In this document: piece by piece, positions 1-64,000 of the stretch
How positions within the stretch are numbered: position 1 is the first letter of the stretch
Layout of the letters: every line of letters begins with the position of its first letter
Assembly (NCBI GenBank): GCA_016125165.1
Contig: WGMH01000001.1
Coordinates: 620,001 to 684,000 of the forward strand
Length of the DNA stretch: 64,000 bases
Origin: Alphaproteobacteria bacterium
Lineage (GTDB): Bacteria > Pseudomonadota > Alphaproteobacteria > Micropepsales > Micropepsaceae
Direction: 5' to 3'
Translations under genes and position numbers: made by a program
The notes under the pieces: model-generated
The model's database searches: none
What the model saw: the letters and a program-made list of their open reading frames with translations, nothing else
What the model was told of the DNA's origin: nothing

Positions 1-698
1 AGTGCAAGGATGTGGATTGCGGCGGAAACGCGCGCTATGGCGTGGATACTGGCGGCGGTGATCAGAGCCTTTCGATGTATTCGTATCCGCCGGGCGAATT
101 CAAGGCGCCGAGCTTCTCTAACACCTATTGCGTTCTCACCACCTGGATTTCGGATCAACGCTATGCGGTGATGAAATTCGGCGAGCCTGGTGCGGAAACC
201 TACGTTTCCGTGCACGCCTTCGTGATGGATGAGAACAGCTCCTGCAAGGCCTTCAACGGTCGCACGATGGCGATTGTGAACATTCTCGAACAGAAGCCCC
301 GCGAGCAGAAGATGGTGACGGTATCGTCCAGCGATCTGTCGAAAGGTATCAACAGTGCGGGACATATTGCGGTGTATGGTATCCTGTTCGACTTCGACAA
401 GGCGGATATCAAGGCTGAATCCAAGCCGCAACTTGATGAGATCGCCAAGCTCCTGAAGAGCGACCCCAAATTGCATGTTCTGATCGTTGGACACACCGAC
501 AACAAGGGGCAACTTGCCTACAATCAGGGGCTTTCGGGCAAGCGCGCGAAGGCAGTGGTCGACACTCTGACGAAGAGTTACGGCGTGGTGGCCGGACAGA
601 TGACAGCCGTGGGCGTCGGGCCGGCGGCACCCGTCGCCAGCAACGACACCGAAGAGGGGCAGGCGAAAAACCGCCGTGTCGAATTGGTGAAAATGTAA
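1..698 (+). CDS. OmpA-family C-terminal domain protein, 5' end outside window
   Basis: The reading frame is already open at the first base, so only the C-terminal part (about 230 residues) is present. The last 110 residues are an OmpA-like peptidoglycan-binding domain: a beta start with FDFDKADIK, the VGHTDNKG motif with the Asp that contacts diaminopimelate, an LSGKRAKAV helix and a final NRRVELV strand. By family, such domains anchor an outer-membrane or periplasmic protein to the cell wall. The N-terminal part seen here is rich in Cys and Tyr and does not match a porin barrel that I recognise. An in-frame GTG at 12 exists, but nothing marks it as the true start. Confidence 0.85.
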   Translation, partial: CKDVDCGGNARYGVDTGGGDQSLSMYSYPPGEFKAPSFSNTYCVLTTWISDQRYAVMKFGEPGAETYVSVHAFVMDENSSCKAFNGRTMAIVNILEQKPREQKMVTVSSSDLSKGINSAGHIAVYGILFDFDKADIKAESKPQLDEIAKLLKSDPKLHVLIVGHTDNKGQLAYNQGLSGKRAKAVVDTLTKSYGVVAGQMTAVGVGPAAPVASNDTEEGQAKNRRVELVKM

Positions 699-797
699 AC
701 GTCGCGCATAGTATTGCGCCGCACAACGCGGTGTGGCGATTGGTGCATCACGAAAATTGCGATAAGATGCGCTGCTTTGAACATCCGGGGGGATTTC

Positions 798-1364
798 ATG
801 CAGCGCATTTTCATCGCCGGTATCCTCGGCGCAATTGCCATGTTCGTGTGGACGTCCGTAGCGCACATGGTGACACCGCTGGGCTCGATCGGCTTTAGCC
901 AGATGCCCAATGAAGCGGCCATGCAGTCGGCTCTGGACACGAACCTTGCGCAGCACTCAGGGCTGTATTTCTTTCCGTGGGTCGATCCCAACGATCCCAA
1001 AATGATGGAAAAATCGGCAGCGCTTGAGAAGGCCCATGGATCGGGCCTCCTGCTCTATCGGCCGCCGGGCGCCATGGATGCCACCAATATGGGGCCCATG
1101 CTGGTCAAGGAATTTATCAAGCAACTTGTCGTGGCGCTGATTGCTGCTTACCTCGTCTCCAGGATGGTGGGGCTATCCTTCGCCGGTCGATGGAGCGCAG
1201 TCGTTCTGATGTACATCGCAGGCGGGCTCGTGACCAATGCGTCCTACTGGATTTGGTATGAATTCCCGTTGGACTACACACTCGCACAGATCGCTGTAGA
1301 ACTGGGATCAGGTATTGCGGCGGGCGCGGTCATCGCTTGGTGGCTTGGGCGAAGATCCGCTTGA
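798..1364 (+). CDS. hypothetical multi-pass membrane protein
   Basis: This 188-residue protein starts at an ATG preceded by a GGGGGGA Shine-Dalgarno sequence. A hydrophobic segment lies near residues 3-25 and two or three more fill the second half (VVALIAAYLV, AVVLMYIAGGL and a last one ending AWWLGRR). Between them is a polar loop of about 90 residues that begins QMPNEAAM and should sit outside the membrane. I do not recognise the family. It stands alone, facing the iron-permease homologue convergently with only 5 bases between the stop codons. Confidence 0.7.
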   Translation: MQRIFIAGILGAIAMFVWTSVAHMVTPLGSIGFSQMPNEAAMQSALDTNLAQHSGLYFFPWVDPNDPKMMEKSAALEKAHGSGLLLYRPPGAMDATNMGPMLVKEFIKQLVVALIAAYLVSRMVGLSFAGRWSAVVLMYIAGGLVTNASYWIWYEFPLDYTLAQIAVELGSGIAAGAVIAWWLGRRSA

Positions 1365-1369
1365 GAAAG

Positions 1370-1861
1370 CTAGCGGTTTCGGCGCAGACGTTTGAAAGTG
1401 GCATCGAGTTTCCGTTTGCGGTGACGATGGTTGGCGGCGTCACCCTTGCTGGTATCGACCTCTTCCTCGCAGGCGTTGCGAATCTCTTCCAGTTCGTCAT
1501 CGGTAAGATGTTCAATCCCCACAAATTCATTGCGCGCGCCTTCGATCGCACGAACGATTTCGTCCAACTTGGCCTGAATGGCGGCGCCATCACGGTTTTG
1601 GGTGTTCTGAATCAGAAAGACCATCAGAAAGGTGACGATTGTCGTGCCTGTGTTGATGATCAATTGCCAGGTATCGGAATAACCGAAGAGCGGGCCCGAC
1701 AAGGCCCAGACGATGATCACCGCACAGCACAGCACAAAGGTCACCGGCTTGCCGGTCAGCCGCGCCACGCTGTTCGAGAACTGCGTGAACACACGGTTGA
1801 ACACAGTGCCGCGCGGGTTACGTCCGCCGGAGGCGCGCTTTGTCGTGCGTCGGGCGCTCAA
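1370..1861 (-). CDS. low-affinity iron permease family protein
   Basis: The core reads VFTQFSNSVARLTGKP, then two hydrophobic segments around VWALSGPLFGYSDTWQL and TIVTFLMVFLIQNTQN, followed by a charged tail. This is the pattern of the low-affinity iron permease family (PF04120), whose bacterial members are small two-helix inner-membrane proteins; actual iron transport is not established for most of them. The start is uncertain. A TTG at 1861 overlaps the upstream stop (TTGA) and gives 163 residues; a GTG at 1804 gives 144 residues and begins right at the conserved region. Neither has a strong ribosome site. The gene is probably cotranscribed with the small membrane protein just upstream. 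Confidence 0.8.
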   Translation of the reverse strand: MSARRTTKRASGGRNPRGTVFNRVFTQFSNSVARLTGKPVTFVLCCAVIIVWALSGPLFGYSDTWQLIINTGTTIVTFLMVFLIQNTQNRDGAAIQAKLDEIVRAIEGARNEFVGIEHLTDDELEEIRNACEEEVDTSKGDAANHRHRKRKLDATFKRLRRNR

Positions 1862-2079
1862 GCAGAACGGCGCCCTGCAAGAACCAGCGCAACGCCCGCG
1901 ATCACGACCACCACGCCGGCAGCCGTGGGTATCGGAAAATGATGTTCTTTTTCGGCAGTGACTTCGAGCGGTCCGGCCTTGAGGACTTTTTCGTCTTCCG
2001 TGTAGGAGAAATGGCCGATGGCAAGCCCGCCGACGCCCAGCACAATCAGCACGATGCCGATCCAGACAAGATTGCGCAT
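1858..2079 (-). CDS. small hypothetical membrane protein
   Basis: This 73-residue protein starts at an ATG seven bases after GGGGAG. It has two hydrophobic helices, residues 3-22 (VWIGIVLIVLGVGGLAIG) and about 52-68 (AGVVVVIAGVALVLAG), joined by a charged loop containing TEDEKVLK and EKEHHFPIP. The architecture resembles small DUF3185-like membrane proteins, but that assignment is tentative. Its stop codon touches the possible TTG start of the iron-permease homologue, so the two likely form an operon. Confidence 0.7.
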   Translation of the reverse strand: MRNLVWIGIVLIVLGVGGLAIGHFSYTEDEKVLKAGPLEVTAEKEHHFPIPTAAGVVVVIAGVALVLAGRRSA

Positions 2080-2153
2080 GGATATGCTCCCCGATAATTG
2101 CGGGAAGGAAACGGGCAAACCCGGTTCCGGTTCCAATGCGGAACCTGAAGACC

Positions 2154-3668
2154 TCAGCGCTCCTGAACCATGCGACGATAGGAGAGTGCCTCCGCGACAT
2201 GGGTGCGCGACACGCCCGCCGCGCCCGCAAGATCGGCAATGGTGCGCGCGACGCGCAATACGCGATGATAGCCGCGCGCGGTAAGGCGCATCGATTCAGC
2301 AGCATCGGCGAGAAGTTTGGCGCCAGCTGAGTCTGGTGTCGCTACGTTGTCCAGCAGTTCGCCTTCGGCTTCGGCATTCGTGCGGATGCCATGCGCATCA
2401 AACCGCCGGCGCTGGATCGCACGCGCGGCGGCCACCCGCGCGGCTATGTCCGCCGTGCCTTCTGCCGGCGGGGGCAACGCAAGATCCGCCGCGGAGACAC
2501 CTGGCACATCGACGTGGATGTCGATGCGATCCAGCAATGGACCCGACAGGCGGTTTAGATAATCCGCCGAGCATTTCGGCGCGCGACCGCAGGCTTGCGC
2601 CGGATCGCTCAGATACCCACAGCGGCAGGGATTGGCGGCCGCCACAAGCTGGAACCGCGCCGGATAGCGCACATGCGCATTGGCGCGCGCCACGACGGCT
2701 TCGCCTGTTTCGATGGGTTGACGCAGCGCGTCGAGCACACCGCGCTGAAACTCAGGAAGTTCGTCCAGAAACAGCACGCCCAAATGCGAAAGGCTGACCT
2801 CACCTGGTTTCACGCGCAGCCCGCCACCGACAAGCGCAGGCATGGATGCGGAATGATGCGGATTGCGAAACGGGCGACGACGGGAGATTCTGCCCTCGCG
2901 CAATTCGCCTGCCAGACTCTGGATCATCGAAAGCTCAAGCGCCTCGCGCGCATCAAGCGGCGGAAGCAATCCCGGCAGGCGCTGTGCCAGCATGGATTTT
3001 CCTGCGCCAGGCGGACCAATCATCAGCATGTTGTGACCACCCGCCGCCGCAATCTCGAGCGCACGCTTGGCGGTTTCCTGGCCCTTAACATCCCGCATGT
3101 CGGGAACTGAGATGGAATCTTCCGCCAGTTTCACTTCGGGCGGGTTGAGTACCTGCGCCCCCTTGATGTGGTTGACCAGCGCGATCAGCGAAGGCGTGGC
3201 AATGATTTCGAGATCGCCCGCCCACGCCGCCTCCGCGCCGCAAGATGCCGGACAAATAAGACCGCGCCCCGCTTCGGAGGCTGCAATTGCCGATGGCAGA
3301 ACACCGGCCACAGCCGTAACCGCGCCATCGAGCGAAAGTTCGCCAAGCGCCGTGTAACCGGCCATCTCGCTTGCGGGCAAAACGCCCATCGCTGCCAGCA
3401 ATCCAAGCGCGATGGGAAGATCATAGTGACTGCCTTCCTTCGGCAGATCGGCGGGCGCAAGGTTGACGGTGATGCGCTTGTAGGGCAGCGCAAGCCCAAT
3501 GGCGGAGAGCGCGGCACGTACGCGCTCGCGGCTTTCGCCCACCGCCTTGTCAGCAAGACCGACGATATTGAATACGCCATTGGCGCCATCGCCAATGTGG
3601 ACCTGAACATCCACTTCGCGCGCCTCAATGCCTTGAAAGGCCACCGTGAAGATATGCGCGATGGTCAT
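2154..3668 (-). CDS. comM: YifB/ComM family Mg-chelatase-like AAA+ ATPase
   Basis: The protein has 504 residues, the usual family length. Residues 1-170 are the Lon-protease-like ChlI domain (GVFNIVGLADKAVGESRERV). The AAA+ core follows, with Walker A GPPGAGKS at 218-225, Walker B VLFLDE ending at 303 and the family stretch RPFRNPHHSAS near 265-274. The C-terminal Mg-chelatase domain contains ARFQLVAAANPCRCG and ends SYRRMVQE. In naturally competent species ComM is a hexameric helicase that promotes branch migration during transformation; many non-competent bacteria keep it too. It overlaps the upstream DUF1761 gene by ATGA. Confidence 0.93.
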   Translation of the reverse strand: MTIAHIFTVAFQGIEAREVDVQVHIGDGANGVFNIVGLADKAVGESRERVRAALSAIGLALPYKRITVNLAPADLPKEGSHYDLPIALGLLAAMGVLPASEMAGYTALGELSLDGAVTAVAGVLPSAIAASEAGRGLICPASCGAEAAWAGDLEIIATPSLIALVNHIKGAQVLNPPEVKLAEDSISVPDMRDVKGQETAKRALEIAAAGGHNMLMIGPPGAGKSMLAQRLPGLLPPLDAREALELSMIQSLAGELREGRISRRRPFRNPHHSASMPALVGGGLRVKPGEVSLSHLGVLFLDELPEFQRGVLDALRQPIETGEAVVARANAHVRYPARFQLVAAANPCRCGYLSDPAQACGRAPKCSADYLNRLSGPLLDRIDIHVDVPGVSAADLALPPPAEGTADIAARVAAARAIQRRRFDAHGIRTNAEAEGELLDNVATPDSAGAKLLADAAESMRLTARGYHRVLRVARTIADLAGAAGVSRTHVAEALSYRRMVQER

Positions 3669-4078
3669 GCAGAGCCGTATTGGAGGGCAAATGCAGCGCA
3701 GACGGCAGCAATCAGAAGCCGGATCAGATAGCCGAGCGAATGCGACAGCGTGAGTGCGTTATCGAATTTGATGAAAAGCCCATTGGCAATGGTCACCGGC
3801 AGCACACCGGCGATCCAAACCAATCCGGCCAGCAGCAAAGCGGTGCCAATTTGTGATGCGCCGGTGATGGCGCAGAGTGCGACGATGGCTGCTGCCGAAA
3901 GATAGCCAAGCATGGCTGACCAGACGATAGCTCCGCGTTCCTTGCCTTCGCGAATGCCTGCACGCCAAACCTCGGGATGATTGTTGTAGCGATCGTGGAA
4001 AAGCACGCCCATGAAGAGCCAATCCGTGAAACTCGCAACGGTCCCCGCCACAAATACACTTGCCGCCAGAAGCCACAT
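3665..4078 (-). CDS. DUF1761 family membrane protein
   Basis: The 137-residue product has four hydrophobic segments. The first carries the family pattern FTDWLFMGVLFHDRYNNHPEVWR and the rest are spaced through YLSAAAIVALCAI, ALLLAGLVWIAGVLP and SLGYLIRLLIAAVCAAF. DUF1761 proteins are small integral membrane proteins of unknown role. The stop overlaps the comM start (ATGA), so the two are translationally coupled and the pair is probably one transcript. Confidence 0.8.
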   Translation of the reverse strand: MWLLAASVFVAGTVASFTDWLFMGVLFHDRYNNHPEVWRAGIREGKERGAIVWSAMLGYLSAAAIVALCAITGASQIGTALLLAGLVWIAGVLPVTIANGLFIKFDNALTLSHSLGYLIRLLIAAVCAAFALQYGSA

Positions 4079-4159
4079 GACTTCGTCCCCACCTGCTCCT
4101 AGCGCAAGTCTAGCGTGTGGTCGCGGTCAAGGCGACCCGGCGCGCATGCGGTTGCGGCG

Positions 4160-6007
4160 CTATTTCGGAACGGCGTCGAAGGCGATGGTGGTGCGGTTGG
4201 CAGGGCTATGGAACGGAATGGTCCCATGCCACATGTAGGAAGGGAACAGCACCAGTCGGCCCGGCCTGGGCTGGATGGCTCGCTTCACCGCATCGGGATA
4301 GGGCGCATCGAAATCCGGTTCGCCGAATTTGATCCAGCCTTCTTTCTTCTGTGCATCGGTCACGGTCTCTGGCAGCGCGATGTAATAGGCCGAGCTGATC
4401 CAGCCTTTGGGGTGCACATGGTTGGCGTGAAAGCCGCAATCGCGCAGGCGCACCGACCATGAACCGGTATAACTGAAGCCCGCGCGGCGCCGCTTGAACA
4501 GCGGATGCTCGGCATCGTTCTTCATGCCTGCGATGTAACGTGCGACGGCTTCGTCGATGCGCTCTTGCAGCTTGTCCACCAGCACATGGCCCTTGCCGAA
4601 AATATCTTCTGGCGTCTGCGTGCCGCCGCGCAGACTCTGCGCCAGATATTCGCGTTTGTCGGCATGCAGGCGATCCAGATAGGTATCCAGGTCGCGGTTA
4701 AAGCTCTCGATATCGGAATAACCTTCAGGGGGTTCGATATCGAAGGCCTGCACCATGCTCTCATAGTCGTTGAGAACTTCCTCGCGGCCATCGTTCAGGG
4801 CGCGCAGCGCGGTGCCCCAGAGCGCGAGCGTGTACTGGTTGTCAGGGTCGATCGCGAGAGCCTCTTCCGCGGCCTGCACCGCACGCTTGTGCTCGCCAGC
4901 GCGGATCAGGGTTTCGGAAAAATTCGTCCAGGCGCCCGAATTTTCCGGTTCCAGCTTCGCGGCCTTCTCATGCCAGTCGATGGCCTTGTCAAAATCGCCC
5001 TGACGCGCGTGCACCATGCCAAGGCCGGTCAGCGGCGTAACATGGTCTGGAAGCAACTTTTCGGCGCGTTCGAAATGCTCTCTGGCCTCGTCATATCGCG
5101 ACGTGAAAAACAGGAACATGGCCTTGTCGAGCGGCAACGCCCCCTGATCAGGGTACAGCAGTGCAGCGTCGTCATACGATTTTAGAAACTCTGTATCGCG
5201 CCCGTAGCGATAGAGCAGCTGATTCATCGCGTGATGTGCCTTGACGTTTAGAGGATCGCGCGCAATGGCCTGTTGATAGAAATAGATCGCCTCATCAGGA
5301 CGATGCATTTCTTCAAAGGTGACCGCGCGATTGTAATCGGCCAATGGCATGTCGGGCACGGCAGCCTGAGCCTGATCGAGTAACGCCAGCGCCTCGCCAT
5401 AACGCCGCTGCATGCGCAAGGCGACACCGAGGTTGTGCTGCAGGGCCGCGATCTGACGTGGGTTCTTCGACCCCATCTGCAGGGCGCGACGCAGCACCGC
5501 TTCGGCTTCCTTGGGCTTTCCGCCCTCACTCAGCGATGCAGCCATTGCCTGCAAGCCAAACATGTAATTCGGCTGATACCGCAATGCCGTGCGAAATGCG
5601 GCAACGGCCTCATCGAATTGCTGCAGACGGTGAAGTGCAAGACCAAGCTGGTAATGCGCTTCCACATAATTGGGTTTCAGCCGCACTGCTTCGCGCTGGC
5701 ACGCGGCGGCTTCCTCGCTCCGCCCCATGGCAAAGAGCAGGTTGCCGAGATTGTGATGCACATTCGGCTGCGCGGGCCGCGCGGCCAGCGACCGGCGATA
5801 AAGCGCCTCGGCATCACCGGGCCTGTTCTGCGCGCGGCGCACCAGACCCAGTAGCTGAAGCGCATCTGGCTCATCGGGCATGGCGCGCAAAACCTGATCC
5901 AGCGCCGTTTCGGCAGCGACCAGTTCGTTGCGATTGAGCGCGTCCAGCGCCTGTATCAGCACGGGCTGAAAGGATTTGGGATCGGCGGAAGCCGCAGTTT
6001 CACTCAT
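4160..6007 (-). CDS. TPR-repeat protein with C-terminal 2OG-Fe(II) oxygenase domain
   Basis: This 615-residue cytoplasmic protein has a TPR array from about residue 15 to 420 (roughly ten repeats such as YRRSLAARPAQPNVHHNLGNL and AKLEPENSGAWTNFSETL). A linker and a C-terminal oxygenase domain follow. The latter shows the PF13759 signature: FHANHVHPKGWISSAYYIALPE with the iron-binding histidine region, then LFPSYMWHGTIPF with the distal His and an Arg in ANRTTIAF that would bind 2-oxoglutarate. By family this is a putative hydroxylase whose substrate is unknown; the TPR part likely recruits a protein or glycan substrate. It is monocistronic by position. A pure TPR scaffold with a dead enzyme domain is excluded by the intact His residues. 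Confidence 0.88.
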   Translation of the reverse strand: MSETAASADPKSFQPVLIQALDALNRNELVAAETALDQVLRAMPDEPDALQLLGLVRRAQNRPGDAEALYRRSLAARPAQPNVHHNLGNLLFAMGRSEEAAACQREAVRLKPNYVEAHYQLGLALHRLQQFDEAVAAFRTALRYQPNYMFGLQAMAASLSEGGKPKEAEAVLRRALQMGSKNPRQIAALQHNLGVALRMQRRYGEALALLDQAQAAVPDMPLADYNRAVTFEEMHRPDEAIYFYQQAIARDPLNVKAHHAMNQLLYRYGRDTEFLKSYDDAALLYPDQGALPLDKAMFLFFTSRYDEAREHFERAEKLLPDHVTPLTGLGMVHARQGDFDKAIDWHEKAAKLEPENSGAWTNFSETLIRAGEHKRAVQAAEEALAIDPDNQYTLALWGTALRALNDGREEVLNDYESMVQAFDIEPPEGYSDIESFNRDLDTYLDRLHADKREYLAQSLRGGTQTPEDIFGKGHVLVDKLQERIDEAVARYIAGMKNDAEHPLFKRRRAGFSYTGSWSVRLRDCGFHANHVHPKGWISSAYYIALPETVTDAQKKEGWIKFGEPDFDAPYPDAVKRAIQPRPGRLVLFPSYMWHGTIPFHSPANRTTIAFDAVPK

Positions 6008-6063
6008 GGATGCACTCTATGCGTCATTGAGGTCCGAGGCACAACCGGCAGTCAGAATCTGCG

Positions 6064-7083
6064 TTAAACGGCACCAATGATTTCGCGGACTCGGTCCTGG
6101 AACCAGGCCAGCCCGCCCTCGTGCTTGGGCGAAAGCCGGCCAGTATCATATATTCCGGCATCGAGGTTCTTTTGGACCTCCTCGCAGATCATCACATCTT
6201 CGCGCGTGGTAATGGCCGATGCTTCGATGTTGCCCGCGATGCGGTCTGCTGGCGTGCCTTTCGGGAACAGAAATAGATAATCGAGCCGGGTGCGGTTATG
6301 GCTCACCGGCCACATGCGCTCCATCAATATGCCGTCAGCATAGACATTGATGCCGAGGCATGGCCATGCCCACGCCCAGAGACCCGCCACCGCAGCACCA
6401 TCGCGCGGCGTGGCGCGAAAGAACATCACCGGCGGCTGAACCACAACCTGGTAGTCGCGATTGATGGAAGCATCGAGTGACGGATGCACCATGGCAACGT
6501 GATAGCCTTCGAGATAGTTCTCGACGTATGTTTTCCAGTTGCAGGCGATCTCATGGCTGGACAGATGCGCCTCGGTAAAGCGCTCAACGTTCATACCAGC
6601 CATCGCTTCCTCGAGCGGCGCCATCGTCGCATCGAAGCTCTCGGGTTCCTGCTCCATGTTCACAAACACAAAGCCGCGCCAGGTTTTCACCGTGAGCGGG
6701 AAAAGCGAGAAGTTGCGCGGATCGAAACCGTCGGCCGGACCGAAGTCACGCGCCGAGGCAAGACGGCCATCGAGCTTGTAGCGCCAGCCGTGATAGCGGC
6801 AGGTCAGCGCGCCACCGCAATTGCCCGCACCATCGAGCGCCAGAAGACCGGCCCGGTGGCGGCACACATTGTGGAAGGCACGGATTTCCCCAGCGTCATC
6901 GCGGACCACGATCAGCGGAAAGCCCGCGACCGTCACAGCAACATAGGAGCCCGGCGCGGGAAGCTGCGCTTCATGGGCCAGAAGCAGCCAGCCGCGCGCA
7001 AAGATTTCGCGGCGCTCGATCTCATAGAGCGCCGGGTCGCGATACCGGGCCGCCGGCAGCGTTTCGGGAGCAACTTTCAGCAT
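6064..7083 (-). CDS. Rieske 2Fe-2S aromatic-ring-hydroxylating type oxygenase, alpha subunit
   Basis: The 339-residue protein has a Rieske domain with C74-R-H76 and C95-R-Y-H98 binding the 2Fe-2S cluster. The catalytic domain has the mononuclear iron motif ENYLEGYHVAMVH with His195 and His200; the third ligand is probably the Asp in VQKNLDAG. The sequence style (ARGWLLLAHEAQLP, CRYHGWRYKLDG) is that of the choline monooxygenase/glycine-betaine monooxygenase/carnitine oxygenase group rather than classical dioxygenases. No reductase or ferredoxin partner is adjacent; a ferredoxin and a flavin reductase lie 10 kb away. The substrate cannot be read from sequence. Confidence 0.88.
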   Translation of the reverse strand: MLKVAPETLPAARYRDPALYEIERREIFARGWLLLAHEAQLPAPGSYVAVTVAGFPLIVVRDDAGEIRAFHNVCRHRAGLLALDGAGNCGGALTCRYHGWRYKLDGRLASARDFGPADGFDPRNFSLFPLTVKTWRGFVFVNMEQEPESFDATMAPLEEAMAGMNVERFTEAHLSSHEIACNWKTYVENYLEGYHVAMVHPSLDASINRDYQVVVQPPVMFFRATPRDGAAVAGLWAWAWPCLGINVYADGILMERMWPVSHNRTRLDYLFLFPKGTPADRIAGNIEASAITTREDVMICEEVQKNLDAGIYDTGRLSPKHEGGLAWFQDRVREIIGAV

Positions 7084-7176
7084 GGCCGCTTCCTACCATT
7101 TTGCCCTGCACTTGCGAAGAGGGGCCACCGTCTCTAGCCTTGCCCGTACCGCTATTTCCAACCGTCAGAGAAAGCC

Positions 7177-8034
7177 ATGAGCACCCAGCGTTTCGAAGGC
7201 ACGGACAAGTATGTCGCAACCGACGACCTGCGCGTCGCGGTTAACGCGGCCATCGCATTGGAGCGCCCGCTCCTGATCAAGGGCGAGCCCGGCACCGGCA
7301 AGACCGAACTGGCCTTCCAGGTCGCCGATGCGCTGAAGGCGCCGCTCATCACCTGGCATGTGAAGTCCACCACCAAGGCGCAACAGGGCCTTTACGAATA
7401 CGACGCGGTGACCCGCCTGCGCGATTCCCAGCTCGGCGACGAGCGCGTGAAGGACGTGAAGAACTACATCAAGCAGGGCAAGCTGTGGGAAGCCTTCGAC
7501 AGCGCCGAGCGCCCCGTGCTGCTGATCGACGAGATCGACAAGGCCGACATCGAATTCCCGAACGACCTTCTGCTCGAACTCGATCGCATGGAATTCTTCG
7601 TTTACGAGACCGGCGAGACGATCCGCGCCAAGCAGCGCCCGATGATCCTCATCACCTCCAACAACGAAAAGGAACTGCCCGACGCATTCCTGCGCCGCTG
7701 CTTCTTCCACTACATCAAATTCCCCGAGCGCGAGGCGATGCAGAAGATCGTCGATGTGCATTACCCGGACATCAAGCAGAAGCTCGTCAGCGAGGCGCTG
7801 AACGTCTTCTATCAGATCCGCGACGTTCCGGGCCTGAAGAAGAAGCCCTCCACCTCCGAACTGCTCGACTGGCTGAAGCTGCTTCTGAACGAGGATGTGC
7901 CGCCGGAAGCGCTGAAGGAGCGCGATCCGACAAAGCTGATCCCGCCGCTGCATGGTGCGCTGCTGAAGAACGAGCAGGACGTACACCTGTTCGAAAGGCT
8001 CGCTTTCCTCGCCCGCCGCGAAAGCCGGAACTAG
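7177..8034 (+). CDS. MoxR-type AAA+ ATPase
   Basis: This 285-residue AAA+ protein has Walker A GEPGTGKT at residues 36-43, Walker B LLIDE at 115-119 and the sensor region ILITSNNEKELPDAFLRRC. MoxR ATPases are chaperones that insert cofactors or mature enzyme complexes and nearly always work with a von Willebrand A partner. That partner is the next gene, 21 bases downstream on the same strand. The ATG is preceded by AGAGAAAG. The target enzyme is not indicated; the divergent Rieske oxygenase is a neighbour, but that alone is weak evidence. Confidence 0.92.
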   Translation: MSTQRFEGTDKYVATDDLRVAVNAAIALERPLLIKGEPGTGKTELAFQVADALKAPLITWHVKSTTKAQQGLYEYDAVTRLRDSQLGDERVKDVKNYIKQGKLWEAFDSAERPVLLIDEIDKADIEFPNDLLLELDRMEFFVYETGETIRAKQRPMILITSNNEKELPDAFLRRCFFHYIKFPEREAMQKIVDVHYPDIKQKLVSEALNVFYQIRDVPGLKKKPSTSELLDWLKLLLNEDVPPEALKERDPTKLIPPLHGALLKNEQDVHLFERLAFLARRESRN

Positions 8035-8055
8035 AAATCACTTCGGAGAACGCCC

Positions 8056-9231
8056 ATGTTCTTCCAATTCTTCGATGAGCTTCGCAGCGCCCGGGTTCCG
8101 GTGACGTTGAAGGAATATCTGGCGCTGATGGATGCGCTGGACAAGAACGTCATCGACATGAAGGTGGAGGAATTCTACTTCCTCTCGCGCACCGCGCTGG
8201 TGAAAGACGAGCGCAACCTCGACAAGTTCGACCGCGTGTTCGGCCATGTGTTCAAGGGACTCGAAAACATTGATCCCAATGCCGTGGCCGAATTACCCGA
8301 AGAATGGCTGCGCGCGCTTTCCGAAAAATTCCTGACCGAAGAAGAAAAGAAAGAAATCGAAGCGCTCGGCGGTTGGGAAAAGCTGATGGAGACGCTGAAG
8401 GAGCGCCTCGAAGAGCAGAAGAAGCGCCATGAAGGCGGATCGAAGATGATCGGCTCGGGCGGCACCTCGCCCTTCGGCAATTCCGGCTACAACCCCGAAG
8501 GCGTGCGCATCGGACAGGACAAGGGCCGCCACGGCAAGGCCGTGAAGGTGTGGGACAAGCGCGAATACAAGAACCTCGACGATTCCGTCGAACTGGGCAC
8601 GCGCAACATCAAGGTGGCGCTGCGCCGCCTGCGCAAATGGGCGCGGCAGGGCGCGGAGACCGAACTCGACCTGCCCGACACCATCAAGAGCACCGCGAAC
8701 AAGGGTTATCTCGACCTCAAGCTCGTGCCTGAACGCCACAACACGGTGAAGGTTTTGATCTTCTTCGATATTGGCGGCTCCATGGACGCCTATATCAAGC
8801 TCTGCGAGGAGTTGTTCAGCGCAGCGAAGACCGAGTTCAAGCACATGGAATTCTTCTACTTCCACAACTGCCTCTATGAGAGCGTGTGGAAGGACAATCG
8901 CCGCCGCCACAACGAGAAATCCAACACCTGGGACGTGCTGCACAAATTCCCGCACGACTACAAGGTGATCTTCGTGGGCGATGCCACCATGAGCCCCTAC
9001 GAGATCACCTATCCCGGCGGCAGCGTGGAGCACTGGAACGAGGAAGCCGGCGCCATCTGGCTGGATCGCGTGGCGCAGATCTATCCGCATCTGGTCTGGC
9101 TCAATCCGGTGGCGCAGAAGCACTGGGACTACACGCCATCCATCGGCCTCATCAATCAGATCACCGGCAACCGCATGTTCCCGCTCACGCTGGGCGGCCT
9201 CGATCAGGCGATGCGGGAGTTGAACAGGTAG
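8056..9231 (+). CDS. vWA domain protein, CoxE-like partner of MoxR ATPase
   Basis: The 391-residue protein matches the COG3825-type proteins that follow MoxR genes. The N-terminal half is helical and charged, with a glycine-rich segment near 127-150 (SKMIGSGGTSPFGNSGY). The C-terminal half is a vWA fold beginning VKVLIFFDIGGSMD at about 231. Its MIDAS motif reads DxGxS (residues 238-242) instead of the classical DxSxS, which this subgroup tolerates. GDATMSPYEI near 315 is the metal-site loop. There is no signal peptide or membrane segment, so it should act in the cytosol with the MoxR ATPase. Confidence 0.88.
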   Translation: MFFQFFDELRSARVPVTLKEYLALMDALDKNVIDMKVEEFYFLSRTALVKDERNLDKFDRVFGHVFKGLENIDPNAVAELPEEWLRALSEKFLTEEEKKEIEALGGWEKLMETLKERLEEQKKRHEGGSKMIGSGGTSPFGNSGYNPEGVRIGQDKGRHGKAVKVWDKREYKNLDDSVELGTRNIKVALRRLRKWARQGAETELDLPDTIKSTANKGYLDLKLVPERHNTVKVLIFFDIGGSMDAYIKLCEELFSAAKTEFKHMEFFYFHNCLYESVWKDNRRRHNEKSNTWDVLHKFPHDYKVIFVGDATMSPYEITYPGGSVEHWNEEAGAIWLDRVAQIYPHLVWLNPVAQKHWDYTPSIGLINQITGNRMFPLTLGGLDQAMRELNR

Positions 9232-9293
9232 CAGCTATTTCTGCTGACGGCGTTGTTCAGTCCCGGCGGCTTACCGACTGAGCATTCATCGTA

Positions 9294-10340
9294 TCAATGC
9301 GCGTTGGCGCCTGTGAAATAGTATTTTCGCTCTTTCGTCGCCACGTAGATATGGAGCTTGCGCATGACGTCGATACCGAGCTCCACATCGCCGGCAATCG
9401 ACATCGCAACTCCGGTTTCTTTGGCAATATCCGCCGCGCCTTCTGGACTAATCAGCTGATCTTTCAATTCCCGAGCCTTCAATCCTGTCGGATACCAAAC
9501 ATCCAGCATCAATCCCTTAAGGTTCACGCCGCCGAATTCGACGCTTTCGGCGCGAAACTGTCCGACCAGTTTTCCGCCCGGCGTCATTCCGGATGTTTCA
9601 TCATACCTATTCTTCAACCCGAGTGCCGCCAGTTCGCGAAACATCAATTCGTGAACTCTCGAACGCTTGATTGCCGTATTGAAATCAAATGCAGTCCTAA
9701 TTCCATCAATTGCGCCAATGAACCCACCCTTCAATACGTCGTGATCCTCGGACACAGGTGTCGTGCCCAGCCATTTGATCTGCGCAGTCGTTGCCATGGG
9801 AATGTCTGAATATTCCTTGGCCCAATATACGACTTTTCCGGGACAATGATCTTGCGAATAGAGATTGAGAACGCCTGCCGCAAAGTCGAAATCCAGATCG
9901 AAATTCAAAAGAACGTCGCTTCCCAGTGTGCCGTCCGCCTCGTAGCTCCGCTTCACGGAATCAGGCTCCACGGGCATGTGCAAACTCGAGATATCGACCC
10001 GCCCACCCGCGCTCCCGAGCGACAGGGAGGTGATCTCGGCTATATGCTCCACACGCTGACTCTGTATAAGAAGATGCGGGCGTCGGGGCGCAAAATCTTC
10101 GTGAAGTCCGAGAGACTTTGCCGCTTTTTCCGTGATGCTCCCGTCCCCAAATGCGCCCAACACAAATTTTAGCGCGGTGCCGTTCACAGTGACGGGCACG
10201 AGTATTGTGCCGTCGGACGTCTCCGTCATGGGAAGTGACGCCAGCTTTTGAAGCGAGCAACCCGAGCTGTCCGCCAAGGCTGCGCTGTCCGGAAGGAAGC
10301 ATGCAAACGCGATCGCCAGTGCCAGCGTAAACGGCTTCAT
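9294..10340 (-). CDS. secreted retropepsin-like protein with both catalytic motifs lost
   Basis: A signal peptide covers about the first 24 residues (LALAIAFACFLP...ALA). The mature part aligns with the active paralogue at 13425: both share an early Cys, the block FDLDFDFAAGVLNLYSQDHC (DHCPGKVVYW here, DHCAGSVVYW there) and a C-terminal LHIYVATKE/LHLYIAYKE stretch. Where retropepsins carry D-T-G, this copy has G-A-F near residue 62 and D-F-N near residue 219, so peptidase activity is unlikely. It may be a binding or inhibitory relative. An in-frame TTG at 10346 is an alternative start better spaced from GAGGAG. Confidence 0.7.
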   Translation of the reverse strand: MKPFTLALAIAFACFLPDSAALADSSGCSLQKLASLPMTETSDGTILVPVTVNGTALKFVLGAFGDGSITEKAAKSLGLHEDFAPRRPHLLIQSQRVEHIAEITSLSLGSAGGRVDISSLHMPVEPDSVKRSYEADGTLGSDVLLNFDLDFDFAAGVLNLYSQDHCPGKVVYWAKEYSDIPMATTAQIKWLGTTPVSEDHDVLKGGFIGAIDGIRTAFDFNTAIKRSRVHELMFRELAALGLKNRYDETSGMTPGGKLVGQFRAESVEFGGVNLKGLMLDVWYPTGLKARELKDQLISPEGAADIAKETGVAMSIAGDVELGIDVMRKLHIYVATKERKYYFTGANAH

Positions 10341-10468
10341 TTTCAATCTCTCTCCTCAATACCTACCACATTCGGCAATAGCCAACATTCCGCAATGCAT
10401 AGCATAGCCCCCTTGCGTCCGCACGCGCCCCCTGTTCCGATAGCGGAGCACACCGGGAGGGTCACGCA

Positions 10469-11092
10469 ATGATCAAAGTCCACCATCTCAACAATTCGCG
10501 CTCGCAGCGCATTCTGTGGCTACTGGAAGAACTCGGCGTGCCATACGAAATCGTCAAGTATCAGCGCGGCACGCCCGTGCCACTGGCACCGCCGGAGCTG
10601 AAAGCCGTGCATCCGCTCGGCAAATCCCCGGTGATCGAAGACGGCGCAAGGAAGATCGCCGAAAGCGGCGCCATCGTGGAATATCTTATCGATACCCATG
10701 GCGATGGCCGCTTCAAACCGACGCCCGGCACGGATGAATATTGGAAGTACATCGAGTGGATGCACTTTGCCGAAGGCTCGGCGATGCTTCCGCTGCTGAT
10801 GGCGCTTTACACCGGCATGTTGGGCGATGCGGCCGCCGCGTTGAAACCGCGCGTCGACAGCGAGATCGCCAATCATCTTTCCTACATGAACGATGCGCTC
10901 GGCTCGAACGGCTATTTCGTCGGCAACCGGCTGACGGGCGCGGACTTCATGCTCATCTTCGTGTGCGAGGCGGCGGGCGAGCGGCTGGCACCTTACGCCA
11001 ATCTCGTGCGCTATCGCGACGCCATCCATGCGCGCCCTGCCTATAAGACCGCGCTCGAAAAGGGCGGACCCTATCAATTGATGAGTCGCTGA
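10469..11092 (+). CDS. glutathione S-transferase family protein
   Basis: The 207-residue protein has an N-terminal thioredoxin fold (NNSRSQRILWLLEELGVPYEI), the cis-proline/glutathione-binding KSPVIED followed by ESGAIVEYL, and a helical C-terminal domain with the N-capping-box region NRLTGADFMLIF. It is a cytosolic GST that conjugates or reduces with glutathione; the substrate is unknown. Tyr or Ser catalytic residue assignment is unclear, with Ser9 or Ser12 as candidates. The M24 peptidase follows directly, one base after the stop, so the two are likely cotranscribed. Confidence 0.92.
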   Translation: MIKVHHLNNSRSQRILWLLEELGVPYEIVKYQRGTPVPLAPPELKAVHPLGKSPVIEDGARKIAESGAIVEYLIDTHGDGRFKPTPGTDEYWKYIEWMHFAEGSAMLPLLMALYTGMLGDAAAALKPRVDSEIANHLSYMNDALGSNGYFVGNRLTGADFMLIFVCEAAGERLAPYANLVRYRDAIHARPAYKTALEKGGPYQLMSR

Positions 11093-11093
11093 G

Positions 11094-12239
11094 ATGATCG
11101 GCATGGCTCCAGCCAGGATAAGCAGCGAAGAACGCAAGGCGCGTGTCAGCGCATTGTGCAATGGCATGTCTGAGGAAGGGCTGGACGCGGTGCTACTCGG
11201 GTCCACCACGTCGCTGCTCTATTTCACCGGCGTCAGCTGGCACGCTTCCGAGCGTTTCACCGGCGCACTCGTGAAGGCGAACGGCGCCGTTGAATATATC
11301 TGCCCCGGGTTTGAACGCGACAAGGTTGGCCAGCTCACCGCAGTGGATGGCGACATCTTCACTTGGGAAGAAGAGGAAAGCCCCTATGCGCTGATCGCGG
11401 ACCGCGCCGGTGCCAATGCTCGCATAGGGTTGGATGATCAGATCGCGCTCTTCACCTATAGAGGGCTGCTGCATCACTTCACGGAGAAGAGACTTGCCGA
11501 TGGCGGGCCCGCGATCAACCGGTTGCGCCGTTGCAAATCTGCAGCCGAGCTGGCGCTGATGCAGCACGCCAAGAACATCACGCTCGAGGTGCAGAAACGC
11601 GCGTGGAAGAGCCTTCAACCCGGTGTGTGCGCCTCGGAGGTCATGCGCTTTATCGATGAACAGCATCGCGCCCTTGGTGGCAGCGGCAATACATTTTGCA
11701 TCGTGTCGTTCGGAGAGGATACAGCTCTTCCCCATGGCGGCGAAGGCGACCGGGCGCTGGCCGAAGGCGATGTGGTGCTGATCGACACCGGCACCAGCAT
11801 CGAAGGCTACAATTCCGACATTACGCGCTCATACGTGTTCGGCGAGCCGACACAGGACGTTCGCACAATCTGGAACCTGGAAAAGGAAGCACAGGCCGCA
11901 GCGTTCGAAGCTGCAAAACCCGGCGCATCTTGCGAGAACGTGGATGCTGCAGCGCGCGCGGTGCTCGTGAAGGCCGGGCTTGGGCCGGACTACCGACTGC
12001 CCGGCCTTCCCCACCGCACAGGTCACGGCATTGGACTTGACGTACATGAGACACCCAACCTCGTACGCGGTGACCGCACAGCGCTTTCACCCGGCATGTG
12101 CTTTTCCAATGAGCCGATGATCGTGGTTCCCGGACGCTTCGGCATCCGCCTCGAAGATCACTTCTACATGGCGCAATCGGGTCCGCGCTGGTTTACCCAA
12201 CCTTCCGCGAGCGTAGATGATCCGTTTGCGGGCGTGTGA
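11094..12239 (+). CDS. M24 family metallopeptidase (Xaa-Pro aminopeptidase/creatinase fold)
   Basis: The 381-residue protein has the creatinase N-terminal domain (residues 10-140) and the pita-bread catalytic domain. The five metal ligands are all visible: Asp in LIDTGTSIEG, Asp in YNSDITRSY, His in HRTGHGIGLDVHE, Glu in FSNEPMIV and Glu in GIRLEDHF. It should be a cytosolic di-metal aminopeptidase or prolidase-like enzyme acting on Xaa-Pro bonds; a related hydrolase such as a creatinase cannot be excluded. ATGs at 11094 and 11103 are both possible starts. It lies directly behind the GST gene. Confidence 0.9.
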   Translation: MIGMAPARISSEERKARVSALCNGMSEEGLDAVLLGSTTSLLYFTGVSWHASERFTGALVKANGAVEYICPGFERDKVGQLTAVDGDIFTWEEEESPYALIADRAGANARIGLDDQIALFTYRGLLHHFTEKRLADGGPAINRLRRCKSAAELALMQHAKNITLEVQKRAWKSLQPGVCASEVMRFIDEQHRALGGSGNTFCIVSFGEDTALPHGGEGDRALAEGDVVLIDTGTSIEGYNSDITRSYVFGEPTQDVRTIWNLEKEAQAAAFEAAKPGASCENVDAAARAVLVKAGLGPDYRLPGLPHRTGHGIGLDVHETPNLVRGDRTALSPGMCFSNEPMIVVPGRFGIRLEDHFYMAQSGPRWFTQPSASVDDPFAGV

Positions 12240-12300
12240 TCGCGGCAACAATTGCGCACAGTTCCATTCCGGCGATAATGGCTCTCATTCGGGGGCGTAG

Positions 12301-13428
12301 ATGTATTTCCGGTTGCTATTTGGATTGATTATTCTGCTGCTGCCGTTGCCGGTTCGGGCTTCCGGCTACAGCGATTTCAATCTGGCCATAACCGCCTTCA
12401 ATCACGGCGACCTTTTGGAAGCGGAGAAACGCGCCACAGCGGCGCTGGGGGCCTCCGATTTTCCGCAAACCCTTCGTGCTCCCGCGTACCAGCTGCGGGG
12501 AGATACATATTTCCTGCGCAACCGCGATGCCGATGCTCTCGCCGACTATAATTTGAGTTTGCAGCTTGCGCCGGATCTTGAGGGGTCAAGACTGCGTCGC
12601 GGGGCGCTGCATGTGGTTCGCGCAGACTATGCCGCCGCGCTGGACGATTTCGACGCTCTGATCGTGGCACGCCCACACTACCCGCTGGGATATGCAGGCC
12701 GTGGCGGCGTGTTCGAAGCACAGAAGCGCTTTGATCTTGCCATCGCCGAGTATGGGCGCATGCTGAAGATGTCCGGCAAAACCGCGCAAGGCTATCTGTT
12801 GCGAGGCTATTCATACCGCTCAATCGGCAAATTGAACGATGCGCTCAGCGATTTCGATGACGCCGTCGATCTCGAGCCGAGCCGTGCCCGTGGCTACCTT
12901 CTGCGCGGCCTTGTCTATCAGGACAAACTGGATTTCGAGCGTGCGCTAAAGGAGTTCCAAACTGCCGCAAGCCATGACCCCGTGGATTTCAATTCCCGGT
13001 TCGAGGTGGGCATTACCTTGTGGCAGTTGTCGCGCTTCGAAGAAGCGGAACAGGCGCTTGCAGCTCTGCTCAGAAAAAAGCCCGACAATGAGCCCACGCG
13101 ATTGTGGTTGCATCTGGCACGTCTCAGGTCTGACCAGAACGCCGTGATCGACGCGACTGGCGTTGACGCGAAGAAGTGGCCCGGCGCCCTGTTTGGCCTG
13201 TTTCAGGGCAAGGCCACCATTCAGGAGGCGCGTGCTGCAGCAGCGCTTACGCCCGAAGGTGAACGCGAAATGCATATTTGCGAGGCCGTGTTTTATGGAG
13301 CTGAAATGACGCTCACCAAAAGCCCCTCGGAAAACGTCATTCCACTACTCGAAGACGCTGCAAAGAATTGTCCGCTCGATTCCATCGAACGCAATTCGGC
13401 GCGTGCGGAGCTGGAGAGATTGAGATGA
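12301..13428 (+). CDS. secreted TPR-repeat protein
   Basis: The 375-residue product begins with a clear signal peptide (LLFGLIILLLPLPVRASG), followed by about six tetratricopeptide repeats between residues 25 and 250, for example ADALADYNLSLQLAPDLEGSRLR and NDALSDFDDAVDLEPSRARGYLL. The C-terminal 120 residues are less regular and contain two Cys that could pair. It is probably a periplasmic scaffold. Its stop overlaps the start of the retropepsin-like gene (ATGA), which suggests that the two proteins act together. Confidence 0.85.
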   Translation: MYFRLLFGLIILLLPLPVRASGYSDFNLAITAFNHGDLLEAEKRATAALGASDFPQTLRAPAYQLRGDTYFLRNRDADALADYNLSLQLAPDLEGSRLRRGALHVVRADYAAALDDFDALIVARPHYPLGYAGRGGVFEAQKRFDLAIAEYGRMLKMSGKTAQGYLLRGYSYRSIGKLNDALSDFDDAVDLEPSRARGYLLRGLVYQDKLDFERALKEFQTAASHDPVDFNSRFEVGITLWQLSRFEEAEQALAALLRKKPDNEPTRLWLHLARLRSDQNAVIDATGVDAKKWPGALFGLFQGKATIQEARAAAALTPEGEREMHICEAVFYGAEMTLTKSPSENVIPLLEDAAKNCPLDSIERNSARAELERLR

Positions 13429-14564
13429 CGCGCAGCTTTCTGCCAGCCATCTGTGCGCTATGCGTTGCGCTTGCCTCCTTCGCGGCCGTCGCGGACGAGG
13501 AGAGTCCCGCTGGAGGCTATCGACCCAGGACGGACACAATGCGGGCGCCGCTGGATTCCGCCGAGCACGGGTCTTCGCGGTCGAAGTCAAATTCCGCGGC
13601 GGGGGTCGTTACGCCCATGATGACCGCACACCCTATTCCCCAGTTTGGGACACAAGTCGTAACAATCGCAAAGCCGTCAATAGAGAAAGCGCCTGCTGCC
13701 ACGCGGGAGAATTGCGCTCTGCAAACGGTGGCGTCGGTCGACTTACGAACGCTTTCCAGCGGCCTCGTGACTGTGCCGGTGACTATACAGGACCGCGAGG
13801 CGCATCTGGTGGTGGACACGGGGAGCGTTTATTCCGTCGTTACCCAGGACATTGTGGATGACATCAGAGCGTCCACCCGCTCGGCGCGCAGCATTCTGGC
13901 AGGTAACATGGAGTTGATGGGCGGCGTGATCATGGATCGTGTGGTGGAGCCGCGTGATTTTCGCATCGGGGCACTGATTGGCAAGCGCCCGCCTCTCTAT
14001 GTGATGCCAAGCACGGCAATGGGAGAAGACATTCAAGGCCTGCTTGGTCCCGATATCATGGACAAATACGACATCGAGATCGATTTCGCGTTTGGCAAGT
14101 TCAACATGATCTCGCCGGACCATTGCGCGGGTTCGGTCGTTTATTGGACCCATGAACCCTATGCCGAAGCGCCCATTGGGCGCGACGACAACAGGCACAT
14201 CACGATTCCCGTTGTTCTGGATGGCACCAAAATGTCAGCGGTGATTGATACTGGCGCAGAGGGTTCGGCGATGCCGCTATCCGTTGCGCAGCGGCTGCTC
14301 GGTATCGACGTGAAAAGTCCGGGCTTGCAGGAAGTGGCGCCGATCAGCGTCAATGGCGCGCAACATGTGCGTGCCTATCGCTATCCGTTCCAGACACTCA
14401 ATCTGGAAGGCATAACGGTGAAGAATCCCGATATTGTTCTGATGCCGGACAGCGGACAGGGCGTGCCCGATCTGCTTCTTGGCGTGGGCATCCTGCGCCA
14501 GCTCCACCTTTATATCGCGTACAAGGAAGGAAAGATTTACGCGACCAGAGCCGAGGCGCGCTAA
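13425..14564 (+). CDS. secreted tandem retropepsin-like aspartic protease
   Basis: The 379-residue protein has a signal peptide (residues 1-23), a low-complexity Ser/Pro-rich linker (24-95) and two retropepsin-like halves. Each half has an intact catalytic D-T-G: residues 131-133 (HLVVDTGSVYS) and 275-277 (SAVIDTGAEGS). Each half also has the later hydrophobic-G strand (LLGPDIMDKY, LLLGVGILRQ). Two domains in one chain could form the active dimer intramolecularly, as in pepsins. The start overlaps the upstream TPR gene by ATGA. An inactive-looking paralogue lies at 9294-10340. The substrate is unknown. Confidence 0.85.
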   Translation: MTRSFLPAICALCVALASFAAVADEESPAGGYRPRTDTMRAPLDSAEHGSSRSKSNSAAGVVTPMMTAHPIPQFGTQVVTIAKPSIEKAPAATRENCALQTVASVDLRTLSSGLVTVPVTIQDREAHLVVDTGSVYSVVTQDIVDDIRASTRSARSILAGNMELMGGVIMDRVVEPRDFRIGALIGKRPPLYVMPSTAMGEDIQGLLGPDIMDKYDIEIDFAFGKFNMISPDHCAGSVVYWTHEPYAEAPIGRDDNRHITIPVVLDGTKMSAVIDTGAEGSAMPLSVAQRLLGIDVKSPGLQEVAPISVNGAQHVRAYRYPFQTLNLEGITVKNPDIVLMPDSGQGVPDLLLGVGILRQLHLYIAYKEGKIYATRAEAR

Positions 14565-14568
14565 GCGT

Positions 14569-14922
14569 TCAAAGCTCTATTCCAAGCACCTTTGTCAGCA
14601 ATAGCGTGTAAAGGTAATAACCCACGCCCGTTGCAATCATCGCGACGGTGAAGCTCGGCCAGAACCCATAACCCAGGCGAACGCCGAGAGGCAGCAGGGC
14701 CAGAAACAGGCAGCCCGGCGGAACCAGCAGCAATACGGACCATGCATAGTCCGACGCCTGGATGGCGTTTCGCGTATCAATGTAGAGCCATGCCGCCGTC
14801 ATGGCAGTGGCCAGTGGCAACGCCACCAGCAGGGCAGCCACAAAGCTTGTGCGCTTTGCAAGTTCGCTCAGCGCGACAATGAACGCCGCTGTCAGAACAG
14901 CCTTGAAGATCGTGACTGCCAT
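14569..14922 (-). CDS. DUF3147 family small membrane protein
   Basis: The 117-residue protein consists of four hydrophobic helices with the family pattern KAVLTAAFIVALSELAKR, LLVALPLATAMTAAWLYIDT and VPPGCLFLALLPLGVRLGYGFW. DUF3147 proteins are inner-membrane proteins of unknown role, often found singly. It is convergent with the retropepsin gene (4 bases between stop codons) and sits 4 bases downstream of... no gene on its own strand other than the methyltransferase, which follows it on the minus strand after 14927 in genomic coordinates and is therefore transcribed first, making the two a likely operon. Confidence 0.82.
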   Translation of the reverse strand: MAVTIFKAVLTAAFIVALSELAKRTSFVAALLVALPLATAMTAAWLYIDTRNAIQASDYAWSVLLLVPPGCLFLALLPLGVRLGYGFWPSFTVAMIATGVGYYLYTLLLTKVLGIEL

Positions 14923-14926
14923 CGCC

Positions 14927-15547
14927 TCAAGCCTTTACGGCTGTTCCCCAATAGTTGAAGCCAGCAAAGCGTGGTGTGCTTGGCAGGTACATCGTTTCCA
15001 TGGCTTCGATCTTGAAGCCTCCATCGAGGATCAATTTCGGAATTGGGCGCCCCACGTGACAGCCACCACCAATGGCTTTCCAGATTGGCGTGATGCGTTC
15101 CTGCCAGCGCTTCACGTCCGCATCGGGCGCCTCGCCATGCTCGCAGTAGATCATCTGCCCGCCCGGTTTGAGCACACGGCGCATTTCACCAAGCGCCTTC
15201 ATCACATCGGGTATGGTGCAGAGCGTGTAGGTGATGAGGATCGTGTCGGCTTCATTGTCCTGCAACGGAATCTGTTCGCCGGGAAGATCTAGGAACTCGA
15301 TGTCAAGCGGCGAAGCCTTCACGCGTTCATCCGCGCGGGCACGCATTTCGCGCGAGGGCTCCAGCGCCCAGAGATGAGACACCTTGCTGGAGTCATAGAA
15401 CGGGAGGTTGTGTCCGGCGCCGAAGCCAATCTCCAGGACACGGCCTTGCGCCTTTGGCACGACTTTTTTGCGTTGATAGGTGATGGGTTTGGCGCTCATT
15501 GCCATTGAGAGCAGTGGCGGCAAGAGATAGCGGTCGTAAAGTCCCAT
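14927..15547 (-). CDS. class I SAM-dependent methyltransferase
   Basis: This protein of about 206 residues has motif I VLEIGFGAGHNLPFY, an acidic residue in ALEPSREM for the ribose, and post-motif regions ADTILITYTLCTIPDVMKALGEMRRVLKPGG. The C-terminal GCHVGRPIPKLI and NYWGTAVK resemble the METTL7/phospholipid-type or UbiE-like methyltransferases. The chosen ATG follows a GGGGACGG sequence; an ATG 39 bases upstream would add a basic N-terminus. The substrate is unknown. It precedes the DUF3147 gene by 4 bases on the same strand. Confidence 0.82.
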   Translation of the reverse strand: MGLYDRYLLPPLLSMAMSAKPITYQRKKVVPKAQGRVLEIGFGAGHNLPFYDSSKVSHLWALEPSREMRARADERVKASPLDIEFLDLPGEQIPLQDNEADTILITYTLCTIPDVMKALGEMRRVLKPGGQMIYCEHGEAPDADVKRWQERITPIWKAIGGGCHVGRPIPKLILDGGFKIEAMETMYLPSTPRFAGFNYWGTAVKA

Positions 15548-15612
15548 GAAGATCCGTCCCCGGCGATTTGCACGAGCTTTGCTCATGCTTGCGCGTTGCA
15601 CAAGCGCAGGAC

Positions 15613-16266
15613 TTAATCGCGCGGGTCGCGCAGACGCCCAGGATCGCCGTTGTTAGGTGTGTGGAGATCCTCGGGCTTGTCCATGTAGCCGGGCTGGTTG
15701 AGGGGATCAAAGCCATTGATGAGGCCGTCGCCAAGACAAAGAAGCGTGCCCAGACTGATCCCTGCCGCCTGCGGACTCATGCACGGCAGTAGCGGTGGCG
15801 CGTTTTTCTTTGCCTTCTCGCGTGCCCAGCGTGGCGCGCCCGGAATGGTGTTGGACCTATCCCGGTAGTCAGGCGCGTTGTCGCCGAGCGGTTCGCCATA
15901 GAGACGGCGCGCGCAGGCCTGTTGCTGTTCATCCGGCAGCTTGCTGATGTCGCCGCTGCAGTTGAGAAGACCGCCAAGCCCCCTTGCGCCGGGCGTAATC
16001 GTTATTGCGCCTCGATTGGGCGTAAACACGAAGGGATTGTCGGGCATGGGTGAGGTTGCGCGTGGCCGCGTACCTTCGCGCGGCGGCAGCGGTGGCGCTT
16101 CCATGATTTCGGGCGGCGCCCATACCGGCAGATTGAGGATCGTTTCTCGAAGGGGAACGGAAATGCGATCGTTGGCAATGAACAAGCCGATCGCCAACGC
16201 ATGCAGCAGCAGCACCATTCCGCCCGCCACAGCACGCCGGAGATTGAACGCATGCACGCGCTGCAT
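15613..16266 (-). CDS. hypothetical single-pass membrane-anchored protein
   Basis: The roughly 217-residue product has one N-terminal helix (residues 11-31, VAGGMVLLLHALAIGLFIAN) followed by a proline-rich stretch (PPEIMEAPPLPPREGTRP). That layout recalls TonB-type proteins, but there is no TonB C-terminal domain. The periplasmic part has four Cys and ends in a polar tail, NNGDPGRLRDPRD. I do not recognise it. GTG at 16272 is an alternative start. It follows the HTH gene with about 10 bases between them, so it may belong to the DUF2975-HTH operon. Confidence 0.65.
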   Translation of the reverse strand: MQRVHAFNLRRAVAGGMVLLLHALAIGLFIANDRISVPLRETILNLPVWAPPEIMEAPPLPPREGTRPRATSPMPDNPFVFTPNRGAITITPGARGLGGLLNCSGDISKLPDEQQQACARRLYGEPLGDNAPDYRDRSNTIPGAPRWAREKAKKNAPPLLPCMSPQAAGISLGTLLCLGDGLINGFDPLNQPGYMDKPEDLHTPNNGDPGRLRDPRD

Positions 16267-16275
16267 CGGCACGGT

Positions 16276-16485
16276 CTAGGCGTCCGGCCTGAATTCCAGA
16301 AGATCGCCCGGCTGACAGTCAAGCGCATCGCAAATGCGTTCGAGCGTTGCAAAGCGCACGCCCTTCACCTTTCCGGATTTGAGCAGCGACAGGTTGGCTT
16401 CGGTGATACCTACGGTCTCGGCGAGTTCCTTGGAACGCATTTTCCGCTTCGCCAGCATCACGTCGAGATTGACGATAATCGCCAT
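16276..16485 (-). CDS. small XRE-family HTH regulator (YozG type)
   Basis: The protein has about 69 residues and is almost nothing but a helix-turn-helix: KELAETVGITEANLSLLKSGKVKGVRFATLERICDALDCQPGDLLEF is a textbook Cro/CI-like domain. Such short YozG-like regulators regularly accompany DUF2975 membrane proteins, and here the start codon overlaps the DUF2975 stop by one base (TGATG). It probably controls its own operon; the hairpin at 17024-17048 and the gap above it are the natural place for control. Confidence 0.88.
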   Translation of the reverse strand: MAIIVNLDVMLAKRKMRSKELAETVGITEANLSLLKSGKVKGVRFATLERICDALDCQPGDLLEFRPDA

Positions 16486-17018
16486 CACACGAAACTCGCG
16501 TTCTCGTCGGCCATGCGCCGCGCCTCGCCCATGACGCGCGCGATCACCAAAATCACGCCGGCCATGAAGACGGCGGCGAAATCATCCGATGACAATCCCA
16601 AAGAGATTTCGTGGTGGCCACTCAGGAAATAGCTGATCGGCGCCTGCATGAAGAAGGCGGTGATCACGTTCCAGAACATGGTAACAGCGACGACCCAGAG
16701 CGAACGCAGAGCCCCTTCGGAGAAAACCTCTGCGCGCGCATAGAAGCCGAACAGACGGCTGAGCGCGATCAGCGACCACACGGCCAGAGCCAGCGGCACG
16801 CATGCGAAGACAAGCGCTGCCAGCCGATCAGATAACGGCATGGCGGATGTCACCTCCATGCCGTTGTGGCGGTATTCGAAGGCATGAATGGCATTCATGG
16901 TGTCTGGAAACAGGAAAGCCGCCAGTACCGCGGCAACGTCGATCACGGCCCCCGCAAGTGCAAGCCAGGCCATGAATCTGCTGATTTGGGTGATTTGGGG
17001 CGATACGGCGGGGGACAC
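16485..17018 (-). CDS. DUF2975 family membrane protein
   Basis: The protein has 177 residues from a GTG placed five bases after GGGAG. It has four transmembrane helices: FMAWLALAGAVIDVAAVLAAF, LVFACVPLALAVWSLIAL, SLWVVAVTMFWNVITAFF and FAAVFMAGVILVIARVM. The family feature is the loop LFGFYARAEVFSEGALRSL between helices 2 and 3. The role of DUF2975 proteins is unknown, but they are consistently encoded with a YozG-like HTH protein, as here. The ribosome site lies inside the 3' arm of a 9-bp perfect hairpin. Confidence 0.85.
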   Translation of the reverse strand: MSPAVSPQITQISRFMAWLALAGAVIDVAAVLAAFLFPDTMNAIHAFEYRHNGMEVTSAMPLSDRLAALVFACVPLALAVWSLIALSRLFGFYARAEVFSEGALRSLWVVAVTMFWNVITAFFMQAPISYFLSGHHEISLGLSSDDFAAVFMAGVILVIARVMGEARRMADENASFV

Positions 17019-17023
17019 ATCAC

Positions 17024-17048
17024 ATCTCCCGGGGGGTTGCCGGGAGAT
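17024..17048 (-). promoter_or_regulatory. leader hairpin masking the DUF2975 ribosome binding site
   Basis: ATCTCCCGG (17024-17032) and CCGGGAGAT (17040-17048) are perfect 9-bp inverted repeats around a 7-base loop. Read on the minus strand, the second arm contains the GGGAG ribosome site of the DUF2975 gene, whose GTG starts at 17018. A TACAAT -10-like hexamer at 17073-17068 would put the hairpin about 13 bases into a leader. No T-run follows, so simple termination after the ferredoxin gene is less likely. Confidence 0.55.
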
Positions 17049-17086
17049 CGTGAAACAGTCAGAAATTATTGTAAAGCGATAACACT

Positions 17087-18513
<1,427 letters not shown>

Positions 18514-18600
18514 TTACCGCATGCCTGGGTGGGACGATCCGCGCCTTGCCGCCGCAGCCCACACTTTCTAGGTAGCCGCGACGCTTCGGAGTGCCCCGCG

Positions 18601-18930
18601 ATGGACAAGCCTGTCGAACGTATCTTGCAGGCCGCGCGCTGCCAGACCATGACCGATATCAGGGAACAGATCGACCGGCTGGACCGGGCGCTGGTGGCCA
18701 TGGTGGCCGAGCGGCAGAGCTACATCGAGCGTGCGGCCGAAATCAAAAAGGACCGCAACGTGGTACGCGACGAAGCGCGCATCGCCGATGTGCTGACCAA
18801 GGTGACTGCGGAAGCCAGACGGCACGGGCTTCAGGAAAGCATCGCGCGCGATACCTGGATCGCCATGATGGAAGCCTGCATCGCCCACGAATTCGTGTGC
18901 TTTGATGCGATTGCTCAGCGGCCCAAATAG
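18601..18930 (+). CDS. chorismate mutase, AroQ class
   Basis: The 109-residue protein is all helical and matches AroQ/PchB-type chorismate mutases: IREQIDRLDRALVAMVAERQSYIERAAEIKK forms the first helix with its Arg and Lys ligands, and RDEARIADVLTKV the second. It would convert chorismate to prephenate for Phe/Tyr synthesis; an isochorismate-pyruvate lyase role cannot be excluded from sequence. The end overlaps the convergent Hpt gene by 16 bases. Confidence 0.88.
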   Translation: MDKPVERILQAARCQTMTDIREQIDRLDRALVAMVAERQSYIERAAEIKKDRNVVRDEARIADVLTKVTAEARRHGLQESIARDTWIAMMEACIAHEFVCFDAIAQRPK

Positions 18931-19259
18931 GTTCTGATGAAGGCGCTGACGATTTCGCCCTGCGCCTTCAGCAGCGTGAAGATCGCCGTTGCTTCACGTG
19001 CGTTGTGCGTAGGGTCGAAGGCTTCGGCTCTCGCGGCCTGATCGGCGAAGGAAAAAGCGCCAATGCCACGTGCCGCGCCCTTCAGCGAGTGCGCAATGTC
19101 GTGCCAGGTCTTGCGGTCCCCGCTAAGGCCTGCCCGCGCCAGCTTGTCCATGAGTTCGCTCACCTGCCCATCGAACAGGCCGAGAATCTCTGCGTTGAGC
19201 GCAGCATCGCCGCCGGTATAACGGGCGAGATGTTCCAGATCGACAGGTTGGGCGGCCAC
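18915..19259 (-). CDS. Hpt domain phosphotransfer protein
   Basis: The protein has 114 residues. The phosphorylatable His57 lies in the motif IAHSLKGAARGIGA, the classical HxxKG of histidine phosphotransfer domains, inside a four-helix bundle. It is a free-standing Hpt protein that would shuttle phosphate between a hybrid kinase and a response regulator. The hybrid kinase at 58072 lacks an Hpt domain of its own, making it one candidate partner, though this is only inference. Confidence 0.88.
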   Translation of the reverse strand: MAAQPVDLEHLARYTGGDAALNAEILGLFDGQVSELMDKLARAGLSGDRKTWHDIAHSLKGAARGIGAFSFADQAARAEAFDPTHNAREATAIFTLLKAQGEIVSAFIRTYLGR

Positions 19260-19291
19260 GACGCGGCTCCGGCATTCACACCGAGGACAGG

Positions 19292-20053
19292 ATGACTGCT
19301 TTGCATCAATCGCCCGTTAACGTGGCAGCTCTGGAAGCCATTTCGGCGGCCAGCTGGCCCGCCCGGCATACATCCGAGGTTGATGGCTGGTTGTTACGGT
19401 TTACGGATGGTTACACCCATCGCGGAAACTCTGCCGCCACGCACCGCTTCACGGGCGCCGACGTGGAAGAGAGCATCGACGCGGTGGAAGGCGCCTATCG
19501 CGCAAAAGCGCTGCCCGCCCTTTTCCACATGAGCCCCGCGACGGTGCCGGCGGATCTCGAGCAGCGGCTCATCGCGCGCGGTTATGAATGCACTACGCCC
19601 ACCATGGTGTGTGTAGCGAACACCCTTGACATGATTGCACGCCTGCCAGAACCCTTCGATGTTTCGGGTGAGCGCGGTGCGGGATTTGACTCGCTCGTGA
19701 TTGGCGGATCGCGTTCGCCGGACGATGGTCATGAGCGCCTCGACATTCTGGCGCGCATGAATCCGCCCCTGATCTGCGCCACCGCCTTTGACAATGGCGT
19801 GGCCGTTTCCTGCGGAATTGGAATTGCCAGGGAGGGCTGGGCGGGGATCAATCTCATGCGTACCGATGCACATGCACGCCGCAGAGGCAATGCACAGCGC
19901 GTACTTTCAGCCATCGCGCAATGGGCGCGCGCAAGCGGCATCGCCAATATCTATCTCGGCGTGGAACAACAGAATGCACCGGCGCGCGCACTTTACGCGA
20001 AAGCAGGTTTCAGGGACGCCTATCCCTACTGGTATCTGCGCAAAACCGTCTGA
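19292..20053 (+). CDS. GNAT family N-acetyltransferase
   Basis: The 253-residue protein has a divergent N-terminal half (WPARHTSEVDGWLLRFTDGYTHRGNSA) and a C-terminal GNAT fold: GWAGINLMRTDAHARRRGNAQRVLSAIAQWA is the acetyl-CoA pyrophosphate loop, and LGVEQQNAPARALYAKAGFRDAYPYWY is the final signature. The opening resembles the group annotated as GNAT toxin/antitoxin-like or RimI-related acetyltransferases. The substrate is unknown. The ATG follows GACAGG. Confidence 0.85.
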   Translation: MTALHQSPVNVAALEAISAASWPARHTSEVDGWLLRFTDGYTHRGNSAATHRFTGADVEESIDAVEGAYRAKALPALFHMSPATVPADLEQRLIARGYECTTPTMVCVANTLDMIARLPEPFDVSGERGAGFDSLVIGGSRSPDDGHERLDILARMNPPLICATAFDNGVAVSCGIGIAREGWAGINLMRTDAHARRRGNAQRVLSAIAQWARASGIANIYLGVEQQNAPARALYAKAGFRDAYPYWYLRKTV

Positions 20054-20136
20054 TGCTGGCCGACAATGAGGGGCCTTTGACATTGGCATGAAGCCTGCGC
20101 TTCACCCACTATGCGCCATTGCGATACGAGACGAAC

Positions 20137-20445
20137 ATGCTGCAGCTCCGGCCCAATTGTGAATGTTGCGACAGGGAATTGCCGCCCGAGAGCGACGAAG
20201 CGCGCATCTGTTCTTACGAATGTACATTCTGCGCCGGTTGCGTGGAGCGTGTGCTCTCCAACGTCTGCCCCAATTGCGGGGGAGGCTTTGCGCCACGGCC
20301 CATTCGCCCGGCCCGCGAATGGCGGCCCGGCGTTTCGCGAACGCACCAGCCCCCTTCCGGCAAACGCGTCACGATGCAGCATGAAGTTGTGGCTATTGCG
20401 GCCTTCATCGCGCAGCTGAAGGAAATACCTCCCGCGGAGCGCTAG
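20137..20445 (+). CDS. DUF1272 zinc-ribbon-like protein
   Basis: The roughly 102-residue protein has eight Cys arranged in pairs (PNCECCDRELP, ICSYECTFCAGCVE, NVCPNCGGGF), the DUF1272 pattern, and the family ending GGGFAPRPIRP. It probably binds two zinc ions; the function is unknown. The C-terminal 45 residues beyond the domain are an unconserved extension. ATG at 20137 was preferred because conserved sequence starts there. Its stop shares a CTAG with the convergent NnrU gene (4-base overlap). Confidence 0.85.
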   Translation: MLQLRPNCECCDRELPPESDEARICSYECTFCAGCVERVLSNVCPNCGGGFAPRPIRPAREWRPGVSRTHQPPSGKRVTMQHEVVAIAAFIAQLKEIPPAER

Positions 20446-21155
20446 ATCGGCGGCATCCAGCCGGTTGGGAATGGCGAAACGCCGAACAGCCTTGCGTGGA
20501 AAAACAGCACGGCAACAAAGATTGCCATCGCGGCCAGAAAGCGCCAGCCAAAATCCTCGGTAATCCTGAGCGACGTGCGGCGCATCAGAACTGCCAGGAA
20601 AGGAATGTTGGACGTTCTGGCGGCAAAGTCTGTCCACGCGTCGCCCATCCTGCGTTTGCGTTTGGCATCGATGGAAAAAGTGCCAAGGAAGGCCAGAATG
20701 AAAAACGTGCCGAAGAAAATCACAGACGCTTCGTCGCCATTGGCGGCCGTGTGAAAGCCCGCCCAAATTGCCACGCCCCAAAGGAAGGGATGACGTGTGA
20801 TGTGCAGCACACCCTGCACAACGCCTTCCTTGCGCGCATTCATCTCTCCACGCACCGCCGTGGGATTCGGCAGGAAAAGTCCCTGCACGCCAATGAAGAA
20901 CGCAAGCCCGATGAGCGGAATGGCCATGTGCCGGACGCCGGGGCCTAGTTCGTAAAGTGTCCGATTGTCCGCGCCTGCCACGGCGGCATTGTAGCTCATC
21001 ACCATCCACACAATGATTCCGATGGAAGCCAGCGAGAACAGACCGGTATACGGCCCTTCGCCAATGGCGCCGGTTAAGGCATCGCGCAATCGCGTTCCGG
21101 ATACCAGAAGATGAATGGCCAGAAATGCGGCCGAAGCCGCGATGAGCATGGTCAT
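20442..21155 (-). CDS. NnrU family membrane protein
   Basis: This 237-residue integral membrane protein has six or so helices and the NnrU hallmarks LFLPNPTAVRGE, GVLHITRHPFLWGVAIWAGFH and FAARTSNIPFLA. NnrU is linked to denitrification gene regulation in some alphaproteobacteria and is related to isoprenylcysteine-methyltransferase-like membrane enzymes; its exact activity is not established. No denitrification gene is nearby. Confidence 0.88.
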   Translation of the reverse strand: MTMLIAASAAFLAIHLLVSGTRLRDALTGAIGEGPYTGLFSLASIGIIVWMVMSYNAAVAGADNRTLYELGPGVRHMAIPLIGLAFFIGVQGLFLPNPTAVRGEMNARKEGVVQGVLHITRHPFLWGVAIWAGFHTAANGDEASVIFFGTFFILAFLGTFSIDAKRKRRMGDAWTDFAARTSNIPFLAVLMRRTSLRITEDFGWRFLAAMAIFVAVLFFHARLFGVSPFPTGWMPPI

Positions 21156-21170
21156 GTTGATCGCCCCCGC

Positions 21171-22004
21171 TTACCCCTGAATACGCGCTCGCATCACATG
21201 CGCGCGACCAGAAAGCTGCAATCCATCCTTGCAGCCTTCAAAGTAACGGGCGTTCAACGCGGCGGCATCCCAATCCTCAATGTGGGAAATTCCCATGTCT
21301 TTCAGCTTTTGCGCAAGCACCTGCGGCGTGAAGAAGCTGTGAAGCGGCTCGCCGATTTCTGCCACGCGCGCTGCCAGAGCGGAATCTGCGCCATCCTTTG
21401 CCGGCTCCGCATAATCGAAGATGACCTCAGTACCGGATGGCATTGCCGCAATCAGCGATAGCGCCGCCTCGATAGCCGGCATGGTGAGATAGGGTACGAC
21501 CCCCAGCCACGCGAAGACAGCGGGCTGTGCAAAGGAAAAGCCGACGTCAGCTAGGCGATCTGTGAGTGCTTCCCGCTCGAAATCGACGGGCACATAGACG
21601 AGATTGGGCGCAGCGGGCAGGCGCGCGTCGTTGACCTGCTGACGCTTCCAAGCCTGGGTTGCTGGATGGTCCACTTCATAGACCGTCACATCAGGAAACC
21701 GCGTGATGGCGCGGTAGGCGAACGTGTCGAGACCGGCACCCAGCACTACATAGCGGCGCACCCCCCGGCCAAGGGCTTCGATCATGGCATCCTCAGCCAA
21801 CCGGCTGCGCGCGGCAATCAGAGCTTGCAAGCCCAGACGAGCGTGACGCGAGTGACCATCCTGACGAAGCGCGGCTTCGGCGTCTCTCCCCACGATCAAG
21901 AGGGCAAAGGGGTCGTCGAACACAAGGGGTTGCGTCCGAAGCTGGTGAGCAGCGCGATGAAGCGCGGCACCGAACGCGGTCTGGCTGGGCCTTCCGGCCT
22001 GCAT
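21171..22004 (-). CDS. class I SAM-dependent methyltransferase, LCM/TIGR00027 type
   Basis: The protein has about 277 residues. It starts with SQTAFGAALHRAAHQL and DDPFALLI, followed by SAM motif I YVVLGAGLDTFAYR and the acidic VYEVDHPATQAWK, typical of the leucine carboxyl methyltransferase-like (PPM1/TIGR00027) family. VFAWLGVVPYLT marks the post-I region. The substrate is unknown. ATG at 22046 could add 14 residues; I chose 22004 because conserved sequence follows it immediately. Confidence 0.85.
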   Translation of the reverse strand: MQAGRPSQTAFGAALHRAAHQLRTQPLVFDDPFALLIVGRDAEAALRQDGHSRHARLGLQALIAARSRLAEDAMIEALGRGVRRYVVLGAGLDTFAYRAITRFPDVTVYEVDHPATQAWKRQQVNDARLPAAPNLVYVPVDFEREALTDRLADVGFSFAQPAVFAWLGVVPYLTMPAIEAALSLIAAMPSGTEVIFDYAEPAKDGADSALAARVAEIGEPLHSFFTPQVLAQKLKDMGISHIEDWDAAALNARYFEGCKDGLQLSGRAHVMRARIQG

Positions 22005-22153
22005 TGATCCGTACCCGAACGAAAGCAGATCATTGTCCGACACCATCCTTGGATGAAGCAAGCCATTGTTTTTGAGTTAAAAGTTGCGAGTTTCTCTCGC
22101 CCGACAGGAACTTGCGTGGTTAAAATGCATGCTCAGGATTTCACGGAAGGGGC

Positions 22154-24214
22154 GTGAACGTGGCCAAGCCGGGTACCGAACGGAGCCAGCCAGTTCTTCT
22201 GCAGTCAGCCGAGCATTTCGGCGAAGAACGCGCGATGCGTGCGCGGCGGCCTGCGGGCGGCGCGGCGGCGTTGTGGGTTTCCGCCGTGCTTGCGGCGTTC
22301 TGGATGGGCGCGGCAGGCGCTTACATCTGGGGCTATTTCGGACCTGGCGGCCTTTCGCAACTTTCGTTGCAGGAAACGGCACTTCTGGCATTCGCGACCA
22401 TTGTTCCGCCAATGCTGATTGTCGTTGCGGGTTGGGCGTTCGTGCGCGGCCAACAGATGAGCCTCGCTGCCGAAGCGCTGGCGGATGTCACCGAAAAACT
22501 TTTCTCCGCCGATGAAACCGCGTCACGCACCGCTGCGCGCCTTGGCCGCGCCGTGCGCCGGGAACTTGATGCGCTGAACGCGGGCCTTGATGGCGCGTTC
22601 GCGCGTCTGCGTGCGCTGGAGTCGGTTCTGGAAAACCAGATCGCTGCGCTTGATGAAGCCGGTGCGAGAGCCGATGTGCGTGCCGAAGCCGTGGCCGCAC
22701 GGTTGACGCGCGAACGCGAACGAATCGATGCGGTGGCAGGTACACTGTCCGATACCGCCTCCCGCGCCAGCGAAATCGTGGCGGGACGTGCCGCACAATT
22801 GAAGGCAACCATCGAGACCGCTGAAAACGCGCTCAAGGGCGCGGGTCAGCAACTGGACATGCAAGCCGCAACATTCCGTCAGGCCGCCGAGACCGCCGCG
22901 CAGGCGCCCCATTCCGCCGCCGTGGAAATTGACCGGCAGGCCAAGCGGATTGAGGAAGTTTCTGATGCCGCGCTGGCCCGCAGCGAATTCATTCTCGGCC
23001 GACATGAAAGACAGCGTACGGCGCTTAATGATCTTCTGGCGCGCCTCAAGGATGAAACTGTCAATCTGGAATCCGTGCTTGGCGATCAGCGCGTGGCAAT
23101 GGCCAACGCCATAGATGCGCTTTCTGGTCAGTCGCGCAAATTCGAGGTTTTGACCGCCGATGCAGAACGTAATGTCGAACTCATCATGGCGAATGCTGCG
23201 GCGCGCGCCACCCAACTGACGGGCAGCTTCGGCCGCGAATCCGAGCGTATGAAGGAAATTTCGGATGCAGCTACCGCCTCACTCGCACGCATCGTGGATG
23301 CGCTGCATGATGCCGGTGCAAGCGCGCAGACCCTGATCGGCGAAACCGCGCTTGAGGCAAAGGCCAATGCCAAGGGCCTGGTCGGCGAAGCGATGAGCGA
23401 GTGCGAAAGGCTGCTGCGCACAGCCGGTGAACTTGCCCATCAGGCCGGTGAGATCAAGGACACGCTGGCGAAAGCCGTGGAATCGGTCGAGCAGCATCTG
23501 CTCAACCTGCCGGGCGTGGCGCAGCAGGAAGCTGGTCGCGTGCGCGAATTGGTGCGCGCCGAGACCGATGCGATTCTGGATCTGTCCGCACGCACACTCG
23601 CAACCGTTCATGCCCGCACGGCCACGCGCAATGCACCTCAACGTCCCAAAGGCGGAAACACCGAACCGCAAGCAGCCCAAGAACCGGAAGGCGATGGCCT
23701 GATGGCGCTGGCGCGACGCTTCACCCATCGCCCAAAGAAAAAGGAAGGCGACGCGCAACGCCATTGGGACATGAGCGCACTTCTTGCGGCCGCGGAATCG
23801 CCCGAAGGCGGCAACAACACCGCCAAGCCGAAGGATTTGAAGCCGGGCGCCGCAGCCGCACTTGGTGCGTTGCAGGCTGCGCTCGCCGATCTCGCCGTCG
23901 ATCTGGATGCCATTGCGCCGGACGCCGCCCCTGGAAATGAGGAATGGCGGCGCTACCTTTCCGGCGACCGCAGTGTGTTTGCCCGTAAACTCGCGGACGC
24001 CATCGACGACAAGGCCGTGGATCGTATCGCCGCCCTCTATCGTGACGACGTGCGCTTTCGTGATGCCGCCAATACGTATTTGCACGAATTCGAGACCTTG
24101 CTGGCGCGGGCGCGGCAGGGTGATGGCGGCGGGCTTCTGGCTTCAACCGTCCTCAGCGCCGATACAGGCAAGATCTATCTCGCCATCGCATACGCGCTTG
24201 GCCGGTTAGACTGA
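22154..24214 (+). CDS. tipN: TipN-like membrane coiled-coil polarity protein
   Basis: The 686-residue protein has two N-terminal transmembrane helices ([21 protein letters not shown] and [20 protein letters not shown]), then a long Ala/Glu-rich coiled coil (about 95-480) and a compact conserved C-terminal domain from about 570. That domain contains [40 protein letters not shown] and [16 protein letters not shown]. Two helices plus coiled coil match Caulobacter TipN, the new-pole marker that guides cell polarity and flagellum placement. I recognise the C-terminal region as TipN-like from memory, so the identity is moderate. GTG start follows GGAAGGGG; GTG at 22160 is equally possible. Confidence 0.6.
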
Positions 24215-25513
24215 TCGAATGAGCCGCGCGGCGTAAAAGCCGTCCATGCCACCCTTGTCGGACAGATGGCATGGCAGCGTGCGCAGGTCACCGTTTTGGG
24301 AAATGAGTTCAGGCATTCCCAGAACTTCGCCAGGGGCTAAGGGCGCGCGTGAGAAATCACGATTGCCCGAAAGAAAGCCCTCGATCTGATCGACACCCTC
24401 TTCGGGCTCCAGAGAGCACACGGCGAAGACCAATGTACCACCCGGCGCAACAAGTCGCGCGGCGGCGTCCAGAAGATCAGTGGCGATGGCCACGCAGGCC
24501 GTCACCTCCGCGGCACTCTTGATCCAAGGCAATTCGGGATGGCGGCGGATTGTTCCGGTGGCCGTACAAGGTGCGTCCAGCAGCACGAATGGAGCTGGCT
24601 TCACATCAAGATCGCGAACATCGCGGGCAACGACCTCCGCCGAAAGGTTGAGCCGCGCGAGATTTTCCGAGAGACGTGCAAGTCGCGTCGCATCAATGTC
24701 TACGGCGGTGACGCTCGCCCCAAGCGCCGCGAGCTGCGCAGTCTTTCCGCCCGGTGCGGCGCACAGGTCGAGCACGCGTCGGCCAACCACATTGCCGAAA
24801 AGCCGCGCGGGAAACGTGGCAGCGAAATCCTGCACCCACCAGTCGCCCGCCACGAACCCCTCGCGTTCCGCGACGCGGCCCGTGCCGGAATAGCGAAACA
24901 CGCTGCCACCAAGCGCCGTGCCGTCGTCGGGCATGACGCTCGCGGACGTCTTTGCCACAAGATCAAGGGGCGGCTCCTTAAGGTGCGCCATCGCGATGGC
25001 GCGCGTGGTTTCCTCGCCATAGGCCGCGCACCAACGCTCCCAAAGCCAGTCGGGGCAAGACAGCTGCGCGGTGTCCTGCTTCGCAAGTGCCGCTTGGCCC
25101 TCGCGCGAGATGCGCCTGAGCACCGCGTTGATGAGTGCTTTGAAATGCAGCGCCTTGTGATCGGCTGCGGCCAGCCGGTTGGCCGCATCGACGGCGGCAT
25201 GTGGCGGAACATCCAGAAACAGAAGCTCGCAGGCCCCCGCCAGAAGAATCTCGAGCGTTGCGCCCGCGCGATGAGGTGGCGGCGCCTTGGGCACAAATGT
25301 GCGGATCAGGGCGTCGAGCTGGCCGAGGCGGCGCAAGGTTTCTCTCGCTATGGCGCGTGCAAAACCAGCATCGCGCGTTTCGAGCCCGGACCCCGCGAGC
25401 ACTTCGTCCAATGCCGCATCAAGCGGCCGGCGGCGGCGCAAGACCTGCGTCAGGGCAGCCTGCGCGGCCGCGCGCGCGGGAATGCCGTTTCTGGAATCAT
25501 CCGATGCGCTCAC
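24206..25513 (-). CDS. rsmB: RsmB/NOP family 16S rRNA C5-cytosine methyltransferase
   Basis: The 435-residue protein has an N-terminal NusB-like domain (residues 12-140) and a Rossmann methyltransferase domain: SAM motif [15 protein letters not shown], acidic [12 protein letters not shown], the proline-cysteine motif [17 protein letters not shown] and the second, catalytic-region Cys in [12 protein letters not shown]. By family it methylates C967 of 16S rRNA. It overlaps htpX by ATGA and ends 9 bases inside the tipN-like gene, convergently. Confidence 0.93.
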
Positions 25514-26385
25514 GAGGACCAGGGGCCCGGTTTCGGCGCTTGCCCCATCTGCTGGGCCAGCACGCGCAGCCGCGCAATGCGTTCGGCTGTCGAAGGATGG
25601 CTGGCAAACAGGCCCGACAGTCCGCCGTGCAGCGGATTGATGATGAACATATGCGCTGTTGCGGGGTGCGTGTCGGCTTGGGGATTTGCAATTTCATCCG
25701 CGCCCTGTTCGATGCGTTCCAAGGCACTGGCGAGCCACAGCGGGCGTCCGGAAATTTCGGCACCCATGCGGTCGGCTTCAAATTCGCGCGTGCGGCTGAT
25801 GGCCATCTGCACCAGCATGGCGGCAAGCGGCGCCAAAATCACCAGCAGAATCGTTCCCACCATGCCCAGGGGGTTGTTGCGGTTGTTTCCTCCGCCGAAG
25901 AACAGCGCGAAATTCGCCACCATGGAGATGGCACCTGCGATAGTTGCGGTGATGGTCATGGTCAGCGTATCGCGGTTCTTCACATGACTGAGTTCGTGCG
26001 CCAGAACACCGGCAAGCTCTTCGCGCGAAACGCGCTGCAACAGTCCCGTGGTTACGCACACCGCCGCATGTTCAGGATTGCGGCCTGTGGCAAAGGCGTT
26101 GGGCTGCGGATTATCCACCACGTAGACCTTGGGCATCGGGAGACCCGCATTGCCCGCAAGCGTTCGCACCATCCGGTTCAGTTCGCTGGCATCACCCTCC
26201 TCCACCTCGCGCGCGCCATACATGCGCAGCAGCACCTTGTCTGAATTCCAATAGGCGAACAGGTTGGTGCCCGCCGCGAACAGGAATGCCAACACCATGC
26301 CGGATTGACCGCCAATGAGATATCCCACGGCGAGAAACAGACCCGTCATCGCGGCCATCAACAGGCCGGTGCGCATGGTGTTCAT
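25510..26385 (-). CDS. htpX: HtpX zinc metalloprotease, M48 family
   Basis: The protein has 291 residues. Two N-terminal transmembrane helices (residues 6-46) precede the zinc motif HELSH at 130-134, with the third ligand Glu in [15 protein letters not shown]; two further helices lie between ([14 protein letters not shown] and [12 protein letters not shown]). It is an inner-membrane quality-control protease that degrades misfolded membrane proteins. The ATG follows AAAGGAC. It is transcribed upstream of rsmB with an ATGA overlap. Confidence 0.94.
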
Positions 26386-26467
26386 TGTCGGGCGTCCTTT
26401 GCGCCAGATATGGCGTCCGTGATGTAATGACGGCAGCCTCAAGATCAAGCAACAAGGGTTTTCCGGA

Positions 26468-26668
26468 ATGGCTGACAAGCCCCTGACAGCAGAGGAAATC
26501 GCCGCAAGGGTACGTGCGGCCGGTGAGCGCGCCGCAGCCGAGGCGCAGGCGCGCCGGGACAAGGCTGGCCCGCAAAGACCACTACCCCCAGAGGTCAATG
26601 GCCCCAAAGGCCCCGAGCCGACGCGTTTCGGCGACTGGGAGCGGAAGGGTATCGCGAGTGATTTCTGA
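26468..26668 (+). CDS. DUF1674/SDHAF4 succinate dehydrogenase assembly factor
   Basis: The 66-residue protein ends in the signature [22 protein letters not shown], the conserved tail of DUF1674 proteins, preceded by a charged Ala-rich helix. In mitochondria the homologue SDHAF4 binds flavinylated succinate dehydrogenase A and helps its assembly; the bacterial protein should do the same in the cytosol. It lies divergent from htpX and is not next to sdh genes here. The ATG follows a TTTTCCGGA context with a weak ribosome site. Confidence 0.9.
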
Positions 26669-26677
26669 CGGACAGGC

Positions 26678-27046
26678 TTAAGGCTTGGGCCCGTAGGCGT
26701 ATGGGAAGTTCTTCACAGCCATCTCATCCTTGCAGAATGTGCCGTTCTTGCTGGTAACGACCGAGGCTTTCGACATCTGCACCTCTCCCTCCAGCGGCTT
26801 GCCGTCGGAGGATAAACAGAAGCTCTTGGGATCAGCGGTCTTGGCTTCGCCGCAGGTCAGTGCGGAATCGCAGGACCACATCAGCGTGCCGGAAATGGTG
26901 CACATCGTGGATTTTTCCTCGTATGGCGCCTGACAGCTCTTGGCCGTCATCATCCGGGTTGCCTCGCCAGCCATTGCAGTCAAACCCGACGCGACCACAG
27001 AGACGCCAATCATTGCAGCGGCAATTGGAAAAAGACCCAATTTCAT
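26678..27046 (-). CDS. hypothetical secreted protein with six cysteines
   Basis: The 122-residue product starts at an ATG eight bases after GGGGAAA and has a signal peptide ([21 protein letters not shown]). The mature part is about 95 residues with six Cys ([35 protein letters not shown]), which would fit three disulfides in the periplasm. I do not recognise the family. A palindromic TTCCAA-N6-TTGGAA lies 21-38 bases upstream of its start. Confidence 0.7.
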
Positions 27047-27223
27047 TGCATTTCCCCATAAGAATATTCCAACACTATTTGGAAAGATGCCAACTAATCT
27101 GCTTTTATACAACTCAGACGATGCTGATTACTGCCGGCACTGGAGAAAGCCCTGATAAATTAGGGATTTGACTGCGGCTTTGTTGATCTTGATCCGCGCG
27201 GGCGGGAGGTCCACATAACGCGC

Positions 27224-27793
27224 ATGTTTATCCAGACCGAATCCACGCCGAACCCCCAGACGTTGAAATTCCTTCCCGGTCGCACCGTGATGGGCGAGGG
27301 CGCCGTGGCGGACTTTCCGGACAAGGCATCTGCGCAGCGCTCGCCGCTGGCCGCCGCATTGTTCGATCTGGATGCGGTGAGCCGTGTATTTTACGGCGCG
27401 GACTTCATCTCGGTGACCAAGGACGGCGCGGAGTGGCAGCATTTGAAGCCCGCCATTCTTGCCGCGATCATGGACCATTTCACGCGTGATCTGCCGCTGA
27501 TGACCGGCGGCGCCGATGAGCGGGACGATGACGCCGAACCTGTGTATTCGGGCGAAGACGCCGAAATCGTGGACCAGATCAAGGAACTGATTGAGACCCG
27601 TGTACGCCCTGCCGTTGCGGGCGATGGCGGCGATATCGTGTTCAAGCGCTTCGATCCCCCCAGCGGCGTCGTCTATCTGCACCTGCGCGGCTCCTGCGCG
27701 GGCTGCCCGTCATCCACGATCACGCTGAAGAACGGCATCGAGAACATGCTTCGGCACTTCGTGCCCGAAGTGAACGCGGTCGAAGCCATCTGA
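27224..27793 (+). CDS. nfuA: NfuA-type iron-sulfur carrier protein
   Basis: The 189-residue protein has the N-terminal Nfu domain (IQTESTPNPQTLKFLPGR) and the C-terminal NifU-like domain with C158-A-G-C161 (LRGSCAGCPSSTITLKNGIE). It forms a dimer that carries a 4Fe-4S cluster to client apoproteins. This two-domain form is the usual alphaproteobacterial and mitochondrial NFU1 type. A strong GC-rich hairpin lies 12 bases after the stop, so it looks monocistronic. Confidence 0.93.
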   Translation: MFIQTESTPNPQTLKFLPGRTVMGEGAVADFPDKASAQRSPLAAALFDLDAVSRVFYGADFISVTKDGAEWQHLKPAILAAIMDHFTRDLPLMTGGADERDDDAEPVYSGEDAEIVDQIKELIETRVRPAVAGDGGDIVFKRFDPPSGVVYLHLRGSCAGCPSSTITLKNGIENMLRHFVPEVNAVEAI

Positions 27794-27798
27794 GTGAA

Positions 27799-27826
27799 CC
27801 AAATGGCGCGCGGTCGCGCGCCTTGG
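27799..27826 (+). terminator. hairpin downstream of nfuA
   Basis: GGCGCGC (27805-27811) pairs perfectly with GCGCGCC (27816-27822) around the 4-base loop GGTC, and CCAA (27799-27802) can pair with TTGG (27823-27826) across a 2-base bulge. It follows the nfuA stop by 5 bases. The downstream TATCTCT is only weakly T-rich, so termination is likely but not of the perfect intrinsic type. Confidence 0.6.
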
Positions 27827-27866
27827 TATCTCTGGGGCATCAGGATTCGCACCCAGGGGTCATTCC

Positions 27867-28457
27867 ATGTCGCATGCCGTGAACGACGAAGCGCTGGATA
27901 TCATTTTCCGCAACGCGCACACGCAAAACGCATGGACGGACAAGCCCGTCAGTCCCGCCATCATCATGGCGATCTACGACCTTTTGCGATTGGCGCCGAC
28001 AGCCTCCAACATGAGCCCCGCCCGCTTTGTGTTCGTGACATCGAAGGAAGCGAAGGAGCGGCTTTCGCCGCATATGAGCGAGGGCAATCGCGCCAAGACA
28101 CTGGCCGCGCCCTGCACCGCTATCATCGGTTACGATTTGAAATTCGCCGAACATCTGCCGAAACTCTTCCCGCACCGGCCGGAAATGAAAAACATCTTCA
28201 GTGTTCCGCAGATCGCCGAGCCGCATGCCATTCGCAACGGCACGCTGCAGGGCGCCTATTTCATGATCGCGGCGCGCGCGCTCGGTCTGGATTGCGGACC
28301 GATGTCGGGTTTCAATCCCGAAGGCGTAGAGAAAGAATTCTTTCCGGATAGCAGCATCAAGGTCAATTTCCTCTGCAACATCGGCTATGGCGATCCCAAG
28401 GGCGCGTTCCCGCGTAATCCGCGCCTCGATTTTGATGAAGCCTGCAAGATCGTTTGA
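27867..28457 (+). CDS. rutE: RutE-like nitroreductase family protein (malonic semialdehyde reductase)
   Basis: The 196-residue protein follows RutE closely: DIIFRNAHTQNAWTDKPVS, LLRLAPTASNMSPARFVFV, LAAPCTAIIGYDLKF, ARALGLDCGPMSGFN and NFLCNIGYGD. RutE-type flavoproteins reduce malonic semialdehyde to 3-hydroxypropionate in pyrimidine catabolism and also act on other toxic aldehydes or quinones. No other rut gene is adjacent, so the physiological substrate is uncertain; the symbol refers to the family. Confidence 0.88.
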   Translation: MSHAVNDEALDIIFRNAHTQNAWTDKPVSPAIIMAIYDLLRLAPTASNMSPARFVFVTSKEAKERLSPHMSEGNRAKTLAAPCTAIIGYDLKFAEHLPKLFPHRPEMKNIFSVPQIAEPHAIRNGTLQGAYFMIAARALGLDCGPMSGFNPEGVEKEFFPDSSIKVNFLCNIGYGDPKGAFPRNPRLDFDEACKIV

Positions 28458-28474
28458 AACGTGAAGATGGGATC

Positions 28475-29137
28475 ATGATGATTCTGGCCGCCGATACCGC
28501 GCTGGGCGCGTGTTCGGTTGCGATTCTCGAAAACGGAAATGTCCGCGCGAAGGCGTTGGAAGCGATGGAGCGCGGCCATGCCGAGGCGCTGGCACCAATG
28601 GTCGAGACGTTGATGCGAAAGGCCGGATTGTCATTTGCGCAGATCAACAGTCTCGCCGTTACAACGGGCCCCGGCACATTCACCGGTCAGCGCGTCGGCC
28701 TTGCCTTCATGCGTGGCCTGCGGATCGCACTGAAGAAGCCCCTCGTGGGCGTCACCACGCTGGAAGCGATGGCAGCGCAGACGTTGCACGAATCGAATCT
28801 TGAAACCGCAGCCGTGTTGCACGATGCGCGACGCGGTGAGGTTTATCTGGCCATTGTTTCGCGTGGCACCACCGTGGTGGCGCCCTGCGTTCTGCCCTTC
28901 GATGAAGCAGTTGGACGCATCGCCCGGTGCGCGCCTGCCGGGATAGCCCTTGCCGGAACGGCTGCCGCGCCTGCAACCGAGGCATTGCGCAAATTGGGTA
29001 TCGCCGCGCACCTCGTTGCGATCCCCTATCCCGATGCCGAGTGGGTGGCGCGACTCGCGGCCGCCTGTCCAGAGCCGGACCGCGCGCCGGATCCGCTCTA
29101 TCTGCGCCCGGCAGATGCGAAGCTGCCGTCCGCATGA
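28475..29137 (+). CDS. tsaB: TsaB, tRNA t6A37 synthesis subunit
   Basis: This protein of about 220 residues has the ASKHA start ILAADTALGACSVAILEN and the motif VTTGPGTFTGQRVGLAFMRGL, typical of TsaB. With TsaD and TsaE it makes threonylcarbamoyladenosine at position 37 of ANN-decoding tRNAs. The ATG at 28475 (or the next ATG at 28478) fits; a TTG at 28454 would overlap the upstream gene. The stop overlaps rimI (ATGA), the normal alphaproteobacterial arrangement. Confidence 0.93.
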   Translation: MMILAADTALGACSVAILENGNVRAKALEAMERGHAEALAPMVETLMRKAGLSFAQINSLAVTTGPGTFTGQRVGLAFMRGLRIALKKPLVGVTTLEAMAAQTLHESNLETAAVLHDARRGEVYLAIVSRGTTVVAPCVLPFDEAVGRIARCAPAGIALAGTAAAPATEALRKLGIAAHLVAIPYPDAEWVARLAAACPEPDRAPDPLYLRPADAKLPSA

Positions 29138-29601
29138 GTATCCGCAAGGCGTTGCCCGGCGATGAGAAGGCCCTCGCCGCCTTGCACGGCGCCATTTTCG
29201 CGCAAGGCTGGAGCGCGCAATCCTTCGACGCGTTCCTGCGCGATGCAGCCATCTTGGTGCTCAGCCATGGCGCGCCCGCTGACGGCTTTATTGTGCTGCG
29301 CATGGCAGCGGGCGAAGCAGAGATATTGACGCTCGGTGTTTTGCCTTCCGCGCGCGGAAAGGGGTTGGCGAAGGCGCTGGTCCGGGCTGCGGCCGGCCAC
29401 GCCGCCGCGCGAAATTGCAAAGACCTTTATTTGGAAGTGGGAATTGAGAACAAGGCTGCGCGCGCGCTTTATGAGGGCCTGGGCTTCGTCCAGGTCGGGC
29501 GTCGTAATGCCTACTACCCGCGTCCCGGCCAGCCTGCCGAAGACGCACTTGTCCTGAAATGTGCGCCTTCGGACTTGGGAAATGCGCATGGCTTCGACTA
29601 A
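29134..29601 (+). CDS. rimI: RimI-like ribosomal protein S18 alanine N-acetyltransferase
   Basis: The 155-residue GNAT protein has the motif A region LTLGVLPSARGKGLAKALVRAA and the end DLYLEVGIENKAARALYEGLGFVQVGRRNAYYP, both as in RimI. RimI acetylates the N-terminus of S18. Its overlap with tsaB and the fur gene downstream match the conserved alphaproteobacterial order, which supports the assignment beyond a generic GNAT call. Confidence 0.9.
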   Translation: MSIRKALPGDEKALAALHGAIFAQGWSAQSFDAFLRDAAILVLSHGAPADGFIVLRMAAGEAEILTLGVLPSARGKGLAKALVRAAAGHAAARNCKDLYLEVGIENKAARALYEGLGFVQVGRRNAYYPRPGQPAEDALVLKCAPSDLGNAHGFD

Positions 29602-29610
29602 AGTCCGATT

Positions 29611-30060
29611 ATGGACAGACAGCCGGGAGACACTGCCTTGACGCGGATCGAAAAGCTCTGCGTGGACAAGGGGCTGCGGATGACCGAGCAGCGCCGCGTG
29701 ATCGCGCAGGTGCTCTCCTCCGCGCAGGACCATCCCGACGCCGAAGAACTCTATCGCCGCGCTTCGGCGATCGATCCGCATATCTCCATCGCGACGGTCT
29801 ATCGCACAGTGAAGCTGTTTGAAGATGCCGGCATTCTTGAGCGTCATGATTTCCGCGATGGCCGCTCACGTTATGAGGAAGCCCCCGACGCCCATCACGA
29901 TCATCTGATCGATGTGCAAACCGGACGGGTGATCGAATTCCGTAACGAAGAAATCGAAAAGCTCCAGCGTCGTGTGGCCGAAGAACTCGGGTTTGAACTG
30001 GTTGACCATCGGCTGGAGCTCTATGGCGTACCCAAGGGCGGCAAGAAGCCAGGTCAATAG
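29611..30060 (+). CDS. fur: Fur/Mur family metal-responsive regulator
   Basis: The 149-residue protein has a winged-helix domain (LRMTEQRRVIAQVL, ISIATVYRTVKLFEDAGILERHDF) and the metal-binding HHDHLIDVQTGRVIEF region followed by NEEIEKLQRRVAEELGF. It lacks the C-terminal CxxC zinc site of gamma-proteobacterial Fur, as is normal for alphaproteobacteria, where this gene often responds to manganese (Mur) as much as iron. Position after rimI fits that orthologue. TTG at 29638, preceded by CGGGAGA, is a possible shorter start. Confidence 0.9.
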   Translation: MDRQPGDTALTRIEKLCVDKGLRMTEQRRVIAQVLSSAQDHPDAEELYRRASAIDPHISIATVYRTVKLFEDAGILERHDFRDGRSRYEEAPDAHHDHLIDVQTGRVIEFRNEEIEKLQRRVAEELGFELVDHRLELYGVPKGGKKPGQ

Positions 30061-30069
30061 GGCGGAACA

Positions 30070-30909
30070 ATGCGAGCGCTGCGCGCCGTTTTCATCCTCA
30101 CGGTTTTTCTGTCGACCTCGATCTTTGTCATCCCATGGCAGAGCTTGGCGCTGAAGTTCCGCGGCATGGGCTACAAGCGCATCCCCTATCGCTATCAGCG
30201 GTTCCTGATGAATCTGTTCGGCCTGCGCGTGCACATGATTGGCACCCCGGTGCAGGATCGCGGCGTGTTGATGGTGGCGAACCACACATCCTATCTCGAC
30301 ATTCTGGCCATCGGCGGATCGGTCGTTTGTTCCTTCGTCGCAAAGAGTGAAGTTGCTGGCTGGCCCTTCTTTGGAACATTTGCGCGGCTTCAGCGCACCG
30401 TGTTCGTGGAACGGCAGCGCCGTTCCAAGACTGGCGAATCCCGCGACGTTATCCGCGACCGGCTGATTGAAGGTGATGCGCTGGTGCTGTTCCCGGAAGG
30501 CACATCCAATGACGGCAATCGCGTGCTGCCTTTCAAGAGCGCGCTGATGGGCGCGGCGCAGGCCGAAGTGGGCCGCGATGCGAACGGTGAACCCTTGCAT
30601 GCATTGGTGCAGCCGGTCTCCGTTGCCTATACCGCCGTTCATGGCATCCCAATGGGCCGGGAGACGCGTCCGCTTTATGCCTGGTACGGCGACATGGAAC
30701 TGATCCCCCACCTCTGGGAAAGCCTGCTTTCCGGGCCAGTGGACGTAGTGATCGAATTCCACGAGCCCATGACGGTGGACAGCGTGGGCGGACGTAAGAA
30801 TCTGGCCCGGCTGGCCGAGGATCTGGTTCGGCAAGGCCAGATCAAGGCCCTGACCGGCCGACACCACAAACCCGCCCAGCCCGCGAGTGAGCCCGCTGCC
30901 GCCGCCTGA
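30070..30909 (+). CDS. plsC: 1-acyl-sn-glycerol-3-phosphate acyltransferase (PlsC/OlsA-like)
   Basis: The 279-residue protein has an N-terminal membrane helix (FILTVFLSTSIFVI) and the acyltransferase motifs NHTSYLD (HX4D), AKSEVAGWPFFG, FPEGTSNDG and VQPVSVAYT. It makes phosphatidic acid from lysophosphatidic acid at the inner membrane. Homologues in this position beside miaB in rhizobia act in phospholipid or, as OlsA, in ornithine-lipid synthesis; since olsB lies at 61901, an OlsA role is possible but unproven. Confidence 0.88.
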   Translation: MRALRAVFILTVFLSTSIFVIPWQSLALKFRGMGYKRIPYRYQRFLMNLFGLRVHMIGTPVQDRGVLMVANHTSYLDILAIGGSVVCSFVAKSEVAGWPFFGTFARLQRTVFVERQRRSKTGESRDVIRDRLIEGDALVLFPEGTSNDGNRVLPFKSALMGAAQAEVGRDANGEPLHALVQPVSVAYTAVHGIPMGRETRPLYAWYGDMELIPHLWESLLSGPVDVVIEFHEPMTVDSVGGRKNLARLAEDLVRQGQIKALTGRHHKPAQPASEPAAAA

Positions 30910-30987
30910 TCCTTGTCAGCCGCACGCCGAATGCCCATAACGCCCCCTCCCGCGCGGAAAGGGCGTGGGCCTGAAACCGGCACGGAC

Positions 30988-32340
30988 ATGAAAAAGCTCT
31001 TCATTAAGACCTATGGCTGCCAGATGAACGTCTATGATTCCGCCCGCATGGCGGATCTGCTGGCACCGCACGGCTATGGGCTTGCCGATGCGCCCGAAGA
31101 CGCGGACATGGTGATCCTCAACACCTGTCACATTCGCGAAAAGGCCGCTGAAAAGGTCTACTCCGAACTTGGTCGCCTCAAACGCATCAAGCAGAGGAAG
31201 GCGGACGAAGGCGGCGAGATGTTGATCGCAGTCGCCGGTTGTGTGGCCCAGGCCGAAGGCAAGGAAATTATCGCGCGCCAGCCCGCCGTCGACATCGTGG
31301 TAGGGCCGCAATCCTATCAGCGCCTGCCGGAACTGATCGCGCAGGTACACCGCGGGACAGGGCGCGCGCTTGAAACCGAATTCCCGGCTGAAGACAAATT
31401 CGATTCCCTGCCAACAGAGGTGAGCAGCGAAGGCCCCGCGGCCTTTCTTACGGTTCAGGAAGGCTGTGACAAGTTCTGCACCTTCTGCGTTGTACCCTAT
31501 ACTCGCGGCGCGGAATTTTCGCGGCCGGTTTCACAGATAGAGGACGAAGCGCGCCGGCTGGCCGACCGGGGCGTGTGCGAGATCACGCTCCTTGGCCAGA
31601 ACGTGAATGCCTATTGTGGCGCCGGCCCCGATGGCGAGGAATGGTCGCTCGCAAGGCTTCTGCATCGCCTTGCGCGCATCGAAGGCATAAGGCGTCTGCG
31701 CTACACCACATCGCATCCACGCGACATGAGCGATGACCTCATCGCTGCGCATGGTGAAATCGAAAAACTGATGCCCTATCTGCATCTGCCCATCCAATCG
31801 GGCTCCGATCGCATCCTTCATGCCATGAACAGGCAGCACAAAGCCGACATGTACAAAAAGCTGGTCGATCGCATCCGCGCGGTGCGATCTGATCTGGCGC
31901 TATCTTCGGATTTCATCGTCGGCTTTCCCGGCGAGACGGATGCCGATTTCGAAAGCACCATGACGCTGGTACGCAATGTGGGTTACGCGCAGGCGTTTTC
32001 CTTCAAGTATAGCCCCCGTCCTGGCACGCCGGCCGCAACACAGGCCAAACAGATACCCGAAGACGTGAAAGATGCCCGGTTGCAAGCGTTGCAGGCCCTC
32101 CTGAGCGAGCAACAGCGCGCGTTCAACACCTCGTGTGAAGGCAAGACATTCGACGTGCTGTTTGAAAAGCCGGGCCGCAAGCACGGACAGGCTGTGGGCC
32201 GCAGCCCATATCTGCAGCCTGTGCATGTGGAAGGTGCGGCGCATCTGATGAACCGGATTCACGCCGTGCGCATTGAAGCCGCGCTCTCCAACAGTCTGAA
32301 AGGCGCGCTGGCGGAGCGCATGAGCGTATGCGCACCGTGA
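30988..32340 (+). CDS. miaB: MiaB, tRNA-2-methylthio-N6-dimethylallyladenosine synthase
   Basis: The 450-residue protein has three N-terminal cluster Cys (TYGCQMN, NTCHIRE, VAGCVAQ), the radical SAM motif CDKFCTFC with VVPYTRGAE, and a C-terminal TRAM domain ([26 protein letters not shown]). It methylthiolates i6A37 in tRNAs reading UNN codons. ATG at 30988 starts exactly at the conserved [11 protein letters not shown]. Confidence 0.97.
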
Positions 32341-33374
32341 AGAAGATCGCCGCAGCCCGCGAGCAGGTGACACTGGAATTTCCTGCCAATGCGCTTGTTG
32401 CGGCTTTGGCGGGCGCGCACCAGAAGAATTTTGTGCGTATCGAGCAGAAGCTGAATGTGCGCGTGGCGCAGCGCGGCAATCTCATCGCGGTTGAAGGCGT
32501 ACCCGCCGCGCGCGAACGAGCTGCCAGCGTACTTCGCGCACTCTATGCCCGCATCGAAGCGGGCGACGATGCCGGGCTTGCCGAAGTGGATGCGGAGATT
32601 CGCTTTGCCACTCACGATGGCACACAGGACGGTGACGGATTCGGTTCTGGTGCGGTGAAGACGGCCACTTCGCGCGTCACGCGCGCCCGCTCGCCTGCGC
32701 AGGCTGCGTATCTGGATTTGATGCGCACGCATCCGCTGGTCTTCGGCATTGGTCCGGCAGGAACCGGGAAAACCTATCTGGCGGCCGCTTTTGGCGCGCA
32801 TCTTCTCTATGAACGCCGTGTGGAGCGGCTGATCCTGTCGCGCCCGGCCCTCGAAGCGGGCGAGCGGCTCGGCTTTCTCCCAGGCGATCTGAAAGAGAAG
32901 ATCGATCCCTACCTGCGGCCGCTTTACGACGCGCTGTTCGACGTGATGGGGGATCAGTGTACGCGGCTGATGGAATCTGGCGTGATCGAAGTCGCACCGC
33001 TCGCCTTCATGCGCGGCCGCACGCTCGCGCGCTCCTTCGTCATTCTGGACGAGTCGCAGAACGTCTCATCCGCCCAGATGAAGATGTTCCTTACCCGGCT
33101 CGGTGAGGAGTCTCGCATGGTCGTGACGGGCGATCCGACCCAAAGCGATCTGCCGGGCGGCAGAGCGGAGGGCCTCAATGAAGCTCTCGACATTCTCGGT
33201 GGCGTCGAAGGCGTGGCCATTGCCCGTTTTTCGGAGAAGGATGTGGTTCGCCATCCCCTCGTCACCCGGATCGTGCGTGCCTATAATACTTCCGCCCAAC
33301 CCGCCGGATTGCCTGAGCGCTATCGCAAGGCCCCGGCGGCAAAGGGCAGGAACGCAGTCAAAAAAGACGAATGA
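32328..33374 (+). CDS. phoH: PhoH-like ATPase
   Basis: The 348-residue protein has an N-terminal KH-like region (residues 15-75) and an ATPase core with Walker A GPAGTGKT at 142-149, the block [40 protein letters not shown] (Walker B) and [10 protein letters not shown]. It belongs to the YbeZ type that sits beside ybeY and is thought to be an RNA helicase acting with YbeY in ribosome/RNA quality control. It overlaps miaB by 13 bases and ybeY by 4. Confidence 0.94.
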
Positions 33375-33892
33375 GACGCCGCAAATCCCAGGAGGGACCG
33401 AGTAGAAGCCGGTCCCGAACTACCAAGGCTCTAACGATCATCATCGAAGCGGCCCCATGGCGGGCTTCCGCTCGCAGCCTGAAGCCTCGCCTTGTTCGTG
33501 CGGTCGATGCAGCCCTGCTGGCCGCGGGTGTTTCGCCGGGAGAAGTTTCCCTGACGCTGCTGCTGTCTGACGATGAGAAGCTGCGCGATCTTAACGCAAC
33601 CTTTCGCGGCAAGAACAAGCCGACCAACGTTCTGTCGTTCCCTGCGCAGCAAGATGGCGAGAGCTATCTCGGTGATATCGCGATTGCCCATGGCGTCGCC
33701 GCTCGGGAAGCCGAAGCGGCGCAGAAGTTCCTGAGCGATCATGTGCTGCACCTTGCCGTTCACGGCGTGTTGCACCTGTTGGGTCATGACCACGAAAATG
33801 AGCGCGATGCCGAAAAGATGGAGAGATTGGAAACCGCCATCCTGTCCGGACTCGGAATCGCCGATCCCTATGCGCATGCAAAGGCCGCCTGA
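33371..33892 (+). CDS. ybeY: YbeY endoribonuclease
   Basis: The 173-residue protein contains the zinc motif HGVLHLLGHDH and the upstream FRGKNKPTNVLSFP, both diagnostic of YbeY. It matures the 16S rRNA 3' end and takes part in late 30S quality control. The N-terminal about 20 residues are Arg/Ser-rich and unlike the family; the ATG at 33371 overlaps phoH (ATGA), but translation from an internal start is possible. Confidence 0.95.
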   Translation: MRRRKSQEGPSRSRSRTTKALTIIIEAAPWRASARSLKPRLVRAVDAALLAAGVSPGEVSLTLLLSDDEKLRDLNATFRGKNKPTNVLSFPAQQDGESYLGDIAIAHGVAAREAEAAQKFLSDHVLHLAVHGVLHLLGHDHENERDAEKMERLETAILSGLGIADPYAHAKAA

Positions 33893-34815
33893 TGTCTGAT
33901 CCTGTTAGAAGCGGCAATGGCAGCGATGCGCAGGAAAGTTCGCAGCCGACCCTATTAAGGCGCCTGGCGCAAATTCTGCGTGGCGAAGGCAGCGAGCGCA
34001 CCATTCGCGAGAAGCTGCACGAGGTCATCGAAGAGAACGTCCGCACTGCGCCAGATTTCTCTCCGCGCGAACGGTTGATGCTGGACAACCTGCTGAAATT
34101 CGGCGAATTGCGTGTTTATGACGTCATGGTTCCGCGCGCCGACATCATCGCCGTGGAAGAAGAGACACCTCTGCGTGAACTTTTCGCGGTTTTCCGCGAG
34201 GCGCAGCATTCACGTCTTCCCATCTATCGCGAAACCCTTGATGACCCCATCGGTGTGATCCACATCAAGGATCTTGTGGGCCGCTTCGAAGTGGCGGATG
34301 ACGGCATGCTGCGCTGGCCGGATATCTCCATTGCCGATGTACGCCGCGAGCTTTTGTTTGTCCCTCCTTCCATGCCCGCGCTCGACCTGCTGGTGAAGAT
34401 GCAGACTACGCGCCTGCATCTGGCGCTCGTCATCGACGAATATGGTGGCACCGATGGGCTTGTCTCCATTGAAGACCTTGTCGAAGAGATCGTGGGCGAT
34501 ATTGACGACGAGCACGATGTGGATGAAGCGCCGCATCTAAGGCGTCTGCCCGATGGCTCATTCGAGCTTGACGCACGTTTCGATCTGGACGATTTCCGCG
34601 ATCAGACGGGTATTGAACTGAAGCCGGAAGATCCGGACGAGGACGTGGATACGATGGGCGGGTTGGCCGTTTCGCTGCTGGGCCGCGTACCCTTGCGCGG
34701 CGAAATCATTCGCCACCCTTCAGGTTATGACCTCGAAGTTCTTGAGGCAGACCCGCGGCGCATCAAACGCCTGCGCGTCCGCCCGCCCGCGCTCCTGACT
34801 GGCGAGGCAGGCTGA
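33892..34815 (+). CDS. corC: CorC-like CBS/transporter-associated domain protein
   Basis: The 307-residue cytosolic protein has two CBS domains (VYDVMVPRADIIAVEEETPLREL and IDEYGGTDGLVSIEDLVEEIVGDIDDE) and a C-terminal transporter-associated (CorC_HlyC) domain (YDTMGGLAVSLLGRVP-like, here DVDTMGGLAVSLLGRVP). It is the soluble CorC/YbeX type encoded with ybeY and lnt; a role in Mg2+/Co2+ handling or ribosome homeostasis is known for relatives. The start overlaps the ybeY stop by one base. Confidence 0.9.
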   Translation: MSDPVRSGNGSDAQESSQPTLLRRLAQILRGEGSERTIREKLHEVIEENVRTAPDFSPRERLMLDNLLKFGELRVYDVMVPRADIIAVEEETPLRELFAVFREAQHSRLPIYRETLDDPIGVIHIKDLVGRFEVADDGMLRWPDISIADVRRELLFVPPSMPALDLLVKMQTTRLHLALVIDEYGGTDGLVSIEDLVEEIVGDIDDEHDVDEAPHLRRLPDGSFELDARFDLDDFRDQTGIELKPEDPDEDVDTMGGLAVSLLGRVPLRGEIIRHPSGYDLEVLEADPRRIKRLRVRPPALLTGEAG

Positions 34816-34819
34816 TACC

Positions 34820-36430
34820 GTGAATTCGATCATCGTAAGCATTCACGGCACGCTGGCATTGGTTGCCGGCTATCTTGCCCGACTGCGCGGCTGGCGACGC
34901 TTCGCGGTATCGATTTGCGGTGGCGCGGCCAGCGCATTGTCGTTCGCGCCTCTTGGAATATTTCCTCTGTTCCTTCTGGGTATGGCCACGCTGGTGTTCC
35001 TGCTCGATAGCGCAACGCAGGAGTCACGACGCTTCCGCGCATCCTTCCTCACGGGCTGGGCATTTGGCTTCGGCCAATTCTTCGTTGGGCTTTACTGGAT
35101 CGGATATGCTTTTCTTGTCGATCCGGGCGAGCACGGCTGGCAGCTGCCCTTTGCCATCACTTTGTTTCCTGCCGGGCTCGCGATCTTTCCGGGTTTGGCG
35201 GCCATGATCGCGGCACGCTTCTGGAAAGACGGCATCGCGCGGATCTTCATTCTTTCGGCAAGCTATATGCTGTTTGAATGGATGCGCGGACACATCCTTA
35301 CGGGCTTTCCATGGAACCTCCCCGCCTATGGCTGGGGCGCTTCGCTGGGCGTGCTCCAGAGTGTCTCAATCATTGGCACCTATGGTCTGTCATTGCTTAC
35401 GGCGTTGTTTGGCGCATCATTGGCCGCGCTTGCTGCGCGCGACGAACAGCGCGGCTATCTTCTTCCTTTGGCGATGACGGTGCTTTTCGCGATGCTCGCA
35501 CTATCGGGGTGGGCGCGCTTGATCAGCCTGAAGCCGGGAGAGGTTGACGGCGTGCGATTGCGCATTGTGCAGCCGAACGTGCCACAGCATGAGCAATATG
35601 CCGAGCAGTATCGCGACCGGAACTGGAAGCGCCTGATGATGTTGAGTGAAAGCCGCGCAGGGCAGACGCCAACGCACATCATCTGGCCGGAGGCTGCGCC
35701 GCCATTCCTGTTACAGCGCGAGCCGATAGCGCTGGACGACATTGCGCGGCTGACAACAAATCATCGCGTACTGCTTACCGGCGCGGTTCGCGTCGAACGT
35801 TTTCCGAACGGTGAGCCCATATTCCACAACAGCCTCTTTGGGTTTGCCGATGGCGGTGCTCTTCGCGCCGTTTACGACAAGTCCCATTTGGTGCCCTTTG
35901 GAGAATATCTTCCGTTGCCGGAGCTTCTGCATACACTCGGGCTCAACAAACTCGTAAACATGCCTGACGGATTCAGACCAGGTCCGGGACCGCGCAGCAT
36001 TGCGGTGCCGGGCGCACCCGAAATCGGACCGCTGATCTGCTACGAAATCGTTTTTCCCGGCGCGGTTGTGGGCACCACGCGTCCGGGCTGGTTCGTCAAT
36101 GTCACAGACGACTCCTGGTTTGGGCCGCCGAGTTCGTCGGGGCCCTATCAGCATCTTCTGATTGCACGTGTACGCGCGATTGAGGAGGGTGTTCCCGTTG
36201 TGCGTGCAGCCAACACGGGCATTTCGGCGATCATCGATCCTCTTGGCCAGTTGAAGGGTGAACTGGGCGCAGGAGAGATGGGTATTTTGGACGGAAGTCT
36301 GCCCCGGGCGTTGCCGCCCACACTCTTCGCGCGCATTGGCGACTTGCCCTTCTGGTTGCTTTTGATGCTTTCTATTTTCGCTGGTTTCCGGGCAAAACCG
36401 TCAACAGGCCGCGAACGGTCCGGCGAATAA
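34820..36430 (+). CDS. lnt: apolipoprotein N-acyltransferase
   Basis: The 536-residue protein has six to eight membrane helices in the first 235 residues and a periplasmic nitrilase-like domain with the catalytic triad Glu291 (IIWPEAAPPF), Lys354 (VYDKSHLVPFGEYLP) and Cys407 (GPLICYEIVFPG). It adds the third acyl chain to lipoproteins at the inner membrane. The start is GTG, four bases after the corC stop. A last helix (FWLLLMLSIFAGF) follows the catalytic domain, as expected. Confidence 0.96.
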   Translation: MNSIIVSIHGTLALVAGYLARLRGWRRFAVSICGGAASALSFAPLGIFPLFLLGMATLVFLLDSATQESRRFRASFLTGWAFGFGQFFVGLYWIGYAFLVDPGEHGWQLPFAITLFPAGLAIFPGLAAMIAARFWKDGIARIFILSASYMLFEWMRGHILTGFPWNLPAYGWGASLGVLQSVSIIGTYGLSLLTALFGASLAALAARDEQRGYLLPLAMTVLFAMLALSGWARLISLKPGEVDGVRLRIVQPNVPQHEQYAEQYRDRNWKRLMMLSESRAGQTPTHIIWPEAAPPFLLQREPIALDDIARLTTNHRVLLTGAVRVERFPNGEPIFHNSLFGFADGGALRAVYDKSHLVPFGEYLPLPELLHTLGLNKLVNMPDGFRPGPGPRSIAVPGAPEIGPLICYEIVFPGAVVGTTRPGWFVNVTDDSWFGPPSSSGPYQHLLIARVRAIEEGVPVVRAANTGISAIIDPLGQLKGELGAGEMGILDGSLPRALPPTLFARIGDLPFWLLLMLSIFAGFRAKPSTGRERSGE

Positions 36431-36497
36431 AATTTCTTTCCGCCGCTCGAAGATTGCGTCTAAGGTTCCGGGCGAAACACAAATCACCCCACCCGCC

Positions 36498-36914
36498 TTG
36501 CCGAAAAAACAACCAAATCCCATAGACGTGCAGGTCGGCAATCGCGTGCGGCTGCGGCGCATGCTGATCGGCATGAGCCAGGAGAAACTGGGCGAGATGC
36601 TTGGTCTCACCTTTCAGCAGGTGCAGAAGTACGAGAAGGGCGTCAATCGCATTGGGGCAGGTCGACTATTCCAGGTCGCGCAAATTCTCGGTGTCGGGAT
36701 CGACTATTTCTATCAGGGCGTGATCGAACAGATTCCAAAGCCGGCCGCGCCGGGATTCGCAGAAGAGACACCGCCACCGGTGATGGAATTTCTTTCGAGT
36801 GGCGAAGGCTTGCAACTCACACTTTCTTTCATGCGCATCAAGGATCCGAAAGTGCGCAAGCGCGTGCTCGACCTCGTGAAGAGCCTCGTCGATGACAGCA
36901 AGGATGAAGAATAA
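36498..36914 (+). CDS. XRE-family HTH transcriptional regulator
   Basis: The 138-residue protein begins PNPIDVQVGNRVRLRRMLIGMSQEKLGEMLGLTFQQVQKYEKGVNRIGAGRL, a Cro/CI helix-turn-helix highly conserved in alphaproteobacteria downstream of lnt, followed by a helical tail ending KDPKVRKRVLDLVKSLVDDSKDEE. The start is a TTG with no clear ribosome site, chosen because orthologues begin with the same MxKK-PNP-D pattern. The target is unknown. Confidence 0.88.
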   Translation: MPKKQPNPIDVQVGNRVRLRRMLIGMSQEKLGEMLGLTFQQVQKYEKGVNRIGAGRLFQVAQILGVGIDYFYQGVIEQIPKPAAPGFAEETPPPVMEFLSSGEGLQLTLSFMRIKDPKVRKRVLDLVKSLVDDSKDEE

Positions 36915-36920
36915 CGCGCG

Positions 36921-37244
36921 TTATTCTTTGTTCGCCGCCTTGATTTCGTAACCGGATTTTCCGGCGCGTGCTTCGAGCGCGGTATAGGCTTCGCGCGGAT
37001 CGAGCCCGCACGCAGCCCACAGCACCAGAAGATTGTAGAGCAGATCTGCTGATTCCGACGCGAGCGCCTGCTTGTCCTGCGCAACGGCCGCAAGCGCGGT
37101 CTCCACGCCCTCTTCGCCGAGCTTCTTGGCGATCTTGAGCACGCCCTGCGAAAACAGCTTGGCCGTGTAGGAAGTAGACGGATCGGCGCCTTTGCGCGAG
37201 GCAATGGTTTCGAAGAGGCGATCGAGCGGATGCGGTTCGGTCAT
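36921..37244 (-). CDS. hisE: phosphoribosyl-ATP pyrophosphatase HisE
   Basis: The 107-residue protein carries the MazG-like all-helical fold with LDRLFETIASRK, SYTAKLF, KKLGEEGVETALAAV and ESADLLYNLLVLW, as in HisE. It hydrolyses PR-ATP to PR-AMP in histidine synthesis. It ends 6 bases from the convergent HTH gene. No other his genes lie in the window, although hisE usually follows hisF in alphaproteobacteria. Confidence 0.94.
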   Translation of the reverse strand: MTEPHPLDRLFETIASRKGADPSTSYTAKLFSQGVLKIAKKLGEEGVETALAAVAQDKQALASESADLLYNLLVLWAACGLDPREAYTALEARAGKSGYEIKAANKE

Positions 37245-37287
37245 GCGCGCACGATACGCCCGCGGACGCGCCTGTCCAATATGGCTG

Positions 37288-38949
37288 TCAATTCGCGCCC
37301 GGCTCCAGAAGGCGCCGTGCGATAACCTGCGCCTGGATTTCGGCTGCGCCCTCGAAGATGTTGAGGATGCGCGCGTCGCACAAAACGCGGCTGATGGGAT
37401 ATTCGAGCGCGAAGCCGTTACCGCCGTGAATCTGCAGTGCGTTGTCGGCGGCAGCCCATGCTACGCGCGCGCCCAGAAGCTTGGCCATGCCCGCTTCCAG
37501 ATCGCAGCGGCGGCCTTCATCTTTTTCGCGGGCGGCGTGATAGGCCAGCTGGCGGGCGATCACGATTTCCACCGCCATCATGGCGAGCTTGTCGCTGACG
37601 CGCGGGAAATTGAAGACCGGCTTGCCAAACTGCAGGCGTTCCGTCGCGTAGCGCAGGCCCAGATCGAGCGCACATTGTGCAACGCCGACCGCGCGGGCTG
37701 CTGTCTGGATGCGCGCGGATTCGAAGGTCTGCATCAATTGCTTGAAGCCCTGCCCTTCTTCGGTGCCAAGCAGATTCTTGACCGGCACTTCGAAGCCATC
37801 GAAGCCGATTTCATATTCCTTCATGCCTCGATAGCCGAGCACTTCGATTTCGCCACCGCTCATGCCGGGAGCGGGGAAGGGGTTACCGTCGGTCCCACGA
37901 GGCTTTTCCGCCAGCAGCATGGAAAGTCCGCGATACCCCGGCTCGGACGTCGTGCGCACCAGAAGCGTCATCACATCGGCGCGCGCGGCATGGGTGATCC
38001 ATGTCTTTGCACCCTGAACCTTGAAAACATTGCCTTCGCGCACGGCACGGCATTTGAGCGCCGCCACGTCGGAACCGCCATTGGGTTCGGTGAAGACGGC
38101 AGTTGGCAGTTTCTCACCACTGGCAAAAAGCGGCAGCCAATACTCGCGCTGCTCCCTGGTGCCGCCCGCGAGAATCAATTCCGCCGCGATTTCCGAGCGC
38201 GTGCCAAGCGAGCCCACGCCAATATAGCCGCGAGACAACTCCTCAGAGACAACGCACATCGCAGTCTTGGACAGACCGGCGCCGCCATATTCCTCCGGGA
38301 TGGTCAGACCGAATACGCCGAGCGCACTCATCTCCTCGACAACATTCATCGGAATGAGCTGGTCCTTCAGGTGCCATTCGTGGGCGTACGGCGTCACCTT
38401 GTCCTGAGCAAAGCGGAAGAATTGCTCACGGATCATGCCCATTGTGTCGTCGAGCCCCGGATCGCCATAGGTGATAGCGCCCTGATGCTTCTCGAGATAT
38501 TCGGCGATGCCCAGTCGCACTTCGCGACGACTGCCAAGTTGGACAAGTTCATCGACCGTCGCGGTCCAGAACGCGCCGACCACGTCGTTGTCGACACCCA
38601 TATTGAACGGGCGCGCAATCTCGCCCTGACTCATGGCGACGCCACCGGCGAGTTGCGCCAGATATTCCGCAAATGCGCAAAGCAGCAGCAACTGCTCGAT
38701 TTCGCCGAAACGCTTTTCGTCGTGGAGGCGACGGCCCCAGCGCGCCATTTGCCGCAGCGCCTCCACATAGGTCGCGTACCAGGCCAGTGCGTGGGCGGAT
38801 CGCTGTTCGCGATCGAGAACCGCACCGCTAATCTTTCCGTCAGGCGCGAGAGAAGTGCGCACGCGTTCACGCGCGGTGGCAAGGAAGCCTTCAGCCGAAA
38901 GCACGGCTTCATCGCAACGGTCAAGAAGATGAGGTGGCAGAGGAAGCAT
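37288..38949 (-). CDS. mcd: (2S)-methylsuccinyl-CoA dehydrogenase
   Basis: The protein has 553 residues, far longer than common acyl-CoA dehydrogenases (about 380). The first 150 residues are the helical N-terminal extension of Mcd (HLLDRCDEAVLSAEGFLA, HALAWYATYVEALRQM), and the rest is an acyl-CoA dehydrogenase with FTEPNGGSD, RGMKEYEIGFDGFEVP and IHGGNGFALEYPISR plus ARILNIFEGAAEIQ. Mcd oxidises methylsuccinyl-CoA to mesaconyl-CoA with FAD, passing electrons to ETF. It lies 93 bases downstream of ccr on the same strand. Confidence 0.93.
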   Translation of the reverse strand: MLPLPPHLLDRCDEAVLSAEGFLATARERVRTSLAPDGKISGAVLDREQRSAHALAWYATYVEALRQMARWGRRLHDEKRFGEIEQLLLLCAFAEYLAQLAGGVAMSQGEIARPFNMGVDNDVVGAFWTATVDELVQLGSRREVRLGIAEYLEKHQGAITYGDPGLDDTMGMIREQFFRFAQDKVTPYAHEWHLKDQLIPMNVVEEMSALGVFGLTIPEEYGGAGLSKTAMCVVSEELSRGYIGVGSLGTRSEIAAELILAGGTREQREYWLPLFASGEKLPTAVFTEPNGGSDVAALKCRAVREGNVFKVQGAKTWITHAARADVMTLLVRTTSEPGYRGLSMLLAEKPRGTDGNPFPAPGMSGGEIEVLGYRGMKEYEIGFDGFEVPVKNLLGTEEGQGFKQLMQTFESARIQTAARAVGVAQCALDLGLRYATERLQFGKPVFNFPRVSDKLAMMAVEIVIARQLAYHAAREKDEGRRCDLEAGMAKLLGARVAWAAADNALQIHGGNGFALEYPISRVLCDARILNIFEGAAEIQAQVIARRLLEPGAN

Positions 38950-39042
38950 TGGCGAGTTTCCGAAAGAAGGTCCGTGATAATGCCGCGTTTCCACGCGCCA
39001 GACCAACAGGTGGCGCACGGAAATGCGAATGTGTGAAATTGC

Positions 39043-40326
39043 TCAGCCCTTGCTGGCTTCCAGCACGTCCTCATAGGTTTTGAGGCCGGGGCGTTGCGCG
39101 TTCACCAGCACGGCCATGTTGCCGGGCAGATGTTCGTTTTTCCACATCTTGGTGTGCGCACGCGGAATATCCGCCCAAGGGAAGACTTCGCTCATGCACG
39201 GATCAAGACGGCGTTCCACCATCAGGCGGTTGGCCTGCGATGCCTGCATCAGATTGGCAAAGTGCGAACCCTGAATGCGCTTCTGGCGCATCCACACATA
39301 GCGCGCGTCGAAGGTGATGTTGTAACCGGTGGTGCCCGCGCAGAACACGACCATGCCGCCACGCTTCACCACAAGGCATGAGACGGGGAAGGTCGATTCG
39401 CCCGGATGTTCGAACACCATGTCGACATCGTTGCCCTTGCCGGTGATGTCCCAGATCGCCTTGCCAAACTTGCGCGCTTCCTTCGTCCAGGCATCATATT
39501 CGGGCGTGCCGACCGTTGGCATCTGGCCCCAGCAGTTGAAATCCTTGCGGTTCAACACACCCTTGGCACCGAGAGACAGCACGAATTCGCGCTTCGATTC
39601 ATCGGAAATCACGCCGATCGCGTTTGCGCCCGACACCGCGCAAAGCTGCACTGCGAAAGAGCCAAGCCCGCCAGACGCACCCCAGATAAGGACGTTGTGA
39701 CCGGGACGCAGGATGTGCGGACGGTGACCGAAGAACATACGGTAGGTGGTAGCAAGGGTCAGCGTGTAGCACGCGGCCTCTTCCCAAGAGAGATGTTTCG
39801 GCCGCTCCATGAGCTGGCGGTCCTGCACGCGGCAGAACTGCGCGAACGAACCATCGGGTGTCTCGTAACCCCAGATGCGCTGGGAAGGCGAAAACATCGG
39901 ATCGCCGCCGTTGCACTCTTCGTCGTCGCCATCGTCCTGATTGCAGTGCACGACCACTTCATCGCCGACTTTCCAGCGCGTGACCTTCGAGCCCACGGCC
40001 CACACGATGCCAGACGCATCGGAGCCTGCGATGTGATACGGATTCTTGTGACCGTCGATTGGCGAAATGGGTGTGCCGAGGCCGGCCCAAACCCCGTTGT
40101 AGTTCACGCCCGCGGCCATCACGAGCACGAGCACGTCGTGGGAATCGAGCGACCAGGTGGGCACGACTTCCATCTGGAAGGATTGCTCGGGCGGCCCGTG
40201 GCGTTCCTTGCGGATGGTCCAGGCGTGCATGTTCTTCGGCACATGGCCGAGCGGCGGAATTTCGCCGATGTCGTAGAGATCCTTGTAGACCTCGAGCTGC
40301 GGCTTTGCTTCGGCGGATGATGCCAT
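39043..40326 (-). CDS. ccr: crotonyl-CoA carboxylase/reductase
   Basis: The 427-residue protein is a medium-chain dehydrogenase with the unmistakable Ccr sequence: DLYDIGEIPPLGHVPKNMHAW, GVNYNGVWAGLGTPISPIDG, IWGASGGLGSFAVQL for NADPH, the CO2-pocket regions and FEHPGESTFPVSCLV with the Phe/Asn/Glu/His carboxylating loop. It reductively carboxylates crotonyl-CoA to ethylmalonyl-CoA, the committed step of the ethylmalonyl-CoA pathway. Its own promoter should be in the 142-base gap above; mcd follows. Confidence 0.97.
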   Translation of the reverse strand: MASSAEAKPQLEVYKDLYDIGEIPPLGHVPKNMHAWTIRKERHGPPEQSFQMEVVPTWSLDSHDVLVLVMAAGVNYNGVWAGLGTPISPIDGHKNPYHIAGSDASGIVWAVGSKVTRWKVGDEVVVHCNQDDGDDEECNGGDPMFSPSQRIWGYETPDGSFAQFCRVQDRQLMERPKHLSWEEAACYTLTLATTYRMFFGHRPHILRPGHNVLIWGASGGLGSFAVQLCAVSGANAIGVISDESKREFVLSLGAKGVLNRKDFNCWGQMPTVGTPEYDAWTKEARKFGKAIWDITGKGNDVDMVFEHPGESTFPVSCLVVKRGGMVVFCAGTTGYNITFDARYVWMRQKRIQGSHFANLMQASQANRLMVERRLDPCMSEVFPWADIPRAHTKMWKNEHLPGNMAVLVNAQRPGLKTYEDVLEASKG

Positions 40327-40405
40327 CGTTCCTCAAGTCCCCTGTGCGTTCCGCTTTTTGCGTGGCTTATTTTGCGGGTGCGAAGTAAGCCCGCGGTCGC
40401 GCTGC

Positions 40406-40413
40406 ATTGCAAT
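40406..40413. promoter_or_regulatory. ATTGCAAT palindrome upstream of ccr
   Basis: The self-complementary ATTGCAAT lies about 80 bases upstream of the ccr start, inside the only non-coding gap of the operon. The ScfR/RamB/PccR family of short-chain acyl-CoA regulators is known to bind TTTGCAAA-type sites, so the TTGCAA core is suggestive. It is a single 8-mer and could be chance. Confidence 0.25.
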
Positions 40414-40468
40414 AGGAAAGGCAGTTAATGCCTCTGAATGGATATTCCTTGTAATTATGTTACCGGGA

Positions 40469-40774
40469 TCATGCGCGCCGCTGTCCGAACGGTTTCCGCG
40501 CCTTCCCGCTGGCTTTTGCGCCTATTTCCTTGAGTTTCACAGCTTGCCGCATGGATAGTGATGCACCGGGCGAACCTTTTTCCGGATCGCCGAAGGCGCG
40601 GCCATAGGTCTCGACCCGCCCTTCGACCGAACCCAGAAACTCACCTTCCCAATCCGACAGCTTCACGCCGGAAACCTCCGCCTGCTTCCGCGCACGGCGT
40701 AGCGCCTTCAGGGCGGCGCGCTTGGCTGCTTCCTTCTGCTTGGCGCGCTGATCGGCAGGCGGCTTCTGTTTCAT
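40469..40774 (-). CDS. conserved basic hypothetical protein
   Basis: The 101-residue protein is very Lys/Arg-rich and mostly helical (RAKQKEAAKRAALKALRRARKQAEVSG), with a conserved later block YGRAFGDPEKGSPGASLSMRQAVKLKEIG. Similar blocks occur in conserved alphaproteobacterial hypothetical proteins, but no function is known to me. It follows the DUF1684 gene by 4 bases on the same strand; an alternative start at 40807 would overlap it. Confidence 0.75.
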   Translation of the reverse strand: MKQKPPADQRAKQKEAAKRAALKALRRARKQAEVSGVKLSDWEGEFLGSVEGRVETYGRAFGDPEKGSPGASLSMRQAVKLKEIGAKASGKARKPFGQRRA

Positions 40775-40778
40775 CGCG

Positions 40779-41663
40779 TCAGTGCTTTGTGTGCGGGTCT
40801 TTCTCACCTGCCCTCATAGCAAGCTGGATAGCATCGACCGCGTAAGGACAGTTGTAGAACGTGGAGCGCGCACAATTGGGATTGTAGGCATAGTTGAAAT
40901 CGATGGTCAGCGTCTTCGGCGGAAATTTGCCGAAGCCGTCCACATCGACATAGCGCCCAGCGCCATAGGTCACTTTGCCCGTGAGATCATCGGTGAAGAA
41001 ACTCGCCAGCGATTCGATCTTCGCGGGCTCCTTTGCATCGGCATAGAAGGGCAGCACGATTTTCTTGCCTTGTAGTGCGAAGGTTGCGTCGCCGACGTGG
41101 TAGAAGATCTTGTCGGTGCCGCGTGACGTTTTGAACAAATGGCCTTCCGCGGACTTCGCTGCCTTGAACGATGCCGTCACCTTGTAAGCCGGATCATAGG
41201 GGAAATAGTCGAGACCCTTGAATGCCTTTGCTTCCTTGCTCTGCTGATTATAGACAAAGATACGAAGGCCGGTCTTCTCCGGTGCGATTTGCGTCATGGC
41301 GCCTGCAACATCCACGTCTTTTGCGATCGGAATGCCCTTGCCGAGCGCGTCGAGGTCGAACGCCGCGCCACCCCTCGTCAACGTCGGACGGCCATGGATA
41401 AGCGATGCGACAAACACCGCTTTTTTTTCCACACCTTTCACCCAATGATAACTCGCCGGATTGCCGGGCTTACCGACCAACGACTGCGCTTCGCCATCAC
41501 CGATATAGGCGGCATCGGCGATCTTCAGGATCGCGTGCGCCTTGGTGGAATAGGCAGCGTTGTCGTCTTTCAGGCTTTGTTGCCAGGCTGCTTCATCTTG
41601 GGTGAGCGCCATGGCGGGAGAAGCGGCAAGGAGAGCTAGAGCAAACACGGAACCAAATCGCAT
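40779..41663 (-). CDS. DUF1684 family secreted protein
   Basis: The roughly 294-residue protein has a signal peptide (FGSVFALALLAASPAMA). The DUF1684 hallmarks are YDPAYKVTASF, ASFFTDDLTGKVTYGAGRYVDVD and the tail TIDFNYAYNPNCARSTFYNCPYA...AIQLAMRAGEKDP. The function is unknown; members are often extracytoplasmic. ATG at 41663 was chosen because AAGGA sits at a proper distance (8 bases) from it but directly abuts the ATG at 41672. Confidence 0.88.
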   Translation of the reverse strand: MRFGSVFALALLAASPAMALTQDEAAWQQSLKDDNAAYSTKAHAILKIADAAYIGDGEAQSLVGKPGNPASYHWVKGVEKKAVFVASLIHGRPTLTRGGAAFDLDALGKGIPIAKDVDVAGAMTQIAPEKTGLRIFVYNQQSKEAKAFKGLDYFPYDPAYKVTASFKAAKSAEGHLFKTSRGTDKIFYHVGDATFALQGKKIVLPFYADAKEPAKIESLASFFTDDLTGKVTYGAGRYVDVDGFGKFPPKTLTIDFNYAYNPNCARSTFYNCPYAVDAIQLAMRAGEKDPHTKH

Positions 41664-41781
41664 TGGAAACATCCTTGGGGAACTTCACTGAACACACCGC
41701 CATCCTAGCATCCATCGACGAAGCGCAAAGCGGGGAGAAAAAGCTTGCGAAAGCCCCCGATTTCCCGCAATCCGCACAGGC

Positions 41782-43002
41782 ATGGAAAATCTGGTCGCAG
41801 GGCTCGCCTTCGCCGCAACGGCGGCATTCCTCTTCTGGCCCAAGGTCCGCAACAATACCGCCTGGCAGGCAACGGTTACGCCGCTCGCGTCCATCATCGG
41901 CTCGGGCTTTCTGATATCGCTGCCACTTCTGGCCGATACGGTCGGTGGCTACGCCACTTTGGCCATGATGGTATTGGTGGCGATCGGTTACGCCATCGGT
42001 GGCGCGATCCGCTTCAATATCCTGAACGGCGAAAAACTGTTCGATGCGAAGGAACCGAAATACCTCTTCGGCATAGAGCGGCTCTCGCATGCGGCGCTAA
42101 TCTTCGCCTATGTCATTTCGGTAACCTACTATCTGTCGCTACTCGCCGCCTTCCTGATGAAGGGCATCGGCGTTCAAAGCGATTTCGATGAAAAATTCGT
42201 CACCACCGCCGCGCTCGCCTTCATCGGCATCTATGGCTATCTGCGCGGTCTGCACGCCCTTGAGGCATTGGAAGAATACGCCGTCTCGCTCAAGCTTGCG
42301 GTGATCGCCGCCGTTCTGGCCGCGCTGGTGTGGCTGAACGGCGTGGAGCTTCTCGGCGGCACATGGAAGATCGCCGCGCCCTTCGACATGCCGGGCTGGC
42401 ATGATCTGCGCGTCGTCTTCGGCCTTCTCATCGTGGTGCAAGGCTTTGAAACATCGCGCTTCCTGAAGGGCGTTTATGAGCCCAAGGAACGCGTGCGCAC
42501 CATGCGCTATGCGCAATGGCTGTCAGCGGCGATCTATCTCGCGTTCTTCGTGCTTGCAATGACAGTGGCGCACGAACATTCGGGCAAACCCGATATCGCG
42601 GGCGTTGTCGGCATGATGAGTAAGGTCGCGTCGATCCTCGCGGTTCTGTTGGTGGGCGGGGCCATCTTCGCGCAAGCCTCCGCCGCCATCGCCGATACCA
42701 TCGGCGGCGCGGGCCTGTCCGAGGAAGCAAGCGAAGGCACGATCAAGCGCAAATATGCCTATCCGCTGATCGGTGCGTTCGGCATTGTGCTTGTCTGGTC
42801 CGCCAACATTCTAGACATCGTGGCGCTGGCCAGCCGCGCTTTCGCGGGCTTCTATGCGCTCCAATGCCTCGTCGCCGCCTTCACCGCGCAAGCCGCGCCG
42901 AACGTCAAACATCGCTGGCCGCATACCATTTGGTTCGCGGCGTTGGGCCTCTTGGCGCTTGGCATCACCATCCTCGGCATTCCCGCGGAAGGCGGCGGAT
43001 AG
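41782..43002 (+). CDS. multi-pass membrane protein, possible APC/LeuT-fold transporter
   Basis: The 406-residue protein has about eleven hydrophobic helices. The first contains TPLASIIGSGFLISLPLL, where the small-residue GSG break resembles the unwound helix 1 of APC-superfamily transporters; later blocks are VVQGFETSRFLKGVYEPKERVRTMRYAQWLSAAIY and GGAIFAQASAAIADTIGGAGLSEEAS. I do not recognise the specific family. It stands between divergent DUF1684 and the convergent serine hydrolase, inside the ethylmalonyl-CoA region, so transport of a C2-C5 acid or amino acid is a guess. Confidence 0.75.
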   Translation: MENLVAGLAFAATAAFLFWPKVRNNTAWQATVTPLASIIGSGFLISLPLLADTVGGYATLAMMVLVAIGYAIGGAIRFNILNGEKLFDAKEPKYLFGIERLSHAALIFAYVISVTYYLSLLAAFLMKGIGVQSDFDEKFVTTAALAFIGIYGYLRGLHALEALEEYAVSLKLAVIAAVLAALVWLNGVELLGGTWKIAAPFDMPGWHDLRVVFGLLIVVQGFETSRFLKGVYEPKERVRTMRYAQWLSAAIYLAFFVLAMTVAHEHSGKPDIAGVVGMMSKVASILAVLLVGGAIFAQASAAIADTIGGAGLSEEASEGTIKRKYAYPLIGAFGIVLVWSANILDIVALASRAFAGFYALQCLVAAFTAQAAPNVKHRWPHTIWFAALGLLALGITILGIPAEGGG

Positions 43003-43003
43003 C

Positions 43004-44344
43004 CTATTTCTCTGGATGCGTCAGCGCCTGATAAACCAGCGCTTGCGACAAGGGTACCAGCGGATTGTATTCGGCGGAACGGTCGAAGCGCTGGATCATG
43101 CCTAGAAAGAAAAGATCGTTTTTCGGATCGATCCAGAACCACGTACCTGCCGCGCCGCCCCAGGAAATCGTGCCCGTTCCGGCAAGCGTTCCGGCTTTGG
43201 CATTGTTCTTCACCAGGGCGACGTCTAACCCGTAACCGAACGCATCGTCGCCAAAGGCCGTGCGCTCATTGTTGCGGTAGAACGGCACCACGGTTGATTC
43301 CAGATGATCGGATTCAATCATGGCGATGCTCGCGGGCGAGAGAATGCGCGCGCCGTCCAACTCTCCGCCATTGAGGATCATCTGGCAGAATCGCGCATAG
43401 TCGCGCGTGGTGGACACCGTGCCGCCGCCACCGGAATCGAGCGTGGGGTCTTTGGTGAAATCCTGCAAAGCCGGAAACATCTCGTGCGTGATTTCGACAA
43501 GCTGCCCGTTCATCGGGTTGACGCCATAGGCGCCCGCAAGGCGCTTTGCGTTTGCCGCCGGCACGTAAAATCCCGTGTCGTTCATGCCGAGCGGCTTGAA
43601 GATGTTTGCCGCCATGAAATCGGCAAAACGCATGCCGCTGAGCTTTTCGATGATGTAGCCCTGAATATCGACGCCGATGGAATAGGACCAGCGCGTGCCC
43701 GGCTGAAAGCGCAGCGGGATGGTCGCGATGCGGTCGATCATGTCTTTCAATCCATGCGCCTCGAACACTTTCTTGGCGATGAATTGCTGATCGACCCAAT
43801 TGTCGTCTGCGAGGCCATAGCCGAAGCCGGACGTGTGCGTCATCAGCTCGCGCATCGTCGGCGGATGTTTCATGTCTTCGAGAATCGGCTCGCCGTGCTT
43901 GTCGAGACCCGCGAACACTTTGAGGTTCGCAAATTCCGGAACGTACTTCGCAACCGGATCGTCGAGCCGCCACTTGCCCTGTTCGTAGAGGATCATCATG
44001 GCCACGCCGGTCATGGGCTTGGTCTGTGAGTACATGCGGAAGATCGTGTCGGGACCCACTTTGGTCCCGTTCATGCCGCTGGCGGTGCCGTAGCTGTCGA
44101 AGCTGACGAGCTTGCCGTGCCGCACCAGCATGGTCTGAATGCCGGCCACTTTGCCCGTATCCACCTGCTCATGCATGGCCGCGGTCAGCCGGGTCAACCG
44201 CGCCGGATCGAAACCGGCAACCGGCATGGTCTCGGTGGCGGCCGGGCGCGGTGCCGGTTTGGCCGCTTTGGGTTTTGCCAAAGCGGGCGTGGCAATGCTG
44301 AGTGCAGCCGCGCATAGCGCCGCCAGAAATACGTGCCGATTCAT
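43004..44344 (-). CDS. secreted serine hydrolase, beta-lactamase class C/EstB fold
   Basis: The 446-residue protein has a signal peptide ending ATPALA and a PBP-like hydrolase domain. The nucleophile is Ser106 in YSQTK (S-x-x-K with Lys109), the Y-x-N counterpart is Y220-S-I and the KTG counterpart is probably SWGGAAGTW. The family name is beta-lactamase, but these proteins are mostly esterases or D-amino-acid peptidases; the Ile in place of Asn and the missing KTG argue against lactam resistance. It faces the membrane protein gene (1 base apart). Confidence 0.88.
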   Translation of the reverse strand: MNRHVFLAALCAAALSIATPALAKPKAAKPAPRPAATETMPVAGFDPARLTRLTAAMHEQVDTGKVAGIQTMLVRHGKLVSFDSYGTASGMNGTKVGPDTIFRMYSQTKPMTGVAMMILYEQGKWRLDDPVAKYVPEFANLKVFAGLDKHGEPILEDMKHPPTMRELMTHTSGFGYGLADDNWVDQQFIAKKVFEAHGLKDMIDRIATIPLRFQPGTRWSYSIGVDIQGYIIEKLSGMRFADFMAANIFKPLGMNDTGFYVPAANAKRLAGAYGVNPMNGQLVEITHEMFPALQDFTKDPTLDSGGGGTVSTTRDYARFCQMILNGGELDGARILSPASIAMIESDHLESTVVPFYRNNERTAFGDDAFGYGLDVALVKNNAKAGTLAGTGTISWGGAAGTWFWIDPKNDLFFLGMIQRFDRSAEYNPLVPLSQALVYQALTHPEK

Positions 44345-44436
44345 GGTGTTTCCCCGGGTCCTTAGGCCGCAGCTTACCGATTGTGTCCCTGCGGGCAATT
44401 GCATCGCACTTATGTTGCAGTGCACAGTGCGCCGCC

Positions 44437-46392
44437 ATGACCCAAGACAAGCCCTGGATCTTCCGCACCTACGCGGGCCACTCGAGCGCCCAGGCCTCGA
44501 ATACGCTTTATCGCTCCAATCTTGCCAAAGGTCAGACCGGCCTTTCGGTTGCCTTCGATCTGCCCACGCAGACGGGCTATGACAGCGATCACCCATTGGC
44601 CAAAGGCGAGGTTGGCAAGGTGGGTGTTCCCATTGGTCATCTGGGAGATATGCGCACGCTGTTCGAGGGCATTCCGCTCGAACGCATGAACACCTCCATG
44701 ACGATCAACGCGCCGGCCGCCTGGCTGCTGGCGCTGTATGTTGCGGTAGCCGACGAGCAGGGTGCGCCGCGCACATCGCTGACCGGCACAACGCAGAATG
44801 ACATCATCAAGGAATACCTGGCGCGCGGCACCTATATCTTCCCACCCAAACCCGCCTTGCGCCTGACCACCGACACGATCGCCTTCACCACCTCGGAATT
44901 GCCCAAGTGGAATCCGATCAACATCTGCTCCTATCATTTGCAGGAAGCCGGTGCCGATGCGGTTGAGGAAGCGGCCTTCGCGCTTGCCGCCGCTATTGCT
45001 GTGCTCGATGCCGCAAAGGAACGCGGCGCGATTCCGCTCGAACAATTCCCGCAAGCCGTGGGGCGCATCTCGTTCTTCGTGAACTCCGGCGTGAAGTTCA
45101 TCACCGAAATCTGCAAGCTGCGCGCGATGGGTCAGATCTGGGATTCGATCACACGCGAACGCTATGGTGTGGAAGACCCGAAGCTGCGCCTGTTCCGATA
45201 TGGCGTGCAGGTCAATTCGCTCGGGCTCACCGAGCAGCAGCCGGAAAATAATGTCTATCGCATCCTGTTCGGCATGCTCGGCGTTACGCTGTCGAAGAAC
45301 GCACGTGCGCGCGCTGTGCAGCTTCCGGCGTGGAACGAAGCGCTGGGTTTGCCGCGCCCATGGGATCAGCAATGGTCGCTGCGCCTGCAACAGATCGGCG
45401 CCTATGAAACCGACATGCTCGAATATGGCGACATCTTCGATGGTTCGAAGGTTATCGGCGAGAAGGTGGCACAGCTCACCGAACAAATCCGCGCCGAGAT
45501 CGCGCGCATCGAAGCCATGGGCGGCGCGGCCACGCAGGAGGCGCTCGAATATATGAAGGAGCGGCTCGTCGCCTCCAACGCCGCGCGCGTGGAAGAGCTG
45601 GAAACCGCCGAAGAAATCCGCGTCGGCGTGAACGCCTACACCGAAACAGAACCTTCGCCGCTTACCGTCGGCAGCGGACATTTCGTGGTTGTCGACGAGC
45701 GCGTCGAGCACGAACAGATCGCGCGGCTTCAGGCATGGCGTGCGCAGCGTGACGAAAAGAAAGTCGCGGCGGCGCTGGCGGGGCTGGAACGTGCGGCGAA
45801 GGAAAACATCAACATCATGCCTGCATCGATCGCATGCGCGAAGGCGGGCGTGACGACGGGCGAATGGTCGGAAGGCCTTCGCCACATCTTCGGGCAGTAT
45901 CGCGGTCCCACCGGCGTTGCCGCCACCGCGCCGGCGCGCAACGACGAACGCATCGTCGCCTTGCGCGATGAGGTGGATGCCGCCTCCAAGAAACTCGGCC
46001 GCAAACTCACCTTTCTCGTCGCCAAACCGGGACTGGACGGCCATTCCAACGGCGCCGAACAGATCGCCATCCGCGCCCGCGATGCCGGCATGGCCGTGAT
46101 CTACAATGGCATCCGCTTCACGGCGGACGAGATCGTGGACGCCGCGCGTGAGAAGAAGCCTCACGTCGTCGGGCTTTCCATCCTCTCAGGCAGCCATGTT
46201 CCTCTGGCGGGTGAAGTGGTGGCCAAGCTGAAGGATGCAGGGCTTGGCGATGTGAAGGTCGTGGCGGGCGGGATCATCCCCCCCGAAGATGAAGCCGTGC
46301 TGAAAGAGGCTGGCGTGGCTGCCGTCTATAGTCCGAAAGACTACGACCTCAACCAGATCATGCGCGGCATCGTTTCGCTGACGCAGACCTGA
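44437..46392 (+). CDS. ecm: ethylmalonyl-CoA mutase
   Basis: The 651-residue protein has a mutase TIM barrel (GLSVAFDLPTQTGYDSDHP, TINAPAAWLLALY, VQVNSLGLTEQQPENNVYRI) and a C-terminal cobalamin domain with the base-off motif LDGHSNGAEQIA (DxHxxG, about residue 535) and SILSGSH. A single-chain mutase about 650 long with DGHSNG belongs to the Ecm group, distinct from the longer methylmalonyl-CoA mutase. It isomerises (2R)-ethylmalonyl-CoA to (2S)-methylsuccinyl-CoA, between Ccr and Mcd. Confidence 0.93.
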   Translation: MTQDKPWIFRTYAGHSSAQASNTLYRSNLAKGQTGLSVAFDLPTQTGYDSDHPLAKGEVGKVGVPIGHLGDMRTLFEGIPLERMNTSMTINAPAAWLLALYVAVADEQGAPRTSLTGTTQNDIIKEYLARGTYIFPPKPALRLTTDTIAFTTSELPKWNPINICSYHLQEAGADAVEEAAFALAAAIAVLDAAKERGAIPLEQFPQAVGRISFFVNSGVKFITEICKLRAMGQIWDSITRERYGVEDPKLRLFRYGVQVNSLGLTEQQPENNVYRILFGMLGVTLSKNARARAVQLPAWNEALGLPRPWDQQWSLRLQQIGAYETDMLEYGDIFDGSKVIGEKVAQLTEQIRAEIARIEAMGGAATQEALEYMKERLVASNAARVEELETAEEIRVGVNAYTETEPSPLTVGSGHFVVVDERVEHEQIARLQAWRAQRDEKKVAAALAGLERAAKENINIMPASIACAKAGVTTGEWSEGLRHIFGQYRGPTGVAATAPARNDERIVALRDEVDAASKKLGRKLTFLVAKPGLDGHSNGAEQIAIRARDAGMAVIYNGIRFTADEIVDAAREKKPHVVGLSILSGSHVPLAGEVVAKLKDAGLGDVKVVAGGIIPPEDEAVLKEAGVAAVYSPKDYDLNQIMRGIVSLTQT

Positions 46393-46413
46393 GTGAGCTG
46401 CTTCTGCGTAAGG

Positions 46414-46442
46414 CACCACGACGACACGGTCGTCGCGCGGTG
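46414..46442 (+). terminator. possible hairpin downstream of ecm
   Basis: CGACGAC (46419-46425) pairs with GTCGTCG (46429-46435) around ACG; the outer CACC (46414-46417) can pair with GGTG (46439-46442). It lies 21 bases after the ecm stop. No T-run follows, so termination is only a possibility. Confidence 0.35.
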
Positions 46443-46527
46443 GGGGCGTTGGCATAGCAGGAGCCAAGTTTCAGGCATGGAATCGTCACCCGCCGCAATC
46501 CGGACACAATCCAGCCCCGAAGCGGAC

Positions 46528-46542
46528 TTAACCATCCCTTTA
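46528..46542 (+). promoter_or_regulatory. CtrA-like binding box
   Basis: TTAACCATCCCTTTA matches the cell-cycle regulator CtrA consensus TTAA-N7-TTAA with one mismatch in the second half, and the first half is the full TTAACCAT half-site. It lies 43 bases before the ATG of the membrane protein at 46585, as expected for a box over a -35 region. Confidence 0.5.
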
Positions 46543-46576
46543 CCTTGGCAACCGGGGCTGAAGCCGCCTGCCAAGG
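46543..46576 (+). repeat. inverted repeat next to the membrane-protein ribosome site
   Basis: CCTTGGCA (46543-46550) and TGCCAAGG (46569-46576) are perfect 8-bp inverted repeats, with a smaller GGC-TGAA-GCC stem inside. The 3' arm overlaps the AAGGGGGA ribosome site at 46573-46580. It directly abuts the CtrA-like box, so it may be an operator rather than an mRNA hairpin. Confidence 0.5.
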
Positions 46577-46584
46577 GGGAACAC

Positions 46585-47748
46585 ATGGTTGCCTATCGCA
46601 AAGTTGCCGAATCCGAGGTGCCACCAGCGCGCGAGCCGGAGCCGCGCCGTCGTCTGTCGTTGGGAGCGCGCCCGCGCAAGGCGCTGTCCCACGATCTTCT
46701 GCACGATGTATCGCCGGAAGAGTTCGACCGCGAAGCCCGTACGCTCGCGGAAGCCGAGGCGCTGACCCCGGAAACGCGCGCGCGCTTGGAGGCGCAGCTC
46801 ATCGAGCGGTTGAAGACGCCGGTCGACACACCGAGCTGGGGCCCGGACTGGGTGCGCAAGGGCGAACGCACGGCACCGAGGCGCAAAGGCAAGCCGGGCG
46901 GCCTTCTGGGAATTCTGGCGCGCAGCCAGAAGAAGCCGGAGCCGATTGAGGAAGCGCCCAGATCCGCGCTTTCGATGGAACAACAGGACGACGCGCATGT
47001 CATCGCGCGCAATCTGGAAAAGAGCCGTCAGGTGCATCACTACCGCTGGCTCTATGTCGCCGCCCTGATATTCGCGGTGGGCGTGGCCGTGCTTGCGATG
47101 TTTGTGGACTATCAGATCATCCGCGGCGACGTGTGGACGCGCGCGCTCTCCAACGAATTCATGGTCGTGCCCGCCAGCCTTCAGGACTCGGTCGTGTTCA
47201 AGAGTCTGCAGGTGGTGTTCGCGGTGATGATCGTGCACTTTTTCCTGAAGATCACCGGCGCCTATGGCCGGAACGGCATGATCGTAACGGCGTTTATTCT
47301 CGCCATCGCCATGATTGGCAGTCTTGGTTACCTTGTGGCCTACAACAATATGTCGGGAGCTACCTCCGCGACGCTCGAGCGCAGCGATCAGGCGCTGACG
47401 CAACAGAACAACAGCAATTCCATCGACGCGCTGCTGAGCGACGAGGCGGCAAAGCCCGCTGCGCCCGAGCCCAAAATCTATAGCGCCAGCATGACCGACG
47501 GGGTGTCGCTACCTCTGCCCAAGCTTTCGCAGAATTCGCTGGCCGATGCCGACAGCTTTCTGTGGCTGGTGTTCGCAAGCGTTGTGTTCTTCATCGTTAC
47601 GGTGGTGGCTGCGCTCTATCTTCAGAGCGGCGAAAGCAATGTTCGCAACTTTGTGATTGCCAACGATTACAAGCATCGCCGCCGGCACTTCGCGCAACTT
47701 CACCTGCTCGAACTCGCCGACAAGCGCCAGAACGCGCGCGCCGGATAG
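46585..47748 (+). CDS. hypothetical membrane protein with basic cytoplasmic N-terminus
   Basis: The 387-residue protein starts at ATG after AAGGGGGA. Residues 1-150 are charged and probably cytoplasmic (REPEPRRRLSLGARPRKALS, RRKGKPGGLLGILARSQKKPEP). Helices follow at about 160-180 (WLYVAALIFAVGVAVLAMF), 212-225, 232-252 and near the end (LWLVFASVVFFIVTVVAAL). A Ser/Asn/Gln-rich periplasmic loop lies between the last two. I do not recognise it. A secreted vWA-like protein follows 10 bases downstream, so the two probably function together. A CtrA-like box suggests cell-cycle control. Confidence 0.75.
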   Translation: MVAYRKVAESEVPPAREPEPRRRLSLGARPRKALSHDLLHDVSPEEFDREARTLAEAEALTPETRARLEAQLIERLKTPVDTPSWGPDWVRKGERTAPRRKGKPGGLLGILARSQKKPEPIEEAPRSALSMEQQDDAHVIARNLEKSRQVHHYRWLYVAALIFAVGVAVLAMFVDYQIIRGDVWTRALSNEFMVVPASLQDSVVFKSLQVVFAVMIVHFFLKITGAYGRNGMIVTAFILAIAMIGSLGYLVAYNNMSGATSATLERSDQALTQQNNSNSIDALLSDEAAKPAAPEPKIYSASMTDGVSLPLPKLSQNSLADADSFLWLVFASVVFFIVTVVAALYLQSGESNVRNFVIANDYKHRRRHFAQLHLLELADKRQNARAG

Positions 47749-47758
47749 GATTGCCGCC

Positions 47759-48478
47759 ATGATGCGCATGATGCTGGCAATGGTGACGGGAGCGGCGTTG
47801 GGCGCAGGCAGCGCCTATGCTGTCAATGTCGCCCAGAGCGCGCCGGTGGAGCAGGTATCCTATACGGCCCAGCAGGCAATGGTGCCGGAGCGCATCATCA
47901 TCGGGCTCGATCTGTCGAAGAGTAACCCGCTCGTGGAGGACAAGGCGTTTGCAGCGAAAGTTGCCGCTCGCATTTCCGATCGTGTGCGCAAGCTCGGCTT
48001 CCGTTCCGAGGTACACATTCGCACGCTCGGGAATTTCGATGCGTCGTCGAACGGATTCTATTACGACACTGTTTTGTCGATCAAAAGCCGTCCCGCTGAG
48101 GTCGCCGCAGATGTGCAGAAGCTGATCGCCGGAACGCCAATGCTTGTGGCCAAGGGCAAGTGGAAGGCACAAGCCACAACCAACATCATCGCCTTCCTCG
48201 ACAACGTGTCGAATAGCATCGGCTGTGGCGGCATGAAGACGACGATCATTCTGGCTTCCGATGGCATCGAAGATTCCGAATACGCGCACCTGGCATCGTC
48301 ACGCGCGCATCTGCCCGATCCCGATGGCAAACCATTCAAGGGGTGTGCGGAGCTTCAAATTCTCGGCGTCGGACAGGGCACCAGAAGCCCTATAGAAGCC
48401 GTGCGCCTGCGCAAGGAATGGACGGGCTGGGCGCGCAATGCGGGTTTCTCCCGGTTCCAGGGTCTGAACGACTGGTGA
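47759..48478 (+). CDS. secreted vWA-like protein
   Basis: The 239-residue protein has a short signal peptide (MVTGAALGAGSAYA). It then has a vWA-like fold: IIIGLDLSKSNPL carries the MIDAS-type DxSxS, TTIILASDGIEDSEY the later Asp and AELQILGVGQGT the final strand. It is therefore probably a metal-dependent adhesion or protein-binding domain in the periplasm. Two Cys (GCGG, GCAEL) may pair. It is cotranscribed with the membrane protein just upstream. Confidence 0.75.
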   Translation: MMRMMLAMVTGAALGAGSAYAVNVAQSAPVEQVSYTAQQAMVPERIIIGLDLSKSNPLVEDKAFAAKVAARISDRVRKLGFRSEVHIRTLGNFDASSNGFYYDTVLSIKSRPAEVAADVQKLIAGTPMLVAKGKWKAQATTNIIAFLDNVSNSIGCGGMKTTIILASDGIEDSEYAHLASSRAHLPDPDGKPFKGCAELQILGVGQGTRSPIEAVRLRKEWTGWARNAGFSRFQGLNDW

Positions 48479-48540
48479 TCCCGCCAGGCCGCTAGAGTTT
48501 CGACAAAAATTCGATCTTCCCTCCTTTCACCCCTTGCAAC

Positions 48541-48567
48541 AAAGTACTCTATCATGTAGAGTACTTT
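48541..48567. promoter_or_regulatory. perfect inverted repeat, likely operator of the winged-helix operon
   Basis: AAAGTACTCTA (48541-48551) and TAGAGTACTTT (48557-48567) are perfectly complementary 11-bp arms around TCATG. It sits 23 bases upstream of the first gene of an operon whose second gene is a winged-helix regulator, so autoregulation is the simplest reading. TATCAT at 48550-48555 inside it could be the -10 hexamer. Confidence 0.75.
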
Positions 48568-48589
48568 GACAATTGAGAGCGAGGACACG

Positions 48590-49144
48590 ATGGCCCTTTC
48601 CCCTGACCAGGCACAGGAAGCCCTGCGCGACATCGCCGCCACGGAGCGACGCAGCTTCGAGGCCTATGGCTACAAAGCCGCCGCACCGTTCCTCATCCTG
48701 TGGGGGCTGATCTGGATCGCGGGCTACGCAGTCAGCGACTTTGCGCCACTACTCAGCGGCAAAGTCTGGCTGGCGCTTGCCGTCATCGGCTCCCTTGGAA
48801 GTTTCATCATCGGCGGACGGCAGAAGGGCGGTGGCAAGACTGTCAGGTTCGATTGGCGCATCGCCTTCACCTGGCTCACCGGTATCGTCTTCTTCACCGC
48901 GCTGTTCGCGATCATGGCACCGGTGGATGGGCGGCAAATGGGGGCGATATTCCCGCTCTTCATCGGAACGTCCTATGTCGTGCTGGGCATCTGGATAGGC
49001 ATGCGCTTTGTTCTGGCCGGCCTCCTCATCGCCGCACTCACATTGATCGGCTTTTACTATGTCGATCAGCATTTCGCGTTGTGGATGGCAGTTCTGGGCG
49101 GCGGCACGCTGACAGCCACCGGTCTGTGGCTGCGGAGCGCCTGA
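48590..49144 (+). CDS. hypothetical membrane protein of winged-helix operon
   Basis: The 184-residue protein starts at ATG after GAGCGAGGAC. It has an N-terminal soluble helix (SPDQAQEALRDIAATERRSFEAYGYKAA) and about five or six membrane helices (FLILWGLIWIAGYAV, VWLALAVIGSLGSFIIG, FTWLTGIVFFTALFAIM, GTSYVVLGIWIGMRFVLAGLLIAALTLIGF, ALWMAVLGGGTLTATG). I do not recognise the family. The winged-helix gene begins 2 bases after its stop, so it is the structural partner of that regulator. Confidence 0.78.
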   Translation: MALSPDQAQEALRDIAATERRSFEAYGYKAAAPFLILWGLIWIAGYAVSDFAPLLSGKVWLALAVIGSLGSFIIGGRQKGGGKTVRFDWRIAFTWLTGIVFFTALFAIMAPVDGRQMGAIFPLFIGTSYVVLGIWIGMRFVLAGLLIAALTLIGFYYVDQHFALWMAVLGGGTLTATGLWLRSA

Positions 49145-49146
49145 CA

Positions 49147-49446
49147 ATGGAGCAGCCCGACACCATCATTCATCAGCCGGTGCGTCTGAAGATCATGTCT
49201 GCACTCAAGGTGCTGCCGCCTGGCGAAATGATTGAGTTCGTCCGCCTGCGCGCGCTTGTACAGGTTACAGACGGCAATCTCGGCGCCCATATCGGAACGC
49301 TGGAAGAGTCTGGCTACGTCGAAGTCGAAAAGGATTTCGATGGCAAGAAGCCTCGCACGCGGCTTCGCCTTTCGAAGAGTGGCCGTAAAGCCTTCGCAGA
49401 CTATGTGTCCTATCTGAAGGACATCATCGAGGCATCGCAGCCATGA
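49147..49446 (+). CDS. winged-helix transcriptional regulator (HTH_34/PF13601 type)
   Basis: The 99-residue protein opens QPVRLKIMSALKVLPPGEMIEFVRLRALVQVTDGNLGAHIGTLEESGYVEVEKDF, a MarR/ArsR-like winged helix of the PF13601 type, with the wing GKKPRTRLRLSKSG and a final dimer helix. Such small regulators usually repress the membrane protein encoded beside them. The perfect inverted repeat at 48541-48567 is its likely operator. Its stop overlaps the start of a 30-codon frame (ATGA). Confidence 0.88.
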   Translation: MEQPDTIIHQPVRLKIMSALKVLPPGEMIEFVRLRALVQVTDGNLGAHIGTLEESGYVEVEKDFDGKKPRTRLRLSKSGRKAFADYVSYLKDIIEASQP

Positions 49447-49535
49447 ATGGTCTTCACACGGCGATACGGCGTGAGGTCATCAAGGGGATCGGCCTGTCCT
49501 CTGTGCTCATCGTTGCGCAATTCCTGCTGCGCTAG
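49443..49535 (+). CDS. possible 30-residue membrane miniprotein
   Basis: An ATG overlapping the winged-helix stop (ATGA) opens a 30-codon frame ending TAG. It encodes MNGLHTAIRREVIKGIGLSS, then VLIVAQFLLR: a short basic amphipathic start followed by a hydrophobic stretch. Translational coupling makes expression plausible. It ends 4 bases inside the convergent gluQ. Chance is possible for a frame this short. Confidence 0.4.
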   Translation: MNGLHTAIRREVIKGIGLSSVLIVAQFLLR

Positions 49536-50377
49536 ATCTCCAGCCTCGCGCGGATCGATTGCGGCGTCGCACCGGATTGGCGCAAGGCCTGCAGCGTGAC
49601 GGCGTTGTCGCGCTTGGAAAACTTCCTGCCATTCGCATCCAGTATCAGCCTGTGATGCGCGTAGTCCGGCGCGGGATAATCCAGCAGCGCCTGCAACAGC
49701 CTCTGCACATGCGTTGCTGAAAATAGGTCATTTCCGCGCGTCACAAGCGTAACACCTTGATATGCATCATCCACCACCACGGCCAGATGATAGGCGGCGG
49801 GAATATCCTTCCGCGCCAGCACGATGTCGCCGAACTGCAATGGTTGCGCAGAAATCGCACCGCATTCACCTCGCGGTCCCGCGCCATGTTCCACGAACGA
49901 CAATGCACCGGCCACTGCGGCGGCTTTCGCCATGTCGAGACGAAGCACATAAGGCACGCCTTCGGCCTTGCGGGCGGCGCGCACGCCATCTGCGAGCGTG
50001 CGGCAAATGCCGGGATACACAGGCCCTTCCGGACCATGCGGCGCTTCGGCGGCACGCGCAGCTTCCTCGGCGATTTCCTTGCGCGTGCAGAAGCAGGGAT
50101 AGAGCATGCCCATGGCATCTAGTTTTGATAGCGCATCGCCGTAAGCACCGAAGCGCTCGGATTGGCGGAGCACCGGTTCCGGCCACGAAAGCCCCAGCCA
50201 TCTCAGGTCTTCGAATATCGCCGTTTCGAATTCCCGCTCGCAGCGCGTGCGATCGATATCTTCAATACGCACAAGGAACTTTCCATCCTTTGCTGCCTCA
50301 GCCGCCTTGATCGCAGCGAAGGCATGTCCCAGATGCAGAAACCCGGTTGGACTTGGCGCAAAGCGCGTGACAATCAT
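49532..50377 (-). CDS. gluQ: glutamyl-Q tRNA(Asp) synthetase
   Basis: The 281-residue protein is a truncated glutamyl-tRNA synthetase: TRFAPSPTGFLHLGHAFAA with the HIGH-like HLGH, the KFSKRD (KMSKS) near 252, but no anticodon-binding domain. CFC in YPCFCTRKE with a later Tyr/Cys forms the zinc site. It charges glutamate onto queuosine in tRNA(Asp). Length and motifs match GluQRS rather than GltX. Confidence 0.94.
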   Translation of the reverse strand: MIVTRFAPSPTGFLHLGHAFAAIKAAEAAKDGKFLVRIEDIDRTRCEREFETAIFEDLRWLGLSWPEPVLRQSERFGAYGDALSKLDAMGMLYPCFCTRKEIAEEAARAAEAPHGPEGPVYPGICRTLADGVRAARKAEGVPYVLRLDMAKAAAVAGALSFVEHGAGPRGECGAISAQPLQFGDIVLARKDIPAAYHLAVVVDDAYQGVTLVTRGNDLFSATHVQRLLQALLDYPAPDYAHHRLILDANGRKFSKRDNAVTLQALRQSGATPQSIRARLEI

Positions 50378-50403
50378 GGTTTGAGACTAGACCATCAAAG
50401 CCA

Positions 50404-51099
50404 ATGTCCATACGCCCGCTTTCCGGTCCCCGCTTGCCGCCTGCGCGCGGTGCCGCAACGCATCTTGTGGTGCTCTGTCACGGCTATGGCGCAGACGGCA
50501 ATGACCTTATCGGCCTTGCGCCGCACTGGCAGCAGCTACTTCCCACCTGCGTCTTTGTGGCGCCGAACGCGCCGGAGCCGTGTGCCGGTGCGCCCATGGG
50601 CTATCAGTGGTTTCCCATTTCGCGCCTTGATCCAACGGAGATGGCGCGTGGCGTGGAAGGCGCGGCCGATACGCTCAATGCTTTTCTCGATGCCGAACTT
50701 CAGCGGCACGATCTGCCACCGGAGCGGCTGGCGCTTGTCGGCTTCTCGCAAGGCACGATGATGTCCCTGCATGTGGGCTTGAACCGCACAACAAAGCCTT
50801 TCGCCATCGTCGGCTACTCCGGGGCGCTTGCGCGCAGTGCGCCACTTCCGCAACTTTCTTTGCCGCCGCCCATTCTTCTCGTGCATGGCGATGCCGACCC
50901 GATGGTGCCGCCCGAAGCGCTGTTCGATGCGGCGGGCGAACTCGGCCGGGCGGGCGCGACGGTGCAATGGCATCTGTCGGCGGGCATCGGCCATTCCATC
51001 GATCCGGACGGGCTTTCGCTCGGCGGAAATTTCCTTGCGATGGCGCTCCACGGTCAGCTTGCCGCTCCGGCAGAGGTTTGCTGCCCGCTGCCGGGCTGA
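50404..51099 (+). CDS. alpha/beta-hydrolase, phospholipase/carboxylesterase family
   Basis: The 231-residue protein has the oxyanion region LCHGYGADGNDLIGLA, the nucleophile Ser115 in GFSQG, Asp in LVHGDADPMVP and His in GIGHSIDPDG, the complete catalytic triad of the carboxylesterase-2 family (cytosolic acyl-protein thioesterase-like). It has no signal peptide. The substrate is unknown. It is divergent from gluQ with a 26-base gap. Confidence 0.92.
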   Translation: MSIRPLSGPRLPPARGAATHLVVLCHGYGADGNDLIGLAPHWQQLLPTCVFVAPNAPEPCAGAPMGYQWFPISRLDPTEMARGVEGAADTLNAFLDAELQRHDLPPERLALVGFSQGTMMSLHVGLNRTTKPFAIVGYSGALARSAPLPQLSLPPPILLVHGDADPMVPPEALFDAAGELGRAGATVQWHLSAGIGHSIDPDGLSLGGNFLAMALHGQLAAPAEVCCPLPG

Positions 51100-51236
51100 G
51101 TGTCGCCAATCGGTCATACCGAATCAGCTAGCATTTGATCCATGCGCGGTGCGGCTTGGCAGAGGCAGGTCTTGCCCCTAGAGTTTGTGCCGTCAGGAGG
51201 TGACGCCTTCACCAGCGTGATTGAAGGATCAGAGCC

Positions 51237-51797
51237 GTGTTGAACGTCGAGCGCTCGCCCGATAATTGTCCTGCGCTTGTGCTGAACGCGGATCATCGCC
51301 CGCTCAGCTACTTCCCGCTTTCGCTGTGGTCCTGGCAGGACACCATCAAGGCCGTATTCCTGGAGCGCGTGAATATTCTTGCCGAATATGATCGCGCGGT
51401 GCGCTCGCCCAGCTTCGAGATGAAGCTGCCCTCCGTTGTTTCGCTCAAGACATTTGTGAAACCTGCGCGCAATCCCGCTTTTACGCGATTCAACGTGTTC
51501 CTGCGCGATCGCTTCGAATGCCAGTATTGCGGCGATCGTTCCGATCTCACCTTCGATCATGTGATCCCGCGTTCGCGCGGTGGCCGCACGACGTGGGAAA
51601 ACGTCGTCACCGCCTGCGCGCCATGCAATCTGCTGAAGGGCGGAAGGCTTACCCATCAATGCGGGATGCATCCGCGCCTGCGTCCGCACCGGCCATCGGT
51701 CAACGAATTGCGCAACAATGGCAGGCTTTTTCCGCCCAACTATCTGCACGATAGCTGGGCCGACTATCTCTACTGGGATAGTGAACTGGAGCCTTAG
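51237..51797 (+). CDS. HNH endonuclease family protein
   Basis: The 186-residue protein has the HNH motif DRFECQYCGDRSDLTFDHVIPRSRGG followed by ACAPCNLLKGG, with two C-x2-C zinc pairs. The N-terminal VLNADHRPLSYFPLSLWSWQDTIKAVFLERVNILAEYD is typical of the widespread chromosomal HNH proteins of alphaproteobacteria that are not homing enzymes or toxins. The start is GTG after GAAGGA (TTG at the next codon is an alternative). The stop overlaps the convergent GNAT gene. Confidence 0.9.
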   Translation: MLNVERSPDNCPALVLNADHRPLSYFPLSLWSWQDTIKAVFLERVNILAEYDRAVRSPSFEMKLPSVVSLKTFVKPARNPAFTRFNVFLRDRFECQYCGDRSDLTFDHVIPRSRGGRTTWENVVTACAPCNLLKGGRLTHQCGMHPRLRPHRPSVNELRNNGRLFPPNYLHDSWADYLYWDSELEP

Positions 51798-52438
51798 GGC
51801 CTTTTGGCGTCGCGCCACATCGCAATCAACGGCGGGGCGGCGGGTGGAGAGATGTTCTGCTTGCGCACGAAACCGCAGCGCTCATAGAGCTTGGTGTTCT
51901 TCGGATTGGAATTTTCGAGATAGGCGTGCGCGCCCGCTTCGTCGATGCGTTTCAACGTGGCGTCCATGATGGCCGAGCCGAGGCCCAGGCCCTGAAGGCG
52001 CGGCGCAACAGCAACAAACGCAAGATAGAAATGCGGCGGCGAATGCGGATGGTGCTTTTCCATCGCATCGGCCATTGCCTGACCGCGCATCATGCGCGGC
52101 AGCCCGCATAGCCTCAGGAACATCGGCAGCAGCTTGAGTTGTTCAAGCAGCCCGCCCGCCGTCGCCGGTACATTGGGTGGGAGCCATGCTGCCGCCGCGC
52201 TACAGTCTGGTGCCATCCACACTTCGCCAAACGGAATGGCCCGCACGCTCATCAGCCAAAAGAAAAAGCGCTCAAGGCCTTCAGCGCGCTTGGAGCCGGG
52301 ACGCGAAATCCAGTCCATCACCGGATCGGACGCAAACGCCGCCGCGAACAGGCGGGATAACTGCTTCGCATCCTCCGCATTGGCGCGGCGCGGTGCGCTG
52401 GCCGCGGCCAGCCTTTCGTGACGATCAGGCTCGCTCAT
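51794..52438 (-). CDS. GNAT family N-acetyltransferase
   Basis: The 214-residue protein has the GNAT acetyl-CoA motif FVAVAPRLQGLGLGSAIMDATLKRIDEAG and a C-terminal ENSNPKNTKLYERCGFV. The N-terminal NAEDAKQLSRLFAAAFASDPVMDWI resembles acetyltransferases acting on small metabolites or antibiotics. The substrate is unknown. The ATG overlaps the coq7 stop (ATGA), so it is translationally coupled to coq7. Confidence 0.88.
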   Translation of the reverse strand: MSEPDRHERLAAASAPRRANAEDAKQLSRLFAAAFASDPVMDWISRPGSKRAEGLERFFFWLMSVRAIPFGEVWMAPDCSAAAAWLPPNVPATAGGLLEQLKLLPMFLRLCGLPRMMRGQAMADAMEKHHPHSPPHFYLAFVAVAPRLQGLGLGSAIMDATLKRIDEAGAHAYLENSNPKNTKLYERCGFVRKQNISPPAAPPLIAMWRDAKRP

Positions 52439-53016
52439 ATCTTTTCGGAAAGTTTGATGGCGAGCCGGCAGCCCGCCTTTATCGCGCCGGAGAGGAGCGG
52501 ATAGGCGGGCGCTTCTTCCGCCCCACTGGCCAGCGCATGTTCCTTGTGCGCGATTTCGTCCGCGCGGAACCGTTCCACGGTGTCCTTCAACTCTGGATCG
52601 TCTTCGATGCGCGCGATCTGGCCTGCATAGTGTTCGTCGATCACCTCTTCCACGGCGGCAGTGCAAGCCATGGCGGCCTTTTCGCCTAGAAGCGCCGTGG
52701 CCGCGCCAAGTGCAAAGCCCGCCACGCGCCACACCGGCTCAAGCGCCGTGGGCCGCACGCGTCGCTCGTTCACGAGTCGGTCGAAAGTTTTCAAGTGATG
52801 GTCTTCCTGCGCCGCCATTTCGCGGATGTCGCGCACGGCCTGTTCGGATCCCTTGCGCGCGCCCAGCACCGCAAGCTGGCCTTCATAGATGCGCACCGCG
52901 CCATATTCGCCCGCGTGATCCACGCGGATCATGGCTTCCTGATCGCGCGATAGCGGAATGCCCGGCGCCTGAGGACGCGCCTTGCGTTCTACGCGTTTGA
53001 TTTTGCCATCAGCCAT
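52435..53016 (-). CDS. coq7: Coq7 demethoxyubiquinone hydroxylase
   Basis: The 193-residue protein has the two ferritin-like halves of Coq7: IRVDHAGEYGAVRIYEGQ with Glu, then QEDHHLKTF, and EEVIDEHYAGQI with RADEIAHKEHA, supplying the E-ExxH-E-ExxH di-iron ligands. It performs the last hydroxylation in ubiquinone synthesis at the membrane. It starts 28 bases inside the dsbB-like gene and is coupled to the GNAT gene. Confidence 0.94.
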   Translation of the reverse strand: MADGKIKRVERKARPQAPGIPLSRDQEAMIRVDHAGEYGAVRIYEGQLAVLGARKGSEQAVRDIREMAAQEDHHLKTFDRLVNERRVRPTALEPVWRVAGFALGAATALLGEKAAMACTAAVEEVIDEHYAGQIARIEDDPELKDTVERFRADEIAHKEHALASGAEEAPAYPLLSGAIKAGCRLAIKLSEKI

Positions 53017-53447
53017 GACGCAAACCCCGAAAGGCCCAAAGAGAAGATCGCATTATAGCCCGCGAGCGAAATTCCGAAGAGCCGCCAAGCCGCGCGGTCG
53101 CACATCACGATGGGGGCATTCAGATCGAAGGCGCCCGTGTAGGCATTGCCAGTGCAGGCCGAAGGACCGGCCCAGAACTTCCACTCCACGCCGGCATGAT
53201 AGACACCGAGCGCACCGGCTATGGTCACCAGCAGGATCACGGCCCAGGCGATTTGCGGATGAAATTTCTCCGGTGCTGCCAGGGCGCCGACGATGCCGAT
53301 GATGGCGGCCGCGATCAGCGGCCAGCGCTGCCAGTGGCACATTTCACAGGGCGGCAGATTGCCGATGTACTGAAAGCCAAGCGCACCCACAATGAGCGCC
53401 AGAGCAACCGCACCAAGGCCGAGACAGACCGTTTTCGCCGTACTCAT
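52989..53447 (-). CDS. dsbB: DsbB family disulfide bond formation protein
   Basis: The 152-residue protein has four membrane helices and two Cys pairs: PCEMCHWQRWP (C-x2-C) in the first periplasmic loop and GPSACTGN with IVMCDRAAW in the second. This is the DsbB arrangement for reoxidising DsbA with ubiquinone. Helix 1 is FGLGAVALALIVGALGFQYI-like (LGLGAVALALIVGALGFQYI). It overlaps coq7, which makes the quinone it uses, by 28 bases, a neat functional neighbourhood. Confidence 0.9.
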   Translation of the reverse strand: MSTAKTVCLGLGAVALALIVGALGFQYIGNLPPCEMCHWQRWPLIAAAIIGIVGALAAPEKFHPQIAWAVILLVTIAGALGVYHAGVEWKFWAGPSACTGNAYTGAFDLNAPIVMCDRAAWRLFGISLAGYNAIFSLGLSGFASWLMAKSNA

Positions 53448-53866
53448 TTTGCGAAGATCATCCTTTCGTCCGCGAAGGCCTTGAACTCCAGCGCGTTGCC
53501 GCTCGGATCTGTGAGAAACATCGTGGCCTGTTCGCCCGGCTTACCTTTGAAGCGTATCTGCGGCTCAATGATAAAGCCAACGCCATGTGCCTTCAGTTTT
53601 TCCGCGAGTATTTCCCATTCCGGCAGCGAGAGAATCACGCCAAAATGCCGCACAGGAACAGCTTCACCGTCAACAGCATTATGCGCTTGGGGTTCGGCGT
53701 TCGCCGCGCTTAAATGCGCAACGATCTGATGTCCGAAGAAGTCGAAATCGACCCATTCGGCGGAGGACCGTCCTTCCGGGCAGCCGAGCAGTTCCCCATA
53801 GAAAGCACGCGCTTCGGCAAGATTGCGCACGGGAAAGGCGAGATGAAAGCGGGGACGGGCGTTCAT
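53444..53866 (-). CDS. VOC superfamily (glyoxalase-like) protein
   Basis: The roughly 140-residue protein has two beta-alpha-beta-beta-beta units: HLAFPVRNLAEARAFYGELLGC and HFGVILSLPEWEILAEKL, ending MFLTDPSGNALEFKAFAD, the glyoxalase/dioxygenase fold. The metal ligands would be His in the first strand, another His and Glu in LEFK. The substrate is unknown. A GTG at 53890 is an alternative start. It is coupled to dsbB (ATGA). Confidence 0.88.
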   Translation of the reverse strand: MNARPRFHLAFPVRNLAEARAFYGELLGCPEGRSSAEWVDFDFFGHQIVAHLSAANAEPQAHNAVDGEAVPVRHFGVILSLPEWEILAEKLKAHGVGFIIEPQIRFKGKPGEQATMFLTDPSGNALEFKAFADERMIFAK

Positions 53867-53932
53867 GGAAGGATCGCGTTGTTGTTTCACTCTTCAGGAG
53901 AGAAGCAAGGTCTGTTGGTAAAGGGAAGCCTG

Positions 53933-54697
53933 ATGCGTTTGATGAAGGCCCCGTTCCGCCGCAAGGCTCCGGCGCTTGTCCGGCGGGAATTGCTGAAAAT
54001 CGACGATAACATTGTGCCGGTCACGCTGCGCCTGAACACCCGTGCACGCCGCCTGATCGTGAAAGTTCACCCCGCCACCGGCGAGGTGACCGTGGTCGCG
54101 CCTTCGCGCCGCGCGCTGGATGAAGCGCTCGATTTCGCCCGCGGCGAACAGGACTGGATTGCGCGCCGGCTTGCGCATGTACCCAAGCCGATAACCCTGA
54201 CGCCCGGAACAGCCATTCCCTATCGCGGCGTGATGCACACCATCCGTCTTGCGCCGCGAGGCCCATCTCCGGTGTGGACAAGCACGGAAGACGGCGCATT
54301 GTTTCTGAATGTCGGCGGCCGCGCCGAACATGCGCCGCGCCGGGTGATGGATTTTCTGAAGCGCGAGGCCCGGCGCATCGTTGATGAGCGCGCCCAGTTC
54401 TATTCGGCATCCATTGGCGTTACGCCAAGCCGCATCACGATGCGCGATACCACGAGCCGCTGGGGGTCATGTTCGTCCAACCGCGTGTTGTCGTTTTCCT
54501 GGCGACTGATCTTCGCGCCGGAATTTGCGCTTGACTACGTGGTCGCGCATGAAGTGGCGCATCTGGTGCACATGAATCACGGCGTGCGCTTCTGGAAGCT
54601 TTTGCACGCAATGGTGCCCGATGTGGAGCGGGCGCAGAGCTGGCTCGGCGCCAACGCCACGGAGTTGCACCGCTACGCGCCACGCGTGATCGAATAG
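53933..54697 (+). CDS. YgjP-like M48-type metallopeptidase (DUF45)
   Basis: The 254-residue protein matches YgjP: TLRLNTRARRLIVKVHPATGEVTVVAP, RDTTSRWGSCSSNRVLSFSWRLIFAPEFALDYVVAHEVAHLVHMNHGVRFW with the zinc motif HEVAH and the third ligand His. The family is a cytosolic zinc peptidase or ribosome-associated protein of unclear role. The ATG follows AAGGGAAG. It is convergent with pstB (1 base apart). Confidence 0.9.
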   Translation: MRLMKAPFRRKAPALVRRELLKIDDNIVPVTLRLNTRARRLIVKVHPATGEVTVVAPSRRALDEALDFARGEQDWIARRLAHVPKPITLTPGTAIPYRGVMHTIRLAPRGPSPVWTSTEDGALFLNVGGRAEHAPRRVMDFLKREARRIVDERAQFYSASIGVTPSRITMRDTTSRWGSCSSNRVLSFSWRLIFAPEFALDYVVAHEVAHLVHMNHGVRFWKLLHAMVPDVERAQSWLGANATELHRYAPRVIE

Positions 54698-54698
54698 A

Positions 54699-55463
54699 TC
54701 AGCCGAAGCGGCCGGTAATGTAATCTTCCGTGCGCTTGTTATCTGGCGCGGTAAAGAGCTTTTCCGTCGTACCGTATTCGATCAGCTCACCCAGATACAT
54801 GAAGGCCGTGAAATCCGAAGTGCGGCTGGCCTGCTGCATGTTGTGGGTCACGATGGCGATCGTGTAGTCGTTGGAGAGCTCGTCGATCAGCTCTTCGATC
54901 TTCGCCGTGGAGATCGGATCGAGCGCCGAGCATGGTTCATCCAGAAGGATGACTTCCGGACGGGTCGCAACGGTGCGGGCAATGCATAGACGCTGCTGCT
55001 GGCCACCGGAAAGCGACAGCCCGGATTCGTTCAGCTTGTCTTTCACCTCGCCCCACAGGGCGGCGCGGGTCAGTGCGCTCTCGATGCGGCCGTCGAGTTC
55101 GGATTTGGGCATGCGTTCATACAGTTTGATGCCGAACGCGATGTTGTCGTAGATCGTCATGGGAAAGGGCGTCGGCTTCTGGAACACCATGCCCACCTTG
55201 GCGCGGAGCAGGTTGAGATCCTGGCGGCCGGAAAGAATATTCTGCCCGTCCAGCAGAACTTCACCTGATGCACGCTGGTTTGGATAAAGCTCATAAATGC
55301 GGTTCAGAACGCGCAGCAGCGTGGACTTGCCACAGCCCGAAGGGCCGATGAAGGCCGTGACCTTGCGGTCATGCAGCTTGAGGGAGATATCTTTCAGGGC
55401 CTGGGTGGCGCCGTAGTAGAAGTCGAGCTTTTTGACTTCGACTTTCGCGGTCGCGGTGGACAT
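54699..55463 (-). CDS. pstB: phosphate ABC transporter ATP-binding protein
   Basis: The 254-residue protein has Walker A GPSGCGKS at residues 40-47, the PstB-specific region [16 protein letters not shown] and [19 protein letters not shown], the signature LSGGQQQRL, Walker [14 protein letters not shown] and H-loop [11 protein letters not shown]. It energises phosphate uptake. It is the last gene of a pstC-pstA-pstB operon on the minus strand; phoU, often next, is absent here. Confidence 0.96.
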
Positions 55464-56308
55464 CAGGAACTCCGTTTTGAGCCCAGAACGCGGGCAAAAA
55501 TGGAAAGCGTCAGAACGGCGGCGGTCACGAGCAGCGCGCCTGCCCATGCGAGATGGTGCCAGTCTTCATATGGCGAAAGCGCAAACTGGAAGATCACCGC
55601 CGGAAGACTTGCCATCGGCTGGTTGAAATCCGTGCTCCAGAACTGGTTGTTCAGCGCGGTGAATAGCAGTGGTGCGGTTTCGCCGGAAATACGTGCAACG
55701 GCGAGCAGGACACCCGTGATGATGCCCGCGCGCGCCGCGCGCCACGTCACGGCGCGGATAACATGACTGCGTGGCGCACCAAGCGCTGCCGCCGCTTCGC
55801 GCAGAGTATGAGGCACGAGCAGAAGCATGTTTTCCGTGGTGCGTACCACCACTGGAATGACGATGACGGCCAGCGCCGCCGCACCAGCCCAGGCCGAGAA
55901 ATGTCCCAGCCGCACGACCAGTATCTCGTAAATGAAGAGGCCAATCACGATGGATGGCGCACTGAGCAGAATGTCGTTCACAAAACGAACCACAAATGCC
56001 ACCGCGGAATAACGGCCATATTCGGCAAGATAGGTGCCAGCGAACAGGCCGATGGGCGTTCCCACAAGCACGGCAAGCGTGCTCATCAGAAGGCTGCCGG
56101 CAATCGCGTTGGCCAAACCACCGGCTTCGCCCGGCGGCGGCGTCATCTCCGTGAACAGCTTGAGAGAGAAGCCTTCAATGCCGTTCGTGATGAGCGAATA
56201 AAGAATGAGCGTCAGCCACACGATGCCAAAAAGGGCCGCCGCGACGGAGAGCATGCGGAACAACTGGTTGGTCATCTTTCGCCGGATATAGAGTCCGCGG
56301 TTCTGCAT
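55463..56308 (-). CDS. pstA: phosphate ABC transporter permease
   Basis: The 281-residue protein has six membrane helices and the permease EAA loop [32 protein letters not shown], with [12 protein letters not shown] downstream, as in PstA. It forms the channel with PstC. It overlaps pstC by one base (TGATG) and pstB by one base. Confidence 0.94.
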
Positions 56309-57297
56309 CACGGCTTGGCTCCTCCGGCGCGCCGCTCCAGCGTGCGCAACATGATCTGCGCAACGGCCAGCACGATGAAGGTGATGAAGAACAGGATCAG
56401 GCCCATTTCGATCAGCGACGCGCGATACACATCGCCAACGGCTTCGGTGAATTCATTGGCGATAGCCGCAGATATCGTGGTGCCCGGTGCGAAGACCGAC
56501 TCGCTGATGCGGTGCGCATTGCCGATGACGAATGTGACCGCCATGGTTTCACCGAGCGCACGGCCCAGCGCCAGCATTGAACCGCCCACAACACCGGCAC
56601 GGCTGAACGGCAGCACCACGCGCCACATCACTTCCCATGTCGTGCAGCCAAGGCCATAGGCCGCTTCCTTCAGCATGGTCGGCACGGTTTCGAACACATC
56701 GCGCGTTACCGCCGAAATGAAGGGCAGGATCATGATCGAAAGAATGAGGGAGGCCGTGAACGCGCCAATACCGTAAGGCGGGCCTGCAAACAGGTCCTGC
56801 AGGTAGGGCACATCCACAAACAGGTCGATCAGCCAGGGTTGGATGCCCTGCTGAAACGCAGGGGCAAATACAAAAAGGCCCCAGATGCCGTAAATGATCG
56901 ATGGAATGCCTGCGAGCAGTTCGATCGCAATGCCGATGGGACGGCGTAGTGGCCGCGGACAGAGCTCCGTCAGGAAGATCGCAATGCCGATGCCGATGGG
57001 AACGGCGATGAGCATGGCCAGGAACGATGTCACCAGCGTGCCGTAGATCGGTGCGGCGGCGCCGAATATTTCGGTGACCGGATTCCATTTCTCGGTGGTG
57101 AGAAACCCGAAGCCAAAGGCCTTGATGGAATCCCAGGCGCCTATCGTGAGCGATGCCATGATTCCGATGAAGACGATCACGACAAAGATCGCCGCCACCT
57201 GCGTGAAGAGGCGGAAACGCATGTCGGCACGACTAAGGGCAACAGACGAGAGTTGACCCTGGGCTGCGAAATTCTCAGTCAAAGCGGCATCGACCAT
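56308..57297 (-). CDS. pstC: phosphate ABC transporter permease
   Basis: The 329-residue protein has a longer N-terminus than PstA and six helices; the cytoplasmic loop [36 protein letters not shown] is the permease EAA motif, and [16 protein letters not shown] follows. The sequence [28 protein letters not shown] is typical PstC. Upstream there is a Pho box but no pstS, so the periplasmic phosphate-binding protein must be elsewhere. Confidence 0.95.
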
Positions 57298-57407
57298 GTG
57301 TCGCCGTGTGATCTTTTTTGGTTGAGGGCCGCGCGCAAGCGAGACGCCGGCTTCCCCACCCATGTCGCGCCGGCCGGGCGATCACGCCGATGGACGATGC
57401 AACGTCC

Positions 57408-57436
57408 ATCACAGTTTTATGAAGCTTGTGTGACAG
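57408..57436 (-). promoter_or_regulatory. Pho box upstream of pstCAB
   Basis: On the minus strand the order is CTGTCAC-ACAA-GCTTCAT-AAAA-CTGTGAT (57436 down to 57408): three 7-base units at 11-base spacing, matching the PhoB consensus CTGTCAT at 6, 4 and 6 of 7 positions. It lies about 110 bases upstream of the pstC start, so the operon should be induced by phosphate starvation. Confidence 0.75.
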
Positions 57437-57481
57437 TCAAGATATCTAATAAAAACAAATGGTTATGATTGACCCGAAGAT

Positions 57482-57518
57482 GGGGCGGGCGATCCGCTAT
57501 TGACACATCGTCCGCCCC
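57482..57518 (-). terminator. GC-rich hairpin downstream of the secreted protein at 57534
   Basis: GGGGCGGGCGAT (57482-57493) pairs with ATCGTCCGCCCC (57507-57518) over 12 positions with one G-U pair and a 13-base loop. On the minus strand it begins 16 bases after the stop at 57534. The following sequence is not T-rich, so termination may need a factor. Confidence 0.5.
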
Positions 57519-57533
57519 TTCCCGGGAAAACTG

Positions 57534-57929
57534 TCAACGGCCCGCTGACAGAGAGACGTCGTAGCTGTCGCCAAGGTCGTTGGTCACATTCCAGCTGTCA
57601 CCCACATTGTGCGCCGAAAGCGGCGAGCAGCTCGGCTTGGGAGCAGGCCCTCCGCCCGGCGGCGCATCGACGGTGAGGCAAAGCGTTTTGCCATCGTCCT
57701 TGGTGCTCCATTTGCCCGTATAGGACACGGGCTTGCCATCCGGGCCGGCCGTGGTGCCGCTGTAGGTGCCGTCCTGGTTGAACAGCAGCGTGCCCCCTGC
57801 GCCGTTGGCCTTGTTCTTCGTGGTGACGGTGTTGGCATAGGTATTGGCCATCAGGTCATCCGCAAGTGCGGGACCGGCCATCAGGGCACTCGCGAAAACA
57901 GCCGCGAGCGCGAGGTGACGAGTACGCAT
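57534..57929 (-). CDS. hypothetical secreted protein
   Basis: The 131-residue protein has a signal peptide (LALAAVFASALMAGPALA). The mature part is Gly/Asn/Thr-rich with repeated beta patterns (TLLFNQDGTYSGTTAG, VSYTGKWSTKDDGKTLCLTV), suggesting a small beta-sandwich or lipocalin-like fold; two Cys (LCLTV, SCSPL) may pair. I do not recognise it. It is divergent from the hybrid kinase. Confidence 0.75.
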   Translation of the reverse strand: MRTRHLALAAVFASALMAGPALADDLMANTYANTVTTKNKANGAGGTLLFNQDGTYSGTTAGPDGKPVSYTGKWSTKDDGKTLCLTVDAPPGGGPAPKPSCSPLSAHNVGDSWNVTNDLGDSYDVSLSAGR

Positions 57930-58071
57930 GAGTTCCTCCCTTGAGATTTTGCTCCGCCGGACGGCGGGTTGGTAAATGGAGGTTAACCTTTTCCGCGCGG
58001 TTACGAAAAGCCGGTTAAATGTTTCTCAAGGCAGCCCGGCGCTAATGGTGCATTGCTACGGGGAGCACTGC

Positions 58072-60345
58072 GTGACGCTGGCGCGCACGGGCATGGCTGT
58101 GTTTGGGGTTGGGGCAGTGCTGCTGGGCGGCGTTGCCGGCCTCGACATCTATCTGCATGGCGCGCTTACGCTTCTTCCGCCCTATCTGCTCGTGGCCATT
58201 GCGCTCATCGGCCTCGGCCTTCTTCTGGCGGGATTGTTTGCCGCCCGTGGCCGCGAGCGCATGCTGGAATTGCGTACGGCGGAACTCAACACGCTCACCG
58301 ACAAGCTGGAAGCGTCGCTGCGCACCGTATCGGCAATCAACGCGCGTCTTCACGAAAGCGAAGTGCGCTACAAAGGTCTTGTGGACGCACAAGGCGACGC
58401 CATCTTCCGCCGCGCACCCGACAGTCGTCTCACTTACGGCAATGCTGCGTTCTTCCGCCTGTTCGGAATGCAGCCGCAACAGGCGATCGGCAGACCGTTC
58501 GCACCCGAACTGCATCCTGATAGCCGCGCACCAATTTTTGGCAGCTTCGCGCAACTGGAATCGGGCAAACCCGGCCGCTACGACCAGCATGTGCGCACAG
58601 CTTACGGCTGGCGCTGGATCGCGTGGGAAGATCATGCGGTGCGCGACCGCGCGGGCAAGCTCATCGAAGTGCAAAGTGTCGGGCGTGATATCACAGAACG
58701 CAAGGCGCTGGAGGACGCGCTGATGGAAGCGCGCGACAAGGCCGAAGCGGCCAGCCGCGCCAAATCCGGCTTTCTTGCTACCATGAGCCACGAAATTCGC
58801 ACACCCATGAACGGTGTTCTGGGCATGGCGCGATTGCTGAAAGAGAGCAATCTCACACCGGAACAATCGACCTATGCTGATGCCATCCAGCAATCGGGCG
58901 AGGCATTGCTCAGGCTGATTGAGGACATTCTGGACTTCTCGAAAATCGAATCCGGCACAGTCACTCTCGATGAAGACGAGATTGATCCGCGCAAGATGAT
59001 CGAAGGCGTGATCGAGCTTCTCGGCCCGCGCGCGCACGCCAAGGGCGTGGAGATCGTTGCGGTGGTCGATCGCGCCGCGCCCGATTGCATCCGCGCCGAT
59101 GCAATGCGCCTGCGGCAGGTGCTCACCAATCTGGTCGGAAACGCTGTCAAATTCACCGAAAAAGGCGGCGTTCGTGTCGATCTGCGGGTAGAGGAAGGGC
59201 GCGAGCGCCGCTATCTGCGCTTCGAAGTGCGCGATACCGGCGTCGGGGTACCACCCGAAAAGCGCGATGAGATATTCAAGGAGTTCGTGCAGGCCGATTC
59301 CACGCATGCGCGCCGCTTTGGCGGTTCGGGTCTTGGCCTTGCCATCTGCAAGAAACTCATTGCCGCCATGGATGGCGAAATCGGGCTGGATGCGGCTCAG
59401 GGCGGCGGCAGCCTGTTCTGGTTCACCATCCCCGCCGTTGTGGTGCGCGACGCCAGGCCCGCGCCGCGCGATGGTCTTGTGGACTTCAAGGTCGCCATCG
59501 TCACGCGCAACAGCGTGCTGCGCGAAGGCTTGACCGCGCAGATTCGCGCCGAGGGGGGCGACGTTCTTCCGCTGGGGACTCCCATCGAGGCGATCAACAA
59601 AGGGCAGGTCAACGCGGTGTTCGTCGATGCGGGTACCGCCGATGTGCCCGAGCTTCCCGCACAGCCGGTTCCAGGCATCCGTTCCATCGTGCTGTTGACG
59701 CCCGGCGCACGCGGCGCGCTCGATGATCTGAAGGCTCAAGGTTTCGCCGCCTATCTGGTCAAACCCATCCGCCAGACTTCGCTTGCCGAGCGCATCCACG
59801 GCAGCGCCGAACCCGAGCCGCATCCGATTCAGGCGCCCCAGCGCGTAACGATGATTGCGCCGGCACCGGCACCCGTTTCGCCCGCGCTCAAGAATCCGCC
59901 GCCACCTGCTGCGACGCCCGCACCAACGCAGTACCGGCTGACCGGTCTGAAGATACTTCTGGCCGAGGACAACCCCATCAACGCCATGCTGACGCGCGAA
60001 TTGCTGCGCCGGCGCGGGCACACGGTATGCGAAGTCACAAATGGCGAAGACGCAGTGGAAGCCCTTGCGGGCGAGAGCTTCGATTTGGTGCTGACGGACA
60101 TTCACATGCCCGGTCTCGACGGCGTGGAGGCCACAAGACGCATCCGTGCCGATGAACAGGCGGCAGGACGTCCGCGCATCCCCATCGTGGCGCTGACGGC
60201 GGACGCACTCGAAACCGGCAAGCGGGCTTGCCAGGACGCGGGCATGGATGGTTTCCTCACCAAGCCTGTCGATCCCGCCGAGCTTGATTCGATGCTCCAG
60301 TATCTTTTTGCAGATGACGACCGGCCGCACGAAGCGGCCGCATGA
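58072..60345 (+). CDS. hybrid sensor histidine kinase with PAS and two receiver domains
   Basis: This protein of about 757 residues has two N-terminal helices (FGVGAVLLGGVAGLDIYL and LLVAIALIGLGLLLAGLF), a short coiled coil, a PAS domain (LVDAQGDAIFRRAPDSRLTYGN), HisKA with His240 in MSHEIRTPMNG, and a full ATPase domain (NLVGNAVKFTEKGG, DTGVGVPPEKRDEIF, GGSGLGLAICKKL). A degenerate receiver (VAIVTRNSVLREG) and a complete one (ILLAEDNPINAML, LVLTDIHMPGLDG) follow. The GTG at 58072 was chosen for GGGGAG nine bases upstream; ATGs at 57976 and 58045 are alternatives. It is coupled to ampG (ATGA). Confidence 0.88.
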   Translation: MTLARTGMAVFGVGAVLLGGVAGLDIYLHGALTLLPPYLLVAIALIGLGLLLAGLFAARGRERMLELRTAELNTLTDKLEASLRTVSAINARLHESEVRYKGLVDAQGDAIFRRAPDSRLTYGNAAFFRLFGMQPQQAIGRPFAPELHPDSRAPIFGSFAQLESGKPGRYDQHVRTAYGWRWIAWEDHAVRDRAGKLIEVQSVGRDITERKALEDALMEARDKAEAASRAKSGFLATMSHEIRTPMNGVLGMARLLKESNLTPEQSTYADAIQQSGEALLRLIEDILDFSKIESGTVTLDEDEIDPRKMIEGVIELLGPRAHAKGVEIVAVVDRAAPDCIRADAMRLRQVLTNLVGNAVKFTEKGGVRVDLRVEEGRERRYLRFEVRDTGVGVPPEKRDEIFKEFVQADSTHARRFGGSGLGLAICKKLIAAMDGEIGLDAAQGGGSLFWFTIPAVVVRDARPAPRDGLVDFKVAIVTRNSVLREGLTAQIRAEGGDVLPLGTPIEAINKGQVNAVFVDAGTADVPELPAQPVPGIRSIVLLTPGARGALDDLKAQGFAAYLVKPIRQTSLAERIHGSAEPEPHPIQAPQRVTMIAPAPAPVSPALKNPPPPAATPAPTQYRLTGLKILLAEDNPINAMLTRELLRRRGHTVCEVTNGEDAVEALAGESFDLVLTDIHMPGLDGVEATRRIRADEQAAGRPRIPIVALTADALETGKRACQDAGMDGFLTKPVDPAELDSMLQYLFADDDRPHEAAA

Positions 60346-61763
60346 CGCAAAACGCCACGCGCAAGCGCCCGCCGCTCGCTGCCTATTTCCAGCCACGCAT
60401 GCTGCTCATGCTGGCGCTCGGATTTTCATCGGGCCTGCCGTTTCTGCTGATCTTCGGAACGCTGTCGGCATGGCTGCGTGAAGCGGGCGTCAGCCGCACC
60501 GATATCGGGTTGATGAGCTATGTCGGCCTTGCCTTCACCATCAAGTTCCTGTGGGCGCCCCTGATTGATCAGGTGCGCGTGCCTGTACTCGCCAATCTTT
60601 TCGGCAAGCGGCGCGCATGGATGCTGGTGGCGCAGGCAGTGATTGTTGCGGCCCTCGTGGCAATTTCCTTCTGCGATCCGTCGAAATCCCTCATGCCTAT
60701 TGCCGTCGGCGCAGTCGTTCTCGCCTTCGCAGCAGCCACGCAGGACATTTCGATTGATGCCTGGCGCATTGAGGCCGCTCCGAAGGCCGAACAGGGCGCA
60801 ATGGCCGCCGCCTATCAGCTCGGCTACCGCTTTGCGATGATCGGGTCGGGCGCTGGCGCGCTCTACGTGGCGCAATATGTGTCATGGCATTTCGCGTATC
60901 TCGCGATGGCGATACTCATGGGTATTGGTGTTGCAGCGGTTCTGTTCGCCCCGCGCATGGAAGAAAACGCCGTCGCCGTTGCTGGTGAAGATGCAGCCCA
61001 GCGTGTGGCGAATGATCTGCACCTGACCGGAACGTCTGCACGCGCCTTTACGTGGATCTATCGCGCCGCAATTGCGCCTTTCATTGATTTCTTCGCGCGT
61101 CACAAATGGAATGCGCTTCTCATCCTTGCATTGATCGGTCTGTACCGCGTGCCTGACTTCGTCATGGGCGTGATGGCGAACCCGCTCTATATCGACCTCG
61201 GATTCTCGCTCGCGGAAATTGCGACAGTCGTAAAAGTTGCAGGCGTATGGCTCACAATCGCCGGCGCGCTGATCGGCGGGCTCGCGGTTGCGCGTTTCGG
61301 CATTCTGCACACGCTCATTCTGGGCGCTTCCGCCGTGATGATCGGCAATCTGATCTTCGCCTGGCTTGCCACGCAGGGGAACGACATCACCGCCCTCACC
61401 ATTGCCATCAGCGCAGAGAACATGGCGGGCGGCTTCGCAGGAACCGCGCTGATCGCCTACATGTCGAGCCTGACCAGCAGCGCCTTCACCGCCACACAAT
61501 ATGCCCTCTTCTCGTCCATGTACGCCCTGCCTGGAAAGCTGCTCGGCGGCCTTTCGGGCGTCATGGTGGACTGGTATGCCGCCCACCCCAACATTGCTGC
61601 CATGCTGGTCGGGTCCGATGTCGTGGCCGCTCACGCCAAGACGGCGGGCTATGTTCCGTTTTTCCTCTCCACCGCGCTGATGGGCATTCCGGCGCTGCTT
61701 CTTATTTTTGTCGTATTGCGGCGCGAAGGTGAGCCCAATCAGGATGCCGGTTCGGGGGGTTAA
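60342..61763 (+). CDS. ampG: AmpG-like muropeptide MFS transporter
   Basis: The 473-residue protein has twelve membrane helices. AmpG features include FSSGLPFLLIFGTLSAWLREAGVSRTDIGL, FLWAPLIDQ, AAATQDISIDAWRIEAA and AISAENMAGGFAGTALIAYMSSL. It should import GlcNAc-anhydroMurNAc peptides for peptidoglycan recycling. The gene overlaps the hybrid kinase by ATGA, an unusual neighbour, which raises the question of a cell-wall signal for the kinase. Confidence 0.92.
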   Translation: MTQNATRKRPPLAAYFQPRMLLMLALGFSSGLPFLLIFGTLSAWLREAGVSRTDIGLMSYVGLAFTIKFLWAPLIDQVRVPVLANLFGKRRAWMLVAQAVIVAALVAISFCDPSKSLMPIAVGAVVLAFAAATQDISIDAWRIEAAPKAEQGAMAAAYQLGYRFAMIGSGAGALYVAQYVSWHFAYLAMAILMGIGVAAVLFAPRMEENAVAVAGEDAAQRVANDLHLTGTSARAFTWIYRAAIAPFIDFFARHKWNALLILALIGLYRVPDFVMGVMANPLYIDLGFSLAEIATVVKVAGVWLTIAGALIGGLAVARFGILHTLILGASAVMIGNLIFAWLATQGNDITALTIAISAENMAGGFAGTALIAYMSSLTSSAFTATQYALFSSMYALPGKLLGGLSGVMVDWYAAHPNIAAMLVGSDVVAAHAKTAGYVPFFLSTALMGIPALLLIFVVLRREGEPNQDAGSGG

Positions 61764-61863
61764 CGCGGTGGCGGAATCCCGCTTTCCCCTTTGCCTCCCG
61801 CCGGAGCCTCAAGTAAAATTTGCATGCTGTTCGTGACCGGGCTTTGCGGCCCAACCGCTCCAT

Positions 61864-61877
61864 CCCCATATATGGGG
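61864..61877. promoter_or_regulatory. 14-bp perfect palindrome upstream of olsB
   Basis: CCCCATATATGGGG is fully self-complementary and lies 24 bases before the olsB start, just upstream of its GAGGAAG ribosome site. It could be a dimer-regulator operator or a small leader hairpin. I do not know which protein binds it; it is not a Pho box. Confidence 0.5.
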
Positions 61878-61900
61878 CGACACGTTGAGGAAGCGCCTGC

Positions 61901-62743
61901 TTGGTAAATGTTTATGAACCCGGCCCGTTCGAAGGGCGAGCGCTGCGTTGGCCCGTATTGGCCACGATCGGTGCGCTTGAATGCCGTCTGGCCGAAACGG
62001 ATGCCGAAGTCGAAGCGGCGCAGCATCTGCGCTACCGCGTGTTCTACGAAGAGATGGCGGCCGTGCCTTCGCCTGCGATGCGCGAAGCCCGTCGTGACTT
62101 CGATCAGTTCGACGAATATTGCGATCACATGCTGGTCGTTGACCGCGAAGCGCATGGCGAAGACGGCCAGCCGCTCGTCGTCGGCACCTATCGCATGATG
62201 CGCGACGAGCACGCGAAGAAAGCCGGCGGCTTCTACACCAGCGGCGAGTTCGACATCACAGCCATGCTTGCCAATGTGGACAAGGGTGCACGCCTTCTCG
62301 AACTCGGCCGCTCCTGCGTGCTCAAGGAATACCGAAGCAAGCCCGCCACCATGCAGCTTTTGTGGAAGGGCGTGATGGCCTATGTGGCCCGCTTCTCCAT
62401 CGACGTGATGTTCGGCTGCGCCTCCTTCCCCGGAACCGACCCGAAGGAACACGCGCTGCCGCTTTCCTACCTCCACCATTTCCACCCGATGCCGCCCGAA
62501 ACGCCCGTGCGCACGCTGCCGCATCTCTATGTGGACATGAACATCATCCCGAAGGATCAGATCGATCCAAAGGAAGCCCTGCGCGGCGTGCCGCCGCTCA
62601 TCAAGGGCTATGTGCGCGTGGGTGCCTGCATCGGCGATGGCGCCTTTGTGGACAAGCAGTTCAGCACCACGGATGTGTTCATCTACGTACCGCTGTCCGG
62701 CATGACGACAAAGTACCGCGAGCGCTTCGGGCTCTCAACGTAA
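61901..62743 (+). CDS. olsB: OlsB-type ornithine N-acyltransferase
   Basis: The 280-residue protein matches the OlsB/hemolysin-like acyltransferases: HLRYRVFYEEM, FDQFDEYCDHMLVVD, VGTYRMMRDEHAKKAGGFYTSGEFD, LLELGRSCVLKEYRSKPATMQLLWKG and GCASFPGTDPKEHALPLSYLHH. It acylates ornithine to lyso-ornithine lipid, the first step of phosphorus-free ornithine-lipid synthesis. The start is TTG after GAGGAAG. No olsA lies adjacent; plsC at 30070 could serve. Confidence 0.92.
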   Translation: MVNVYEPGPFEGRALRWPVLATIGALECRLAETDAEVEAAQHLRYRVFYEEMAAVPSPAMREARRDFDQFDEYCDHMLVVDREAHGEDGQPLVVGTYRMMRDEHAKKAGGFYTSGEFDITAMLANVDKGARLLELGRSCVLKEYRSKPATMQLLWKGVMAYVARFSIDVMFGCASFPGTDPKEHALPLSYLHHFHPMPPETPVRTLPHLYVDMNIIPKDQIDPKEALRGVPPLIKGYVRVGACIGDGAFVDKQFSTTDVFIYVPLSGMTTKYRERFGLST

Positions 62744-62746
62744 GCG

Positions 62747-63694
62747 TTATCGCGCGCTGAGCCGCTTCTCGATCGCATCCCATACAAGTGCCGCGATATC
62801 CGCGCCGCCGAAGCGTTTCACTTCCCAGATGCCGGTGGGTGAAGTGACGTTGATCTCGGTGAGATAATCCCCGATCACGTCGATGCCGGTGAAGATGAGC
62901 CCGCGACGCTTCAGTTCCGGTCCGAGCGTCTTGCAGATTTCTTCTTCGCGCGCGGTGAGCGTGGTGGCTTCGGGCCGCCCGCCCACGTGCATGTTTGAGC
63001 GCGCCTCACCCGCAGCCGGAACGCGATTGATCGCGCCCGCGAATTCGCCGTCCACCAGAATGATGCGCTTGTCGCCCTTGCGCACTTCCGGCACGTAGCG
63101 CTGCACAATCACCGGCTCGCGATAGAACTGCGTGAACATCTCCAGCAGCGAACCGAGGTTCTCGTCATCTTCCTTCACGCGGAACACGCCTGCGCCGCCG
63201 TTGCCGTAGAGCGGCTTCAGGATGATGTCCTTGTGATCGGCGCGGAATTTGCGGATTTCGTTCTTGTCGGTCGTGATGAGCGTCGGCGGCATCAGATCCT
63301 TGAATTCGGTCACGAAAAGCTTCTCCGGTGCGTTACGCACATGCGCCGGATCGTTCACCACCAGGGTCTTCGGATGCAGTCGCTCCAGAATATGAGTGGC
63401 GGTGATGTAGGCCATGTCGAAGGGCGGATCCTGCCGCATCAGGATCACATCCATCGCGGAAAGATCGCGCACAGCCTGCACACTGAGTGTGAAATGATCG
63501 CCGCGCACATTGCGCACATGCAGTTCGCTGGCGAGTGCCGTCACCTTGCCGTCGCGAAACGTCAGATCGCGTGGCCCGTAGTAGAAGAGCTTGTGTCCGC
63601 GCGCCTGCCCTTCCAGCGCCAGTGCGAAGGTGGAATCGCCCGCGATGTCGATGCGGTCGATAGGGTCCATCTGGATGGCGACGGATAAGGACAT
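62747..63694 (-). CDS. gshB: glutathione synthetase
   Basis: The 315-residue protein has the prokaryotic GshB N-terminal domain ([48 protein letters not shown]) and ATP-grasp domain ([65 protein letters not shown]). It joins gamma-glutamylcysteine and glycine. It is convergent with olsB (3 bases) and follows the SirB1-like gene. Confidence 0.96.
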
Positions 63695-63704
63695 GGCGTT
63701 GTTC

Positions 63705-64000
63705 CTAGTTGAGCCGGCGTTTCAGGCTGGAAAGCGCGATGGCCGCTTCATTGTGCAGCGGCGCGCCAGACTTTGCGATATCGAGACAGGATTCATAGGC
63801 CTTGCGTGCGGCGCCAAGCGCGCCCGTCACTTCGTTGAGCCGCGCAAGTTCCAGCCACAGATCCGGCCGGCGCGGCGCGATCATCACCATGCGCCGGGCA
63901 ATCTCCAACGCCCGCACGCGCTCGCCAAGATTGAGCGCACGAATCTTGATGTTGTTGATCAGACGCAGCAGAACTTCGGTATCGCTCACCGGTTCGGAAA
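63705..64000 (-). CDS. SirB1/transglutaminase-like family protein, C-terminal part only
   Basis: The frame is open through the window edge, so the N-terminal part lies outside. The visible 98 residues read [42 protein letters not shown], a TPR-like helical tail characteristic of the end of SirB1/transglutaminase-like proteins (the 'NNIK.RAL' block). A GTG at 63989 could be read as a start, but continuity upstream makes truncation by the edge more likely. It ends 10 bases before gshB on the same strand. Confidence 0.75.

Follow-up and report, generated by a model that had tools for sequence, protein, structure and literature searches.

The window, by which we mean the whole stretch of 64,000 nucleotides that was analysed, corresponds to bases 620001-684000 of contig 2 in the 3.04 Mb assembly of the alphaproteobacterial host and contains two related genes, one encoding a putative aspartic protease and the other a relative that has lost the catalytic residues. 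The gene of the latter, P0005, lies on the reverse strand at 9294..10340 (ATG at 10340, stop at 9294) and encodes a predicted exported two-lobed pepsin-fold pseudoprotease of 348 aa, with GGAGAG preceding its ATG and a signal peptide predicted at its N-terminus. It stands alone, convergent with a CoxE gene and divergent from a glutathione S-transferase (GST) gene. The CoxE-like protein, of the VWA type, forms a pair with a MoxR-type AAA ATPase at 7177-9231 of the window. On the forward strand the GST-like gene (10469..11092) is followed by an M24 (Xaa-Pro peptidase-like) gene (11094..12239) and, after 61 nt, by a gene for a predicted exported TPR protein of 375 aa (12301..13428). The stop codon of the TPR gene overlaps the start codon of the protease gene in a four-nucleotide ATGA (13425..13428, forward strand), an arrangement typical of translational coupling, and GGAGAG is found upstream of the protease ATG as well. 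This second family member, P0004 (13425..14564, forward strand), is a predicted exported single-chain, two-lobed aspartic protease of 379 aa in which a signal peptide is followed by a linker and then by two PF13650 lobes. We infer that P0004, P0005 and the TPR protein are all exported.

Clan AA peptidases carry a D-T/S-G motif in both halves of the active enzyme, and this dyad is present in P0004 as D131-T132-G133 (13815..13823) and D275-T276-G277 (14247..14255), both on the forward strand, in keeping with the initial annotation, which had read two D-T-G motifs in one chain. It is absent from P0005, which has G62 and N221 at the two places. The first DTG is replaced by G62-A63-F64 (10149..10157, reverse strand), as had been proposed, and the second by N221-T222-A223 (9672..9680, reverse strand), the D-F-N previously taken for the second site being located two residues early (9678-9686). 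The catalytic sites were mapped both by alignment of 105 sequences and by strand position in AF2 models. In the model of P0004 a strand ends immediately before D131 and before D275 (model positions 43 and 187), and the same holds for G62 and N221 in that of P0005 (model positions 39 and 198); in the alignment the second site of P0005 reads N221-T-A while its sister sequence, L072, has NAF/NTE at the catalytic sites. Strand position and the residues of L072 together put Asp219 of P0005 within the strand itself, two residues ahead of the catalytic position. Both catalytic Asp residues are gone from P0005; neither alignment nor models place another Asp at the site or indicate that the folds of the two proteins differ. 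The markers of the fold are all retained in P0005, as had been noted from the sequence: the paired Cys (C28, C166), the DHCPGKVVYW block, and the C-terminal LHIY...Y strand. In the secreted Pseudomonas retropepsin RloA, a DTG aspartic peptidase with a disulfide between its two Cys, the D48A and D48N variants are catalytically inactive controls (PMC12239564), and P0005 would, by the same token, be unable to cut in this way.

Both lobes of P0004 match the clan AA models PF13650 (Asp_protease_2) and PF13975 (gag-asp_proteas) above cut-off, with PF13650 found in two stretches at 78.2 bits against a cut-off of 24.3; these models describe a single lobe, unlike the two-lobed P0004 and P0005. At 20.3 bits P0005 falls below the curated PF13650 cut-off, and its kinship rests instead on its paralogues, the closest of which in its own genome are a tandem trio on contig 8 (E=1e-21) and P0004 (2e-12). 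Among 16 aligned members, 15 match PF13650. AF2 models, built on 16 sequences, are two-lobed single chains for both proteins, with a pLDDT of 87.8 for P0004 and 79.7 for P0005, the latter including low-confidence loops at residues 167-180 and 264-292. For both proteins the closest solved structure, matched across the two lobes, is 9IY9, a putative exported endopeptidase from Bacteroides fragilis, which matches P0004 with Z 23.1 (257 aligned, 2.9 A) and P0005 with Z 20.3 (255 aligned, 3.0 A), although its chain is longer (420 aa) and identity is only 13-14%. This structure was also found by a sequence profile (E 1.4e-11); single-protein phmmer searches against PDB sequences gave chance matches only, 9IY9 being reached by the profile alone. 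Pepsin-type enzymes match the whole chain of both models.

The A2 retropepsins have one lobe per chain and form their dyad in a homodimer, and APRc/ApRick of Rickettsia is a membrane-bound protein with a single lobe per chain. Both chains studied here consist of two tandem lobes, unlike MEROPS A2 members, and P0004 shows the A1 architecture of two lobes per chain with one Asp in each, as judged from its model and the full-chain structural matches; the pepsin family model PF00026 was not among the Pfam matches with E up to 0.1. P0004 and P0005 are retropepsin-like by sequence and pepsin-like by predicted architecture. As a bacterial retropepsin-like peptidase, APRc (PMC4140852; PDB 5c9b) is a weak profile match (E 0.01). 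RloA resembles P0004 in being an exported bacterial DTG aspartic peptidase, but is a homodimer of single lobes; its operon holds an inactive transglutaminase and an ATP-grasp protein, with a TPR protein unmentioned in that paper (PMC12239564). The RloA/RimB group of bacterial retropepsins is characterised by homodimers of single lobes, unlike the two lobes per chain of P0004 and P0005, and a RimB-type model was absent from the Pfam and NCBIfam scan results. Natural pepsin folds that have kept the fold and lost catalysis match P0005 with Z 17.5 (Bla g 2), 17.1 (TAXI-I), and 17.1 (basic 7S globulin), though these are eukaryotic and their loss is of unrelated origin. Literature searches covering aspartic pseudoproteases, PerP, and bacterial enzymes of the pepsin type turned up no description of the present family.

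Five members of the family are encoded in the host genome: P0004, P0005, and the tandem trio on contig 8 (490310-493380; 8311-11381 of locus L009), which sits between UbiD and PmbA and in which the first gene is dead (SPN/EPS) and the other two are DTG/DTG. Of 37 genomes in the genus, most contain the family, a single genome giving as many as 10 matches, and members also occur in a small number of further alphaproteobacterial families; the genomes being mostly MAGs, these copy counts are lower bounds. The 105 homologues that were aligned came from 73 loci and a further nine MAG loci, all within the genus or its near relatives. Both Asp residues are kept in about 70 of the approximately 105 homologues (DTG/DTG in 65), and one or both are lost in about 30. 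On a tree built without the catalytic columns, at least ten changes separate the state in which both Asp are kept from that in which one or both are lost, ruling out a single event as the origin of catalytic loss. P0005 and L072 are sisters (support 100/96), P0005 occupying a long branch with 33% identity to its nearest relative. Eight further dead copies, including the SPN/EPS copy of the same genome, make up an all-dead clade (98/88), and constraining P0005 and L072 to join these eight improves the tree by 1.79 log units over that of the free search, so that one old pseudoprotease clade of ten rows is likely, but not proved. Separate losses are seen in L083/L084/L111/L112, in L062/L086/L120, and in L077, and single Asp residues have been lost in L060, L073, L081, L124, and copies of G049.

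The middle copies of L086 and L062 have Asn in place of Asp in both lobes (NTA/NTG), the same substitution that experimenters introduce to abolish aspartic protease activity. Genome G049, which belongs to another alphaproteobacterial family, carries tandem arrays (L136 and L137) that mix intact DTG/DTG copies with degenerate ones reading GTG/DSA, ATA/DSS, STS/DSG, and HTS/DSG.

In the ten-row dead clade the catalytic columns alone decay, while the Cys, Gly, Asp, and Trp markers of the fold stay, with C97, G205, D216, D220, C234, W241, G267, and G353 kept at 80-100%; such selective loss is more than would be expected by chance. Across the family both Cys co-occur in 100 of 103 sequences, as fits a presumed disulfide. 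Ratios of dN/dS (NG86) range from 0.12 to 0.31 in dead pairs and in most active pairs, one active pair standing at 0.53, with dS near saturation in several of these comparisons. For P0005 and L072 the ratio is 0.42 (bootstrap range 0.21-0.61), an estimate that, given the strong divergence of P0005, rests on one saturated pair. By these measures dead copies are under purifying selection like active ones and are not decaying. Repeated loss together with preservation of the dead copies suggests that they are of use to the cell, for instance by binding proteins that they do not cut.

In about 25 loci one to three copies of the family sit between UbiD and PmbA (TldE-like), and this conserved slot holds intact copies in some genomes and dead copies with quite different residues in others. 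Asp-lacking copies account for 15 of 34 sequences at the UbiD-PmbA slot versus 14 of 66 elsewhere (p 0.02, uncorrected for kinship).

The proposal that the TPR protein is coupled to the active copy is borne out by the ATGA overlap, by the recurrence of the pair at about 20 loci of the genus, and by a natural fusion. In the tree, 20 copies have a TPR gene next to them, in most cases immediately upstream, with the two genes overlapping or almost so; a weak 130-residue TPR match beside the partial copy L064 was left out of this count. The fusion, in genome G008 (L079, 4895-6487, forward strand), lies in the UbiD-PmbA slot and joins TPR repeats to the C-terminus of a protease, and the adjoining genes together with the fusion indicate that the coupling of TPR protein and protease is real. 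All 20 TPR-linked copies are DTG/DTG compared with 44 of the 80 others (p 5e-5, uncorrected), and no TPR-linked copy is found among the dead copies with both sites readable. Tree-independent contrasts, of which there are too few, show a trend in the same direction that is not significant. A conserved TPR-aspartic protease gene pair is thereby defined, for which no described function was found in the literature.

The initial annotation had placed P0005, the TPR protein, and P0004 together as an active protease and its pseudoenzyme relative around a TPR partner. The kinship of intact and dead paralogues stands, with a predicted fold in common and both Asp lost from one of them, whereas the grouping of the three genes into one system is not supported. 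The GST-M24-TPR-protease block is found again in two genomes, G012 and G034, with the M24 gene once more near the TPR-protease pair, and lacks a homologue of the 9294 gene in both. The CoxE and GST genes lie near one another in at least a dozen relatives, separated by a stretch of variable content in which an acetyltransferase-like frame is common; in seven relatives no member of the family was found there, with no match better than E 0.018. The sole orthologue of P0005, L072 in G003, lies on a different contig from the P0004 orthologue of that genome. The layout of an active/dead pair around a TPR gene, sought among relatives, is thus not conserved, and P0005 and P0004 as a conserved pair are ruled out by the empty CoxE-GST gaps and the G012 and G034 blocks; that the layout constitutes a system is unlikely. 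Moreover, a dead copy is the only family member in G005, G022, and G030 (97-100% complete), genomes that do carry other PF13650 proteins, so that a dead copy can do without an active paralogue of the family to regulate. In this species P0005 may still regulate P0004 directly, but such regulation is not general in the family.

On balance, we favour, at somewhat better than even odds, the view that P0005 is an independent, non-cleaving binding protein of the periplasm and P0004 an active endopeptidase with a TPR partner. Both belong to a single clan AA subfamily, predicted to be exported, whose chains each combine two retropepsin-like lobes, as in pepsin. To judge from its residues and fold, P0004 would cut by the two-Asp mechanism, each lobe supplying one Asp of the dyad, and the co-translated TPR partner would probably hold or deliver its substrate or anchor it in the envelope. 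P0005, having lost both Asp, cannot cleave by the aspartic mechanism but keeps the two lobes, the presumed disulfide, and the scaffold of the cleft. Its most likely activity is to bind a periplasmic ligand, either a peptide or a protein, through the cleft or the surface of a lobe, acting alone rather than as a partner dedicated to P0004.

Other roles for P0005 have to be set against this view. Direct regulation of P0004, whether by inhibiting it, by joining it in a hetero-oligomer, or by competing as a decoy for its substrate, would fit two proteins of the same predicted fold and compartment whose genes are 3 kb apart, and dead and intact copies do stand side by side in the trio on contig 8 and in the arrays L062, L077, and L086; we nonetheless consider it rather unlikely, as the neighbourhood of the two genes is not conserved, three genomes have a dead family copy only, and TPR linkage is confined to copies other than the readable dead ones. 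Some eukaryotic dead pepsin folds bind and inhibit glycosidases, and the dead copies might similarly use the pepsin fold as a scaffold for inhibiting other enzymes, as does the plant xylanase inhibitor TAXI-I. The structural resemblance between P0005 and both TAXI-I and basic 7S globulin and the purifying selection on dead copies are compatible with such a role, which is still quite improbable given that many active pepsins match P0005 equally well, all tied near Z 17, and that no consistently adjacent gene for a target enzyme was found.

A decaying pseudogene would account for the long branch of P0005, its low identity to the nearest relative (33%), and a GC3 of 0.61, a little under that of its neighbours. 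It is very unlikely, however, in view of an open frame of 348 codons with a start site and signal peptide, the retained fold markers, the P0005/L072 ratio of 0.42 (0.21-0.61), and the clear constraint on other dead copies (0.12-0.31). Lastly, P0005 might still be an enzyme that employs another catalytic group, much as the histo-aspartic protease of Plasmodium uses His, and the site is indeed taken by Asn, Ser, Glu, or His in various of the dead copies. The replacements within the dead clade are nevertheless without pattern (GAF/NTA, SPN/EPS, EFG/ATD, SMD/IFS, GLN/HVS), unlike a conserved new site, and we give this almost no credence.

Beyond P0005 itself, we tentatively extend the favoured view of a non-cleaving binding protein, with slightly less than even confidence, to a genus-wide pool of pepsin-like exported binding proteins, in which catalysis is kept where a TPR protein is coupled and has been lost repeatedly elsewhere, often in the slot UbiD-[1 to 3 copies]-PmbA, with fold and constraint persisting. 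If this were true, the dead copies would act as periplasmic receptors for peptides or proteins. Most work on pseudoenzymes has dealt with isolated examples from animals and plants. The genus studied here has lost one and the same active site of a secreted bacterial protease many times in parallel; several of these losses fall at a single orthologous locus, where related species carry intact as well as dead versions. This makes it a natural replicate for the question of what purpose a protease fold serves once cutting stops.

Two further arrangements were observed in related proteins. On contig 8 of the host genome (about 635.7-638.8 kb; L010, 5707-8823, reverse strand) two adjacent genes encode two-lobed aspartic-protease proteins of a different branch of the PF13650 superfamily, each with, by eye, a PDZ-like C-terminal end. 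In G013 an 843-aa frame (L094, 2294-4822, reverse strand) combines a BlaR1-type M56 peptidase with a variant of the family fold (DIG/DTS) as its C-terminal part, two separate relatives being located elsewhere in the same genome (L092, L093), and this fusion gives a hint that the family fold can serve as a sensing domain.
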